This document shows, in pieces, positions 1-64,000 of a stretch of 64,000 nucleotides of DNA. The position numbers were made by a program, and so were the translations under genes. The notes beneath the pieces were generated by a model. The model had not been told where the DNA came from and did not search any database. It saw nothing but the letters and a program-made list of their open reading frames with translations. The DNA is from Camellia lanceoleosa (Eukaryota > Streptophyta > Magnoliopsida > Ericales > Theaceae), in NCBI GenBank assembly GCA_025200525.1, contig CM045770.1, forward strand, positions 121,249,429 to 121,313,428, read 5' to 3'. Position 1 is the first letter of the stretch. Each line of letters starts with the position of its first letter.

Positions 1-1544
1 TAATTTTAGAAGGAAATTAAATTTTCAACTCTCCCTCCAATCAATATGTTTCAAATAATTTGATTGAATTCCACATAGAATTTTGTAGGTTCTATTTGAA
101 AAATATTTTCCTATAAATAGAAATAGACTTTCATAATCTTCTCAAGCTTCTAATGAGACTCCTCCTTATGAGAGGAGACTCTTGAAATAAGAATTTTTAG
201 TCAAAATTTTGAAATATATATATAAGAAAGAAAGAAAGAGAAAAGAAAAGAAGAAAAAAAAAGGTTGAAGACAAAAATAAATAAAGAAAAAAAAAAAATC
301 GGGCCGACCCTCAAAACTCGGTCTGGGTCGCTGGTTCTGTCGGTTCGACCGTTGGGTCTTTCATTCTTTCATTTTTACATCGGTTTTGCTCTCACTCCGG
401 TTTTAAGGGGGTTTACCAGACTAGAACAAGGCCCGGTTCTCAGTCTAACCAGTCCGACCGGTCGGTAAGATTCGGGTTTCAAAACATTGCTTTACACCCT
501 AGTCTCTTTGTTAAAAAAGTAGAGCTCACCTAGAGCTTCATTCTAATCGGAATAAAATTGGTTTTCAGCGTCGTTGAGATTTCTTCACTCTCTCTCTTGC
601 CCTCTAGCTTCGAGGTAGAGATTTCTTCACAATTTTATGTGATTTTTAACTTAGTTATTTGCTTTCTAAAACAACATTGAGATTTTGAGATTTTTGAACA
701 AATCTAAGGTTTTGGTTTAAAATCAAAAGAGAGATTTTCAAATGGATTCTTGAAAATGGTTGTGGGATAGTAAATGTGGTTGAGTGGTAATGAAATGATA
801 GGTTTTTATCCTTGGAATTGATTTATAAAGAAAATGGGATTTTGTCTTAAAATCTTGAATGTTTGATTTGTAAAGAAAAAAAATGGAATTGATGTTGGAT
901 TTTTGTGAAATCGGAACTGATGATGATGTTGATAAGGATGGTGGAGTTGGATATGTATTATCACTCACATCTTAAAATTTTAGAAAGTTTATCTTTATTG
1001 GAAATTGTTTATTTGTTTAGAGATATTTGTTTTGGGCTATCGGTGGATGATAGTTATGATTGTTGTAGAAATTGCATGAGAATTAGAAAAATTGAAACCA
1101 ATTTCTCATTCATTGCATTGAGCATTGTTGTATATTTAACACATTAAAAATGTATATTGTTTTGAGAAAAAAAGGGTGAATACCTTGGTGAATCTGGGTA
1201 GGGGGTGTGGTTGTGGTATTATGTGTGTCCTTGGTGAAAGTCCAGAAATCCAAGCGGTTAGGTGTTGAGCCTTCCGATTAATACCGGTAAAAATGACAAT
1301 TGGTAGTGCTTGTATAGCCTACTAGCAGACACGTACCTAAAGATTCCTAGAGTTTGTTCTCACTGCCCTGTTTTCTATTGTAAAAGAAATGTTTTTATGA
1401 ATTGTGATATAAATCTGGCATTGCATGGTTTTGAAAAGAGATGTAAAATATTTTGGCACGAGCATTGCATATGCATTCACTTTATACATTTGTTAAGATT
1501 TATATACTGTGTTAGAGTTTCTCTATTGGCTTTGGCTCATCCTA
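1..1544. other. AT-rich spacer, no gene recognised
   Basis: No coding region is supported; the open frames are short, AT-rich and lack any recognisable domain. There is a purine-rich run near 225-300 and a GC-richer patch at 300-480. The segment may be the 5' part of the LTR-type repeat recognised just downstream, but no terminus or target-site duplication was found. Confidence 0.5.
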
Positions 1545-1990
1545 TGTGGAAAACCATTTTCAGGTGTTGATGCTATGCCTCCGCCAAGAACATAGCTTAG
1601 GAGGAATTTGGAGCTAAATGCTTCTTTTTGTTGTTTGTTGTATTTATTTTTGTACAAGCCTTGGACTTTAACTATATTGAGCATAGACTCACTTTTGTTG
1701 TAACCAAGTATCATCTTGGAAAGTTGTAGCCTTTAGGGCATTTAATTATCTGTTTAATTTTTTTTTATTCGTATATTTTACTTATGGCACATGCTATAGA
1801 TTCAGGGTTATGACTTATGAATGTACAGTTGCATGTGTCATCTTCTATACAAATGAAATCATATGAATGGTTGAGTATTGGTATCAGAATGCATTGTCTT
1901 ATATTTAATATTGTGGATGGTTTATTGTTATTTATTTTGGGGCGTTATATATTGTTTTTAGATCATAGTGAAAACTGTAGCAGCCATAGA
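1545..1990 (+). repeat. LTR-type repeat remnant, also present inverted near 29.5-29.8 kb
   Basis: The block 1545-1760 matches the reverse complement of about 29630-29842. Shared landmarks in order are GAAAACCATTTTC, a GCCTCC.CCAAG core, ACTTTTGTTGTAACCAAGT, and a stretch ending in AGGGCATTTA. Further on, ATTTTGGGGCGTTA resembles the inverted terminus TATTTTAGGGGCATGACA at 29520. This suggests the 3' part of an LTR in plus orientation. No partner LTR or flanking duplication is visible. Confidence 0.45.
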
Positions 1991-2717
1991 TGCAACATTA
2001 TTGTGAGGTGAATTACGTAAATCCTTGTGTTCTTATATGTGTATAATTTTTTCGATTCATTTCATCTTTCTTGATTATTATTTCATGTTTCACTAATCTT
2101 AGTTAGGCAAAGTTAATTCCTAACATGCACAACATCTAGTAGTATATATATAACCAATTTAGTTTGATTCTAAATTCAAATCATAACTAACAAAACCATG
2201 GACCGAATATCATTTGTATTTTTAGCAAATCTCAAGAGGTGTCGTGACATCTCAAATGTTTAATTAATTTTAATACTGAATTAATATCAACTAATCATGA
2301 AAAAAAGAAGAAAATAATAGTTAATTTTATAGTTGTATGTGTTAAAATGTAATTTAGAAATTGTTTAGGATGATCTGAATAAATATACATTTTAACTTTT
2401 TACAAAAAAATATAAAATGTGATAGAGAAATGATGTGACCAAAATAAGATAAAAAGATAAAAAGATGTGATATTCTAGCACATTCCAAATAAGGCCTTAA
2501 TTTAAGGGTCATTATGTTCTAAAAGCGAGTAATGTAATTAATTTCGTATTTGGGCCATAGAATAATTAACCATTTGTTTGGATAACTTTGCCTTTGTTCT
2601 GGAAAAGAGAAGATGGAGCAAAGAGGAGCAGAGAAGTATGGAGCAGCAAAGAGTCGCGGAACAGCGAATAGGGAAGATGGAGGATGGATACCTGTTTTTT
2701 GGTAGAAGCCAAGGAGG

Positions 2718-4240
2718 AATATGGGAAATACAAGCATTCACACATTATTTGTGGACAATCTTCCAGAGTCCATGGATCCTAAAGGTCTTTACAACATGTT
2801 TACAAAGTTTGGTGTGGTCAAAGATGTGTTTATCCCAATTAAGAGAAGAAAACCCACAAGATCATGATTTGGTTTTGTTCGTTATGATTGCCATATTGCA
2901 ACAAAGGTGGCTATACAGAAGGCAAATGGAGTTTGGTGTGATAACAGAGCTTTGGTAATGAAGAGTGATGCATTTAGAAGAGATCAGAAAGGTGAGGTAC
3001 AAAATCTAAGTAAGCAAGACATGCAAGGTAAAAGGAACGATGCGAGGTAGGTGAATAGAAGACCATCGTTTGTAGAGGTGGTAAAAAGAGGGAAAAAACC
3101 AAAAGAATTGGAAGCTGTAGTTATCGTAGAGGAATATGGAATTGGGTGGTTATATGAGAGTGCTATAGCTAGGCTCATGAATAATTGTCAGTTTTCAGAC
3201 TTCAGGAAGGAATTTTTCAAATGAGGGTTGAAGAATGTACAAATTTGAGAAGGTGGAGGAAGGTTAGCAATACTATCTTTTGATTCGGCAGAGGCATTAA
3301 GGAAGATGAGAGAGGTGTTGGGAGAATGGATTAATGATTGGTGTGAAAACGTAGTAGAATGAAGGGAAGGTCTTATGTTTGAACAAGAAATGGAGGTATG
3401 GTTACGCTGCTATGGTGTACCAATGAATTTATGGAATACTACAAATTTCAGAAAAATTGGAGAATTATGGGGAGAGGTATTAGAGGTTGAAGATGTTACT
3501 ATGTCCATGTCATCCTTAGCACATGGTAAGTTTAGAATCTTGACAAAGTCTATGGAGACCATTAACAAGTGTGTTAAGTTGATTAGAAACATTAGGGTGT
3601 GTGAAGAGTTATGTTTCTGTCAAGAGCATCAGAGAGAAGATAACTCATCAAATTTCCAATTCAGTGAAGCTCAAGGTGCAGACATGGAAGATGGGAACGA
3701 GGAAAATAAAGATGACGTGGATGAATTAGAGGACGAAGTGGATGGCAATGATGATGTGGCACATGATCATAGGGAAGGGCATGGTATGTGAAAGGAGGGC
3801 GGCAGTGGCAGTTCATTTACTTTGTCAGTAGTAAATGAGACGTGCTATGAAGTGGGAGACCTAAGAGTAGCTGGGACAGATCTGGGAAAAGAGCTAAGCA
3901 TGCACAAGGTATTGATTAAGAACAATAACAGGGGAAGTAGAAGAGTTTTAGAGTGTGGGCCTTCAGTGGGTTTTATGAAGAGCATAAGCACCTCTGATCC
4001 ATCCAGGCCCAGTATTAATTTAAATGTGGTGTTGGACTAGGCCCAGTTCAAGGAACTAATTGGTGGTCTGAACCGCAGAAGAGGTGAAGGGAAATAGGAT
4101 GAAGCCTAAATCAGAAGATATCAATCCCCAGCCCAACTATCTACTGAGGAGATTATGGGCCCAATGGGATCAAAGGGGCGTCTAAATCAAGATAAGACAG
4201 AAATACATCAAAGAAGAGTGCTCAATAGAAACCAAGAACT
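2718..4240 (+). pseudogene. LINE ORF1: RRM plus DUF4283-type nucleic-acid-binding protein, broken
   Basis: The first ORF of the LINE should bind the element RNA. An RRM spans about 2735-2925, with an RNP2-like TLFVDNLP and an RNP1-like FGFVRYD. An in-frame TGA sits directly before the RNP1 Phe. Further on, 3150-3590 gives a DUF4283-like region containing WLRCYGVPMNLWN, typical of plant LINE ORF1 proteins. It is followed by an acidic stretch (about 3690-3780) and a poorly conserved tail. In-frame stops occur at several points (for example before MFEQEMEVW, where an intact ORF would read through), so this is a pseudogene. Both the start and the end are approximate. A zinc knuckle was not found. 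Confidence 0.7.
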
Positions 4241-4630
4241 GCTGAGTAGATACAGTGACAAAGATTAGGTGAGTTATGAGTTGCAAAGGAAAAGAAGACC
4301 GGGGAAAAACAAGGCATGGTCCAGGTATCGTTTTCGAAGAAGGGCAATTTTTAGGACAGCAGTAGTGGCTCTCTCATCTTCAGTGTCACAAACCAACAAT
4401 CATAACAGAAGAAGGAAGGAAAGAGATCATCAGTATTTGCTAAATGAAGCTCAAGCTACAATCCATATTGGGAAAGCTTTGGGAGTGGATTTTGAATGTA
4501 AGGAAAGAGAGGTGACAGAGAAAATTATTACAATGGAAAGAAATAATAGGTCCGAGGCTCCAAAGAGGACTGTGGGGGTGTGTGCTTGAAGGAGCATTTT
4601 CGGAGAAGTAGGAGTAAAAATATTTTTGTA

Positions 4631-7600
4631 ATGAAGTTTGTATCTTGGAATATCAGAGGGTTAGGTAGGATTGAGAAGAGAAGGAGAATAAAAGAGTTCA
4701 TAAGGCAGAGAAAGGTTGACATGGTCTTCTTTTAAGAAACAAAAAGATCAGAAATGACAGAGTTATTTGTCAAATCACTATGGCCAGAAGAGTTGGTTGG
4801 TTTCATGGCAGTGGATGTTGAAGGAAGTGTTGGAGGGTTGCTTTGTGTATGGAGGCCTGAGGTGTTTGCCCTGATTGACTGCTGCAGTAACATAAATTGC
4901 ATCATTCTCTCAGGTAAAATGTATAATGTAATTGAATGTGTGGTTGTAAATGTTTATGCACCTAATGACAGGGGTATGAGGAGGAATTTATGGGAAATTT
5001 TGGGTAATCTTAAGCCTAAGTTTCCCAAACCATGGTGCATTGGGGGAGATTTTAATGAAGTTCGAGCAGTGGCTGAAAGAAAAGGCTGTATTATGAGGGA
5101 TGGTGGGATGAATGAGTTCAATGATTTTATAAATACATTGGAGTTAGTGGATGTCCCAATGATTGTGAAGAAGTATACGTGGTGTAACTCTTAGGAAGGG
5201 GAGAGGTGGAGTAGATTGGATAGATTTTTAGTTAGCCTAGAATGGTTAGAATGGTTTAGTTTCAAATTGTGGATGCTTTCTAGGTCATTATCTGACCACT
5301 GTCCAATATTATTAATGGAGGATGAAAGGCATTGGGGGCCTAAACCATTTAGGTTTTTAAATGCTTGGGTTCTCTACCCTACCTTTCTAGATAAGGTAAA
5401 ATCAGTTTAGAAAAATACTCAGGTGGATGGATGGGCTGGGTTCAGATTAAAGGTTAAACTGAAAGCCTTGAAGGAAGCTTTGAAAGTATGAAATATTGAA
5501 GTGTTTGGGAATGTTGAATACAAGCTCAAAGTGGCAGAGGATGCAATGCATGTACAAGACTTGGCTACTAAGAAAAGGCCTTTGAATGATATTGAAATAT
5601 CCAGAAGAAGAGAGGTCAAAGCGGAGATTTGGAAGTTGAGAAAAATGAAGGAATGGATTTGGGTGCAGAAATCCAGAGTAAATTAGGCTTTAAAAGGAGA
5701 TAGAAATACTAGGTATTCCCATATTATGGCTACAAAGAGGTTGAGTAGAAATCTGATGGATTCAATCATAATCAAGGGTACTTCTTACAACAATCCTCAA
5801 GAAATGAAACGGGAAATTACAAGGTACTTTGGAGAGGCATTTGCAGAAACTTGGAGGGTTAGACCAAAGCTTGGTGGAGCTTTTAGGCCAATTCCACCCT
5901 GTCAGGCTGAGTTGATGGTAAAAGAGTTTTCTGAATCAAAAGTATGGGCTTCTATTAAGAAGTATGATGGGAATAAAGCCCCTGGACCTGATGGATTTAA
6001 CTTGATTTGCATCCAAAAGGGATGGAGGATAATGAAGGATGATATTCTCAAATTTATGGCAGATTTTCATGAGAATGAGAAGCTGGTGAAGGGCCTAAAT
6101 GCTTCTTTTGTATCTTTAATTCCTAAGAAGGAAAACCTAACAAGTATTCAAGATTATTGACCAATCAGTCTCATAAATTCCATGTATAAGATTCTATCAA
6201 AAGTCCTAGCTAGTAGATTAAAACAAGTATTACCAAGTATCATTAGCTCAATACAGTCTGCATTCCTAAGTGGAAGAAGTATACTGGATGGAATATTAGT
6301 AGCAAATAAAGTGATAGACTGGTGGAAAAGATCCAAGAAAAGTGGGCTAATTTTAAAACTTGATTTTGAAAAAGCGTATGATACAGTAAATTGGAGTTAT
6401 TTGTTTGATATGTTGGGCAGGTTTGGGTTTGAGACCAAATGGGTGGAATGGATGAGGTCTTGCTTAAGTTCAACTTCATTATCTTGTCTATTTAATGGTT
6501 CTCCATCCGAGGAAATATGTCCCCAAAAAGGGTTGAGGCAAGGGGATCCAATCTCTCCATTTTTGTTCATTATCGCAGCTGAAGGGCTGAATATGTTGTT
6601 ATCAAGAGCCAGAGAAATAAGATTGATAAAAGGGGTCATGATTGGTGACGAAGGAGTGAAGTTATCTTACCTGCAATTTGCTGATGACACAGTCTTATTT
6701 TGTAAGGCAGACTGGGTAGATGTCTCAAATGTGAAGAGAATTTTAAAATGCTTTGAGGTAGTTTCTGGGCTAAAGATTAATTATCACAAAAGTGCTGTCA
6801 TTGGAGTGGGAATTGATGAGGATACAATTGCTGAGTTTGCTTCAAGACTAAATTACACAAGTCAAACACTTCCTTTTAAGTACTTGGGTATGCCTTTAGG
6901 GGCTAATCCTAGAAGAAAGCAATTTTGGAAACTTGTGGTGGACAAGTTCAAGGCAAAATTAGCTGGTTGGAAGAGAAGAGTACTCTCTTTTGCTGGTAGA
7001 GTGACACTAATTAAATCTGTGCTCTCTAACCTGCCAATGTATTACATGTCCTTATTTAAGATGCCTCAAGGAATAGCCAAGGAGATTGATAAGATACAAT
7101 CAGCATTCTTTTGGGGTGACTCTGATCTGAAGAGGAAGATACACTTAGTGAAGTGAAAGGAAGCTACAGTGAGTAAGAATCTTGGAGGCCTGGGTATCAG
7201 GGACATTAAAACAGTAAATGAGAGTCTATTGGTCAAATGGTGGTGGAGGTTTGGGGTTGAAGATGATGCACTATGGAAGATTTTGATTTGTAGAAAGTAG
7301 GGTGCTGAAGGTGGCAGATGATTCCCTTTTCATATGGTTGATTGTAATTGCTCCAAGATCTGGAGTGATACACTATCAGTAGTTCATTCCAATACTAGGC
7401 TCTCTAATTTTTTTCATAGAAAATGTTGAAATCAGAGTTGGGAGTGGGAGTAGGATTAAGTTCTGGGAGGATGCGTGGCTGGGCAGATTCTGTTTGAAGG
7501 ATAAATATTCAAGAATGTTTAGCATTTCCACTGATAAAGGGGTATCACTAAAAGACATGGTGGTTAGAAAAGGCAACATTGATGATTGGATTTTCAAGTT

Positions 7601-8312
7601 TAGAAGACTTTTACTAGCATGAGAGGAAGAAGAGTTAAGAAAGTTGAAAGAGGAATTAGGCTTAGGACCAAGTCTGTGCTTGGAAAATTTGGATAACATC
7701 AGGTGGAAAGCTGATTGTTCTGGGTGTTTTAGTGTTAAATCAGTTGTCAATTGGTGTGAGTAGCTTACTGGTTCTACGCAAAGGCTATCTGGTTTGATCT
7801 GGAACAATGCAGCAGCTCAAAAAACACAGTTCTTTGCTTGGTTGGTATGGAAAGGGAGAATAAAGACAATGGATTTTCTATATAAGATTGGGGTTGTTGA
7901 TCCAAGAGAGGGATTTTAATGTGCTCTGTGTGGAACAGAGGATGAGTCATTAAATCATATAATGTTGCACTGTCATTTTTTATGGAATATATGCTCTAGC
8001 ATAATAAAATGGTAGGGTATGCAATGGGTAGTGCCTGGTACAGTGGAAGGGCTCCTTCAGTGGTGGAGTGACTGGAAGTTTAAAAAAGGGGAATTACAGA
8101 TATGGAAAGCAATTCTTGTGACAATTTTTTGGTCTGTTTGGAAGCACATAAATGATGTCATCTTCAATGAGGTTCAGCCCAACAGTGAAGATCTGTGTGA
8201 GATTACCAAGGTTAGGGTGGCCATGTGGTTGAAGTCAAATATGGTGGGAAGATATTATTCAATTAATTATTTTGTTTCAAACTTACAACAGATCAGGCGA
8301 TGTATAAAGTGA
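4631..8312 (+). pseudogene. LINE ORF2: endonuclease / reverse transcriptase / zf-RVT, broken
   Basis: ORF2 begins MKFVSWNIRGLG, the start of the APE-type endonuclease domain (4631-5400; GGDFNEV and SDHCPI motifs visible). Reverse transcriptase follows at about 5940-7000, with NKAPGPDGF, the LRQGDPISPFLF motif and the catalytic FADD at 6677-6688. The C-terminal zf-RVT region has CALCGTEDESLNHIMLHC at about 7918-7975 and ends near 8312. One reading frame runs from 4631 to 7156, interrupted only by stops at 4733, 5192, 5408, 5489, 5684, 6158 and 7154. A frame change occurs between 7156 and 8019. No RNase H domain was seen. It would nick target DNA and copy the element RNA, but this copy is dead. 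Confidence 0.85.
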
Positions 8313-9471
8313 TGGATACTAGTGTATAAAGTAGAAAAGTTGTGATGCTGCTAAGTGACCTTTTGAGATGAAGTAGTGGAGGTGTCAAGCTGAGGATGGT
8401 TACTGGACAGACACAGATTCAGGTGAAGGGTGAATTCTAGTTTTTTTTTCTTTTGGTATTTATGCTCTACTGCTGGTATTTCTACTATGTATTCCTACTC
8501 TGCTGCTGGTGTGTCATTAGATGTTGGAAGTTTTTGGATCAGGAGATGCATCAAGTGAGGTGTGTTAGGGCTGCTGGTGGATTGGAGTGAACCTAATTGC
8601 TGTGCTACTAATGGTTGCTGCTACTCTTGGAACTATTAGGGCTGCTGAATGCTGCTACTGTATGTTGCTTCTCTGTGGCTACTGTATGTTGCTATATGAA
8701 GCAGTTCTAGTTTGTGCTGCTGAATACATAAGGGAGTTGAGGAATGAGTCTTAGGAAGGTGGTTGTTGTTTGTGGTTGGCTTCTGCTATTTGTGGACTGG
8801 TCTACTGTGATTGTTGCTTTTGTATTGTAGCTGGAATGGTGGCTTCTGCAACAGATGCTCTGTTTAGTTCTTTTGTTTTTGGCACCACCAGTTGGCTCTT
8901 AGTTCAAATGTTTGGTTGCTTTACTATTTGGAAGTGTTTGTTGGGTGGTGTTCTTGTTAGTAAGGTCAAAGGCCACTGGTTTCTTGTGTGTGTTGCTGCA
9001 GGGCTGGTTGGCTTATGCTTGGGTGCTCAAAGGTTGTGATTTGGTTGATGTTGCTGGAGTGTTTATCTGTCTGTGTTTTTGTGATCATCTACTATGTATA
9101 TCTGTCATCAGTGCATGTTGCTGCTGTATGCTGCTATTGTATGATGTTGATGTTGGAGTCTTAATGACTTGGATTCAGAGTTGTGTTATGTTTTGCTGTG
9201 ATATGTTTTTGCACTAGTTTGCTGTCTTAGTTTTGCTTGTTCTCTCTTTGGTTGGTTTCTCACCAACATCGTGGCTTGAGCTAGCAGATGATTGTGCTTT
9301 CTCTTTAGTACCAACCTAGTTGAGATTGGGGAGGTTTGCAATGATGCTTTTTGCTCTTGTCTTCCCTCTTTGTTGATGTATACCAAGATGTAATGTTTGT
9401 TTGTTATCATCAATAAAGAGTTTTTTTTGCTGATAAAAAATAATAAAAAATAAAAAATAAAAAATAAAAAA
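8313..9471 (+). other. LINE 3' untranslated region and A-rich tail
   Basis: A non-coding stretch rich in TGCTG/CTGCT motifs, followed by a typical plant-LINE terminal segment and an A-rich tail (TAAAAA units, 9435-9471) that abuts the 3' target-site duplication. Open frames here consist of low-complexity Cys/Leu/Val residues and are not supported as genes. Confidence 0.7.
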
Positions 9472-9488
9472 TTTGCCTTTGTTTTGGA

Positions 9489-9671
9489 TAACTCTGCTTA
9501 GTAGATTAAGGATGATTAATGAGAGTGACGTCAGATAAGGCAATGTGCTGATCTTAATACTCAAGTCCTAAATCATCTATAAATAGGTGAGTCTGTGTTG
9601 AAAGCAAACATGAGAGAAAGGGAATCAACATTGTGAGAGAGCCTAGAAAACGAAAAGTAAAATTTGAAATA
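9489..9671 (+). promoter_or_regulatory. Promoter-like segment without a gene
   Basis: A palindromic TGACGTCA (as-1/CRE-like) at about 9526-9533 lies some 45 bp upstream of a TATA-like CTATAAATAG at about 9576-9585, followed by a purine-rich leader. The layout is that of a plant promoter, but no coding exon follows; the downstream sequence is MITE and duplicated AT-rich DNA. It may be a remnant of a lost gene or an LTR promoter. Confidence 0.25.
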
Positions 9672-10810
9672 GATTGTGAAATTTGGTATTTTTATTTTTT
9701 ATAAATAAAAATAGCATATTTTTTTGAATTTTTTGTATAATTATTCACATTATTTTAAATTTAATAATTTATATATTTTTATACTGAAAATTTTATTCAA
9801 AAAAAAAAAAAAAACTTTTAGCTTCATATTATTATGGGTTTATTACACTTTCTACCTGTCAATTATTACCAAATTGTCTATTTAATTCTTGAACTATCGA
9901 TTGAATTTACTCAGTCCCTAAAGTATATAAGTCAAAGTCTATTTAGTCCATAAACTATCAATTGAATTTACTACGTCCCTTAAATATTTAATTCAAACTT
10001 ATTTAGTCTCTGAAAGAATTACAAAAATAAAATATAAACCCATAACTATTATAAATTAGTAAAAGACCCTACCAAATTAAGATTTTATTAGAGAAAAATC
10101 TTCAATTTGTATTTTTTCATTAAAAAAGATTTTATTTCGTTGTATGTTTAAATTAGTATTAGAGTCTGATTTTTCAGTCTTGCCAATAAAATTATGTGAG
10201 TATTAGATATATTGAAGAAGTTGAATTGGATAATTTAAATAATAATATTTTGCTTCAAATAATAATGGAACAAAATAATGTGTTAATTAAGTTATAAAAA
10301 GAATTTAGTGAAAAACTTAAAAATAATCAATATAATTATAAAATAAATTCACCACAAAAACTGATGTCCACTATTCAAAGAGAATAAAAATTTAAGGTTA
10401 TTTTGAAATAATTTTTTAACTAATTTATAATATTTATGGGTTTACTAATTTATTTTTGTAATTTTTTTAGGACTAAATATGTTTGAATTAGATACTTTAA
10501 GGATTTAATAAATTCAATTGATAGGTTATGGACTAAACTGACTTTGATTTATATACTTTACGAACATAATAAACTCAATCGATAATTCAGGAACTAAATA
10601 AACAATTTAGCAATAGTTTAGGAGTATAAAGTGTAATAAACCCTATTATTATTCAATATGGATTGTGAAATTTTATATTTTGATAAATAAAATAGTATAT
10701 TTTTTAGTATAATTATTCACATTATTTTAAATTTAATAATCTATATATTTTTATACTCAAAAATTTATTCAAAAATAATACTTTTAGCTTCATATTATTA
10801 TTCAATATTA
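9672..10810. repeat. Tandem duplication (about 165-bp unit), first copy split by a MITE
   Basis: Unit A runs 9672-9834 and resumes at 10644-10660; unit B runs 10661-10810. Both start GATTGTGAAATTT and both contain TATAATTATTCACATTATT and CTTTTAGCTTCATATTATTA. Unit B preserves the empty site into which the MITE jumped in unit A. Confidence 0.75.
9836..10643. mobile_element. MITE with 16-bp perfect termini and long inverted arms
   Basis: The ends are GGGTTTATTACACTTT (9836-9851) and its exact reverse complement (10628-10643). Inverted similarity continues for roughly 170-200 bp on each side (phrases such as GAACTATCGATTGAATTTACT on the left mirror the right arm). No transposase is encoded. Flanking ATTATTA on both sides fits a target-site duplication, but the sequence is too simple to fix its length. 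Confidence 0.75.
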
Positions 10811-10985
10811 TTTTCTAAACATTCTGATACTTCTTTAGATTGAGAGGTGATTTAAAAAATTGATAAAAAGTTAATTTTTTAATTTGTCTTTTTTTTATAA
10901 ATAAGAGATGATGTGACACAAAATGAATAAAAATTTAAAAATTAATTTTTTACTAACTTCCCAAAATACTACTAAATTACACTAC

Positions 10986-11754
10986 GGGTTGGTTTGACAA
11001 GTTCAAAATAATTTAAAAAGTTAAAAAGCTACAGAAAAAGTAAAAAATTCATTACTATTCACAAATAAAAAATATTTTATATATTTTTATAATACAAAAG
11101 TGCACTTAGATACTGTCAGCCGTACCTGTGAGACTTGTAGGCCATTATACACTTTTTGGGTAAAAAAAAAATTTATATGTGTAAAGCTACAAAGATAGAT
11201 GGTAATGTTGGGCTCTTGGGGACCCACTAAGGGTTCCGTTTTAATAATTCGAATCGTTCAATATGTAGAACTCGTCGAGTAATATGTGTTTGTAAAAAAT
11301 CACGTTGATCATATATCGTTAACTATATGATCAAATCAGTTTTGTATAAATAAAATCGATGGTGTGATAGTTAATTGTTGAAAAAAACTAATCCGATCAT
11401 ATAGCTATCGATATCTGTTCAACGTGATTTTTTACAAACATATAATACTCGACGGATTGTACATATTGAACAGTTCAAATTATTAAAATAGGACCTATGG
11501 TGGCTCCCATAAACAGACTATCACTGTCCAAATACTTTGCTCCGAAGGAAACAATTATTTTCGGTGTGAGACATGCTGGGGCAGCGCTGCCCTGCCGTAC
11601 AAACACTCCACTTTCTTTCACTATACACTTCATTTATATAATTTTTTATTATATTTTTTTTTTATAAAAAGATAAAAAATTAACTCAAATATTCATATTT
11701 TTTTTCTTAATTTTTAATTTAAAAAGATAAAAAATACAGACACCCAAACAACCC
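10986..11754. mobile_element. MITE of the GGGTTGGTTTG family, with a second MITE nested inside
   Basis: The termini are GGGTTGGTTTG (10986) and CCAAACAACCC (11744-11754), an imperfect inverted pair. Internal AAAAAGTTAAAAAG and ATTTTTAATTTAAAAAGAT segments are shared with relatives at 12208-12468 and 13602-13729. The element is enlarged by a nested inverted-repeat element. Confidence 0.55.
11200..11522. mobile_element. Foldback MITE nested in the preceding MITE
   Basis: Two arms of about 120-150 bp are inverted copies. The left arm has TTTTAATAATTCGAATCGTTCAA, ACTCGTCGAGTAATATG and GTAAAAAATCACGTTGA. The right arm carries the same phrases in reverse complement. The same kind of element recurs at 57141-57551 with matching internal phrases (CTCGTCGA, ATCACGTTGATC-like, TAGCTATCGATAT). 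Confidence 0.6.
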
Positions 11755-11792
11755 TCAAAACATAACATTTTCTCTCCGGCAATCAACCCAAC

Positions 11793-12017
11793 TTGTTGAC
11801 CACGTCTCTTGCCGCCCACGGCACTTTTTCCATATATATATATATGTCAAACATCTCACGCATCAGCCATCATTTCCAAAAAAACTCTCTCTCTCTCTCT
11901 CTTCGGCCCTTCCTCTCTCTAATTATTTTTGTTATCAAAAGTTCCAAGTTTAATTTGGGGGCATTTGGTGGATTGCGATCAAGAGAAAGTAAAAAGTTGG
12001 AATCAATATTAAGGTAA
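11793..12017 (+). other. Possible first exon / 5' leader with splice donor
   Basis: A TATA-like (AT)n run at about 11832-11844, a CT-rich leader with (CT)n at 11884-11900, and an AAG|GTAAGTT splice donor at about 12011-12019 resemble the start of a plant transcription unit. The short frame has no recognisable domain, and no matching downstream exon was identified. It could belong to a decayed gene or to a captured promoter. Speculative. Confidence 0.25.
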
Positions 12018-12207
12018 GTTATATTATTTTTTGAGTTATTATAAATTGTTTTATATAAATTATGATTTATAAATTATATTAACATTTTAAATATAATATT
12101 TGTGTAATGAATCTTATTTGTTTAAGAAAGAAACTCAGAAATATAATTGTTTATTTAATATGATTTTGGAAATTTGATAATTGATAATGTATAATGTGAG
12201 CAATTAG

Positions 12208-12468
12208 GTCAAGTTTGGTAAGTTGAAAAAAAGTCAAAAAAATTATTAAAAAAGTTAAAAAGTTATCACTATTCATCAAAAGTCAAAAATTACGGCTGCA
12301 CAACTCTCAATCATAATTTTCCACTACACACTAATTTATACAATTTTTTAATACACATTTTTTCATAAAAAGTAAAAAAATTAACCCAAACATTCATATT
12401 TTTTTCCTCAATTTTTTAGTCTAAAAAGACAAAAAGTGTACTTATTTAGGATACTCCAAACAACTCTT
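12208..12468. mobile_element. MITE, GGGTTGGTTTG family
   Basis: It starts near AGTTTGGTAAGTTGAAAAAAA and ends near GGATACTCCAAACAACT. The interior (AAAAAGTTAAAAAG, CTATTCATC, AAAAAGACAAAAAGTG) matches the elements at 10986 and 13602. Confidence 0.5.
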
Positions 12469-12577
12469 TATTTTGTAAGTACCATCATGGATGTCTCATA
12501 TTTTGGGAGATTTAAATAACAATTAGCCATTTGATTAGTCAATTTAGTGACTCTCTGTTTATTACGAATCCATTGAT

Positions 12578-12872
12578 TCTCTGTTTTATTCTGTTCTGTA
12601 CCGTAATTATAATAATTTTACTTATATAAATTCTGCATTATATGAATATTATTTAAAACGATTTATTTATTCGAATCAAACTATTCAATGTATAACTTAA
12701 ATAATTATCGATTGTGACTTTTATTCCCTTATACTCTTTGTTTTATTCTGTTATGTACCATAATTATGATTATTTTACTTATATAACTTATGTATTATAT
12801 GACTATTATTTAAAATGATATTGTTTAATGTATGACTTAAATAATTATCTATGGTGACTTTTATTCCTTTAT
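12578..12872. repeat. Two-copy tandem duplication (about 157-bp unit)
   Basis: Unit 1 starts at 12578 and unit 2 at 12734. Both carry TGTTTTATTCTGTT, TGTACC, ATTTTACTTATATAA, and end with ATAATTATC..TGGTGACTTTTATTCC. Unit 2 has a small internal deletion. Non-coding. Confidence 0.7.
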
Positions 12873-13601
12873 CTTTTTAATATAATATTTCACACTTTAT
12901 CATGTGTTTATAACTGTTAAACACTTTTAAGTGATGAGTCTTAGGGGTGAGTTTTAACCCATTGTCCATAAGTTGGAAATAATAGGGTCAAGACGTGGAG
13001 TAGACACAATATAAATAAATAAAAGTTTCAATGTATACTTTTAATAAAATAAATATTTAAGTACATTTTTATTTTATTCTACAGTGTTATTAATTTGTTA
13101 AATTTTGAATTGACCTTTGATGATCTTAAGTCGCGACATCTAACATATGGGTGCTGGGGGTAAGGTTGTGGTAATTTATTTATAATTTATCCTTTTATAT
13201 TTAGTCTGAATTGAACCAATTTATAATTTTTATTTTATTTTATATTTTTTCGCAGCCCTAGTAATTATTGATATATCTAGGACGGAAATTACATGTACTC
13301 CATATTCGTCATCCTAATGAAAGAAAAATAAAATAAAAATTAAAGATAGAACTCAGAAGCACAATAATGTAAGAATAAGTTTGAGAATTCAAACTTATCA
13401 ACTTAAATTTTTCTAGATAAGTGATTGTATGGTTAAAATTAAATTTATATAATATGATTCATATGTAAAATGAATTTGAACTACAAAATAATAATTCTGA
13501 GTTGATAAATTTGAGTTCATAGTATTACTAATAACGTATCTATTACATCTCCAAACTTTTTATTTATCAGAGTTCTCAGACCATAGGTCCTATATATAGG
13601 C
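12873..13601. other. AT-rich spacer, nothing recognised
   Basis: No open frame of note, no terminal repeats and no RNA gene were seen. Confidence 0.5.
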
Positions 13602-13729
13602 TAGGTTTGGCATAACCTATATAATCCATCTTTTTATCTTTTTTCCATCACATCACATCTCTACTTTTCTGCATATCTTTTCGTAAAAAGACAAAAAGTG
13701 CATTTTTTTAGGACACCCCAAACCAACCC
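13602..13729. mobile_element. Short MITE, GGGTTGGTTTG family
   Basis: It runs from AGGTTTGGCATAAC to CACCCCAAACCAACCC, with inverted termini and the family interior AAAAAGACAAAAAGTGCA. It is a deleted relative of the copies at 10986 and 12208. Confidence 0.5.
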
Positions 13730-13850
13730 ATAGATAGAACCTATAGATTTATAAGTTTATAGATCCATGTGCTTTTTTGTTTGGGTCTATAAGGACAGTC
13801 TCATCTCCTCAAGGACAGCCCACACACTTTTATATTTGTTTGGATTTAGG

Positions 13851-14268
13851 TAGGGGTGTAAATTTGGCCCGACCTAGTCCATCCAAGCTCGGGTTCAAGC
13901 AGGCCTATGTGGGGCCTCACGGGCTCCCCATCAAAATTCGGGTCTAGCCAAGCCGGCTCACGGGCCAAAAAATTAGGCTTAGGCCCAGGGGGTATTCGGC
14001 CTTGGGTGAGTCGGGCCGGTGGGCCTGGGCGGGCTTGAACATTTTTTATTACTTTACTTTATTTTGTTATAAAAAATGACACTGGGCCTCGGGTTATAAG
14101 TGGGCCTTGAGCAGGTCGATAGGCGGGGCTTCAAAATGATAGTCTAGGCCCATGGTCCTGGGCTAGGCTCGAGTTCGGGCCTAACAAGGCCTAATTGGGT
14201 CGGGCCTACTCCAAGCAACAAGCGGACTTCGGGCCTTCTACGGGCCACGGTCCATTTTTACATTCCTA
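13851..14268. mobile_element. hAT-type MITE rich in GGGCC, with 8-bp target-site duplication
   Basis: The termini are TAGGGGTGTAAAT and ATTTTTACATTCCTA (imperfect inverted repeat). The flanks are a perfect 8-bp duplication, GATTTAGG, at 13843-13850 and 14269-14276, the length expected of the hAT superfamily. The 418-bp interior is unusually GC-rich for this region and full of GGGCC/GGCCC motifs. It has no coding capacity and needs a transposase in trans. Confidence 0.85.
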
Positions 14269-14276
14269 GATTTAGG

Positions 14277-14320
14277 CATGTCTATCGATTCAAATTAAAC
14301 TCTCTCCATACTCAAACCCA

Positions 14321-14359
<39 letters not shown>

Positions 14360-14668
14360 TTTACATGTATCTTTCTCTCTCTATCTGTTCAAATTAACTT
14401 CACTTTTGTCTTTCATCCTTGTTTCACACCCATTGTCTCAAATCCATTTCTCTCTCTCTCTCTCTAGAAGCCATAGATATCGATAGTATGCAGCTTCTGC
14501 TGCATTTCCAAATCTTGATATATGACATTTCGACCTCATACCAGAAAATGATTAGGAAGTTGATTTAGATGGTGTTGAAGCTCTTGCAAATGATAACATG
14601 GTTGCCATGGCCATCATTATAAGAAGATATGAAGCTCACCTACAACTCTCTGCCACCAATGCCAAGCT
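14277..14668. other. CT-microsatellite spacer before the gene-fragment cluster
   Basis: (CT)n tracts occur at about 14323-14362 and 14450-14466. From 14540 the base composition becomes gene-like, and a short open stretch reads EVDLDGVEALANDN, but the source was not recognised. It may be a further captured fragment. Confidence 0.35.
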
Positions 14669-14755
14669 TGGAAAGCAATCGAGTGCCCGATCTACCTAGT
14701 AGAGTACGTCGACGACGATGAGATCCACGTACTTCCTCAGTGTGGTGAAGGATTT
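14669..14755 (+). pseudogene. RING-H2 finger gene fragment
   Basis: The frame reads ECPIYLVEYVDDDEIHVLPQ followed by CGEGF, the first half of a plant ATL-type RING-H2 finger (a ubiquitin-ligase module). The second zinc-ligand Cys is Tyr and the central His is Glu, so it could not bind zinc properly. It stops abruptly where an antisense fragment of another gene begins, and the second half of the finger is missing. This is a captured or degraded exon piece, not a gene. The family call rests on a short motif. Confidence 0.5.
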
Positions 14756-14922
14756 CTTGAAAGAGTCCCAATGGAAGAAACAGACACCAAACTGAATGAC
14801 GACGAACTTCTCAGCCAAATATTTCACTTTGAGATAATAAATGTCAAAGCGATCGACGTTGAATGACTCTCTCCATGGAGCGAACTAGGTCGATCAACAT
14901 GAAGTTGGCGTCTTTGATGAGG
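14746..14922 (-). pseudogene. PARN-like (poly(A)-specific ribonuclease, CAF1 family) gene fragment
   Basis: On the minus strand, 14922-14886 reads KDANFMLIDL, corresponding to the first DEDD exonuclease motif region (the acidic pair is degraded to ML.D). After a frame change, 14878-14746 reads PWRESFNVDRFDIYYLKVKY then FVVIQFGVCFFHWDSF. The order and spacing match the N-terminal nuclease domain of plant PARN-like deadenylases. The fragment is about 60 codons of a family normally several hundred residues long. It is antisense to the neighbouring RING and PPR pieces. Frame break and lost catalytic residue: non-functional. Confidence 0.55.
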
Positions 14923-15004
14923 CAACAACATTAAATTCCTTTCAGAGAGAAAGAGACTCTAATCAACAAACATATCTGTCATTTGCAGCAATGGTAGGAA
15001 GCCT

Positions 15005-15133
15005 AGACAAGTTGTGGTTGTACGAGAGTTGTTCGATAAAATGCAAGAGAAGAATGAGATTTCATGGAGTACGATAATTACTGGGTATGCACAAGTTTGG
15101 TCATTTCAATAGGCTCTAGAGCTTTTTAATTTC
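15005..15133 (+). pseudogene. Pentatricopeptide-repeat (PPR) gene fragment
   Basis: The translation reads RELFDKMQEKNEISWSTIIT then GYAQ, a stop, then ALELF. This is roughly one PPR motif plus the start of the next (consensus-like LFDKM.EKN..SW...I.GYAQ.....AL.LF). PPR proteins bind organelle RNA and contain many such repeats; only one survives here, with an in-frame TAG at about 15110. It lies some 80 bp from the PARN-like fragment. Confidence 0.65.
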
Positions 15134-15894
15134 TTCGTTGTTGTTGTTGTTGTTATTGAAAAATAGATTGCAATTGAACACATACAAAAAGTTGAAGATA
15201 AGTTAAAAAAATTTAAATAGATACCCCCTTTCTTTATATATCTATGTATGTATATGAGAATTTTAACAGATGGAAATGAGAAATTAGAACAGATAAGAAA
15301 ATATGCTCGGTGAATTTCAACATATAGGTTGTTTGGTAAATTTCAATAGATAGAAAAAAATAGGCTTGGTGAATTTCAACACATAGGGAAAAAAAGCTTA
15401 GTAAATTTCCACAGATAAGAAAAATAAGTTTGGTAAATTTCAACAGATAAATACAAATTTAAACAAATGAGTTCAAAAAATTGAACAGGTGAAAAAAAGA
15501 TTTGAATACATAGGTTAAAATAAAAAATTCAGCAAATAGATGGTTATGTCTTTTTGACAAACAAATGTCCTTTTGACTAACAAATTTCCAACAAATATCC
15601 TTATGACCCAAATAGTTTCACTACAAGAGTCAGGATCCTCTACTATGGTAGCCTATAATGGTCCTTGTAACGGTGGCCAAAACGATGACATTTTGAATTT
15701 TTTTTTTCTCTTTTCTCCTTTCCCACTCTTTTCCTTTCTCTTTTATTGTTGATAAACCCTAGCCCATCAAAGCAAGAACAAAGAGAGGCAAAATGGAGGA
15801 GTAGGAGGGCGACGGTGGCTCTGCAACAAGGTTCCTTCCCATGCAAACCCACTCACTCTCATTCTTCTTCTGATCGGGAAGATTGCTCAATGAA
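15134..15894. other. AT-rich spacer, nothing coding recognised
   Basis: Several loosely repeated phrases of the type GGTGAATTTCAACA.ATAGG occur at 15300-15450 (a decayed short tandem repeat). A purine-rich stretch at 15700-15850 may be the remains of the 5' part of the QWRF-like fragment that follows. Confidence 0.4.
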
Positions 15895-16125
15895 GTATTG
15901 GCGGCGAGGAAGCTTCTGGTGACTTCTATTCGGAGCTTGTCAGTTTCGTTTCAAGGGGAAGCATTTTTGTTGTCGATTAGCAAAACTAAGGTGGAGAATT
16001 TGAAGTTAAATTTGAGTAATGTGAAGAAGGGTATGCCAAAATGAAAAAGGCCTAGTACTCCTTCTGGAGGTGGAGATTAGGTGGCGAATTCGAAGCAACT
16101 GGTCGAGGAGAGATGGGAAGGAAAC
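15895..16125 (+). pseudogene. QWRF-family (AUGMIN8/SCO3-like) gene fragment
   Basis: The frame reads VLAARKLLVTSIRSLSVSFQ GEAF..., then LSNVKKGMPK, KRPSTPSGGG and a block like NSKQLVEERW. The SLSVSFQGE signature followed by a basic Pro/Ser/Thr linker is typical of the N-terminal half of plant QWRF-motif microtubule-associated proteins. Two in-frame stops (a TGA after GMPK and a TAG after SGGGD) and the absence of the C-terminal QWRF motif show it is a fragment. It sits less than 1 kb from three other unrelated gene pieces. Confidence 0.5.
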
Positions 16126-17152
16126 ATTTTTTCAATTTTTTATTTTATTTTATTTTTTTAAATCAACAGATTGTCGAATAGAGTTCGACAGATGAGTTGA
16201 ATTTTTAGAAACTAGAGGAAATGGGTATCTTCTAGGGCGTTAAAGAAGAAGGGGGACATGCATCTAGAAGAGACTTGCTTTGATTTGGGTCTTTCGGGAC
16301 CTTCATTGTTGTCTCTTCCAAAGGGCAATAATGGAAGTCTTCTAGGGTTGATTTGTTGTTGGGTTGAATCTTGTGAAGGGGTTTTGGGGGTTTTGTGGGT
16401 CTGTTGTTGAAGTTATTCCAAAAATAGCAGCCATCATCATTGCACATTTACACCAATCGTCGAAGAAGGGGCAAAGTGGTGGCGCACCGGTGGGTGTAGG
16501 GAATGAGGGGGGTCTTCTTCTCTATCTGTTCTTTCTTTCTTTTGTTTTTGTTTTTGTTTTTGTCCTCAAAACGACATCATTTTGGGATACCGTAGAGACC
16601 ATGGCAGAGGATCCGAACTTTAATGACTTATAAGAGTGGGAATATGAATTTATCATCAAATTTTCCTTTTATTTTTTTTTTATTCAACTTAGAATTTGCA
16701 TCCTGCTATAAAGAAGTGTATCGAAAAGATTGTAAACAATCAGATCAAATCACGAACAATTCTAAACTAAAAATACTCTAATATTAAGGAACTTTAAGAT
16801 TTTATTAATCAAACATAAATTGAATAGCTCTAAGACTTCCAATCTTATTCATATTAGACTAATACTTGTAAGTATTAGATACAAGAAAACAGAAAAAATA
16901 AATTGAAATTCTTGTAAAACAAGGAAATTAATTCTATACTAAATAAAATATTATTAATTAATTAATAATTTTAAAATAATAAATATGGATCCCTTCAAAT
17001 CTCATCTGCATCACATAATAAAATCAACCCAGAAATCACACATCAAAATGAGGAGACAACGTGTTGTGAATTAAAAAATAGGGAAGTTGTAAAGAATATA
17101 GAAGTGAACACCACACCACACCACATCACCCAGAATTCGCATAGGCAGCAAG

Positions 17153-17200
<48 letters not shown>

Positions 17201-18300
17201 TACAGAAGACATATTCAGATACTCTGCTCCAAAAACTACCCTTTTTCATGTATACATACAACACACATATATTTCAATTATCTGTTTAATAAAGAGAGAA
17301 AGAGTGTAGGGATATGATTATGTAGGGAAAAATTAGATACTTTTGGATTGTCATGTTAGAAAATTATTTTTATTTTATTTTATTTTTTACTCTTTAAAAA
17401 CTTAGATGTACTTATAAAATAAAATATTTATGAAGAACTTTAGAAAAAGTTTGATTATAAAAAAAGGTGCTTTTTTTTTTTTGGTTATATTTTGTCTTTA
17501 GTTATTTTTATTTTTTTTTCAATAGTAAATAGTTTACTTTTTAAGTGCATATAGATTAGTTGTATCTAAAAAAGTTCACCTAGATAAAAAAAAAAAATAA
17601 AAATAAAAATAAAAATAAAAATAAAAATTGTTGAGTTTGAAAATCAAACAAGGTAGTATTGGGGAAATAGACTTTTTAACCACTTGAAATTTCTGGAGTA
17701 TAATGAAACCCATTTGAGATCAATATGCAATTGAAAAATTTCTGGGCATACCATATTGGCTCTAATTTTTTCTCTTCAAATCCCAAGAGTTGAAAGGTTT
17801 GGCATGATTGAAAAATCTAGGGGTTAAAATTTTATTGTCAATTGTGTGAGATATTGCTGGGATGCATTTTCTGTTTTCTTTGTATTGATAAGATATGTTT
17901 TCAGGAAATTATGATTTTGAATTTTTTGGTTACAGATTGTTGTTGCAAAATAATTTCATTAATGAAGTTGTTGGTCTTGCAATAAAATATTACAAAAAAA
18001 AAAAAAAAAACTCAAAATTTTGTTTGTTGCTAATTTAGGCGATGTCACTTCTTGCTTTTGGACACTAATATTATGCGCAAACTAATGGAGCTTTTTATTT
18101 AACAAAATATTTGCTTTTTATGTGGAAAAGACCTTATGATTTTATGTATGAACAATTCCTCAATGTCTTAGTCATTAATAACAAAATATTCTTTGTGTGC
18201 ATCAGTTAAGAAAAAAAAAAACAAAAAATTCTTTGTGTGCATCGGTTAAAAAAAAAAAAGAAGAAAAAACAAGACTTTTAATAGTAATTGTTAAGTCATT
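16126..18300. other. Non-coding spacer with microsatellites
   Basis: It contains a (GA)n run of about 22 units at 17155-17198 and an (AAAAT)n-like run at about 17588-17627. Open frames across the GA tract encode only Arg-Glu or Ser-Leu strings and are artefacts. No gene recognised. Confidence 0.6.
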
Positions 18301-18563
18301 AATTTTTTCAAAAGCCTAAACTGCTAGGAAATGAGTTTAACAATGTATATCAATCTATCTAACACCCTCCCACACGTATAACCTCGTCTTGCATGTGGAG
18401 AACCACCAAATAGAGTGGAAGAAACAAAATGGGGACAAAATACCAAATGTTAACAGAGAGACTTGAATTTAAGACCTCTTTCAACTAGAACTTTGATACT
18501 AATTTTTTCAAAAGTCTAAGCTATTAGAAAATGGAATCGACAATGTTTATCAAACTACCTAAC
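18301..18563. repeat. Direct repeat pair, 63-bp units 200 bp apart
   Basis: 18301-18363 and 18501-18563 both read AATTTTTTCAAAAG.CTAA, then CT..TAG.AAATG and ACAATGT.TATCAA.CTA. They may be the ends of a small degraded element; no TG..CA termini were confirmed. Confidence 0.55.
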
Positions 18564-18910
18564 AGTAATACTATGTTCATATGGAGTTAGGATGTTATCG
18601 CTCTGATATTTGTTATGTTTTGTCTTGTTTTCTTGTAGTTAGATGTTGTCAAGCTTTTTATAGAAAGAAACAAATAAATAAAAGGATATGTCGCAAATTG
18701 AATAAGAAACTTACAAAGACTTTTGAGATGTTGGATTTTTAGCTTTCTAGCTCTTCAGTGTTGAGTTTGGTGGATGGAACACATATGAAACAACCCAAAA
18801 GGGGTTTGGATTGGGTTAGAACTTAGAGAGAGATTTGTGCACATTATTGCAAAAAGTTGGGTTAATTTTTATAGCTATTATCTCTATTTTTTTTTTTTTT
18901 TTCCTCTATA

Positions 18911-19069
18911 GGCTGTGTTTGGATGATGGATTTGGATAGATATTAGGAAGAGAAAGGGAAATGGTAGGTAAAATATGAATAAAATATAATTACATTTCAC
19001 CAATATTTCAAATACATTTTCCCATTTTCCGTTCAAATCTCTATCTAAATCTATGCTCCAAACACAGTC
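18911..19069. mobile_element. Short MITE (GGCTGTGTTTGGA termini)
   Basis: The ends GGCTGTGTTTGGA (18911) and TCCAAACACAGTC (19057-19069) are inverted copies. The interior also folds back, with ATGGATTTGGATAGA on the left and TCTATCTAAATCTAT on the right. 159 bp, non-coding, about 0.35 kb upstream of the F-box gene. Confidence 0.7.
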
Positions 19070-19413
19070 TTAACAGAAAACAGATTTCGCGAGTAGTTTT
19101 AGAAAACTAAGAGGTAATGAAAGGGAATATTGAAATTCGAAGACGAAATGAGTTTTTGATTCGATACAGTTGATTAGGTAATCAATTTATTTAATTGAGT
19201 ATAGAACCGAATGATAGTTAATTTAGCAATGTTGGTGTTTGCATTATTATCTTTGTGCGTTGACTTCCATTGACAACAAAACGATATAATATGAGACAGT
19301 ATTCCTTATACAATTTATTTGAAACTCATAGTTGAATTGATTTTCAAATGATGATTGAACAAAATCAACTTATCATGAACTTAATTCTATTGCATTTCTT
19401 TTATCAGAAATTG

Positions 19414-20520
19414 ATGATGGTTGACTGGTCCCAACTTCCATACGATATTATTCGGCTGATTGCAATAAGATTGAATGCTGTTGAAGATTTTCTTTCATTC
19501 TCTTTTGTGTGTCACTCATGGAGATCATTTTATTTGACCAAAAGCTGGACTCCCGGTCCTCAGATTCCATGGTTAATGCTCTCCGATAATGAAAACAGTG
19601 ACATCAGGAGTTTCTTTAGTTTATATAAGAACAAGGTTTATGAATTAGAACTACCTGAAGCTCGTGGTAGGCGGTGTTGGGGGTCACCTCATGGATGGAT
19701 TGTTATCATAGGAAGTGATCTTGAAATTCGTCTTTTGAACCCTTTTTCTAGGGCTTGTATCAATCTCCCACCACAGTCTACATTTGATGGCCAATTTGAT
19801 TTTCATAGTGCATGGTATCAATTCATAGACAAAGCAATTATAATTAAGAAGTCAAATGAATCGCATACAATCGAAGAAGAATTTCTGGTTATGGTTATTT
19901 ATGGTCCTTATCAAGATTTAGCTTTTTCAAGGCCAGGATACACTTCTTGGGTTAATGTTGAAGTTTCATCCTATTTTAGATTCCTAGATGTTGTGCTCTT
20001 TAATGATCAAATTTTTGCACTTTGTTACGTGGGAGATCTTGTGGTTATTGAGATCGATGCCCCTGGGCCTCCAACAGTGCTATATATTGCTCCACCACCA
20101 CATCAATTGGCATGGGAGAAATTATATTTGGTGGAATCATCAGGGGATCTTTTGATGGTTTACCGCTATGAATATGTCACGCTTTCTGGGTATCCTAGTT
20201 TGACACAGTTTGAAGTTTACAAGTTTGATTTGAGTATGAGAGAGTGGACAAAGCTTGAGGACTTGGGTAATATGGCATTATTTGTTGGTGACAACTATTC
20301 TATGTCTGTTTCTTCATCTAATATTTTTAATTGCGAATGCAACAAAATTTATTTTATTACTGACACAGTGGAACAATGGTGGTCATACAATGAGAGTTTT
20401 ATTGGACGTGATGTTGGCATGTATTGTATGGTAGATGGAACTGTTGAACCCTTTTTCTTTGGTGCGGATTACCCCAGTTATTATTCTTGTCCAATTTGGG
20501 TGATGCCAAGTTTGAGCTAG
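19414..20520 (+). CDS. F-box protein with DUF295 (KIB/SKIP23-like) domain
   Basis: Intact 368-residue frame. The N-terminal F-box (residues 5-45, WSQLPYDIIRLIAIRL then FVCHSWRSF) would dock to SKP1 in an SCF ubiquitin ligase. The rest is the plant DUF295 region: GSPHGWIV (90-97), LLNPFSRACINLPP (107-120), YLVESSGDLLMV, and an LGNMALFVGDN block near the C-terminus. Length matches complete family members. An in-frame ATG exists at 19348, but TTTTATCAG just before 19414 looks like a splice acceptor of a 5'UTR intron, and paralogues start at M.WSQLP; I therefore chose the first ATG after it (19417 is equally possible). A broken paralogue lies at 25179. The substrate is unknown. It is the only convincing intact host gene here. 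Confidence 0.85.
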   Translation: MMVDWSQLPYDIIRLIAIRLNAVEDFLSFSFVCHSWRSFYLTKSWTPGPQIPWLMLSDNENSDIRSFFSLYKNKVYELELPEARGRRCWGSPHGWIVIIGSDLEIRLLNPFSRACINLPPQSTFDGQFDFHSAWYQFIDKAIIIKKSNESHTIEEEFLVMVIYGPYQDLAFSRPGYTSWVNVEVSSYFRFLDVVLFNDQIFALCYVGDLVVIEIDAPGPPTVLYIAPPPHQLAWEKLYLVESSGDLLMVYRYEYVTLSGYPSLTQFEVYKFDLSMREWTKLEDLGNMALFVGDNYSMSVSSSNIFNCECNKIYFITDTVEQWWSYNESFIGRDVGMYCMVDGTVEPFFFGADYPSYYSCPIWVMPSLS

Positions 20521-20692
20521 AGATTATCAATTATTGATATGCCGTTTCTGTTGATGCACTTAGCTTGAGCTATAGAGAAGATGATAGAAAAGAGAAGAAC
20601 TTTAAGCTAGAGGTTATCAGTTATTGATTATGCCCTTTCTATTGATACCCTCTGCTTGAGCTATGGAGGAGAAGATGGAAAAGAAGAGAGTG
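20512..20692 (+). repeat. Tandem duplication of the F-box gene 3' end
   Basis: A segment of about 90 bp containing GAGCTAGAG.TTATCA.TTATTGAT, TTTCT.TTGAT and GCTTGAGCTAT.GAG.AGA occurs twice (20512-20602 and 20603-20692). The first copy includes the TAG stop of the F-box frame, so the duplication extends the 3' untranslated region without altering the protein. Confidence 0.65.
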
Positions 20693-21816
20693 AATTATTT
20701 TGGTGTTTCTTGCCTTATATTTGTCTTATTATTATTATTTTTTTTGTTGTTTTCATTTTCAATCCTATGTTCTCGGCATCCAAAAAGCAGTTGATGATCT
20801 TGATAAGCGATCTTGTTTGCATTTATGACATGAAATTGCAATTCTTTTAGAAAATATTTTTTTGTTGCTGTTTAGGAACTACGTATGATGGAATTGTTTT
20901 GCAGAGAGCCCCTAGAAAACCCACCACGCCAAGATTTATGATAATTATGAATATGAAGAACCAATCAAAATAAATGAATTTCGAAAAAGGGCCAATCAAA
21001 CAATCAAACTCACGAAACAAAGAATTACGTGGTTCAACCAAAGCCTACATCCATGAACAAAACGAATTCCACTAAGAACAAATAAAACAAATGCTCCAAA
21101 GAGCTACAATGATGGCAAAAGAAATACTAGAAATAACCAAACTCACCAAACTCAATATCAAGTTATTTCAATCTCTCATCAAACCCAAGTTGTATTCCAA
21201 CATTAGAATTATGAGAGAACCCACCCATATTTATAGTAGAGAAATCCTACCCAAAATCCAAACCTGAAAAGAATGGGATTCTAGTTCCAAATTAATTTGA
21301 TTTCATAATAATCCAATCCAAAATTAATAAGGAAACATCTAAACGAAGTCAAATATGTATTCTCACAATCCTAGTCCATACAAAAGAGAACAGTTCAAAT
21401 CCAAACTAATTTAGGAGTGGACAATGAGCCAAAATTCAACAATTATTTGTAATTTACATGTTTAACAAGTATTCAAATCTTTAATGGCATGTTATACTTT
21501 AGACTTTAGTTGTTCATTCCTAATATAATGGAATGCATTTGAAAAAAGAATAACCTTTAAATTTTTGATAAACAATTGCAAAAGTATGTGTATACCAATT
21601 TGCAATACCTAATTCACAGTAAAGGTCTAATTTTGATATCATATTGGTTAATAAAAATTAGATCCAGAAGTGCTTGCCACCACACAATGAAATATTGAAA
21701 TGGTTGAATTTCGTTCTTGCATCAATCTTATATGAGAAGTGCTTTATGTAAATTTAGATTGTCTTTTATGGGTTCTGTATGTTGCTAATATTTAGAATGC
21801 ACATCTCCTGTGGCAT
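20693..21816. other. Spacer with possible copia-type LTR remnant
   Basis: No gene seen. The stretch ATTACGTGGTTCAACCAAAG at about 21025-21044, followed by CCTACATCCA, resembles a phrase common in plant Copia-type LTRs, but no complete LTR, primer-binding site or target duplication was found. Confidence 0.3.
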
Positions 21817-24800
21817 TGTAGACACCCTATTTTGACCGCTCCCAAGACTTGGGTATTTCTTTCCGAATGCCCGATAATGAAAGTTACACTGTGCAATCTT
21901 TTGAAACTCTTAGTAAAGAAGTTCAGATTCAAGTTCTAAATCCTAACCTTACACCCTATTTTGACCAAAATGTTTTAGACTTTAAAACCCTATTTTCAAA
22001 CATTTCTCCAAACCTGCACTAACCATGCAGTAGGAAGCTAGGAGGAACTTTTAGGCCCGACAGTGGGTCATTCGGGACGGCCGTGGGTTTTGTGGCCCGT
22101 CAAGGTCTCATTGGCGATAGACAGAATATCTGGCCGGATTCCGCCAACTGGCCATTTTTGAAGATATTTCCGACCAAAACATTTCAAATTCTATAAATAA
22201 ACCCTCTCCTTTTAGAATTTAGGGTAAGAAATTTTTTCCAAAGGCTTCTAAGGTTATTGAGAGCTAAAAAGACTCCCCTTCTTTACAAAAGCTTCCTTGA
22301 CTTCCATATCATCTTTAGCTATAGATACACAATACATACACTATTAGAGTTTGTTCTTGAAGCTTTTTACTAAAGTTTCAAGCTATATTTAAGATACTTA
22401 AGGGTGTTAGGATTGCAGTTTGATAACTAAGAAGTTATCTCTCTTCTCAAGAGCTATATCTTTGCATCTTTTTCTCTACTTCTCTTTTACTCTCTCCATT
22501 TGTTTTTCTTATTTTACATACTGTTTTTGAGTTGTTTTGAGGGGCTAAGATATGTGATTAAAAGTTACAAAAAGTGGAGGGATTAGCCACCCTTCCTTAG
22601 GCTTGATTACTAATTATTACCTATAGTTTCTTTTTACTTTTTTCCCTTGCTTTCTATTAGTTTTAGCACGTTTGTGTGTGTGTGTGTGTGTGTGTGTGGT
22701 GTTTGTGGGTTGTTTATGTTAATTTATGCTTTGAATATTATAAATGTATTGTTGTAAGTCCTTATGGATTTGGTGTGTTTAGGACGTAGCCGTCAATTCG
22801 TTTGAGTTGATAGCTTTTCTTAAGTATATTGGAACCTTATGGTCATGGGAGGTTTAGATTTTAGTCACCCCGCCACAAGTTCGATTAATTAGCTGTAAAT
22901 CTTTTGCTTTCATATTATTGTTGTTTACCTCAAAGCTAGGTGATCGCTTTTGTGCCAAAGTGTTGAAAAACTCTCTTTTCGATCATTTTCGAAACATGAA
23001 AATGGGTGTCTCATCCTTATTCCATGAATAAAAGAGGAATTGTCAACAACTTTGGCAAGTTGTGTGTTTAAGCTTGGATAATTAGTTGGATTTTTTAAGT
23101 TTCTCTCTTATTCCTATTGTTACTCATATAAAGCTCTTTATCAAAAAGTGTTGAAGACTCTTTTCTAGTTCCACTTTGAAGCATGAAAATGGATGTCTCA
23201 TCTTTATTCCATGATTAGGGAGAAGAGTTTACAACAATCTTTGAATTGTTATAGTTTTTTTTTTTAATTACTTTTTATTTTTTGTTTTTATCTTAGTCGC
23301 TTCTACGATCATCACATACTATCTTGTGATGTTTGATGGTTTGTGAAACATGTCTATCTCTTCCTTGAAATAACTCCATGATAGGGAGAAGGTAAGAAGA
23401 ATGGCCTCACTTTGCTTTATGTTTTGTAAAGTATTTTCCTATTGCTTCTAAGATCATCATGCAACAACCTTGCAATGGTTGATGATTTGAGAAGCAAATC
23501 TATTCCTCTCTTGAGTATCTTCATGATAAGAAAGGGTAAACACCTTTTGGAAGTACTCTGTCTGCACTATTTTTGCCTCAGTACACAAAGCAGGTTTTTT
23601 TTGTTGAAAAATGAAGCATGGTTGTATTTTATTAGAATCGGCCGGGCCTCATTGTTGGCCAGCCGGGCCTCGAAGTGGACAAACAGAGCAGTGGCTGAGG
23701 GTAAAACAGAGCAGTTCTCCTGAAGGCAGACAGAGCAATTTCGGAGGGATGTTCTTATCGGTGCACATATGGCTCACGTTCATTTTTAATATTTACTGTT
23801 GTAATATTTGTGAATGTAAGAAATTAGATGATTATTCATTCGGTGATGTAATAAATAGTTAATTAAGACATTTGGACTCTCTTGTAAGAGGGCAAATTTG
23901 TAACACTCGATGTATGTCTTTTAACTCTCATTTCTTTCTCCCTTTTATTTAAATGCTTATTATCATTATTTATAGCATCATGTTTTCGTTTCCATCATTC
24001 CCATGCCTCACATCCATTTTAGCATGCACTAAAGTTCGGCTCATCATATATAGTGCTCTTACTACTTCCTAAATGATTATGTGTGCTACCCCATGCTTTG
24101 GGTTGCTTCACATGTCATGTTAGTCGCCGAATTTATTAGTTGCATTGTTGTATGTGTTGCATTAGCCATTTTGCATATTAGGATCATGCATTTTTTCTAA
24201 TTATTTCTTTTTTCTTTGGCTTGCCACGGATGAGTACTAGGTGAGAATTTTTGCTTTGGCATATCATTCGTGTGCGTTTTGCCATAGCTAGCATATTACC
24301 ACGAGGCTACTTGCTTACTTGAAACATCTTTATGAATGCCTGTGGATAGAGGCTATTTTGCTTAAATTGGAATGGCTTTGATTGTTGTACATATGAGCTC
24401 TTTTTTTTAAGTTGCATGTATTTGAAAACTCTTTCAAAAAACATGGAATCAAAGCATTCTAAAGTAAGTGATGTGGTTTGTACTTGCTTTCCTCACATAA
24501 TAATGTTAGCATATTAATAAATTAGAACATGAGCATAATATTAATAAGAATCACATCATGACTTAGTAAAGACCGATTTTTGATCGGGTGAGTGAGGTGC
24601 TCAATTTATGACCTTTTCCTCTCATACCTAAATTCCTGAATCGAGGAACCTTTTTTATGACAAACAAGTGGCCTTTGGCGCGGGTCACGGATTTCCTAAT
24701 TTTTCCAAAAATATTAGGTAACGACTCTGAAATCTGACAATGTAGTCAATTTTTGGCATCTCTTGCGATTAGTGAATTTTCTTGGGACTTTCTAGATTTA

Positions 24801-24927
24801 GACTCTCATTTTCTTTTGTTTCACATTGCACTCGTGAAACTAGGTTCAGAACCACGGGAGTCTGAACTGTAGAGAATCGCATCCGAGGAGACTAAACCCC
24901 TCAAAGGAGAGCAAAAAACTAGTTACA
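21817..24927 (+). mobile_element. Solo LTR, 3.1 kb, TGTAGACACCC family
   Basis: It begins TGTAGACACCCTATTTTGAC and ends AACTAGTTACA. The flanks are GGCAT (21812-21816) and GGTAT (24928-24932), a target-site duplication with one mismatch. An LTR promoter TATA box is visible at 22191 (CTATAAATAA). About 185-bp diverged tandem units occupy 22960-23540, with shared phrases such as GAAACATGAAAATGG.TGTCTCATC. The 3' part matches the 5.6-kb solo LTR at 43540-49136 (the GATCGGG/GACCGGG block, then TTAGGT..CGACTCTG and TCTGAACTGTAG). No internal retrotransposon genes. Confidence 0.75.
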
Positions 24928-25178
24928 GGTATACTAGTCTTTTTCTTTTTGTGATTATGTGTCCATCATATCTAGTTTCTTGGAAGCAAGGTTAGATTTC
25001 ATTGATATTGATATATGGAATGCAAGTTGCTTTCCTTAGAATTCATTATTTTGATTAATTTCACAAGGTTTGCTTTATACTTATTGTTGAATGACTTTTA
25101 AACATATTGCTAGATCAATTGACATGGTATTAAAGACTAAACTTGATTATCTTTCTCTTTCAATTGTGCAATCCACAA
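24928..25178. other. Spacer upstream of the F-box pseudogene
   Basis: Short host sequence between the solo LTR and the F-box pseudogene. A Met-start frame exists at 25091, but the conserved F-box start is at 25179. Nothing else recognised. Confidence 0.4.
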
Positions 25179-25475
25179 TGGTTGCATGGTCCCAACTTCT
25201 CGATGATGTCCTTTATGTGATTGCCAATTGTTTACATGTTGAAGATTTTCTTCTATTTTCTGCAGTTTATTGCTTATGGCGATTAGTGTATTAGAACAAA
25301 ACCTAGATGTGAAAGCTTATAGTCCCATGGCTAATGCTAAAAGAATATAATGATGATGAATGCATAAAAGGTTTATTTAGTTTATATGAACAACATTCAG
25401 AAATTACCACTACCTTGAGTTTCATGGTTAGCAGTGTTAGGGGTCTTCTCATGGATGATGGCTTGGTATTTGATT
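25179..25475 (+). pseudogene. F-box/DUF295 pseudogene (paralogue of 19414-20520)
   Basis: It starts MVAWSQLLDDVLYVIANCLH then VEDFLLFSAVYCLWRLVY, aligning with the F-box of the intact gene, and stops at 25292-25294. Beyond the stop, PWLMLKEYNDDECIKGLFSL then YEQ matches the intact protein PWLMLSDNEN..IRSFFSLY, after a frame change. The similarity ends near 25475 at the sequence corresponding to the GSPHGW block. The C-terminal two thirds are missing. The pair was probably a tandem duplication later separated by the 3.1-kb LTR insertion. Confidence 0.8.
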
Positions 25476-25721
25476 GATTTTAATTGATACTCATTACATT
25501 GATATTTTTACAAGCTTTATTCCTAACAACTAACTCTAGCAAACTATTCTAACTGACTCCTAGCCTCAATTGCTATTGTAACTGTAGCTTGATGGCTGCT
25601 CAAGTGGAAGATAGTTAGTTTGTTGGCATAATTGTCTTTGAACTTCATTCTTGCCTTTAACACTTGATGACACAACACACTTGATGAGACTTGATGACAC
25701 ATTGTAGCGATGGTCATGTTG

Positions 25722-28117
25722 TGTCACGACCCAACCCTTGCCCCAAGGGATTAGTGAAGTGACCGACCAGTAATCCGAGATTACCGAAGGCCTTCTTAAA
25801 CAGACACATAATTATAGGGGCTTGCAGAAGCAAACATACAAAAATAAATCGTCAAATGAGCTGTGTAGACTTAAATGAGACAGAGGAAATTTGCATCTTC
25901 ATATATATAAGCATAATATTATATACAAAACATTGTCATAGTTTAGGGTTAAACCCTGTAAATAAAAACACTGTCATCATTCTTCAAAAGAACTTAATTA
26001 CATACTAAGAGGAATAAATTCCTCAAACACAAGAAGTCTAAAGCTTGACTCTTCTGGAACCTCGGCGTGAGGTACAAAGGTTGGCTTTACAAAACAGAAG
26101 GCCAGACAAACACCTCCAGGCTTGGTCTTGCGTTTGATCACCTACATACATATATAAAAGGTGAGTTGGAGCCTAGTGAATAACGACAACGTAAAGGTTT
26201 AATGAATGATGTCCCAAATTATAATTCCAGAAATCAAAGTTTCAGATCATAACATAATCAGATATGTATTCAAACTTGTAATCAATCATACATGGTACAT
26301 CCATTAGCTTAATAGAGTGGATGGTCTCATAAGACTTGTTCAGATTAGACAAATGATTTTGCATAATTGATACAAATAACCATTAAGGTTTAATAGATAG
26401 TTTGAAGAGTTGGAATCCACAGAGATCTCTGATAATAGACAATATATAACAGATAACAGATAATAGATGCTAAGGATGCCATGATTGCATTTTAGAAAAT
26501 CAACAATCATTCATTCAAAAGATATCAGTTTAGAAACATAATATAATTTTGTAATTCATAAAATACTTTTAACAAACATAGCTTTACAGAGTTGTTACTC
26601 ACAGATGACTTTTCAGACAGATTGGGCAAAAATAAGCGCGCGACTTACACAAACACATAACAGAGCTACATTGAAACACACGTTCCCAAACAATGTTTTA
26701 TTTAATTCAATCCTCCTTTAGTGTGTTTCTAACACATTTCCTTATTATCATCGTCTAAATAATTGCTTAAGAATACTTATGGAGGTATGAGGATGAAAGT
26801 ATGCATTTGGAAGTATGTTTCAAAAATGCTGAAAACAAAGCAGTTCGCTTGCGTGCACATTTAGTCACTTGAGCGGTCTGCAAAATTCTGCAAAACTTCC
26901 AGATGTTGAGAATCTGGGCTTGAGCCAACTTTTTGGTCCCTCGAGCCATGAGCTATGTAAAGCTGAGATCGCTCGAGCGCACACTTGGTCGCTCGAGCCA
27001 ACTACAAATGCCTGCAAAAATACTGAAAGTATGCAAAGTACGCTCGAGCGATGGATTGTTCGATCGAACAATGCGACAGAATTCTAGAATTTTCAGAAAA
27101 GAGTTGATTGTCAAAATGCTTAGCTTTAAACAATAAACTTGCATGGCTCATTCTCAACTTAGAAAATCACTTAGAAACTTTTTAATATTATGAATTCAAG
27201 ACCAATTTGCAAAAATCAAAGCTCAAAACTTGTTAATTCTTCAACATTAAATTCAAAACTTCAAAATTAACTTACGCATGCAATGAACTCTACCTTTTTC
27301 ATTTCAAAATGTTTACACATACAAAATTGAGTGTAATTTCATGCAAAACTCTTAAATCAACAAGTATAAGCTCCATGCATGTAAGAATTCTTGGAAAATC
27401 AAACTCAAAATTGATGAATTATGTATGCATGTATGAATTGACTCCAAATTCACCATCTTAGCTCAATTCTGCTACTTAATTATTTATTTATCTTAAATTC
27501 ACATAATTAATGGCTTAAACACAAGAATTATGAGCTATTCACTTTCCTAAATTCTTCAATGAAGCTAAATTTAACAAAATTCTTGAGCCTATTCTCCAAA
27601 TCTTAATCCTCTAATCAAAATCTATAAAATTAAGCTTCTCTCTCTCTAAAAGATGATATATATATATCTCTCTCTCTCTCCCTCTCCCTCTCTCTCTCTA
27701 CAAGTGTTAAACTCAAAGATGATGATGATATAAGTTGTCATTGATCTCATTTTGCCTATTTATATAGTTGGATTAACTTAGACTAATTAACCTAGCTTAG
27801 GTTAATTAATCAAACTCTACTCAAATCTAATTAATTTATTCTAATTATTTTGGATCCAAATCAAATTTTAATTAAATTTACCATATGGTTCTAAATATTC
27901 CAATTAACCTATTGACCTAGTCAATTCCAGTTTCTAACGCCGTTAAGGCTTTTAATTTTCAAATTGTGACAGAATTCACAACAGATATTCTTACGGCCAA
28001 CAAATATGAATTCAAATATCATACGAAACACATAATTAACCTAGAATTTCACCTTAAGCACTTAATCATCATTCATAATTAATACTTAATATCATATTAT
28101 AGTACGAGGTTATTACA
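25722..28117 (-). mobile_element. Solo LTR, 2.4 kb, gypsy-type, minus orientation
   Basis: In plus-strand view it runs from TGTCACGACCCAACCC to GAGGTTATTACA, so on the minus strand it starts TGTAATAACCTC and ends GGGTCGTGACA. Flanks TGTTG (25717-25721) and TGTCG (28118-28122) form a near-perfect 5-bp duplication. A cluster of CTCGAGCG palindromes lies at 26860-27065 and a (CT)n tract at 27667-27700. The terminus resembles the LTR beginning at 62943. No internal genes. Confidence 0.65.
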
Positions 28118-28692
28118 TGTCGGGTTCGATAGTGGTGAATGGTAGTTGTAAAGTTATAATGAAAGAAGGGAAATAGTTGGTAGTGGGTGATGGTGATGAA
28201 GATAGCAATAAAGGTGGGCTAATTGGGGAGAGGAGTAGGGGCATTGCATTGCCTCATATCTCTTTTTTTTTTTGATTGTATAGGTATTGGCATCACAGTG
28301 GGAAATGTGGATTTCCTACCAAATGTTTGATGAAAATTGTTACTTATAAAAATGGTTGATTTTACAATCTCATTTTAGATACTTTGGTTAATAAGGCAAT
28401 GGGTTACCTATTAGTTTTCTTTAGCTCTATTGTTTTTTGGCTAGACATTCTTGGGTCATTGTTATTCTTTGCTGGGCAAGTGTTATTGATCATTAAATTG
28501 TTAAATTTGGGTTTCAGGGCCCAATCATGGATGAAGTTTGGCAGTGTTTGTTCTTGTGTTGTGTTATGAGGGTTGGAGGAGTTAAGGAAAAGAAAGGTTT
28601 TAGTGGAAACACTATTGAGGAAATATATAGTTAGAAGATGAATTTTTGGTGGGAATTACCTTTGAGGGTAAAATTTGTATTTAAAAAAAAAT
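28118..28692. other. Spacer, nothing recognised
   Basis: Non-repetitive AT-rich DNA with a GGTGATGGTGATGAAG-like purine stretch. No supported gene. Confidence 0.45.
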
Positions 28693-31655
28693 TAGTGAAA
28701 CTGTCATGCCCCACTTTTTATTACTCTAATGATCTTACCATATGTATTAATATAATCCAATTCCATTAATGGCATACAGAATCTATTCATACATTACATC
28801 CATAAGTAGGTGAAAGTTCTCTCATTCGTATATAAAATAGAATGTGAAATGAATTATCTTTTAATCAAATGCCTATAGACTTACATTATTATATAAAGAG
28901 GAAAGGGCTTAACCCTTTTACAATAAAGGTGTTCTGCTAACAAATATAAGAGGCCGTGGCCAACAATTAATGAAGATCATCGATCTTGAATCACTTCTCA
29001 ACTTGTACCTAAAAAAAAGATTAGTGAGATGCACATAAAATCCAGTAGAGATTCTAACATGTTCCTAAACAGTAACAATATGCAGATAGCTATGATCATA
29101 AGTGTACTATGACATACAATATATAAGTAATGTGACAATTTATACCCAAAATATACTTATATAAGTACATTTTCCCATCCTCTTTAATACAAGGTAATGC
29201 AAAATTTTTTTTTTTCAACTTCCATTTTATTCAAAAATATTTCATCACAACACTTTTTTCTTACTTAAACCTTCCACATTGATATAAAAGAGTTTCTTCA
29301 AAACATTTGTTTTGAAAACACGCGTACACATACTAGTCATAACACGATTTTACATTCCAACACACTATATACACTTACACCCCAATACATCTACTACCTT
29401 CCCTAACCATAGGCTCAATGGCAAGGAACACCCACAACAATATACCAAGACATATATCTTTCTACATTTGTAATTGAGAGTAATACGTACTTCCATTTCC
29501 ATCAGCCTACAACACAGAGTTGTCATGCCCCTAAAATAATACAACAAATACAACTCAAAACAAATGTTATTAATTGCGTAAATCAGAGTAAATAGTTCTT
29601 CCACTACATAGAGTTAATGATACAAAAGAGTTTAACGTAAATAAATGCCCTATTGGCTTACACCTTTCCAAGCCTTGACTTGGTTACAACAAAAGTAAGT
29701 TTTGTTCAATACATTCTAAGCCCTAGGCTTTACACAAAAAATCATAATCAAAAGTGAAGAAGCTTTTGCTTCCGAAAAACCCCTCTAACGCTATTGCCTT
29801 GGTGGAGGCATTCCATCATTACTTGAAAATGGTTTTCCCAGTCCAGTAGGAATAATCTAACACAATATATGAGATTTAATAAAGATATAGGTGCAATGTG
29901 CATATACAATGCCCAGAATAAAACATTCATACATTTATATAGCCATAGAATACTAAATCCATGCTTGATTTCATTTTCCTCCAATTCATTTCAATACAAG
30001 AGTCAATTTCATAATTTCTTTAATAACCCAAATGAGACTACAACTTAATGGTTCTACAATCACATCATCAACATACAAACACCTCAAACTGTCATTTTAC
30101 AAATATTTCGTCTGCAGGATCGACACCCATGTATAATTTCAATTTGCCATTTTACGGATATTTGGTTTGCGGGATCGAAAACCATGTATAAATTTCGAGA
30201 CTTTCACTCAGGATACTCCGACCAACTTAATTATAATGGAGTCCCTCCCTTTTCTCATTCCAAACAATCAAATATACATATGCAATGTATTTAAACACAT
30301 AATCATTTATGGAGTACATCCTTTTTCTCCTCCCAAACAACCATACATATACAATGTATTTACATCATAAGCATATTCAATGATAACCATCCATGGATTA
30401 GTTTTAATTCACCTAATTCTCATGCAATTTCTACAACAATCATAGCTATCCTCCACTGATAGCCCAATACAGTTATCTCTAGACAGATGTTCAATCTCAT
30501 GACAGATAGTTTATTCAAAGCTTCCAAAGGTGTGAGATAACACATATCCAATCCCGCCATTTATATCAATAATCACCCAATTTCACATTCCCAATGTCGA
30601 TTTTAATTATTTATACAAAATAACAATTTGTTCCATTTAGGGCAAAAATCCCATTTTTGTAAAGTATCAACCCAAGCATCAAAATCAAACATTTTGACAC
30701 AACATGATCTCATTTTCAAATCTCATACTCATTTATTTCATATTCACCAAAACCCTTCTTTCCATTTTACACCCAAACCCTAGGTTTGTTCACATTAACC
30801 CCAAATCCCACCATTGTTACACAAACAACAAATAACTAAGTTAAAAATCATAAAAAGTGTAGAAAATCCCTACCTCAAGAAGAGAAGACGAAAAAAGCAA
30901 GGTTGAAACTCCAAAGACACCGAAATCCAAGTTTGTTCGGATCAAAATGAAGATCTTGAAGCACTCTACCTTTTTCTCAAAGGCACTAGGGTAAAGAGAT
31001 CAATGGATCTAGATGAAATAGAAGAAAGAAGGTGAGTTTTAGAGAGAGAAACTCAAGATTTAGGTTTTTGAAAAGTTTTAGAGAGAGAGAGAGAGAGAAA
31101 TGAAAAAGTAATAAAAAATGTCGTTTTCACGGACTATTATACACGTAGTCCGCTCGAGCGTGGAAATCGACGCTCGAGCGTTAGACACAAAGTTCCGCTC
31201 GAGCGTGGAAGGTTATGCTTGAGCGTGGAATACACATTTCCAGAAGTTTTGCAGACGAAAGACTCTGTTTGAGAGCAACACTGGACGCTTGAGCGTCCAG
31301 TCGCTCGAGCATAAGAAACGTCGCTCGAGCGTCGAACACATTCTTCCAATATTTACAGGTTTGCAAAAATATTGAGAGTTGACAAATCCCGCTTGAGCGC
31401 ATGAATGGCCACTTGAGCAGAGAAGCAAATTTGTGAAGCTAGCTCGAGCGCAATAATGCCCGCTTGAGTGGAAGAGCCAAAATCTGGGCAACAAAGGTTT
31501 GGAAAAGCAAGCAACCAACCTGTTCCAAACGCATAATTACAATCCAAAAGCCAATTCTAAAGAGATACAAGGGAAATAAGAGGTAAACAACAATATGAAA
31601 GTATTAAACCTGAGTCTAGGATACCACAAGAGTTGGGTCAAAACCAAAATCGCTA
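28693..31655 (-). repeat. LTR-type sequence, minus orientation, possibly two stacked copies
   Basis: TGTCATGCCCCAC at 28693 and again TGTCATGCCCCTAAAATAA at 29520 look like LTR termini seen from the minus strand. 29630-29842 matches 1545-1760 inverted. A CGCTCGAGCG cluster occupies 31148-31470. The block appears to end near 31655, where similar sequence starts over. No polyprotein is encoded, and boundaries are approximate. Confidence 0.45.
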
Positions 31656-33230
31656 TAGATGGCAAATGCGACAACCCATATAGCACAAAAATGTTTTATC
31701 GGCCTCACCCAGAGGGGAACGATCCCAAGATCACACTTTACCGAGTGCAAACCGAAAGATAAAGAAACCTATCTCAAGGTACCATGCTTTACCAGCCTCT
31801 CAGAGACAAGTAGATCTCAATTTCACATTTTACAGGGCACAAACCGAAAGGGAGAGGAACCTTTGTCAAGGCGCCTGGCTTTACCAGCTTAATTGGAGAG
31901 AAACAAACCTCCAAACCATATCACAACATGCTAGACACATAAAGGTATATGAGTGTAATACGTACACTTAATCTAATTAACAACAACAATGCAATCCTCC
32001 ACCGATGACCAATGACAAAACCTCTAATAGTTAAGTATGTAACTCTATGAATTAAACCACAATTGGTTCCATAATTTTAAATCATTAACATTTTCAATGA
32101 AATCATTTCACAAAAGAGTTACAAATATCATTTTGTTCTTCCAAATCAAACCCGTTGTTCCAATTATTCAACAACTTTAACCCTTAGCCCAAAACTCATT
32201 TTTCCTTTAATAAAACCCAATTTATGATACAAAACTATAACCCAACTTGACACAACATTAAAAAAAGCAATCACAAGGACCTGGTTAATTCCTTTTAGCA
32301 ACCAAAACATTAATTCAATCCCATAACAAATAACACAATGATAACCCAACTTACCTCTTTTCGTTTTATTAAACGCTTAATAACAAATCAAGTCTTTTCA
32401 CCACTATCATCATTAATGTGATTAGCTACCTCACAAACTTACCAAAGAAACTAAAAACAAGCTACTAGAACTTCCAAAAGCTCAAACCTTTAAACCCCTT
32501 TTTATTCTTTTGAAAATTCCATAAGAAACATGCTTTTAATGCAATAAGACTACCACATGTTTATCTATAATGAGGTATTGAAAAGGAAAAAAAGAATCCA
32601 TACCTCTCAAAGTGAAGAGAAGAAAGTTGAAAAACCCATGGCTACGAAAACATGATCCGCTTAGATTAAAAGAAAGCCCTTGCCGAGCCCTATGTTTTGG
32701 TATATGGAACTAGGGGTAGACAACAGGTAGAAATAGATGAAACCCAAGTTTGAAAGCTTTATGGGTCCAAAAATGGAGGAGAGAGAGGGAATCAGAAAAA
32801 GTGAGAAAAAGATCTTTCCTTGCATCTTTATACAAACAGACCGTTTGAGTGAACAAAACACCGCTCGAGCGTTAGACATAACACATTGCTCGAGCGATCA
32901 AAAAAAGGCTTGAGTGAAGAAACCAAATGCCTAGAACATCAACTTTGTAGAACAGATCGCTCGATCGTAGAATACAAACTTTTAGTAGTTCATATTGTAA
33001 ACTTAAAAACCAGAAGAAATGAAAGACACTCAAGCGACCAACACACTGCTTGAGCGAACCTAAGCAAAAACAACCAACACTTCCCTTGAAAACTCAAAAT
33101 CCCACCCGTTTCAACATAACTCCAAGATGACCTATGATTAGAACGTATGATAACAATACTAATAGATACCAAAACCCAAACAATAGAGTATAAAAGGGTC
33201 TGGTCTTAACTTGAGATGCTATAGAAACAC
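31656..33230 (-). repeat. Second, diverged copy of the palindrome-bearing LTR-type repeat
   Basis: The order of landmarks repeats that of 30430-31655: TCCTCCACCGATGACC, then a long AC-rich stretch with CTTGACACAACAT, then ACCTCTCAAAGTGAAGAGAAG, then the CTCGAGCG cluster at 32860-33058, then GAGATGCTATAGA. Two tandem units of about 85 bp near its start (31700-31890) share GCAAACCGAAAG / GCACAAACCGAAAG and CTTTACCAGC. Confidence 0.4.
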
Positions 33231-33726
33231 CCCCCATGAAATACATCTATTGCGTAAACTCCACAAGTACTTCTTTAGAGTGTGAAGACCACCGTAAGGA
33301 CTTCTTTTCAAATTTTGGACCATGTTGCCGCTTCTTATGCAATCAATAACTCCATGTAATGACCCATTTTTTCTAATTTCTTTTTTCTTCTTGTAATAGC
33401 ATAGGGACCGAACCAGAGGGAAGGGAGGAAGTAACACCTGGCATGGAAATACATGTGGATTGCCACTAGCCCATAAGAAGAAGAAGAAGAAGAAGAAGAA
33501 GCAATGTTTAGTACTCTAAATAATTTATCAAAAATTATATAGAATACTTACATGGTGTGGAACCCATACCATATGAGACTCACATACTATGTGAATATTG
33601 CGTAAATTTTTTTGATAATTTTTAAGGATCTCTAACATTTTTGAAAAAATATATATATTGAAGGCTTCTTGTTTTGGCTCCATTTGACACATTAGTCGAC
33701 GTGTCCACTATTATTTGTATTATTAT
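33231..33726. other. Spacer with (GAA)n microsatellite
   Basis: It contains an (AAG)n tract at 33478-33502. No gene recognised. The last five bases (ATTAT, 33722-33726) are the left target-site duplication of the Tat element. Confidence 0.5.
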
Positions 33727-34306
33727 TGATGATACAGTGTGTTCCAAGTGGAACAGGTCGGACTGATCCACGCTCCTCAAACCAGTGTTCGAATGACCAA
33801 GCCCACCAGAAGACCTGCACAAGAGTTCAACGGGGAACGGGGAGTCCCCCAGCGAACCCTCCGACGAGCAAGTTAGAAAGAGAAGTGGAATGTAGAGATA
33901 GATTAGAGATAGAAAGCTTAACCTTCTTCTTGTCTTCGACGTTTGCTTATATCCTCTGGTAATCATTTCGTTCTCCTTTCTAACCTGTCGCCATGGCCGA
34001 AAGTCTATGCTCTAGCTTGCCTTGTTCATGGTGAGACCGTTCTGTCTCGACGGGGAGGGCTTATCGCAATAAATGCTGTACGGGGCTTCATTAATGGCTG
34101 ATGTACAGTGCAATAACTTTGCAGGATCTTTGTCTGCTTATGTGGCTTGTCTTTCACCTGCCACGTGTCTAAGTGTCATTGGTTCTTAATGCCATGTTGA
34201 CTCCTAGCCATGTTGGGCCTCATTAGTTGAATTATGTATTGGGCCCTAAGTGGTGGGCTTGGGTTGTTCATAGTGGGCTATAGCCTTTATGGGCCTACCT
34301 ATGTCA
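33727..34306 (-). repeat. 3' LTR of the Tat element
   Basis: 580 bp, TG...CA ends in plus-strand view, matching the right LTR along its whole length. On the minus strand the sequence entering it, AGGAATAGGGGACTAT (34307-34322), is a plausible polypurine tract, supporting that this is the 3' LTR. Confidence 0.9.
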
Positions 34307-34392
34307 ATAGTCCCCTATTCCTAAGTGCAGTTTTAGTCCAACGAAGGGAATAATGAAGAGAATGATGGTTGCTAGAGATCGGCAAGGCGAAG

Positions 34393-34650
34393 GGGCCGAC
34401 CATGAGGAGGGCCAATTGCAACGGGTGATCGAATGGAGGGGCCGACCTCGTGGAGGGCTGACCATGAGGAGGGTCGACCGCGAAGGGTGACCAAGTGGAG
34501 GGACCAACCATGAGGTGGGCCGACCGCGAAGGGTGACTGAATGGAGAGACCGACCATGAGGAGAGCCAACCACGAAGGGTGATCGAGTGAAGGGACCGAC
34601 CATGAGGAAGGCCGACCGCGAAGGGTGACCGGCCATGAGGGTGACCAAGT
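34393..34650. repeat. 47-bp minisatellite in the Tat 3' region
   Basis: About five units contain CGACCATGAGGAGGGCCGAC and CGCGAAGGGTGACC. The later units are spaced 47 bp apart (starts near 34458, 34505, 34552, 34599); the first interval is longer. Open frames across it are repeats of Ser-Trp-Ser-like peptides and are not genes. Confidence 0.8.
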
Positions 34651-35055
34651 GGGCGGTCTTGGGAGGGGCTTGAGGGGTGGCAGGGTACGTGGTGATTTGA
34701 AGTGGAAAAGACAGGGTAGGGAAATGGGGCAGTGGATCGTGGGCGTACACGTGGCGGAATCCCATGATAGGGAAGGTTAGGCGTTGAGTAAGAAATGAAA
34801 CGATAGGTCAATATAGGGTGTTGAAAAGACAGTTTTGGCGGATTTTTGAAAATTTTCAAACTGGCGAAATTTAATTGTGACCCTTGGAATATAGGCAAAC
34901 CTTGGGCTTTTGGTATTTTCCGTTTTACGTATCTTTTTGCAAACAACCAAAATATTTCAAGTGTAAACTCCTTTGTGTCGAGTGATACCCCTTTGCAACA
35001 TTTTGTGGACTATCTCGCGCCAGCATTTGAAGCTATTCGCAAACACACAAGAGAG

Positions 35056-37462
35056 ATGGCCTAAGAGGAAGCAACAACCGCGAGGGTTGATCCATTGGGT
35101 GACGACGATGCGGCGGATTTGGCGGAACAATATCGCACGGAGCGTAGGGAGGGGGAGGGAACGAGTCAGCCTGTGCGGGCTCGCCCCATGACAATAATTT
35201 CGGCCGTAAGACCTATTAGTCAGGTGGAGCCAGACCATTGGCACACTAAATCGGACAGATCCGTACTGACAGCAGAGGAGTTGGAGGGAATAAAAAAGAA
35301 GTATCAAATTCCCTCGGAGATAGGGCTAAGATTGCCCACAACCAAGGAGAGGGCATCAGATGTGCGGCCGGGCAAATTTAGCTTGTACGAGGAGGCGTTG
35401 TGAGGGGGTTTGAGGCTACCTCTCTCCCAAGTAGTGGTAGATGTGCTAAACAAGCTAGAAGCGACGCCAGGGCAACTGATGCCGAACGCCTGGAAGATAG
35501 TAATGGCGTGCGCGAGTGCCTGGCCGCAGGCGACCAAAGGGACGACAATGACAGTAGAGGAGTTCTTCTCCTGCTACAAGGCCTCTGGTCAGCAGGAGAC
35601 CTGGGTGACGCTGCAAGCGGTGGTGGGGCGAGGTCTGGTGGCGGGTTTTCCATCGTCGCGAGCGGTGGGGCTGGGGTGCGTACAACGTGGAAGGTCCCCA
35701 CCAAATCAGTCAAGCCTAAGTTGGGCAGGGAGGCTGAAGATCGAGTGAAGAAGGTAAGGGAATGGAGGGAAGAGAAAGGGGTGAGATGGAATGAGCTGGT
35801 CCTACCTTTAACGTTGTTCGCCCTGAAATTGGGATCGCAACCGTTGGGGGAGGACCCAGCAAGGGAGGAGCTAGAGGCGCAGAGGAAGGCGGAGGAGGAA
35901 GAGGAGAGGAGATGTTCGCCCGAGCGGACAAGTATAAAGAGGCAAATTTGGGTCCTGCTCCAAAGGTGGTAATGAGGGAGAGGATTCGACCTCGCCCTAA
36001 GCCTTTGGGCGATAAGAACCTGAGTAAGTTTGCCTCATTGCCACAACCCATAGACCCCCTGAAGGAGAGGGGCAGACGAGAGGTGGAGGTGGGACTGAAG
36101 AGGTCGAAGAAGAGGAGGGTTGGTAGGGAGGACACCCCCTTGGCGGAGAAGGCAGAGGAGAGGGGGGTGGGGGCTACTCCAGAAGGGGTGGTTGTCCCAG
36201 AGGCGCAGGGGGACAAAGGTCAAGGGGCCCAAGAGGAAGAAGAGCACATGAGTGCCATGGGCCTCAAGATGCAAGTGGAAAGTAGGTCAGCTGGCCCTGA
36301 GGAGGGGGTGGAGCAGCAGCCCAAGGGGGGTCCTGTGCGCCAAGGAGAGGGAGTCAAGCTGAAGATTGCCATCTACCATGCTCTAGCAATGTCTGGGTGA
36401 CTAGAGGGAGAAGGAGGCCCAGCCAGGACAGCTGCAGATCGCCTTTTAGGGGTAGTAGAAGAGGCAGCCGTGCGCTCAATGGCCAGTTTCACTGAGTCCG
36501 AATTGCTAAGGGGGTTGTGTTCTGCCCAGATGGAGGCGACGACCTTAGCAGGAGCCTTACTGAGGAAAGCGGCGTATGCAAAGGGCGAAACTGAGCCGTT
36601 GAAGACGAAGCTGGAGGAGGTGAAGGCCCAGCTTGAAAATTTGAAAATAGAGACTGTAGGGTGGAGGAAGAGTGCACGGAGTGCGTGTGCCAGGGGGCTG
36701 GAAGAGGCCCAGAAGGCGAAGAAAATGGAGGTGTTGGCGATGGTGCAGAGGAATGTTGCTGATCGTGCCCATGCTGAGCTGCTCGCGACCAAGTTGGAGT
36801 TGGAGACGGAGTGTCGCAAGGTGGTGTCGCTCGAATTCCAGCTGGTCGGCGAGCAGAAGAAGTTGGAAGAGGCGCAGAAGGCCTGCACCGTTGCCAACGA
36901 ACAGTGGGATGAGGCGATGACCTGTAACGAGGATTTGCGCGCCCAGTCGATCAAAGAAAAGGAAGAAGCAGATCTGAAGATCGCTGGGTTGGAGAAAGAT
37001 CTGGCAGACGAGCGCGCCAAGGCAGCAACAGAGAATGCGCGGCTGGAGAAGGCCTTGGAGGAAGAAAGGGCGAAATTGGCATCTTAAAGGGCGGCGTACC
37101 CTGACCTATGTGTTGCAGCGGTTGAGCAGTTCAAGGGGTCTACCGACTTCCAGATGGCCATTGATGCCGCGATCGCCAACAACTTGGCAAGAGAGGAGTC
37201 TGGGAGGGCTGGCCCGTCGGGAGCGACCGCTGGGAGCAGGAGTGAAGAAGAAGTGATTCAGAGCTTCTAGCGGTCGGACTTCTACAAACATGAGATGGCT
37301 GAGTTCTCGGACAGCGGCTAGAAAACGTTCAAGCGAAAGGCTGAGGAGCTGTTCCCAGACTTGGACTTCAACAATATTAGAGTAGAGGAAGACGATGTAG
37401 CCCAGACCCCCTTAGATGAAGGAGTTGACGAAGAAGATCTTGTTTTGAGTGAAGAAGAGTGA
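35056..37462 (+). pseudogene. Antisense ORF of the Tat element: plant gypsy-type 'transposase_28'-like protein
   Basis: This frame is on the plus strand, opposite to gag-pol. Conserved pieces are KKYQIPSEIGLRLPTTKERA and LYEEAL, then (after an in-frame TGA at 35401-35403) GGLRLPLSQVVVDVLNKLEA and QLMPNAWKIVMACASAW. This is the pattern of the Pfam 'putative gypsy type transposon' domain found in many plant proteins annotated as transposon-derived. A frame change follows near 35660, then acidic/basic linkers. A long coiled coil rich in Glu, Ala, Lys, Leu runs from 36470 to 37086, and the tail ends in an acidic VLSEEE. The function of such antisense ORFs is not established. Several stops and shifts make this copy a pseudogene. 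Confidence 0.65.
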
Positions 37463-38061
37463 AGAATGTAAAATTTTTGTACTTTGTTTGTAAATAAATA
37501 AATAAAAATTTTGTTGTTGCCTTGTTTGTGGTTGTTTTTCTTTCTCTTTTTTTTTTGGTTAGGCATGTAACTTCTGTAGTAAACTTATGTATAAGTCTGT
37601 GAGTAAATAAAATTCTGAGTTGTGTTTGTCACACTGTGGCCTGTATTTTTGTAAATTTGACAAGAATTGTTCAAATAAGGCTGGTGTATAAATTGTAGTG
37701 AAAATCGAGAAGTAGGGAGCCAAGTTAGCTTGTGAGAAAATTATGATGCAAAGGATGCTATCAATAGGAACGTTGCAATGTAAAGGTCTTAAAATGTGAA
37801 GTTTTAATGCGTGTTGTAAGAGTGTTGAGAAATGAAAGACTGGGTTGGGAAATAAAAGTTAAAAAATGTAAAGAATGTTCAAGTGTGTGAAATCATGGAC
37901 CTGGAATTTGACCAAGTATGGCAACTATGCTACCAACATGAAGTCGTGAGGCTTGAGTCAGAATTCTTTGTCTCGATCTGTCTGAGCTCTTCGGCTCTTT
38001 CGGCTGGCTTGAGAGGCTTTGAGCTTAGCCGGGCTCTTAATGAGCCTTCGTCTTTCGGCCT
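37463..38061. other. Tat untranslated spacer
   Basis: AT-rich, between the antisense ORF and the 50-bp repeat array. Its right end (about 37960-38061) contains irregular precursors of the array (GAGC.CTTCG.CTTTCGGC). No gene. Confidence 0.6.
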
Positions 38062-38575
38062 GGCTGAGGCTTTAAGTAACTCAGTCTGGGTGAGCCCTTC
38101 GTGTTCAGTCCGGCTGAGGCTTTAAGTGACCCAGTCTAGCTGAGCCCTTCGTGCTCAATCTGGCTGAGGCTTTAAGTAACTCAGTCTGGTTGAGCCATTC
38201 GTGCTCAGTCTGGCTGAGGCTTTAAGTTACCCAGTTTGGCTGAGCCCTTCGTGCTCAGTCTGGCTGAGGCTTTAAGTAACTTAGTCTGGCTGAGCCCTTT
38301 GTGCTCAGTCTGGCTAAAGCTTTAAGTAACTCAGTCTGGCTAAGCTCTTCGTGCTCAGTCTAGCTGAGGCTTTAAGTAACTCAGTCTGGCTAAGCTCTTC
38401 GTACTCAGTCTGGTTGAGGCTTTAAGTAACACAGTCTGGCTGAGCCCTTCGTGCTCAGTCTGGCTGAGGCTTTAAGTAACTCAGTCTCGCTAAGCTCTTC
38501 GTGCTCAGTCTGGCTGAGGCTTTAAGTAACTCAGTCTAGCTGAGCCCTTCGTGCTTAGTCTGGCTGAGGCTGCAA
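38062..38575. repeat. 50-bp minisatellite, about 10 copies
   Basis: The unit contains GGCTGAGGCTTTAAGTAACT and CAGTCTGGCTGAGCCCTTCG then TGCTCAGTCT, 50 bp in all. Copies differ by a few substitutions each. The array lies directly beyond the integrase 3' end, the hypervariable region of Tat elements. Confidence 0.93.
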
Positions 38576-38747
38576 TCAGGGTGTTATTGAAAAACCACAC
38601 AGATAACTGAGATATAAGATTGTTGTCATGTAAAGTGTAGCCCATTTGATCATAAATTTACAGCATATGAGAAGAGAATAAGAACATTCGAGTGTGTAGA
38701 TTGTCAAAAGAAAAAAATACAACAATTGATTAATACAAAATAGGGCT

Positions 38748-39125
38748 TCATTGAAAATAACGCTTCAAGTGCTCGGCGTTCCACGGATGGGGGAGATCTC
38801 GACCTTCCATGTCCTGAAGTTGGTAAGTGCCCGGACGAGGTTTGGCCTTAACGGCGTAAGGTCTCTCCCACTTGGTTGCCAACGTGCCCTCAGTCAGATT
38901 TTTGGTTGCAAGAGTTGCTTCGCGCAAAACAAGGTCTCCCACGGCGAACTCCTTTGGTCGGACTTTGCGGTTGTAGTGAGTTCTCATTTTCTGTTGATAT
39001 GAGGACTGTTTGACAACAGTGGTCTCTCGGAGCTCTTCAATCAGGTGTAGGTCGGCTTGACACAGTTCTTCAGTGAGTTCTAGATTTGGGTGCAGAATCC
39101 TCGGTGTAGGCAGACCGATTTCCAC
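38748..39125 (-). pseudogene. Tat integrase C-terminal region
   Basis: The end of the polyprotein, 125 codons up to a stop at 38748. GDLVLREATLATKN then KWERPYAVKA, GTYQLQDMEGRDLPHPWNA and HLKRYFQ correspond to the post-core GPF/Y-like part of gypsy integrases and the usual Tat C-terminus. It continues the integrase core of the next entry after a frame break near 39180. Confidence 0.8.
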
Positions 39126-39182
39126 TAGGATGACCGCCTTAGCGCCGTATGTTAAGCGAAAGGGGGTCTCCCTAGTGGGGGT

Positions 39183-40466
39183 TCAGGCTGTAGTGCGGTA
39201 CGCCCATAGTACATTTGGTAATTTCTCCGTCCATAGTCCCTTAGCAGCTTCCAGCTTAGTTTTGATGATCTTCAGAAGAGAACGGTTGGTAACCTCAACT
39301 TGGCCATTGGCTTGGGGATGACTTGGGGAAAAGAAACATGGTTGTATTTGAAGTTCTGCACAGAATTTCCTGAATTTGACATTGTCAAATTGTTTGCTGT
39401 TGTCGGAGATGATGGCTTGAGGGATGCCAAATCGGCACACGATCGACTGCCAGATGAATCTGGTTGTGTTCTGCTCGGTAATTGTAGCAAGGGGTTCCGC
39501 CTCCACCCATTTAGTGAAGTAATCAATGGCGACAATTGCGAATTTGGTTTGGCCTCGGCCGGTGGGCAATGGGCCAACTAGGTCGATCCCCCATTTGGCG
39601 AATGGGTAAGGGCTGCAGAGTGTGATTAACTCTGTAGGAGGAGTATGAGGGATATTGGCGAAGCGTTGGCACTTATCACATTTAAGCATGAATTCAGAGG
39701 CATCTTGGTTGAGAGTAGGCCAGAAGTAACCAGTGCGGAGTATTTTGTGGGCTAGTGACCTGACACCCAAATGATTGCCACATACACCCTCATGGACTTC
39801 TCTTATCACGTAGGTCGCTTGAGCAGGATTGAGGCATCTCAGGTATGGGTGTGAAAAACCACGTTTGTACAAGAGACCACTAATAAGAATGTAGTTGGAC
39901 GACTGGGCCCTGACTTTGGCTGCTTGCTGTTTGTCGTCTAGTAGTTCCCCCATTATCAGAAATAGAAAGATGTTAGCCGTCCATGGAATGGGTTCATTTT
40001 GGAGGAAGTGGACTTGCTGTTGGTTTGGGGAAATGGCGGGGTGGGCCAAGTACTCAAGGCAGACACTGTGGCTGAGGTCTGACTGGTCGGCAGAAGCTAA
40101 TTGAGCCATTTCATCTGCCTTGGAGTTTTCTACCCGCGGGATGTGCTTGATGTGGAAAATGTTGAAAAGGTGAGCAAGGGGGAGTGCAATATCCCTGTAA
40201 ACTCGTATTGTGCCTTCCTTGGCATCGAATTCCCCCGTGATTTGTCCGACAATGAGCTGGGAATCGCTGAACACTTGGATATGGCTAACACCAATGTCTC
40301 TGGCTAGACGGAGACCTGCTATCAATGCCTTATATTCAGCTTCATTATTGCTTGCATCGAACAAAAAATGGAGAGCACATTGGAAGTAACCACCCTCGGG
40401 GCGGTGAGGATAAGACCAGCCCCATTGCCTTCTTTGCAGGATGATCTGTCGACGTTGAGGGTCCAA
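39183..40466 (-). CDS. Tat second RNase H and integrase core (open 427-codon segment of pol)
   Basis: The N-terminal third is the additional RNase H: FDASNNEAEYKALIAGLRLA, then QVFSDSQLIVGQI and HIPRVENSKADEMAQLA. The integrase follows with a zinc-binding HxxH...CxxC region (HEGVCGNHLG then CDKCQ), then the catalytic triad region: GIDLVGPLP, SDNSKQF and the E in NGQVEVTNRSL. It ends at YRTTA where the frame breaks before the C-terminal region. This is the longest open piece of the element; it is a segment of a polyprotein, not a separate gene, and lacks a proper start. Confidence 0.85.
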   Translation of the reverse strand: MDPQRRQIILQRRQWGWSYPHRPEGGYFQCALHFLFDASNNEAEYKALIAGLRLARDIGVSHIQVFSDSQLIVGQITGEFDAKEGTIRVYRDIALPLAHLFNIFHIKHIPRVENSKADEMAQLASADQSDLSHSVCLEYLAHPAISPNQQQVHFLQNEPIPWTANIFLFLIMGELLDDKQQAAKVRAQSSNYILISGLLYKRGFSHPYLRCLNPAQATYVIREVHEGVCGNHLGVRSLAHKILRTGYFWPTLNQDASEFMLKCDKCQRFANIPHTPPTELITLCSPYPFAKWGIDLVGPLPTGRGQTKFAIVAIDYFTKWVEAEPLATITEQNTTRFIWQSIVCRFGIPQAIISDNSKQFDNVKFRKFCAELQIQPCFFSPSHPQANGQVEVTNRSLLKIIKTKLEAAKGLWTEKLPNVLWAYRTTA

Positions 40467-40942
40467 GAGTGAGGGTCGTCTACCTCAGTCTGGGGGCGCA
40501 AAGGTGGTGGGGCTGTGGTCGGAGTGGGATTAGTGAATTCCAGGATAAAATCGGCCACAGCCTGCCCTTTGATCGCCGTTCGAGGTCTGTGGGAAATGTC
40601 AAACTGGCTGAGCTTGACTGACCATTGCATAAGTTGGCCGGACAACTCTGGTTGTTGCATTATTTTCTTCAACGGTTGGTCAGTGAGGACGACAATGGGG
40701 TGGGCTTGGAAGTAAGGTCGGAGTCTCCTTGAGGCTATGACCAAGGCTAAGGCCATTTTTTCAAGCAAGGGGTAGTTCTTTTCTGCTCCCCTGAGAGCTC
40801 GACTGATGTAGTAGACCTGTCGTTGGACAGAGCTGTCTTCCTTGATGAGTGCTGCACTGACTGCGGTGTTTAACACGGCTAAGTAGAGGAAAATGGGTTC
40901 ACTTGTGATTGCCTGAGAAAGTAGGAGGGGTTGGCCATGCAT
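40322..40942 (-). pseudogene. Tat RNase H (first) and linker
   Basis: Follows the reverse transcriptase: LYLAVLNTAVSAALIKED, QVYYISRALRGAEKNYPLLE, then VVLTDQPLKKIMQQPELSGQ and the HRPRTAIKGQAVADFI linker. The second RNase H starts in this frame (SWTLNVDRSS.KEGNGAGL, with GSS reduced to RSS) and continues in another frame from about 40400. Dual RNase H domains are diagnostic of the Tat lineage. Confidence 0.8.
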
Positions 40943-40946
40943 TGCT

Positions 40947-41837
40947 TCAACTGCTGAAAAGCCTCTTTGGATTCTGCCGTCTACTCAAAAGTTTGCCGAA
41001 GAAGTTTGAAGAAGGGGAGGCACTTGTCCGTTGCGCGGGAATGAAGCGGTTGAGGGCGGCGACTTTGCCAGTAAGCCTCTGAACCTCCTTAACCATTCTG
41101 GGCGACTGCATTTCTATCAAGGCCTTGATTTTTTTGGGGTTAGCTTCGATGCCTCGCTGACTGACCATAAAACCCAAGAATTTCCCCGATCTTACGCCGG
41201 ATGCGCATTTCTCCGGTTTGAGTTTCATTTGATACTTTCGTACGGTGCCGAAGGTCTCTCGCAGATCGGCCAGATGATCAGCGGAGAGCTTGCTTTTGAC
41301 TAGCATGTCGTCGATGTATACTTCCATGTTCCGGCCTATCTGGTGATGAAAGACGGCGTTGACCAACCGTTGGTAAGTGGCCCCAGCATTTTTCAACCCA
41401 AACGGCATAACACAATAATGGTAGGTCCCCCGGTCGGTGATGAAGGAGGTGTGCTCCCGATTAGACGGGTGCATTAGAATTTGGTTGGATCCAGAGAAGG
41501 CGTCTATGAAGCTGAGCATTTGATGGCCGGCCGTGGCGTCAACGAGCAGATCTATGCGAGGAAGGGGATAACTGTCTTTCGAGCACGCTCGGTTAAGGTC
41601 TGAGTAGTTGACATAGAGTCGCCATTTACCGTTGTTTTTATTAACCAAGACCACGTTGGACAGCCATCTGGGGTAGTCCACATTTTTGATAAACTGTGCC
41701 TCAAGGAGCTTATCTACTTCGAAGGCGATAAGAGTGTTGCGCTCCGGGTGAAAGATGCGCTGCTTCTGGCGGAAGGGTCGGAAGTGGGGCTCAATGCTGA
41801 GAAGATGGGTTATGAAGGAGGGGTCAATACCCAGCAT
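40947..41837 (-). pseudogene. Tat reverse transcriptase
   Basis: Motifs in order: FEVDKLLEAQFIKNVDYPRW then LSNVVLVNKNNGKWRLYVNY, CSKDSYPLPRIDLLVDATAG, FITDRGTYHYCVMPFGLKNA then GATYQRLVN, and the catalytic YIDD at 41307-41318 (MEVYIDDMLVKS). An in-frame stop at about 41872 separates it from the upstream part of pol. It would copy the element RNA into cDNA in virus-like particles; this copy is broken on both sides. Confidence 0.9.
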
Positions 41838-42260
41838 GTCTGAGTTGGTCCAGGAAAATACGTCGTTGTGCTAAATCAGGAGGGTAGTAAGGTCGGCCTT
41901 TGCTTGGGAGGATAGTTGGCTGCCGATTTTGGTAGTTTTTGTCGGGTTGGTGGGGTCAATGGGGACCTCAACAAGCTTTTCCACTGGTTCCCCTCTGACC
42001 AGCTCGTCCTCGTCTCTGACGTCGAGCCCTTCAATGATCATAGCCTCCTTTAGCTTGACCTCTTTAAGTGAGGCGACGTAACATTCCTTGGCCATGGTCT
42101 GCTCTCCTCTTACTGTGCCGACTCCCAGGTCGGTGGGAAATTTGACGGCAAGATGGAAAGTGGATGTGATAGCTTGGAAAGCATTTAGGGCGGTACGGCC
42201 GAGGATGATGTTGTAGGCAGAGGGACAGTCGACGACGAGGAAGGTGAGTAACTTTGTGGT

Positions 42261-42584
42261 CTACCATGAGTATTCCCTGATTGTGATGGGAAGATCGATG
42301 GAGCCGATGGAGGTCACTCGATCTCCAGTGAAATCGACTAATGGGGTTTGGAGAGGGGACAGACTTTCTTCCCCGATCTTGAGCTGGCGGAAGCAATTTA
42401 GGAAGATGATGTCTGAAGAATTGCCGTTGTTGACGAGAACCCGTCTGACCTTGTAATTGGAGAGGAGGGCAGAAATGAGGAGAGGGTCATCATGGGGGTA
42501 ACGGATGCCTGCATAAATGGGCGTCTCAGAAGGTGATAGGCTCAGCCCATCGCTTTGCTTTGGAGGGTCGGTCCAATGTGGCAA
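42261..42584 (-). pseudogene. Tat aspartic protease
   Basis: The region reads LISALLSNYKVRRVLVNNGN then SSDIIFLNCFRQL, where gypsy proteases have a VLVDNGSS-type active site. The catalytic Asp is replaced by Asn in this copy. The reading frame shifts after SIDLPITIREYS, and downstream sequence towards reverse transcriptase (42260-41871) continues in another frame (EDELVRGEPVEKLVEVPID visible). Confidence 0.8.
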
Positions 42585-42859
42585 CTTCTTTGTCCGAGCC
42601 CTGCCTTATTTTTCTGAGTTCTGCTCGCTGAGCCGAGCAGGATGGTCCTCCACAAGCAAGTCCGCCGGAAATAACTCTGATTTCTCCAACAAGGGAGGCG
42701 GGGTTACCTTGCGCCCGAGGTTATTGTGGAGGGCGATCATGGCCTTGGTTAGGTTATGCTGGTTTCCGGGGAGGGGTGCGCTGGCGGTTGTTTCTGATGG
42801 GTTCAGTCTTTGGCCTCTGTTGAGAGCGAGTTTCCGTGAATCGACTGAGACGTCCCTGA

Positions 42860-43539
42860 CGTATCAAGCCCTCGACCTAATATTTGAGGTTAACACACTC
42901 CTCGATATTATGGCCGTGGTCTTGGTGAAAACGGCAGTATTTGGACTGGTCTCACCGATTGGAAGGAGACCGTGACGGTTGGGGCCATTTTAAGGGGTAG
43001 TCTCGTTGGATCTGGTTGAGGACTTGTTCCATGGGGGAATTGAGAGGGGTGTACCGTTCGAACCGGCCGGGCGGTCGAGTTAGTGCCGACCGGTCGGCTC
43101 GGGGGGGTCGGTCGGTATAATGAGGTGCTTGGTTATTGTACTGGGTGTTTATGGTTTCTGAGTCCTTTCTCTTCTCTCTGGGGGTCGGGTTTTTGGCTGT
43201 AGGGTCTTGGCGAGCGGCTAGGGAGTCTTCGGCATTCATGTATTTTTGGGCTTTGGAAAGTAGGGTTGCCATGGAGGTCGGTGGGTTTTTGGAGAGGGAG
43301 AAAAGGAAATCAGATGATCGTAGGCCGGCCATGAATGCTGTGAGGATGACCTTGTCATCATTTTTCGCCACCTGCAGGGCTTCGGTGTTGAAGCGGGTGA
43401 CAAAGTTGTGCAGCGACTCCTCCTCAGTCTGACGAATGTTGAGGAGCTGGGTTGTTGGACGCCGCTGGCGCTAGTCTCCAATGAAATGGTTGAGAAATGA
43501 GTCACTGAAGTGCTGGAAAGTGGAAACGGAGTTTGCTGG
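42860..43539 (-). pseudogene. Tat gag, 3' part (after the nested insertion)
   Basis: Continues the capsid region interrupted by the nested LTR: EESLHNFVTRFNTEALQVAK then NDDKVILTAFMAGLRSSDFL, typical of Tat gag. A Pro/Arg-rich linker follows (42990-43170), then a zinc-knuckle-like CRFHQDHGHNIEECVNLKY near 42945-42885. There is a stop directly after KY and another in the capsid part. The left edge of the nested LTR is at 43540. Confidence 0.8.
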
Positions 43540-46500
43540 TGTAGACACCCCATTTTTGACCGACCTTAAGACTCAGACGTCACCGATTGAGCGCTTGGTG
43601 ATGTTGCATACTGTGCTCGTTCATAAGTCTCAGAGTCACGGCTGTGCGCCCTGCCTCCGGACTTCCGAACCCTCTTCCGTGCCTTGTCTCGGTTTGCGAA
43701 CCAGACTGGTTTTCTCTGTTTACTTTCCTGAGGGAAGGGAGTGGTCCCGTAGACTATCTCTCAGTGGCCGTGGGCTACTTTTCGTGGCCGTAGGCCATTT
43801 TGCCCGTTGAGCCGGCCTGCGGACCACAGCCGTGTGCCTCGGTTCGACCGCCTAACCATCTCCGATTCGCTTTTTGGCGAGTGCCTTTGTTTTATCATTA
43901 TAAGGAACACTGGGCCTCGATGCCCACTTCGTGGCGTTAACGCCATTTTTGCTCGCATCAATTTTCGGGACCCCGAACCTCGCGGTTTGGCCCCCGAGCT
44001 TTCATTTTGCATCGGTTTTTGTTCATTTTCGGCGGCTACCTCTATTTTATCATTTCGAGGAACACTGGGGCCTCTGATACCCACTTCGTGGTCGAACGCC
44101 ACTTTCGTGCTCGCATTTCATTTTCGGACCCCGCGCTTTTGGTCCCCGAGCTGCTTTTGCATTAGTTTTTGTTCAATTTTGGCAGGTACTGCTTTTTAGC
44201 ACCAGGAAGATCACCGGAGGATGGAAGGTTAGCAATTGTCTCAAAGAACCGATTATCCGCTTGGTCAAAAGTGGTTCAAAGACGAATCCGAAGGAGAAAA
44301 GTCTGCTGCTTCACCGAAACAAGCGGAACTCTTTGCACAAGAGGAATTAAAATATGAGGCCACCACCATTGGAAATCTTACTTCCGGGGCTTCATTTTTT
44401 ACTCAAGAATCTCCTAAGTCCAAATCCGGGGGGAGGAGATATGGTTGGTTGAAGTCCGGTTGGACTGAATCTGCGCGGCTTTACGGAAACTGGCATAACT
44501 TTTTCTACAGAAGGAATTTTGATGCAAGGTTTGCGGAATTGGAAAGCTAACTTCCGGGGCTTCAATTTGGACACTTGAATGGAAATTTTTGGACTTCCCT
44601 AGCACCCACCAGCCAGTGGTCTTCTCGGAAGTTTTTTCTTTTTTTTTATCTAGCTGGCCATCCACCCCTTTTGTGAAATGACGATTTTGCCCCTGTGAGT
44701 TGGCCGGCCCTATTCCTCTCTTTGAGTGTATTCCAGCTAGGCATTATTTGCCCTCAAAATATCTAGATTTGTGAAAAGATATTTAGAGCAAAATATCTAG
44801 ATTTGGAAAAAGATATTTTGAGGGAAAACTTGGGTGTATTTTCCACTCCCTTTTGGCCCTCCTTTTTGATCCCTTTTTTGGCCATATAAACCAGCTGCCG
44901 AACCTGGTTTTGGGAGATAAAAAAAATCCTTTAAGCCTTGCATATACATCTCCACCATTCCTCTCTTCTAAAAACCTTCAAACATCCAAGTTTTGGTGCC
45001 TTTTGTTCATCATCATCAAGCACTACCATCACCACTCCATTTCCAGGAACAAGAAGAGGTTCTTAGAGGCTTAGAAGCAACGTTTCTCAAGTCAAGAAGC
45101 AAGGAAAGAAAGGTCTTCAAGGGTAAGTCTCAATCCCTCTCTTTTACACCATTTTCTTGTCTCTTTTCTTAACCCTACTTGCTCACTGTTTTGAGCTCCG
45201 GCCCTAACTGAAAGGGGCCTTATTTTGAGCTATTCTACATGTTTGTTTGAGGGCTCAACCCTGTTTGAGCCCTCTATGATGCACTTGTTTCAATACCTCT
45301 TGGAATGCCATTATTTTGCATGCTTTCTTTAGCTTATGAGTGATCTGATTTAGAGCCTGATATAAACTGTGAGTGGGCCTATTTTGAGCCCCTCTTCAAG
45401 ATTTAAGAAGGGCTCAACCGTGTTTGGCCTCTCTATCATGCACTTGCTTTGCATTTATTCCAATTTACCGCAAAATTGCATGATTTATTTGGCCTATTTT
45501 TGATCTGATTTGGAGCATCTCATGAACTGATATTGTGCTTATTTTGAGCCCCTCTTCAACATTGAAGAAGGGCTCAACCTGGTTTTCATGCTCTACATGC
45601 CACTTGCTTTGAATTCATGTTCTATTCCTATGTTGCATGCTTCTTTAAGCTTATCATGCTCCTGTTTTCAGCCTTCATCAGGCTTAGAAAGAGCCTTATT
45701 TTGGTCCATTATTTGTGTTTTGTTAAGGGCCTTAAGCCATTTGATGAATGATTTTGGTACTTCATGTTATATCCTTCATATTTTCCGTAAAATTGCATGA
45801 TTTTTTAGGCCATTCTAACTTCTGTTTTCGGCCTTAATCAGGCTTAGAAAGTGTCTTATTTTGGCTCATTATTCATGTTTTGTTAAGGGTCCAAAGTTGT
45901 TTGGTGCTTCCATGCATGATCTATCATTATAGCCTTCTTTTGGTCCATATATTGCATGCTATTTTGAGCCTATGTACATACTGATTTTGGAGTTGTCATT
46001 CACTGTAAATATGCATATTTTGGGCTCCTCTTAAAAGTTGTAGAATGAAATTTTGTGGTTTGAATTTTCTATATACTACTTGCTTAATAAATCCCTTCTT
46101 TTCCCCCATTGTTGCATGCCATTGTTGCCATATCTATGCTCACAATTTGGCCATGTTTTGTACTGAAAAGATGCTATTTTTGGGGCTGCCTTGCCACTGT
46201 TCTTGCTTTCATGTGCCAATTTTGCATGTTTAGCATAGCCGTAGGCCATTTCGGGTACTTAAAATCACATTTCGGGATGATTTCATGCATTGATTGTCAT
46301 TTCATATCATTTCGGGGCTGTTTTCCCCTTCATTTAGCTGCTAAAATTTGGTTTGCATGCTTGCATATCATTTTCCATGTCATTTCATGCCTTAGTACAT
46401 TGTTTCGGCTTATGCGTGCACGCACTTCGAGGCACTCCGCTTTCATTCATCGGCATCTTATGTGAGTGGCCGAGGTCCTCTCATGTTAGTGTAAGCCCGA

Positions 46501-49136
46501 TCTGCATTTTTCATGCTCAGACATCATCACTCGGTTATGCGTGTGCACACGATTTCGAGGCACTTTTTTATCCGACAAATTTTATGTGAGTCTTGAGGTC
46601 CTCTCATGTTGGCGTAAGCCCAATTTGCATTCCAGATGCCATTTCATTCCATTTTGTCATCGCTTTTTATGCGTGCCTGTGCACGATTTCGAGGCACTTT
46701 TTTATCCGACGCATTTTCACATCATCGCCTCGGATCCGTGAGCACGCATTTCGAGGCACTTTGGTTTTATCCGATTTGTATTGTGATCATCGCCTCGGTT
46801 TATGCGTGCAGTAACGATTTCGAGGCAACTCACTTTCTCTCGGCCTTATGTGAGTGCGGTGAGGCCCTCTCATGTTAGCGTAAGCCCAATCGCATTCCGA
46901 TGTCATTTTGCTTTAGGGCCATGCCTCGGTTTGCGTGCTGCAGCACGATTTCGAGGCACTTCCTTCGCCTCTCTGACTTATGTGAGTGTGGTCGAGGCCC
47001 TCATATTGGCGTAAGCCCATCATTGCATTCCGTATGCCATTTTATGCATTCCTCGGTTTTATGCGTGTCATGCACGATTTTGAGGCATCTCATTTTTATC
47101 CGCAAGATCCTATGTGAGTGTGGTTGAGGCCCTCATGTTGGTATAAGCCCATCATTGCATTTTCAGATGTCATTCCAGTGTTTCTCGGTATGCGGGCCCA
47201 CGCACGCATTTCGAGGCATCTCATTTTATCATTCCAAGATCCTATGTGATTGTGGACGAGGCTCCTCATGTTGGTATAAGCCCATCATTGCATTTCGCAT
47301 GTCATTCCAGTGTTTCAGATATGCGTGCCACGCACGCATTTCGAGGCACCTCATTTTATCATTCCGCATCCTATGTGAGTGGGTGAGGCTCCTCATGTTG
47401 GTATAAGCCCATCATTGCATTTCGTGATGTCATTCTCAGATTCCTCGGTTATGCTGTCAGGCACACATTTCGAGACATCTCATTTTCATAGCATTAGCAT
47501 GCTAGGTTGTATATTAGTTGCATTGCATGCATATCATGCATATCATGCATATTGCACGGAAACGAGGCGCTGCTTTTGTACTTCGAGTAACGGAACGGGT
47601 CTCAATTCCCAAGTCACCGATAATTCCGGATTACCATGATGGAGTTAGGTTTTGTTGTCGATTCATATGCATTCATCCTATATTGAGTTGTGCAATTCGG
47701 CTCTACCATCATGCATCGATGTGCGTGATTGGTGGCACGAGGATCGAGGCATGCATATATTTGTGAAATACATTGCTATGCCCTTTTCTCGCTCTCGCGA
47801 CAAAATGAAGAATCAAGAAATTTCCGAGTCCGCACGATTTCGAGACACAAAGGCAAACAGAGGCTAATTAGGGCATCCCAAGGATTTCACCGAGGCGATC
47901 CAACATACAACATACATCGTATAAGGCGCCCTCGGCTTGCATGCCAGCTTTTTCTCATTTAATTTGTCAATTAAATAGAAATTTGTATATTTATTTGACC
48001 GTATATTTTGATTGTAATATTCTTTCATTTGGGATTGTATATTTATTCGGACCCTCATGCGAGGGCAATGTTGTAATAAGGGGGTGAGTGTGATGTATGT
48101 CTTCCAACCCCCATTTCTTTCTCCTTTTATTTACCCGCCACGATGGTTAGATATAGGGCATATTTCAATTAGCATACAAGATGACAAAGATGTTTGCATC
48201 ATTCATCTGCTTTTGCGACTGCCCACAAGATCATACAAGTTGCATTTGTATTTCAATTTCAAATTGAATATGTGTTAGTTGTAGCATTCCACATGCCATG
48301 TTTAGAATAGCCGAGCTATATAGTTTGCATCTTTGCATGTGTTGCATTAGGCATTTCAGTATACTTAGGATCATGCATGATTTCTAATGAGTTTTCTGTT
48401 TTGGCTTGGAGTACTCAGTGAGTTTTATGCTTTAGCATCCTTACATGCGTGTGAGTGTTACCATGAATAGCATGCTTACCATGAGGCTAACTGCTTATGT
48501 GATATAACTGCCTTGAATGCCTGTGGGTGAAGGTTGAGTTACCTGAATTGGGACAATTCATTGACTGTTTGTTTTAAGCCCACTAGATAGTGGCAAAATC
48601 ATTGTTTTTCTAAGCCCACCTGAGGGTGGCAAATTCGCGTCTTAGCCTACCTGCGGGTAGCACCATCAAACCATTTTCCAAACAAACAAACATGAAATGT
48701 TTAGTTCCAATTCAGGCGATTCAGTCTATACTTGTATGCTGTGCGCATCACGTAGTAACCTAGGCTAATAACCGGAATAAGAACGCACAAAGTTTTCAAA
48801 AACAAATATCATGGTTAGTAGAGGCCGGTCTTTGACCGGGCGAGAGGGGGTGCTCACGATGTGACCTTCCCTAATCGTACCCAAGTTTCCGAACCAACTT
48901 TGGTGATGATTTTACATGGCCTTTCGGCACCGAGTCAGGGTTTCCTAAATTTCCCATTTTAAAATATTTAGGTGGCGACTCTGTTATCTGGCAAAGCAGT
49001 CCATGTTTGGCACTTCTTTCAAAAAATCAATTTTTCTCAAAAACGATTTGCCAGGTTCGGACTCTTTGGTTCAAGATTCGGAACCGCGACAAAATCGAGT
49101 CCGAACTGTAGCGAGGTCCCTCGCGGGCTTGCTACA
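43540..49136 (+). mobile_element. Solo LTR, 5.6 kb, TGTAGACACCC family, nested in Tat gag
   Basis: It begins TGTAGACACCCCATTTTTGA and ends GGGCTTGCTACA. A perfect 5-bp duplication GCTGG flanks it (43535-43539 and 49137-49141), and the host gag reads on both sides. A TATA box (CATATAAA) lies at 44883-44890, so transcription would run rightwards through a very long R/U5-type region. No polyprotein is encoded. A 315-bp open frame at 44236-44550 has no recognisable domain. The right third matches the 3.1-kb solo LTR at 21817-24927. Confidence 0.85.
46410..47500 (+). repeat. Tandem array of about 65-140-bp units inside the 5.6-kb LTR
   Basis: About ten diverged units repeat the block CGATTTCGAGGCAC.T followed by TTTATCC, TATGTGAGTG.GG.CGAGG and CTCATGTTGG.GTAAGCCC, then CATTGCATTTC. 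Occurrences of TTTCGAGGCA lie near 46427, 46553, 46688, 46752, 46820, 46949, 47200 and 47340. Short frames through it are not genes. Confidence 0.85.
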
Positions 49137-49141
49137 GCTGG

Positions 49142-49829
49142 CAGTTGACTAAACCAGAGTCGAGTCAACCCCTTGAGTGTTACGGGAAAAGCCCAGCACA
49201 TGATTTCATCGGGGAATGCATGGAGGATCATGAGGGTTCTGTAGGTCTCTAGGTGGTCGACTAGGTCTGAAGTACCGTCGAAAGAGTCGATTACAGATTT
49301 TAAACTTGGGGGGTAGAGGTTTGTCCCTGATGGAGGCAACGAATGGGGAGTTGGCTGTGGTAGATGGTTTATGCTGTATGTTCTGCATGACTCCTTGGAG
49401 CTGGAGCTTCATGGCTCGGAGTTCTGCATCCCAGAGAGAAATGTTGTCACCACTAGAGGGCAGCGGGGGCTGGACGCTACTGGCCTCTCCTTCGGGGGTT
49501 GGTGCCTGGATCGATGGATGCGGGCCCCGGGGTGGCAGGTTCAGACCTGGGAGAAGGGGTTGCAAGCCTTCCAAGTTAGGTGGATAGGGCTGCTGGATAA
49601 TATGGCTCAGGGCTCATTCTTGGTTGGGTGGAATATCTGGAGGTGGTGGAGGAGGCATGGGAAGGTTTGTTTGGAGTAGAGCATTAATCAAAGCTTGGTT
49701 TTGCTCGGCCAGGCGGTTAATGTTGTTGGTGAGCTCGGTAAAATATTGTGGTGGGTTATTTAGATTGGGAGGGTCGGCTTGATGATCGGCAACATTGGGG
49801 TGAGAAGCCATGGATCTAGTTGTGACCAT
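49142..49829 (-). pseudogene. Tat gag, 5' part
   Basis: Starts MVTTRSMASHPNVADHQADP at 49829. A hydrophilic N-terminus with a Pro run (PMPPPPPPDIPP) follows; a stop at 49614, then RDKPLPPKFK and the capsid start FDGTSDLVDHLETYRTLMIL, CWAFPVTLKGLTRLWFSQLP (after a frame change near 49300). This is the retrotransposon gag domain. It is cut at 49137 by the nested LTR and resumes at 43539. Confidence 0.85.
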
Positions 49830-49911
49830 CCACCTTCGCAGGTGGTAGGAAGGGGTTATTGGAAAGGGTCTCCGGCAACAATGAGCACAACTGGCACGCG
49901 GAACAAAAAAC

Positions 49912-50490
49912 TGATGATACAGCGTGTTCCAGGTGGAACGTGTCGGACTGATCCACGCTCCTCAAACTAGTGTCCGAATGACCAAGCCCACCAGAAGACC
50001 TGCACAAGAGTTCAACGGGGAACGGGGAGTTCCCCAGCGAACCCTCCGATGAGCAAGTTAGAAAGAGAAGTGGAATGTAAGATAGATTAGAGATAGAAAG
50101 CTTAACCTTCTTTTTGTCTTCGATGTCTGCTTATATCCTCTGGTAATCATTTCGTTGTCCCTTTCGACCTGTCGCCATCGCCGAAAGTCTATGCTCTAGC
50201 TTGCCTTGTTCATGGTGAGGCCGTTCTGTCTCGACGAGGAGGGCTTATCGCAATAAATGCTGTAAGGAGCTTCATTAATGGCTGATGTGCGGTGCAATAA
50301 CTTTGCAGGATTTTTGTCTGCTTATGTGGCTTGTCTTTCATCTGCCACGTGTCTGAGTGTCATTGGTTCTTAATGCCATGTTGACTTCCAGCCATGTTGG
50401 GCCTCATCAGTTGAATTATGTATTGGGCCCTAAGTGGTGGGCTTGGGTTGTTCATAGTGGGCTATAGCCTTTATGGGCCTATCCATGTCA
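49912..50490 (-). repeat. 5' LTR of the Tat element
   Basis: 579 bp, matching 33727-34306 with scattered substitutions (for example GTGTGTTCC/GCGTGTTCC at the start) and one or two indels. On the minus strand the sequence leaving it (GTTTTTTGTTCCGCGTGCC) did not give me a clear tRNA primer-binding site. Confidence 0.9.
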
Positions 50491-51333
50491 ATTATCTAAA
50501 GAAATGTTTAATTGTCTTTGGAATAAGATTCTGTGTTTTTATAATTTTGTATAAAAATAAAAGGATTTTTGTTTAAAAATAGAAGGAAGGAAAGCAATTG
50601 TGATGGCAATGGTGATGGTTATAGTAATGGTGGTAACAATAAATTTTTTATTATTTAGATATTAAAGTGAGACAATAAAATTTGACTATTCAAACTAACA
50701 TTAACACAGTAGAATTTTATTGCGTAAAGGCTACCATTTCAGCATTTTGATAAATTTCTTACGATTGGATGGTTAAATTTCATTGTTTAAATGTTAAACT
50801 CGGACTTGCTAACATTAACAATTTTATATGTTAAAATCAAACTTACTAATGTTAACACATTCAAATTTTAATGTATTAATGTTACAATTTCACAGATTTG
50901 ATAAAATTATCCTTTAAAATTTCACCTATGAATAGTAATAGTGATATAAATTGAGGTGATTGTAATGAATTTTACTCTTTGAGTGTTGAACTTAGATAGT
51001 AAAATTTTACTCTATAACATATGATTTTTTTCTCATTTAGATATTTCCAATGGTGATGGTAACGGTGATAGTGTGGTGGTTAGTGATGGTGATGGGAAAA
51101 TTGTACTATTAATTTTAAAATTTTACTGGTCAAATATGTTAACATAGTGAAATTTTACTCTATTAATACTAACTTGACAGTAAAATTTTGTTGTTTGTTT
51201 GTTTGGTTTTTTTTTTTTTCAAAATTTTATAATCAACATGGATCTTGTTGGATAAATATTGACGAGAACATTGAAAAATATGCATCTACATAAAAAATGA
51301 TAGAGTTATGAAGTTAAAAAAAATGTAAAAGGG
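50491..51333. other. AT-rich spacer with degenerate ATTTTACT repeats
   Basis: Phrases of the type AAATTTTACTCTAT..A and TGTTAAC recur irregularly between 50680 and 51200. There are also GGTGATGGT-type runs. No gene. Confidence 0.5.
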
Positions 51334-51558
51334 ATGTCCTAAGGGGCTGACTTGATGACAAAGTCTTGGATATTAGGGGTGTGCTCCCTCCGAGGTTCAA
51401 GAATTGAAACTTCTTGGGTGCTAACAATTTCTTAGATCCATCGGACTAGGGAAAAACTTTTGAATTTACTATGATGCATTTATAGGAAACTCCTTACTAA
51501 GGGCCTGTGCACTTCCTGAGATTAGTTAGGGTTTGATCCAAATATTCCAGTGCCAATG

Positions 51559-51606
<48 letters not shown>
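51334..51606 (+). mobile_element. tRNA-derived SINE with 45-T tail
   Basis: Flanked by an 8-bp duplication TAAAAGGG (51326-51333 and 51607-51614, possibly a few bases longer with a mismatch). A box-B-like GAGGTTCAAGAATTGAAAC is at about 51392-51410, and an A-box-like GGGGCTGACTTGATGAC near 51343. The 3' end is an uninterrupted run of 45 T (51561-51605). The size, internal RNA polymerase III promoter elements and direct repeats fit a plant SINE. Confidence 0.6.
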
Positions 51607-51609
<3 letters not shown>

Positions 51610-51747
51610 AAGGGCATTTTGGCCAGTGACACATTAATTCTGTGAGCAAGGCATGCAGATTGTCCTTATTCCAGCAAAGTGAATATGCGTATTTTCTTGT
51701 CATTAAATTTTTTTAATGAATGGGTTATTGTTGAAAACCCTTTTAAA

Positions 51748-52092
51748 AAAGGATAAATTACAAATACACCACCTGAGATTTAATTAAAATATGAATCGCT
51801 CCTTGTGATTTTGAAAATTACATTTTACCGCCTGAGGTTTTTAATTTTGTAACAAATCATCCATTTTATTAATAAATCATCAAGTAAATTAATAGTTTTT
51901 AATGATGTTAGAAATATGTTTGAATTAATAATTTAGATAATTTATTATTATATAGAAGAGCAATTATGAATTTTATTTTTTTAATTAATTTTATTAAATA
52001 AAAAATTCTAACAAGAGGTATTTGTAATTTTTTCAAACCACATGAGACAATATGTACTTTAAGCAAATCTCAGGACTGTATTTGTAATTTAC
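51748..52092. mobile_element. MITE with about 30-bp inverted termini
   Basis: The left end GGATAAATTACAAATACA..ACCTGAGATTT is matched by the right end AAATCTCAGGACTGTATTTG then TAATTTACC in reverse complement. About 345 bp, AT-rich and non-coding. Its right terminus is included in the 235-bp repeat that flanks the viral block, so this end of the MITE occurs again at 56379-56412. Confidence 0.65.
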
Positions 52093-52293
52093 CATTACAA
52101 AAACTTAATTGATGACATTAGCAAAAAAAATATTAATTATTTAATAATTAATTAACAAATGTGGCAATTCGTAATGCGAATATAAATATGAGAAATGGAA
52201 ATATAATTTCTAAAATATGAGAGAATAATTTATATTAAAATAAACTTTAAAGGTGTCAGTATGATTTACCCTAACAATAAATATATAAAATAT
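52059..52293 (+). repeat. Left 235-bp direct repeat flanking the viral block
   Basis: Matches 56379-56613 base for base at a constant offset of 4320, with four differences seen (at about 52064, 52091, 52174 and 52238). It starts inside the MITE right terminus and ends at ATATATAAAATAT. AT-rich, non-coding host DNA. Confidence 0.93.
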
Positions 52294-52329
52294 ATAAAAA
52301 TCCCCAATTATTTTGGCTTATATAATTTC

Positions 52330-52498
52330 CCGCTTGCGCTTGCCACCGTTTAATTTAAATTTTCCGCTTGCGCTTGCCTTTTTAGATTTTTAATCCTGGC
52401 CGCAGATCTGGGAGCGGAGCAGAGGCCCTAGCCGACAACGCGCCACAAATTGCGGAAGGGAGCACCAATCGGGGGACGACACGTGGCGTGGGAGGGGG
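52330..52498 (-). promoter_or_regulatory. Virion-sense side of the viral intergenic region
   Basis: Contains a 15-bp direct repeat CCGCTTGCGCTTGCC at 52330-52344 and 52364-52378, and a G-box ACACGTGGC at 52480-52488. A G-box and short repeated elements near the origin are usual in geminivirus intergenic regions. The coat-protein gene expected to start leftwards is absent; host repeat DNA begins at 52293. Confidence 0.5.
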
Positions 52499-52530
52499 GG
52501 AGCGTCCCAGGTAATATTAAGGGACGCTCC
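52499..52530 (-). promoter_or_regulatory. Geminivirus virion-strand replication origin hairpin with TAATATTAC
   Basis: A perfect 10-bp stem GGAGCGTCCC (52499-52508) / GGGACGCTCC (52521-52530) encloses a 12-nt loop. Read on the minus strand, the loop contains TAATATTAC (52511-52519), the invariant geminivirus nonanucleotide that Rep nicks. Its orientation is right: the nonanucleotide is on the strand opposite to Rep, and Rep starts 105 bp away. Both stem and loop are intact. Confidence 0.95.
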
Positions 52531-52537
52531 TGGGATC

Positions 52538-52545
52538 ATATATAA
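52538..52545 (+). promoter_or_regulatory. TATA box of the viral complementary-sense promoter
   Basis: ATATATAA just right of the hairpin and about 90 bp before the Rep ATG, the usual place for the geminivirus Rep TATA element. Short repeats AGAGAGTGA occur in the leader at about 52581 and 52623; whether any are Rep-binding iterons cannot be told. Confidence 0.65.
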
Positions 52546-52634
52546 CTCACTCCCTCACTCTCTTATACCAGTAAAGTTTTTAGAGAGTGACTTGCGTCAC
52601 CCGAGAGAATAAGTGATGTCATAGAGAGTGAGTT

Positions 52635-53608
52635 ATGGCATCAATGCGATGTCGTTTTAGAGTTCAAAACAAGAACATTTTCCTCACATATGCACAATGT
52701 TCTATACCCAAAGAACGATTGTTAGAGAAAATTAGAGAGCTGTTCACAAACAGACCACCAAATTATGTGAGGGTTGCACATGAATTACATGAGGACGGTC
52801 AACCACATCTCCATGCTCTTGTCTAGTTTCCATATTGTTTTCAGACACAGGATGAATGGTTCTTCGACATTACTCATGATCGAACTAATCCCCATTTCCA
52901 TCCAAACGTATTAGGGGCTAACAACCATCAGAATGTGCTGGAATACATCTCCAAACACGGGGATTACACGGAATGGGGCAAATTCCGTGAGAGGGGCCGC
53001 TGCGCTAATCAAAATAACAAAGAAATATATATCGTGACGCACTTGCCGCCGGCACCAAGGACGAAGCATTGGCAATGGTAAGAAATGGCGATCCAAAATG
53101 TTATTGGCTAAATTATGACAAGTTGTCATCCAATTACGACAAAATTTCATATACTCCGCCATTGCCGTATGTTCATCAATTTACAGATACAGTGTGGATC
53201 GTCCCAGCAGCTATACAGCAATGGGTTGCAGAAAATATAAGGGACGAAGCCCAACGACCACACAGGCCCAAGAGCATTATAATTGAAGGCCCATCTAGGA
53301 TTGGGAAAACATGTTGGGCCCGGTCTCTTGGGCTGCATAATTATTATTCTTGCCACATCGATTTGAGGGACCACAATGACAACGCTTTTTACAACATAAT
53401 CGATGATGTGGCCCCACAATTTTTGAAACACTGGCGGGAATTTATTGGAGTGCAACGAGATTTTTTTTCAAATTGTAAATATACCCGCCCAAAGAAAATA
53501 AAAGGCGGGATTCCAAGTATTATATTATGCAACCTCGGCGCTGACTCTAGTTACAAAGATTTTTTGGAAAAACATGAACACGCCGGGCTCAAAGCGTGGA
53601 CGATCTGA
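52635..53608 (+). pseudogene. Rep: Geminivirus replication initiator protein Rep, broken
   Basis: Rep nicks the origin and unwinds the replicating circle in the nucleus. Visible HUH-endonuclease motifs: FLTYAQC (residues 16-22), HLHALV (58-63), and the catalytic-Tyr motif YISK at 52944-52955. The helicase half has Walker A GPSRIGKT (53288-53311), a Walker B with NIIDDV near 53395, and a motif C ending in ILCN. Two lesions: an in-frame TAG at 52824-52826 directly after motif II, and a 2-base gain in an AT dinucleotide run near 53025 that shifts frame. Otherwise it is open end to end at about normal length (about 320 codons). No intron is indicated, unlike mastre-/capula-type Reps. It overlaps the TrAP-like frame by 35 bases. 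Confidence 0.93.
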
Positions 53609-54044
53609 AACGCAAAATTTTATACAATCGACCAGCCTCTGTTCGCCAGAACCAATCAAGAAGAGACATCGCAATGAGAAGAAGAAGGCCCAACGTAGAA
53701 AGATATTCCACTTCCAATGCGGCTATTCGTTATTCCATACGAATGGATGTATCGAACCACATCCACTGGAGAGAGAGGATGTTGTCAAGGGTCTTCTACG
53801 ACACTTTGACCAATCCGATGTGGTTCAGAGCCATAGACATGTCCATGTTGGGGAATCAGGGGGTATACAAGATAGAATGCCTGTTCAACTACAACCTCCG
53901 GAAAGCACTACGAATCCGGACGTTCACTGCGACAATGTATACATGGCTGACATACAGTGGTCTCAAAAGCCTATCGGAGAATGTATTTTCCCGGCTTATT
54001 GCACGCAGGATGACGAAGACATTATCCAGCTTTGGGATTATTAG
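53574..54044 (+). CDS. C2: TrAP-like (C2) protein of geminivirus, open frame
   Basis: 156 codons, uninterrupted. It starts 35 bases before the Rep stop in another frame, the standard position of C2. Its layout matches TrAP: a basic patch (residues 29-43, KKRHRNEKKKAQRRK), a Cys/His zinc-finger-like centre (C49, H55, C59, H63) and an acidic, hydrophobic C-terminus (DDEDIIQLWDY). In viruses with this gene it activates late genes and suppresses silencing. Similarity outside these features is weak and it is somewhat longer than usual, so the call rests on position and architecture. Confidence 0.75.
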   Translation: MNTPGSKRGRSETQNFIQSTSLCSPEPIKKRHRNEKKKAQRRKIFHFQCGYSLFHTNGCIEPHPLEREDVVKGLLRHFDQSDVVQSHRHVHVGESGGIQDRMPVQLQPPESTTNPDVHCDNVYMADIQWSQKPIGECIFPAYCTQDDEDIIQLWDY

Positions 54045-54087
54045 CCTCAGAAATTATTGTCTCAAGATCGACTATTGTACTTTTTAG
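53743..54087 (+). CDS. C3: REn-like (C3) replication enhancer of geminivirus, open frame
   Basis: 114 codons from the ATG at 53743, uninterrupted; an ATG at 53596 in the same frame would give 163 codons. I chose the later start because similarity to REn begins there and REn is usually near 134 residues. It contains NPMWFRAI, then FNYNLRKAL, and a C-terminal SSFGIISLRN block, all in the order of geminivirus REn. It overlaps C2 almost completely in another frame, as in begomoviruses and relatives. REn binds Rep and stimulates replication. A poly(A) signal AATAAA follows at 54150. Confidence 0.8.
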   Translation: MDVSNHIHWRERMLSRVFYDTLTNPMWFRAIDMSMLGNQGVYKIECLFNYNLRKALRIRTFTATMYTWLTYSGLKSLSENVFSRLIARRMTKTLSSFGIISLRNYCLKIDYCTF

Positions 54088-54304
54088 CTTTCGTATTATG
54101 TAAAAGATTGGCGATGGGAAAATATTTATGTACATTTTAATGATTAAATAATAAAATGTTAGGTTTTATTTAATTAAAGTGATTATTGTTTTGGATCGTA
54201 AACAATAATTTAAATGGGCCCAAATATAATCTCCCAAATGAAAAATCATTAACAGGCCCAATTACAGTCTCCTAAATGAAGAGGCCCTTATAACATGACA
54301 AGGC
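54088..54304 (+). other. Viral 3' region with poly(A) signal; recombination junction
   Basis: AATAAA at 54150-54155 is suited to complementary-sense transcripts. Two related 25-bp phrases (GGCCC.AAT.TA.TCTCC.AAATGA, near 54218 and 54257) follow. At about 54301 the sequence jumps into an inverted Rep copy. Confidence 0.55.
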
Positions 54305-54722
54305 CCAACGCTTCGTCCTTGGTGCCGGCGGCAAGTGCGTCACGATATATATTTTCTTTGTTATTTTAATTAGCGCAGCGGCCCCTCTCATGGAATTTGC
54401 CCCATTCCGTGTAATCCCGTGTTTGGAGATGTATTCCAGTACATTCTGCTGGTTGTTGGCCCCTTGTACATTTGGATGGAAGTGGCAATTAGTCCGATCG
54501 TGAGTAACGTCGAAGAACCGTTCATCCTGTGTCTGAAAAAGGTATGGAAACTGGACAACAGCATGGAGATATGGTTGACCGTCCTCATGTAATTCATGTG
54601 CAACCCTCACATAATTTGGTGGTCTGTTTGTGAACAGCTCTCTAATTTTCTCTAACAATCGCTCTTTGGGTATAGAACATTGTGCATATGTGAGGAAAAT
54701 GTTCTTGTTTTGAACTCTAAAA
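54305..54722 (-). pseudogene. Rep: Second, inverted copy of the Rep N-terminal half
   Basis: The minus strand from 54722 matches plus-strand 52655-53075, covering motif I to the start of the helicase half. It differs at many positions, so it is a diverged variant and not a recent inverted copy. FLTYAQC is intact, but motif II reads YLHAVV: the first His of the metal-binding HUH pair is Tyr. The TAG of the first copy is a sense codon here. One G is missing in the run after the catalytic-Tyr motif (YISKHG), shifting frame. Upstream, the frame runs into the minisatellite, which is not part of Rep. Confidence 0.9.
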
Positions 54723-55000
54723 TGACGTGCTGGCCTTGGCCTTGGCATGGCATGCTGCTGGCTTTGGCTGGGTTGCCTTGGCCTTGGCTTGGCATGGCAT
54801 GCTGCTGCCCTTGGCCTTGCATGGCATGTTGTTGGCTTTGGCTGGGCTGCCTTGGCCTTGGCCTCGGCATGGCATGCTGCTGGCCTTGGCCTTGGCATGG
54901 CATAGCATGCTGCTGGCTTTGGCTGGGCTACCTTGGCATGGCATGCTGCTGGCCTTGGCCTTGGCCTTGGCATGGCATGTTGCTGGCTTTGGCTGGGCAG
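54723..55000. repeat. GC-rich minisatellite between Rep and movement-protein fragments
   Basis: About seven units contain GGCATGGCATGCTGCTGGC followed by variable CTTTGGCTGGGCTGCCTTGG blocks, period about 33-45 bp. It is open in several frames (Ala-Lys-Pro-Cys-His repeats on the minus strand, Leu-Ala-Trp repeats on the plus strand), which merely reflects composition. Confidence 0.85.
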
Positions 55001-55347
55001 ATAACCTTCACCAGAATGAGGAGGGGGAATTGGAAATCGAAATCATAGACGCGACATCAAACTTGCCGGTTTCCAATATATTAATAGCAAATCCAAAGAT
55101 AGGAGATGCAATGTGGCAGAAGTTCACATTCAAGTCAATGTTAATTGATAAATGCAAGCTAAGCTACAGGCCACAGTGTCCATTTAATTCTACCGGTCGC
55201 GTTGAAGTTGAAATACGGGACACACGGTTACGAGCGGATGATCAATTACAGGCTCACTTTACTTTTCCAGTTACATGCCCAGTAGACATCACATATTTTG
55301 GAAACGCGTATGCTGCCGCAGATAAGAACGGATGCCCATTCGCATGA
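55000..55347 (+). pseudogene. BC1: Movement-protein fragment resembling begomovirus BC1
   Basis: About 115 codons. The N-terminal part is acidic (NEEGELEIEIID); the core reads KCKLSYRPQCPFNSTGRVEV then EIRDTRLRADDQLQAHFTFP and CPVDITYF, ending at a TGA at 55345. The core pattern (Y.....PFNS.G.V.VEI.D.R....LQA.F.FP..C.VD..YF) is that of the BC1 cell-to-cell movement protein of bipartite begomoviruses and of related 30K-type proteins in some monopartite geminiviruses of woody hosts. The C-terminal half, normally 150 or more residues, is absent, and the upstream frame runs into the minisatellite with no proper start. Confidence 0.7.
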
Positions 55348-55924
55348 TGTCCATCATTGTTTCAGGATGGCCAGTTAATAAAACATTCTCCTCTGATGAG
55401 CTTACCATTGCATTGTTTTCTATGTCAGATGACATATTGTTTTGGCTATATAACAATAAAAGCACAATTATTCTAACTGATTAACAAGAGGATAACTATT
55501 ATTGTTATTGATGAGCATGAAATTAACCTCTATAACTAATTGGTTGGCCTTAGTCATTTATTGAAGTAAATTGAAATATGCAGTCAATGTATACAGTGTT
55601 AATATTTATTTATCTTGTTTGACATGATGAGCCTTGAATTTCCAAATTATATGCGGTGTATAAAATGGAAAATTGAATCAGAAATTGGAAAAAGGGACAT
55701 GAATCAAAGAAGAAAAAGAAGATCACATGAATAGAAACTGGGCAGAAAGAAATGAGACATGAATAATTATATGTAGTGTATTTTTATCGTAAGAGGATCA
55801 TAGAAATATAAAACATAAACATACGAAGAAGGGAAAAAAAAAAAGTAGATATGAATCTTAGAAAAGAAACAAAAAGTTGAACTTATAAAAGCATGTTTCA
55901 CAATCACTAAAAAAACCGCAAATC
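55348..55924. other. AT-rich segment of unknown origin inside the repeat-bounded block
   Basis: No coding similarity was recognised to viral or host proteins. Composition returns to that of the flanking host DNA from about 55440. It is the first candidate place for the right virus/host junction. Confidence 0.45.
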
Positions 55925-56370
55925 CACCAAAGACATAGCTTCACAGTTGACTACAAACCTAGGAGCATTGATAGGTGCATATGCGCAGGAGTGGAGTGCG
56001 CATAAAAAACCTCCGCCAATCCTTATCTTTGAATAGTGTCAATGCCTTAACATACTACACCGGTGGTATGTCCCCTAGCTGAAGTAGGGCATCTTGACAT
56101 ACGTTAAGGGAATAGTCATCACCACTTGTGCTTACAGCCTCCGTGTCTGTTGATCGTGCACTGTACTATTCCGTCTTTGCTTGTACGCAGGTAGTGAAAG
56201 TTGCACGAACATTATCAAAGCCACTTGATCGTGACTTTTAAAACGACCACTATCACTTTGGCTATTGCCCCTCCTGTGACTTTTGCCCTTAGATATTTCC
56301 ATGCATTCATTTCCAAATGAGTTAACAGGAATGGTATCAGCCGCATTGCTCCCTCCAACCCTAGGCACCC
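55925..56370 (-). pseudogene. Myb/SANT-like (L10-interacting MYB / Harbinger-associated type) gene fragment
   Basis: On the minus strand, about 56120-55990 reads YSLNVCQDALLQLGDIPPV, a stop, then YVKALTLFKDKDWRRFFM. A short conserved helix ending in a V.L.LFKD.DWR..FM signature is the C-terminal domain of plant Myb/SANT-like proteins related to Harbinger transposon accessory proteins. Upstream, 56368-56132 gives a polar linker (NSQSDSGRFKSHDQ) in another frame. The N-terminal Myb/SANT domain is missing. It is host-type sequence trapped between the viral fragment and the right direct repeat. Confidence 0.5.
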
Positions 56371-56378
56371 AAAATTTG

Positions 56379-56613
56379 TTAAGGAAATCTCAGGACTGTA
56401 TTTGTAATTTAGCATTACAAAAACTTAATTGATGACATTAGCAAAAAAAATATTAATTATTTAATAATTAATTAACAAATGTGGCAATTCGTAACGCGAA
56501 TATAAATATGAGAAATGGAAATATAATTTCTAAAATATGAGAGAATAATTTATATTAGAATAAACTTTAAAGGTGTCAGTATGATTTACCCTAACAATAA
56601 ATATATAAAATAT
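56379..56613 (+). repeat. Right 235-bp direct repeat flanking the viral block
   Basis: Same orientation as 52059-52293, about 98% identical. Only the last 35 or so bases of the MITE terminus are included, so the sequence was copied from a locus that already carried the MITE. Confidence 0.93.
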
Positions 56614-57140
56614 TTTAAAGCGTGTAAAATTAATTTTTAAAAGTTAATTTATTATGTATAGAATAGATGTGGTGCACATGGATAGAAGATCGTGTTTAAC
56701 AATGCCTAACAAAGTTGTCCAGTGAGTCATTTTTGTTGTTGTTATGACTTTGCTTCATTTTTTAATGATTCTTTTCTTGTGAGGGTAAATTATATTTCGT
56801 CCCTCTAAAATTTCATTTATTTCTTATCTTGATTTTTTAAGTTTAATTTTTATTTTATTTTATTTTGCCCTTTCATATTTGTAATTATTTTCACTTTGGC
56901 CATTTAAGTTTGATTTTTCCTACTTTGACCCTTCATATTTGTAATTCTTCCCACTTTGACCTTTTATGTTTACAATCCTTCTCACTTTACTCCTAAACTA
57001 ACTTCCATTCAAAAAATTAATAGAGTCTGCAACATCACCAACACCTCAACTTTGCATTAGTGTTTTTGGGGACAATGAATAATTGCTTCTCAACTAAGCT
57101 TTATTATTATTGTTTATCAGATCCTAAACTAAGCTTTATG
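56614..57140. other. AT-rich spacer, no gene
   Basis: Contains three loose repeats of TTTGTAATT.TT..CACTTTG (56877-56990), a decayed short tandem repeat. Nothing else recognised. Confidence 0.5.
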
Positions 57141-57551
57141 TTAGGGTCCAACTTGTCTCATGTTTGAGATTAAGGCTAGATTGTCCAGTTTGGCCCATGG
57201 GCCCATTTTTGAGTTTGGTTTTGATAATCCAAATCATTGAATGCGTAAACCTCGTCGAATACTATATCCCTGTAAAAAATCATGCAGATCGAATATCAAT
57301 AGCTATTTGATTGGATCAGATTTCTATTAACCATTTATTTTTTCATCGTCCATTTTTTTTATTTCTACAAATCTAATCTGATCAAATAGCTATCGATATC
57401 CGATCAACGTAATTTGTTACAGGAATATAGCACTCGACGAGTTCTACATATTAAACTGTTTAGATTATCAAAACGATACCTAAAAATAAGCCCATAGGCC
57501 AGACTAGACGGTCCACTCTTGATCTCAAACATGAGACAAGCTTAACCCTTA
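57141..57551. mobile_element. Long inverted-repeat (foldback) MITE
   Basis: The left end TTAGGGTCCAACTTGTCTCA then TGTTTGAGAT is mirrored by ATCTCAAACATGAGACAAGC then TTAACCCTTA at the right. Inverted similarity extends inward over most of the element (GTTTTGATAATCC / GATTATCAAAACG; CCTCGTCGA / TCGACGAG; AATAGCTATTTGAT / ATCAAATAGCTAT). It is related to the nested element at 11200-11522. Confidence 0.8.
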
Positions 57552-58117
57552 TATTATCTATCTTTTTGCTTTACAAAATTCGACCAAAAGAGTGACTGAT
57601 GTGACATCAGTTGATTGGAGTTGGAGAAGTTATTTGGTGGGTTTGGACATGTTCGTGTTTTAAGAAAAATACTTTGAAGCTTTAATTCTTGAGCTTTAAA
57701 ACTAGCTATACTGAGCTGGCAGTGAGTCCCACCCACTGTGATGTGATGTTTTGGTCTTGATTTTTTTTTCTCCTTGCCATGTCATTAGTGCTCCATTAGA
57801 ACACTGAAATTAGTGTTTTTAATCATTGCTGGTGTTTTAATATGTGTTATGATTAGTGAAAAAATGAGACTCATAATTTTGTGATGGATTATAAAAAATA
57901 ACAAATGACATGTCAATTAATAATTAATAAGAGACATTGTCAAGTAACACCCTTAGACCTCCAAATAATTTTTTCTTGCAGTTGCTTGTTCCCTTTTCTC
58001 ATTCCATTGGGTGTTTCGCATTACAGGGTCGACTCAAGCATAAAGTCATCAAAGCTGCTCTCGAATTTGAAAAGCCCCAATTTTTTAATAGTGTAATATA
58101 TAGTCTATGTAATATAT
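57552..58117. other. Spacer, no gene recognised
   Basis: Short frames at 57937-58173 (+) and 57554-57736 (-) have no recognisable domain; they may be chance. Confidence 0.45.
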
Positions 58118-58340
58118 TAGGGGTGGACAAATATCAAGTTTGGTCAGATTTGGGTCAAGCCAACATTATATAGTAAGAGTATGTGTGTCATTTTAAATCC
58201 GGTCTGACCCGACATCGAGTCTAACCTAGCCATCTCGAGCCTGACCTTAAAAGAAAGTCTAAATCCCATATCCACCTGAGAGGGTAATTTGTGGACAAAT
58301 TGGGCCAAGCTAGGTGAGGATGTCTTCTTAGGACAGGCCG
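58118..58340. repeat. Possible relative of the hAT-type GGGCC MITE
   Basis: It starts TAGGGGTGGACAAAT, like the terminus at 13851, and contains CCGGTCTGACCCGAC and TTGGGCCAAGC phrases. The right terminus and a target-site duplication were not found, probably because the gypsy LTR begins nearby. Confidence 0.35.
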
Positions 58341-58396
58341 CTGTTAGGCCGAGCTGGGAATAGCTCGGTTACAAATTTTGGGCCTAGCCATCCGAG

Positions 58397-58907
58397 TGTA
58401 GCGTGCAACACAAAACAGAGTGGTGCGATGGCTGAGCTAGGGATAGCCTGACTAGATAAACGCATGAACTGTTAGAGTTACACAGCTCGGTCAAAGGAGT
58501 AGAAGCACAAGGTAGCTCGGTTTAAGTACAGTCAGCCGAGCAGAGTATTAGGCCATCTCACTTGGCTTGCAGTGAGAAGGGTGTTTCAAGGATAAGCATT
58601 ATCTTATGTATGTGATTCCTTGGAGGACTCTGCTAAGGAGAGTTAGAGTCCTACTAGAATTGTGCTAGGAAGAATCTATAAAAGTTCATGACAGGACCTA
58701 TGCACAGGTATTGCAATTTTGACTTTTAAATACATAGAGCTTTTGTGTCTAATGTCTATTTTACTGACTTAGGCATCAGAGAGGTTTTCGGCATACACCC
58801 GCTGGCTAGCTCATGTTTTTGTTTTCAGATAGTAAAGCGACGATGTTCGAAGGAGTGCAAACTTGGTTAACAGGATTATACGAGACAGATTATTCCGTGC
58901 TCGTACA
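58397..58907 (+). repeat. 5' LTR of the second Tat-like element
   Basis: The right end is well placed: GTGCTCGTACA at 58907 followed two bases later by the primer-binding site. A TATA box TCTATAAAAG lies at 58675-58684. The left end (TGTAGCGTGCAACAC at 58397) is a guess; no partner LTR is in the window to confirm it. Confidence 0.5.
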
Positions 58908-58976
58908 ATTGGCGCCGTCTGTGGGAACACGATAAAGAATAAGCCTTTTGATTGAGTTTTCCTTCAATTAATTTCA

Positions 58977-60215
58977 ATGGCGCATAATGAAGACTTGCCA
59001 CATTTTGTTATTGATGGGCAAACCCAGAAGGGGACAGGAGGCGCGAGGGTTTGCCTTTTGTCCTGTACATGGAAAAATTGGATCCCCAGTGACGAAACCC
59101 ACGGAGAGAAGAGCGAGAAAGACGGGGCTCAAGTCCTCGTTGCTCTCAAAGCCCTGATAGCCAGAGGTAGAGGATGGATCCTCAGGTTCTAGAAGATCTC
59201 GTGAAGGAGCAAGACAAATTGATACAGAGAATGGCGGTTGACATGGAGATAATGAATTGCCAGATGAAGGGCAAAAGGGTAGTCAGAGAACAGATTTACG
59301 AAGGTAGAATGCGTTCTCACCACTCAGGAGGTCGTGACAAGCAAGTCACACCATCACAATCTGAAAGCAGAAGCCTCAAGACAAGTGATACACAATCAAG
59401 AACCTCTAAGACTCGTTACTCCAGGTCTGAGAGAATGAGGATTGAAAGGTCTTGCACAGAGGGAAGCAACTATTGACCTTTGTATACGTATCAAACAACC
59501 TCTCTGCACACCGAGTTACCTAGGTCTGCGGACTTGTGGACCGTGCTGGAAGAAAGGGTTCGAAGGAGAGAAGACACCCAGGCATGCGACCTTCAAAGGA
59601 TTTCTTCTCTACAGCGGCTAGCTCCTCAGACACATGTAAGTATCGAGAATGGAATGCCAATGCCGTGCCTTGCTTACAAACCAACAGACAAAGCATTGGC
59701 AAGGTTGTAGAGTTAGCTGTTCGTTCCAACGATAGAGAACGCACCATTACCCTTAGGCTTCCACCAGCCTAAGTTCACAACTTATGAGGGAAAGTCAGGC
59801 CCTTATATACACTTTCGCTAGGTGATGGCCATTTATCGACGGAATGAGGCTCTAATGTGTATCCTGTTTCCCTTAAGCTTAGGCGATTTGGGGCTTGACT
59901 TGGTTTGAGAGGTTGCTAGAAGGCAGTATAGCTTCATGGGCATAACTTGCAGAGGCGTTTGTTGCTAGGATTAAGACAAACACCAAGACGCCGGTGGAGA
60001 TAGACTAGCCGCTCTCCATCGACATGGGCGAGAAAGAAGCGCAAAAGTCTTATAACAATCGATATTGGGAGACTTTTAATCAGATCGGAGATTGCCCTAC
60101 AAACCTAGCTATCGCGCAGTATAAACGAGGTTTATCGGCAAGCAATAAATTGAGGGATTCAATGACAATGACGCCATCCCTTACAATGGAAGCCTTGATG
60201 GAGAGAGTGCATTAG
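58977..60215 (+). pseudogene. Gag region of the second Tat-like element
   Basis: Starts at an ATG at 58977 (MAHNEDLPHFVI). A charged region with QDKLIQRMAVDMEIMNCQMK follows (59174 onwards, coiled-coil-like), then a Ser/Arg-rich stretch. A decayed capsid domain at about 59733-59975 reads PKFTTYEGKSGPYIHFR then IYRRNEALMCILFPLSLGDL. Many stops and frame changes. No zinc knuckle identified. Confidence 0.65.
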
Positions 60216-60806
60216 CATATCGGGGTAGATGAAGATAGCACGCGGGCCAAAGCAAAGTCCGGCACAACAATAATGTCGGATAGAATATCCACGACAAAAG
60301 TTAACACGGTTGGCCAGGAGGGATGATCAAACAAAAATGGTCGAGGTAGATGACCAAAGGGTGAGAACTCCTAGAAACGAAGGTTGAGAGTCCGCACTGC
60401 TGTAACCATGGTGTTCAATAAGCATATCTATCAAATTCTTAGCGAGATACGCGATGAACCCTTCGTTCGGCGGCTAGCCAAGTTGGGAGAAGCGTAGAGG
60501 GGCTACGACGACAGATACTAGTGCACCTTCCATGATTAAAAAGGGCACCGAATTGAAAAATGTACGCCGTTGAGGCAATATTTGAAGGAGTTAGTGGTCG
60601 CAGGCCACTTGGACTAGTATATTGAAGAAGGAGTTTAGCCAGCCTCCCAGAACCAGAATGGGCCAGATGGGATGCTCGTCACCGAACCACCTCAAGGCAT
60701 AATTAATGTGATACATGGAATCATTGAGCCTGAACGAGTATGCGAATTGAGAGGGATGATAAAGAAGGTGGAGCACATGAGGGAAATACAAAGTGTATAA
60801 CCTGCT

Positions 60807-61127
60807 GTGAAAATAGGGAAGACCGAAGAGAAAAACATCATCACCTTTTTCGACAGGGACTTAGCACGGTTGCAAAGCCCTCACAACGATGCACTAGTGG
60901 TTAATCTGCGCGTCAAGAATTTTGATATCAAGCGGATCTTGATAGATCAAGGTAGAGCGTGCGAGATAATGTACTATGAAACTTTTAAGCAACTCAAATT
61001 AGAGGACAAAGATTTGGCACCTACAACATCTCCCTTGGTCGGTTTGAACTCAATGCCAGAATGGTCGGTTAGTAAGATAAATTTGTTAGTCAAAACTGGG
61101 ACGATGTCAAAGCAAGTGAAGTTCTAG
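60807..61127 (+). pseudogene. Protease region of the second Tat-like element
   Basis: 106 open codons with ALVVNLRVKNFDIKRILIDQ then GRACEIMYYETFKQL: the DQG triplet keeps the catalytic Asp of the retropepsin site, but the usual Ser/Ala after Gly is Arg. The following LVGLNSMPEWSVSKINLLVK continues the fold. It stops at 61125. Confidence 0.75.
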
Positions 61128-61330
61128 GTGTTGAAGTCCTTTTCACTTGTAACATAATTTGGGGAAGAGCATGATTGCACGCCATGCGAGTGGTAGCATC
61201 AACTTACCACCAAGTGATGCAATTCTCTAACAAAGCTAGAATGATTGAGGAGGTCTTAGGAGACCAAATCATCTCCAAGTAATGCTTCGTGACAGTGAAC
61301 GACAACCAAGCTACCAAAGGGTTCATATAA

Positions 61331-62930
61331 ATGGTGGAAGAGCCAGAAAGCACTGGGTTATTCGTCGACGTTGGCAAGGCAGCCAAACAAAAGGAAGTAG
61401 ATGATCTGGTGGAGGTCAGAGTAGACGAGAATGTCCCAGAGATGTACTTTCTGCTTGGCTCATCTTTGTCCAACACCGAGAGAATAGCAATCGTGGAATT
61501 CTTGATCTCTAACATCGAGGTGTTTGCTTAGACACCGTATGACATGCCCGGCATTGACCCAACTTTCATCTACCATCAACTCAATGTCTGCCAAACCGCT
61601 AGACTAATAATACAGCGAACGCGGCCGATTGACATTTCACCACGCGAAGACAATGGCTAAGGAAGTGGGAAACTTGCTGGAGGCAGAGGCAATCAGAAAG
61701 GTTTACTATCCCAAGTGGATCTTCAACACCGTGGTGGTGCTAAAGAAGAACGACAAGTGGCACGTGTGTGTGGACTACAAGACAGTTAATAAAGCATGCT
61801 CAAAGGATAGTTTTCCTCTGTCGTAGATAGACCAACTGGTGGACCTAACTGCAAGTCACAACTGACTCAACTTTCTTGATGCGTATTGTGGATACCATCA
61901 GATCGCTATGTTTGAATCGGACCAGGAAGTCACATCCTTTACAACACCTAAGGGATTGTATTGCTACAAGGTCATGCCCTTTGGCTTAAAGAATACAGGG
62001 GCAACGTTCCAGAGAATGGTCACCAAAATGTTCGAGCCATTGTTAGGCAAAACAATGGTAGGTTACATAGACGACATGGTAGTCAAGAGAAAGAGCGAAT
62101 GAGACCATCTTAAGGACTTAGCTGAGATACTTCAAATTTTGAAAACCCACAAGCTGCGACTGAACACATCCAAATGCTCGTTTGGCATAGGGTTAAGCAA
62201 TTTTCTTGGCTTTCTAGTAACCAACTGAGGTATAGAAGCCGATCCCTCTCAGATCAAAGCCACTCAAGATCTGAAGAGGCCCAACACAGCCAAGGAAGTA
62301 CAACATCTCACGGGCCTAGTTGCCATGCTAAATCGATTTATAAGTCGGTCGTCAAATAGGTGTTGGCCGTTCTTCCAGGAATTTAAGGCCAAGTTTAAGT
62401 GGGACGATGAATGTGACCGAGCTCTAGAGAGCTTAAAAGAATATATGACCTCTCCACCACTGTTGGCAACCCCATTGCTAGGAGAGGAGCTTTTTCTTTA
62501 CTTAGTAGTTTCTTAATACGCAGTTAGTGCAATATTGGTACGTGCCAAGGAAATACAACACTTGCCCATCTTTTTTGTGAGAAGAAAAACCTTATTGGGT
62601 GCCGAAACAAGATACTTGCCACTATAGAAGTTGGCTTTAGCCTTGATGATGGCTTCAAGAAAATTATCGTACTACTTCAATGTGCACACTGTGATGATAC
62701 TAACAATATTCCCCTTAAAGCCTTGTTTGAGAGGACGGATTTTTCGAGGCGAATACTAAAGTGAGCCGTGGAGTTAGGATAGTTTGACATCAAGTTTCCA
62801 CCAAGAACCGCCATAAAAGCCCAAGCTTTGGCAGACTTCATAGCCGAGTTTGCCCTAAGAAGTCATTATGTTTGCCTGGTTGACTTGGCTGAGGCAACCG
62901 AGCAAACAGAGGAAAATGCCGCAGGAATTG
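61331..62930 (+). pseudogene. Reverse transcriptase / RNase H region of the second Tat-like element
   Basis: After a linker (61331-61531), reverse transcriptase motifs appear: EVGNLLEAEAIRKVYYPKW, CVDYKTVNKACSKDSFPLS, FTTPKGLYCYKVMPFGLKNT then GATFQRMV, and YIDD at 62064-62075. RNase H remnants run from about 62430 to 62930 (YAVSAILVRAKEIQHLPIFF then RRKTLLGAETRYLPL). Stops occur at about 61824, 61862, 62099 and 62514, among others. The sequence is cut at 62942 before integrase. Confidence 0.85.
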
Positions 62931-62942
62931 CATAGCCCCCGC

Positions 62943-64000
62943 TGTCAGGACCCAAACCCACCCCTATAGGTTTAGCGTCATGACCGACAGTAATAATAGA
63001 TTACCTGCGGCCTCCATATAAAAGAATCTCTTAATATAAAGTATGGGGCTTAGCGAAAGTTTAAAATGACATATAAATTATCCATTGAGCTGTGCGTATA
63101 TGTAGAGAACTGGTGTAATAAGTAAAGTTTTGTTCCAAAAGTACATCCATCGCAGTTATACAAAAATTCATGTCTTACAAAATACAACCCCAACTATATA
63201 CAAATATAAAATCACCGAAACACACAGAAAGGGTTCGACTAACATGGCTCCACCCGAGCCTAGTTACTTTACTTGGAAGCTCCACAAAAGGCTGACCTGG
63301 GTAGACCCAGGGCTTTTCTGACTTTGTTCTTCGGCTTGCCCATCTACATATATATAAATGAATAAATAGTGAGCTAGAGCCCAATGAGTAATAACAGAAT
63401 AAAGAGGTTATATGAATGAAGTTTTATAACATTACAACGTCAATCATAGCATCAATAACCATTTCAAATGAGCATGTAGTACATTCGATAGAGTAACAAT
63501 GTTCTTATAACAACAGGACGTCAAGGGTCAATCAATATATCATAGCCAATGTGACCATTAAGGTCTAACAATAAAGATTTCTATATTTCAATTATCCAAT
63601 GGGCCACAGTATTGTTTCCCCCGGGCGAGGGTCAATGGGCCATGGTATTAATCTCCCCTAGGCAAGGGTCAATGGGCCATGGTATTAATCTCCCCCAGGC
63701 AAGGGTTAATGGGCCATGGTATTAATCTCCCCTAGGCAAGGGTTAATGTTCAATGGATGCCACAATACAGTTTCAAAAGTGAACTTCATTCATCGATAGA
63801 AAATAACATTTTAATAAACTATTCAATCGATCGCATATTGATTTCAAGAACAATAACAATTTAAAAATAAATATTATGTGAACATATCTTTATAAAGTTA
63901 TTACACAGTGGTTTGAGTTGTCACTAAGCCTCGGTTGTCCACCTAAACAAAACACATAACAAAAGCACAAATGAAGCACCAATTCATTTTACTTCAATTC
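62943..64000 (-). repeat. LTR of a minus-oriented gypsy element, runs off the window
   Basis: In plus-strand view it starts TGTCAGGACCCAAACCC, like the solo LTR starting at 25722 (TGTCACGACCCAACCC), and both continue with GACCG.CAGTAAT...ATTACC...GGCCT. It interrupts the RNase H region of the upstream element, so it is the younger insertion. The other end lies beyond 64000; whether it is a solo LTR cannot be told. Confidence 0.65.
63598..63744. repeat. 37-bp tandem repeat, four copies
   Basis: The unit contains AATGGGCCATGGTATTAATC then TCCCCTAGGCAAGGGTC. The first copy is diverged and one base shorter; the last three are nearly identical. It lies inside the LTR of the preceding entry. Confidence 0.93.

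What the first reader, a model, noticed from the sequence alone, without database searches (positions are those of the whole stretch)
52294..54155. Endogenous geminivirus with an intact TAATATTAC origin next to Rep-TrAP-REn
A perfect 10-bp stem with the canonical nonanucleotide lies on the strand opposite to Rep. A G-box, TATA box, Rep, overlapping C2 and C3 frames and a poly(A) signal are in the expected positions. Endogenous geminivirus sequences in plants are known from a few lineages, mostly as Rep remnants; an origin plus a complete complementary-sense gene set is unusual. Because the hairpin is intact, Rep from an infecting geminivirus might still recognise it.
Basis: partly seen in the sequence, partly recalled or inferred. 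Interest (0 to 1): 0.9.

Follow-up and report, generated by a model that had tools for sequence, protein, structure and literature searches.

The report
Decayed geminivirus fossil in Camellia DNA
A stretch of a tea-family plant's chromosome holds broken remains of an old two-part plant virus, one of many similar copies in that genome, and comparing some of those copies suggests that related viruses were captured more than once and then decayed.

Summary
An exact TAATATTAC in a perfect 10-bp stem (52499-52530), with geminivirus Rep, TrAP and REn domains on the other strand, lies in plant DNA. Rep is broken: two in-frame stops and a frame change. The host is a Camellia. Endogenous geminiviruses with origins and MP/CP domains are published for tea (PMC7758297), so this is a new member of a known kind. 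In the same genome the common region sits next to BC1 in 7 of 20 loci read, and hairpins with stems of 11 bp or more occur in 9 of 20: an intact origin is ordinary here. New here: variants shared between loci are over-represented at third codon positions in Rep (100 of 193) and BC1 (30 of 40); private Rep variants (57 of 189) and a non-coding control are not. That fits repeated capture of an infectious bipartite virus, then decay. The window's own subfamily looks secondarily copied, probably by break repair.

The parts
51754..52091 (.). MITE-like host element, 338 bp with 37-38-bp terminal inverted repeats; the left copy of the direct repeat begins inside its right terminal repeat
   Evidence: 78% copy in L012 that ends at 52091
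52059..52292 (+). left copy of the 234-bp direct repeat (33 bp of MITE end plus about 200 bp of host DNA): probable duplicated target
   Evidence: 4 mismatches in 234 against 56379-56612
52294..52634 (.). geminivirus intergenic (common) region with G-box 52480, hairpin and TATA 52539
   Evidence: several sister loci align from 52287
52499..52530 (-). origin hairpin, 10-bp perfect stem, loop with TAATATTAC at 52511-52519
52635..53674 (+). Rep (AC1) pseudogene: stop at 52824, frame change at about 53018-53024, stop at 53606
53574..54041 (+). TrAP (AC2)-like open frame (stop-to-stop frame 53502-54044)
   Evidence: Gemini_AL2 E 5e-6, 27.3 bits against a 26.8 cut-off
53578..54084 (+). REn (AC3)-like open frame, start codon unclear
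   Evidence: Gemini_AL3 E 7e-9
54150..54155 (+). AATAAA after REn
54305..54727 (-). inverted, truncated second Rep piece (catalytic domain), itself frame-broken
54728..54998 (.). G+C-rich minisatellite, period about 75, 3.6 copies
54998..55339 (+). piece of a BC1-type movement protein (Gemini_BL1), cut at both ends
   Evidence: E 2e-20; 88% to Camellia oleifera geminivirus MP; sister loci align to 55337-55339 at most
55345..56378 (.). filler of unknown origin, no Pfam match in the frames scanned
56379..56612 (+). right copy of the 234-bp direct repeat

Best explanation
The block is a dead, rearranged relic of a bipartite, begomovirus-like geminivirus in a Camellia nuclear chromosome. Shown: pieces of a DNA-A-type component (common region with origin, broken Rep, TrAP, REn), an inverted Rep piece and a DNA-B-type BC1 piece sit together between two copies of a 234-bp host sequence. 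Inferred: related viruses were captured repeatedly in the Camellia germ line, in places as tandem units of about 2.5 kb; the copies decayed neutrally; and the piece seen here was later carried or copied into a staggered break on this chromosome, whose repair duplicated 234 bp of target. It probably does nothing as a virus now; at most it is a source of small RNA or a methylated repeat, as proposed for tea EGVs in PMC7758297. The confidence given is for the first sentence; the repeated-capture step is rated apart in the most novel reading (0.55).
For: Domains. Host: F-box frame 96% to a C. sinensis protein over 53% of the query; 14 of 17 listed Rep matches carry a Camellia sinensis name, 3 carry none. 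Integration. Target duplication: 234 bp, 4 mismatches, starting inside a MITE end. Bipartite: common region, then 146-171 bp, then BC1 in the same orientation in 7 of 20 sister loci, two of them with only a short BC1 match; BC1 converges on a frame of the coat/BR1 family in L024 and L028, and with sub-cut-off matches in L011 and L017. Infectious phase: variants shared by two or more loci fall at codon positions 38/55/100 in the Rep piece (41 copies, p 1.2e-7) and 8/2/30 in BC1 (9 copies, p 8e-8), while Rep singletons are 70/62/57 and the non-coding common region is 29/26/30 shared and 40/35/35 private (26 copies). Rep pairs within one locus are flat, 62/55/48 over 7 pairs at 5 loci. Secondary move: the window's subfamily (6 copies) is flat for shared (5/12/9) and private (16/16/18) variants, and its best-scoring sister differs by 110 of 1677 columns against 4 of 234 for the direct repeat (p 0.002).
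Against: No empty site was seen: the genome search for it did not complete. The date comparison is not significant on the 521-bp Rep piece alone (16/521 against 4/234, p 0.34). BC1 singletons also lean to third positions (20/19/37, p 0.018), so they are not purely post-integration. In two shorter Rep catalytic pieces shared variants lean to third positions (13/5/24, p 0.0015; 19/10/27, p 0.02), but the contrast with singletons is not significant (p 0.14 and 0.45). The TrAP/REn overlap shows no third-position excess in either frame. BC1 rests on 9 copies. No tree with named exogenous geminiviruses was built. Only 40 of 279 candidates were scored and the stretches read were the best-scoring ones.
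Confidence: 0.8

Rival explanations
1. Post-integration selection: one or few captures, then copies multiplied inside the genome from master copies whose Rep stayed under purifying selection in the plant (an expressed Rep, or Rep-driven amplification as a mobile element). This would also give shared third-position variants and neutral private ones.
For: The pattern in Rep alone fits. Selection on yam EGV Rep after integration has been argued (PMC5014472, section 3.6 read), and on some sites of tea Rep in Rep-HSP70 co-transcripts (PMC7758297, section 3.8 read). Some sister loci have long open frames over Rep.
Against: BC1, a movement protein with no evident use inside a genome, shows the same pattern among shared variants (8/2/30). 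Within-locus duplicates are flat. The window's subfamily is flat.
Confidence: 0.2
2. The direct repeats mark a transposable element (LTR-like or another capturing element) that carries the viral pieces, rather than a repaired break.
For: Two near-identical direct repeats 4.3 kb apart flank the whole block.
Against: The repeat starts inside a MITE end and holds further sequence not found elsewhere in the window. By eye I see no TG...CA ends, primer-binding site or polypurine tract. None of the 20 stretches matched the repeat, the minisatellite or the filler at E 1e-6.
Confidence: 0.1
3. Contaminating or episomal virus, or an assembly artefact.
For: Geminiviruses are reported from Camellia (stated in PMC7758297, results part 1), and the block mixes pieces.
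Against: Three breaks in Rep, an inverted piece, a minisatellite, a place inside a 163-Mb contig with plant genes and retroelements on the left side, and 39 other scored matches on many contigs.
Confidence: 0.03

Closest known systems
Endogenous geminivirus-like (EGV) elements of Camellia sinensis, Sharma et al. 2020 (PMC7758297; abstract, passages and parts 1-3 of 4 of the results read)
   Same: Same host genus; hundreds of Rep loci; coat/movement domains near Rep; potential nuclear shuttle proteins; an integron with TAATATTAC; hotspots
   Different: The complete integron described there is of Clade 3, with coat, movement and Rep genes on one 4.6-kb molecule; here AL2/AL3 and a BC1 piece of a two-component, begomovirus-like kind. 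They infer at least five integrations in Camellia; the codon-position test here suggests more. This locus may well be among their 967 and 918 loci.
Macadamia endogenous geminiviral element, PMC8626973 (abstract and results read)
   Same: Begomovirus-like, TAATATTAC origin, Rep, AC2, AC3, AC4; Rep frames broken; partial duplication
   Different: Coat-protein remains there; BC1 piece here; no flanking direct repeat described in the part read
Yam EGV1 and EGV2, PMC5014472 (abstract, sections 3.2, 3.6, 3.9 and passages read)
   Same: EGV1: origin hairpin with TAATATTAC, Rep and REn, repeats of 2.6 kb
   Different: No TrAP detected there; TrAP-like frame and BC1 piece here; post-integration Rep selection argued there, not seen in the window's subfamily
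Camellia oleifera geminivirus movement protein (P0001; named also in PMC10306228, passages seen)
   Same: 88% identity over the BC1 piece
   Different: 320-residue protein there; about 114 residues here
Olea europaea geminivirus, PMC8000510 (passages seen)
   Same: Bipartite geminivirus of a woody host
   Different: Its movement protein is in the virion sense; here BC1 is on the Rep side of the common region; a Southern blot there suggested no integration

Membership tests
Endogenous geminivirus (Geminiviridae-derived) | Geminivirus-type Rep catalytic and central domains | tested here: met
   Gemini_AL1 in two pieces and in the inverted copy, Gemini_AL1_M
Endogenous geminivirus (Geminiviridae-derived) | TAATATTAC in a stem-loop opposite to Rep | tested here: met
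Endogenous geminivirus (Geminiviridae-derived) | Covalently inside host DNA | tested here: met
   (assembly level only; no reads seen)
Endogenous geminivirus (Geminiviridae-derived) | Rep falls within Geminiviridae in a tree with named viruses | not tested
   No named exogenous Reps at hand; six solved Rep sequences match the catalytic piece, best E 1e-25
Begomovirus-like | AL2 (TrAP) and AL3 (REn) genes | tested here: met
   AL2 marginal
Bipartite (DNA-B) | BC1 movement protein on the complementary-sense side of the shared common region | tested here: met
   7 of 20 sister loci; in the window itself the BC1 piece is not beside the common region
Bipartite (DNA-B) | BV1/NSP in the virion sense, converging on BC1 | tested here: inconclusive
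   convergent frames of PF00844 in L024 and L028 (above cut-off) and L011 and L017 (below), but that family covers both coat protein and BR1
Functional virus | Open Rep | tested here: not met
Functional virus | Coat protein present | tested here: not met
   no match in 21 frames of the block and its edges
LTR retrotransposon | LTR ends, primer-binding site, polypurine tract at the direct repeats | tested here: not met
   by eye only; repeat starts inside a MITE end

The most novel reading that the evidence does not exclude
Camellia chromosomes are an archive of a once-circulating bipartite begomovirus-like population: closely similar copies at different loci are separate captures of circulating variants, not descendants of one insertion. 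In one subfamily (11 copies at 10 loci, chosen as those within 5% of one copy) all 16 variants shared between loci are at third codon positions, while private variants spread as 7/11/16. The window's locus belongs to another subfamily that decayed and then spread inside the genome, here by break repair with a 234-bp target duplication.
Probability: 0.55. Interest if true: 0.55.

Novelty: new member of a known kind. Interest (0 to 1): 0.35.

Why it matters
By itself it is one decayed copy among hundreds. As a set, the copies could tell how often, and from how diverse a virus population, a plant genus captured geminiviruses, and whether Rep selection reported for other endogenous geminiviruses arose before or after capture. 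Setting shared against private variants, gene by gene with a movement protein and a non-coding control, makes that question testable from assemblies alone.

Tried and rejected
Shared element ends: BLAST ends at 52287, 54311, 54998 and 55339 recurred in sister loci and at first suggested an element with fixed ends; rejected, because these are the window's own junctions, where its viral sequence stops. LTR model: rejected. Older split of the two Rep copies: a first look gave 93% identity, but the differences are patchy, 16/133 in one patch (52827-52959) and 7/286 elsewhere (p 0.0003, patch noticed after the fact); outside the patch they do not differ from the direct repeat (p 0.76), so no claim is made. 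Solved-structure search found Rep structures for the catalytic piece, nothing for the Rep central piece or BC1. Codon-position counts in the TrAP/REn overlap are uninformative, as two frames overlap there. RNA families and tRNAs: none. Empty-site search: not completed.

Full report
WHAT IS THERE. The window is plant DNA. From 52294 it holds a geminivirus-type intergenic region with a TATATAA (52539), a CACGTG (52480) and one exact TAATATTAC on the minus strand, at 52511-52519. The nonanucleotide alone is no surprise (0.88 expected in the window), but it sits in a perfect 10-bp stem with a 12-nt loop; the strand folds at -12.2 kcal/mol with z -5, and 0 of 300 Markov sequences of the same length had the motif in such a stem. 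Downstream on the plus strand are Rep (Gemini_AL1, AL1_M), TrAP (AL2) and REn (AL3) domains.

REP IS BROKEN. The Rep frame is interrupted by a stop at 52824-52826, a change of frame at about 53018-53024 and a stop at 53606-53608. Searched apart, the three pieces match the two longest Camellia sinensis Reps found (P0006; P0012) at 59/63 and 55/63, 44/56 and 46/57, and 169/195 and 161/196 residues. TrAP and REn are open stop to stop; AL2 only just passes its cut-off. No coat-protein domain was found in the 21 frames of the block and its edges that I scanned.

An inverted, truncated Rep piece at 54305-54727, a minisatellite at 54728-54998, a BC1-type movement-protein piece at 54998-55339 (Gemini_BL1 E 2e-20; 88% to the Camellia oleifera geminivirus movement protein, the only protein listed), about 1 kb of unmatched filler, and a direct repeat of 234 bp around everything (52059-52292 and 56379-56612, 4 mismatches).

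HOST. An F-box protein frame at 19342-20517 is 96% identical to a C. sinensis protein over 53% of its length; matches that cover more of it are at most 71% identical. Of 17 listed matches to the second Rep piece, 14 carry a Camellia sinensis source name and 3 carry no name (P0004, P0011, P0017). The own assembly is 3.0 Gb in 790 contigs, and the window lies on a 163-Mb contig. The species is not settled. The genes and retroelements identified lie to the left of the block; right of it I identified only a dispersed repeat.

SISTER COPIES. A search with the Rep piece 53080-53600 gave 279 candidates, of which 40 were scored, the window included, all at 89% or more (a lower bound; some matches are neighbours in one array). 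I read 20 of these places as 9.5-kb stretches. The common region is followed after 146-171 bp by BC1 in the same orientation in 7 of the 20 (L009, L010, L014, L022, L024, L025, L028, counted by eye; in L022 and L024 only 149 and 89 bases of BC1 match there). Of 10 long frames scanned from sister loci, one is BC1, six match the coat/BR1 family (four above its cut-off: L024, L026, L027, L028; two below: L011, L017) and three do not. In L024 and L028, and more weakly in L011 and L017, that frame converges on BC1, the layout described for DNA-B of bipartite begomoviruses (PMC8000510, introduction passages seen). L026 repeats the Rep unit with a period of about 2.5 kb and L025 repeats BC1 with about the same period. 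Hairpins with stems of 11 bp or more around TAATATTAC occur in 9 of the 20.

WHEN DID THE COPIES DIVERGE AS VIRUS, AND WHEN AS JUNK? I compared codon positions of variants, keeping copies that matched at least 450 of the 521 Rep bases (41 copies with the window) or at least 300 of the 340 BC1 bases (9 copies); shorter matches were dropped. Rep: singletons 70/62/57 (p 0.51), variants shared by two or more loci 38/55/100 (p 1.2e-7). BC1: singletons 20/19/37 (p 0.018), shared 8/2/30 (p 8e-8). Non-coding common region (26 copies): singletons 40/35/35, shared 29/26/30. Leaving out CpG columns keeps the result (Rep shared p 0.0002, BC1 shared p 0.0003) (all). Two shorter pieces of the Rep catalytic domain lean the same way among shared variants (13/5/24 and 19/10/27), but not significantly more than their singletons (p 0.14 and 0.45), and the TrAP/REn overlap shows no third-position excess. 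Rep pairs within one locus are flat, 62/55/48 over 7 pairs at 5 loci. Shared variants therefore arose largely under protein constraint and private Rep variants without it. As the movement protein shows the same among shared variants, an infectious phase is the simplest account. The p-values treat variants as independent, which they are not entirely.

THE WINDOW'S OWN COPY. Its subfamily (6 copies) is flat for private (16/16/18) and shared (5/12/9) variants: 27 of 76 at third positions, which rejects a 60% share (p 2e-5). So this subfamily probably spread as dead DNA inside the genome. The best-scoring sister differs by 110 of 1677 columns, the direct repeat by 4 of 234 (p 0.002), although the Rep half alone gives no significant difference (16/521, p 0.34). 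The direct repeat begins inside the right terminal repeat of a 338-bp MITE-like element (51754-52091), a copy of which in L012 ends at 52091. That is what a duplicated target looks like and not what an LTR looks like. I take the block for filler put into a staggered break. The empty site could not be searched.

STANDING. Endogenous geminiviruses are published for tea in very high numbers (967 and 918 Rep loci), with movement, coat and potential nuclear-shuttle domains, hotspots, an integron with TAATATTAC, and methylation close to that of transposable elements (PMC7758297, results parts 1-3 read). Origins next to Rep are published for macadamia and yam (PMC8626973, PMC5014472). Library searches for flanking duplications or a shared common region in endogenous geminiviruses listed 9 and 4 papers; I opened only one of each list, at passages (PMC3198968, PMC8000510), so I make no claim that this is not in print. 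The finding is a new member of a known kind.

Noticed in passing
54272-55042 (-): The minisatellite and the inverted Rep piece form one open frame of 256 codons, a chance fusion of repeat and Rep catalytic domain.
   Followed up: no
52827-52959 against its inverted counterpart near 54416-54550: The two Rep pieces differ by 16/133 here and by 7/286 elsewhere, as if one variant had been patched in by recombination or gene conversion.
   Followed up: partly
55289-55480 (-): A short minus-strand frame holds the same five residues that begin the Camellia oleifera geminivirus movement protein; perhaps an inverted BC1 start, perhaps chance.
   Followed up: no
57143-57500: A 135-nt inverted repeat pair; relatives at 73-75% lie in the stretches L010 and L012, so it is a dispersed host repeat.
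   Followed up: no
L004 (also L011) and L006: Two loci share a junction that joins the REn region (window 53944) straight to BC1 (window 55241): a common rearranged ancestor.
   Followed up: no
39186-43470 (-) and 6161-7153 (+): Remains of a retrotransposon with gag, reverse transcriptase and integrase domains, and of a second reverse-transcriptase element.
   Followed up: partly
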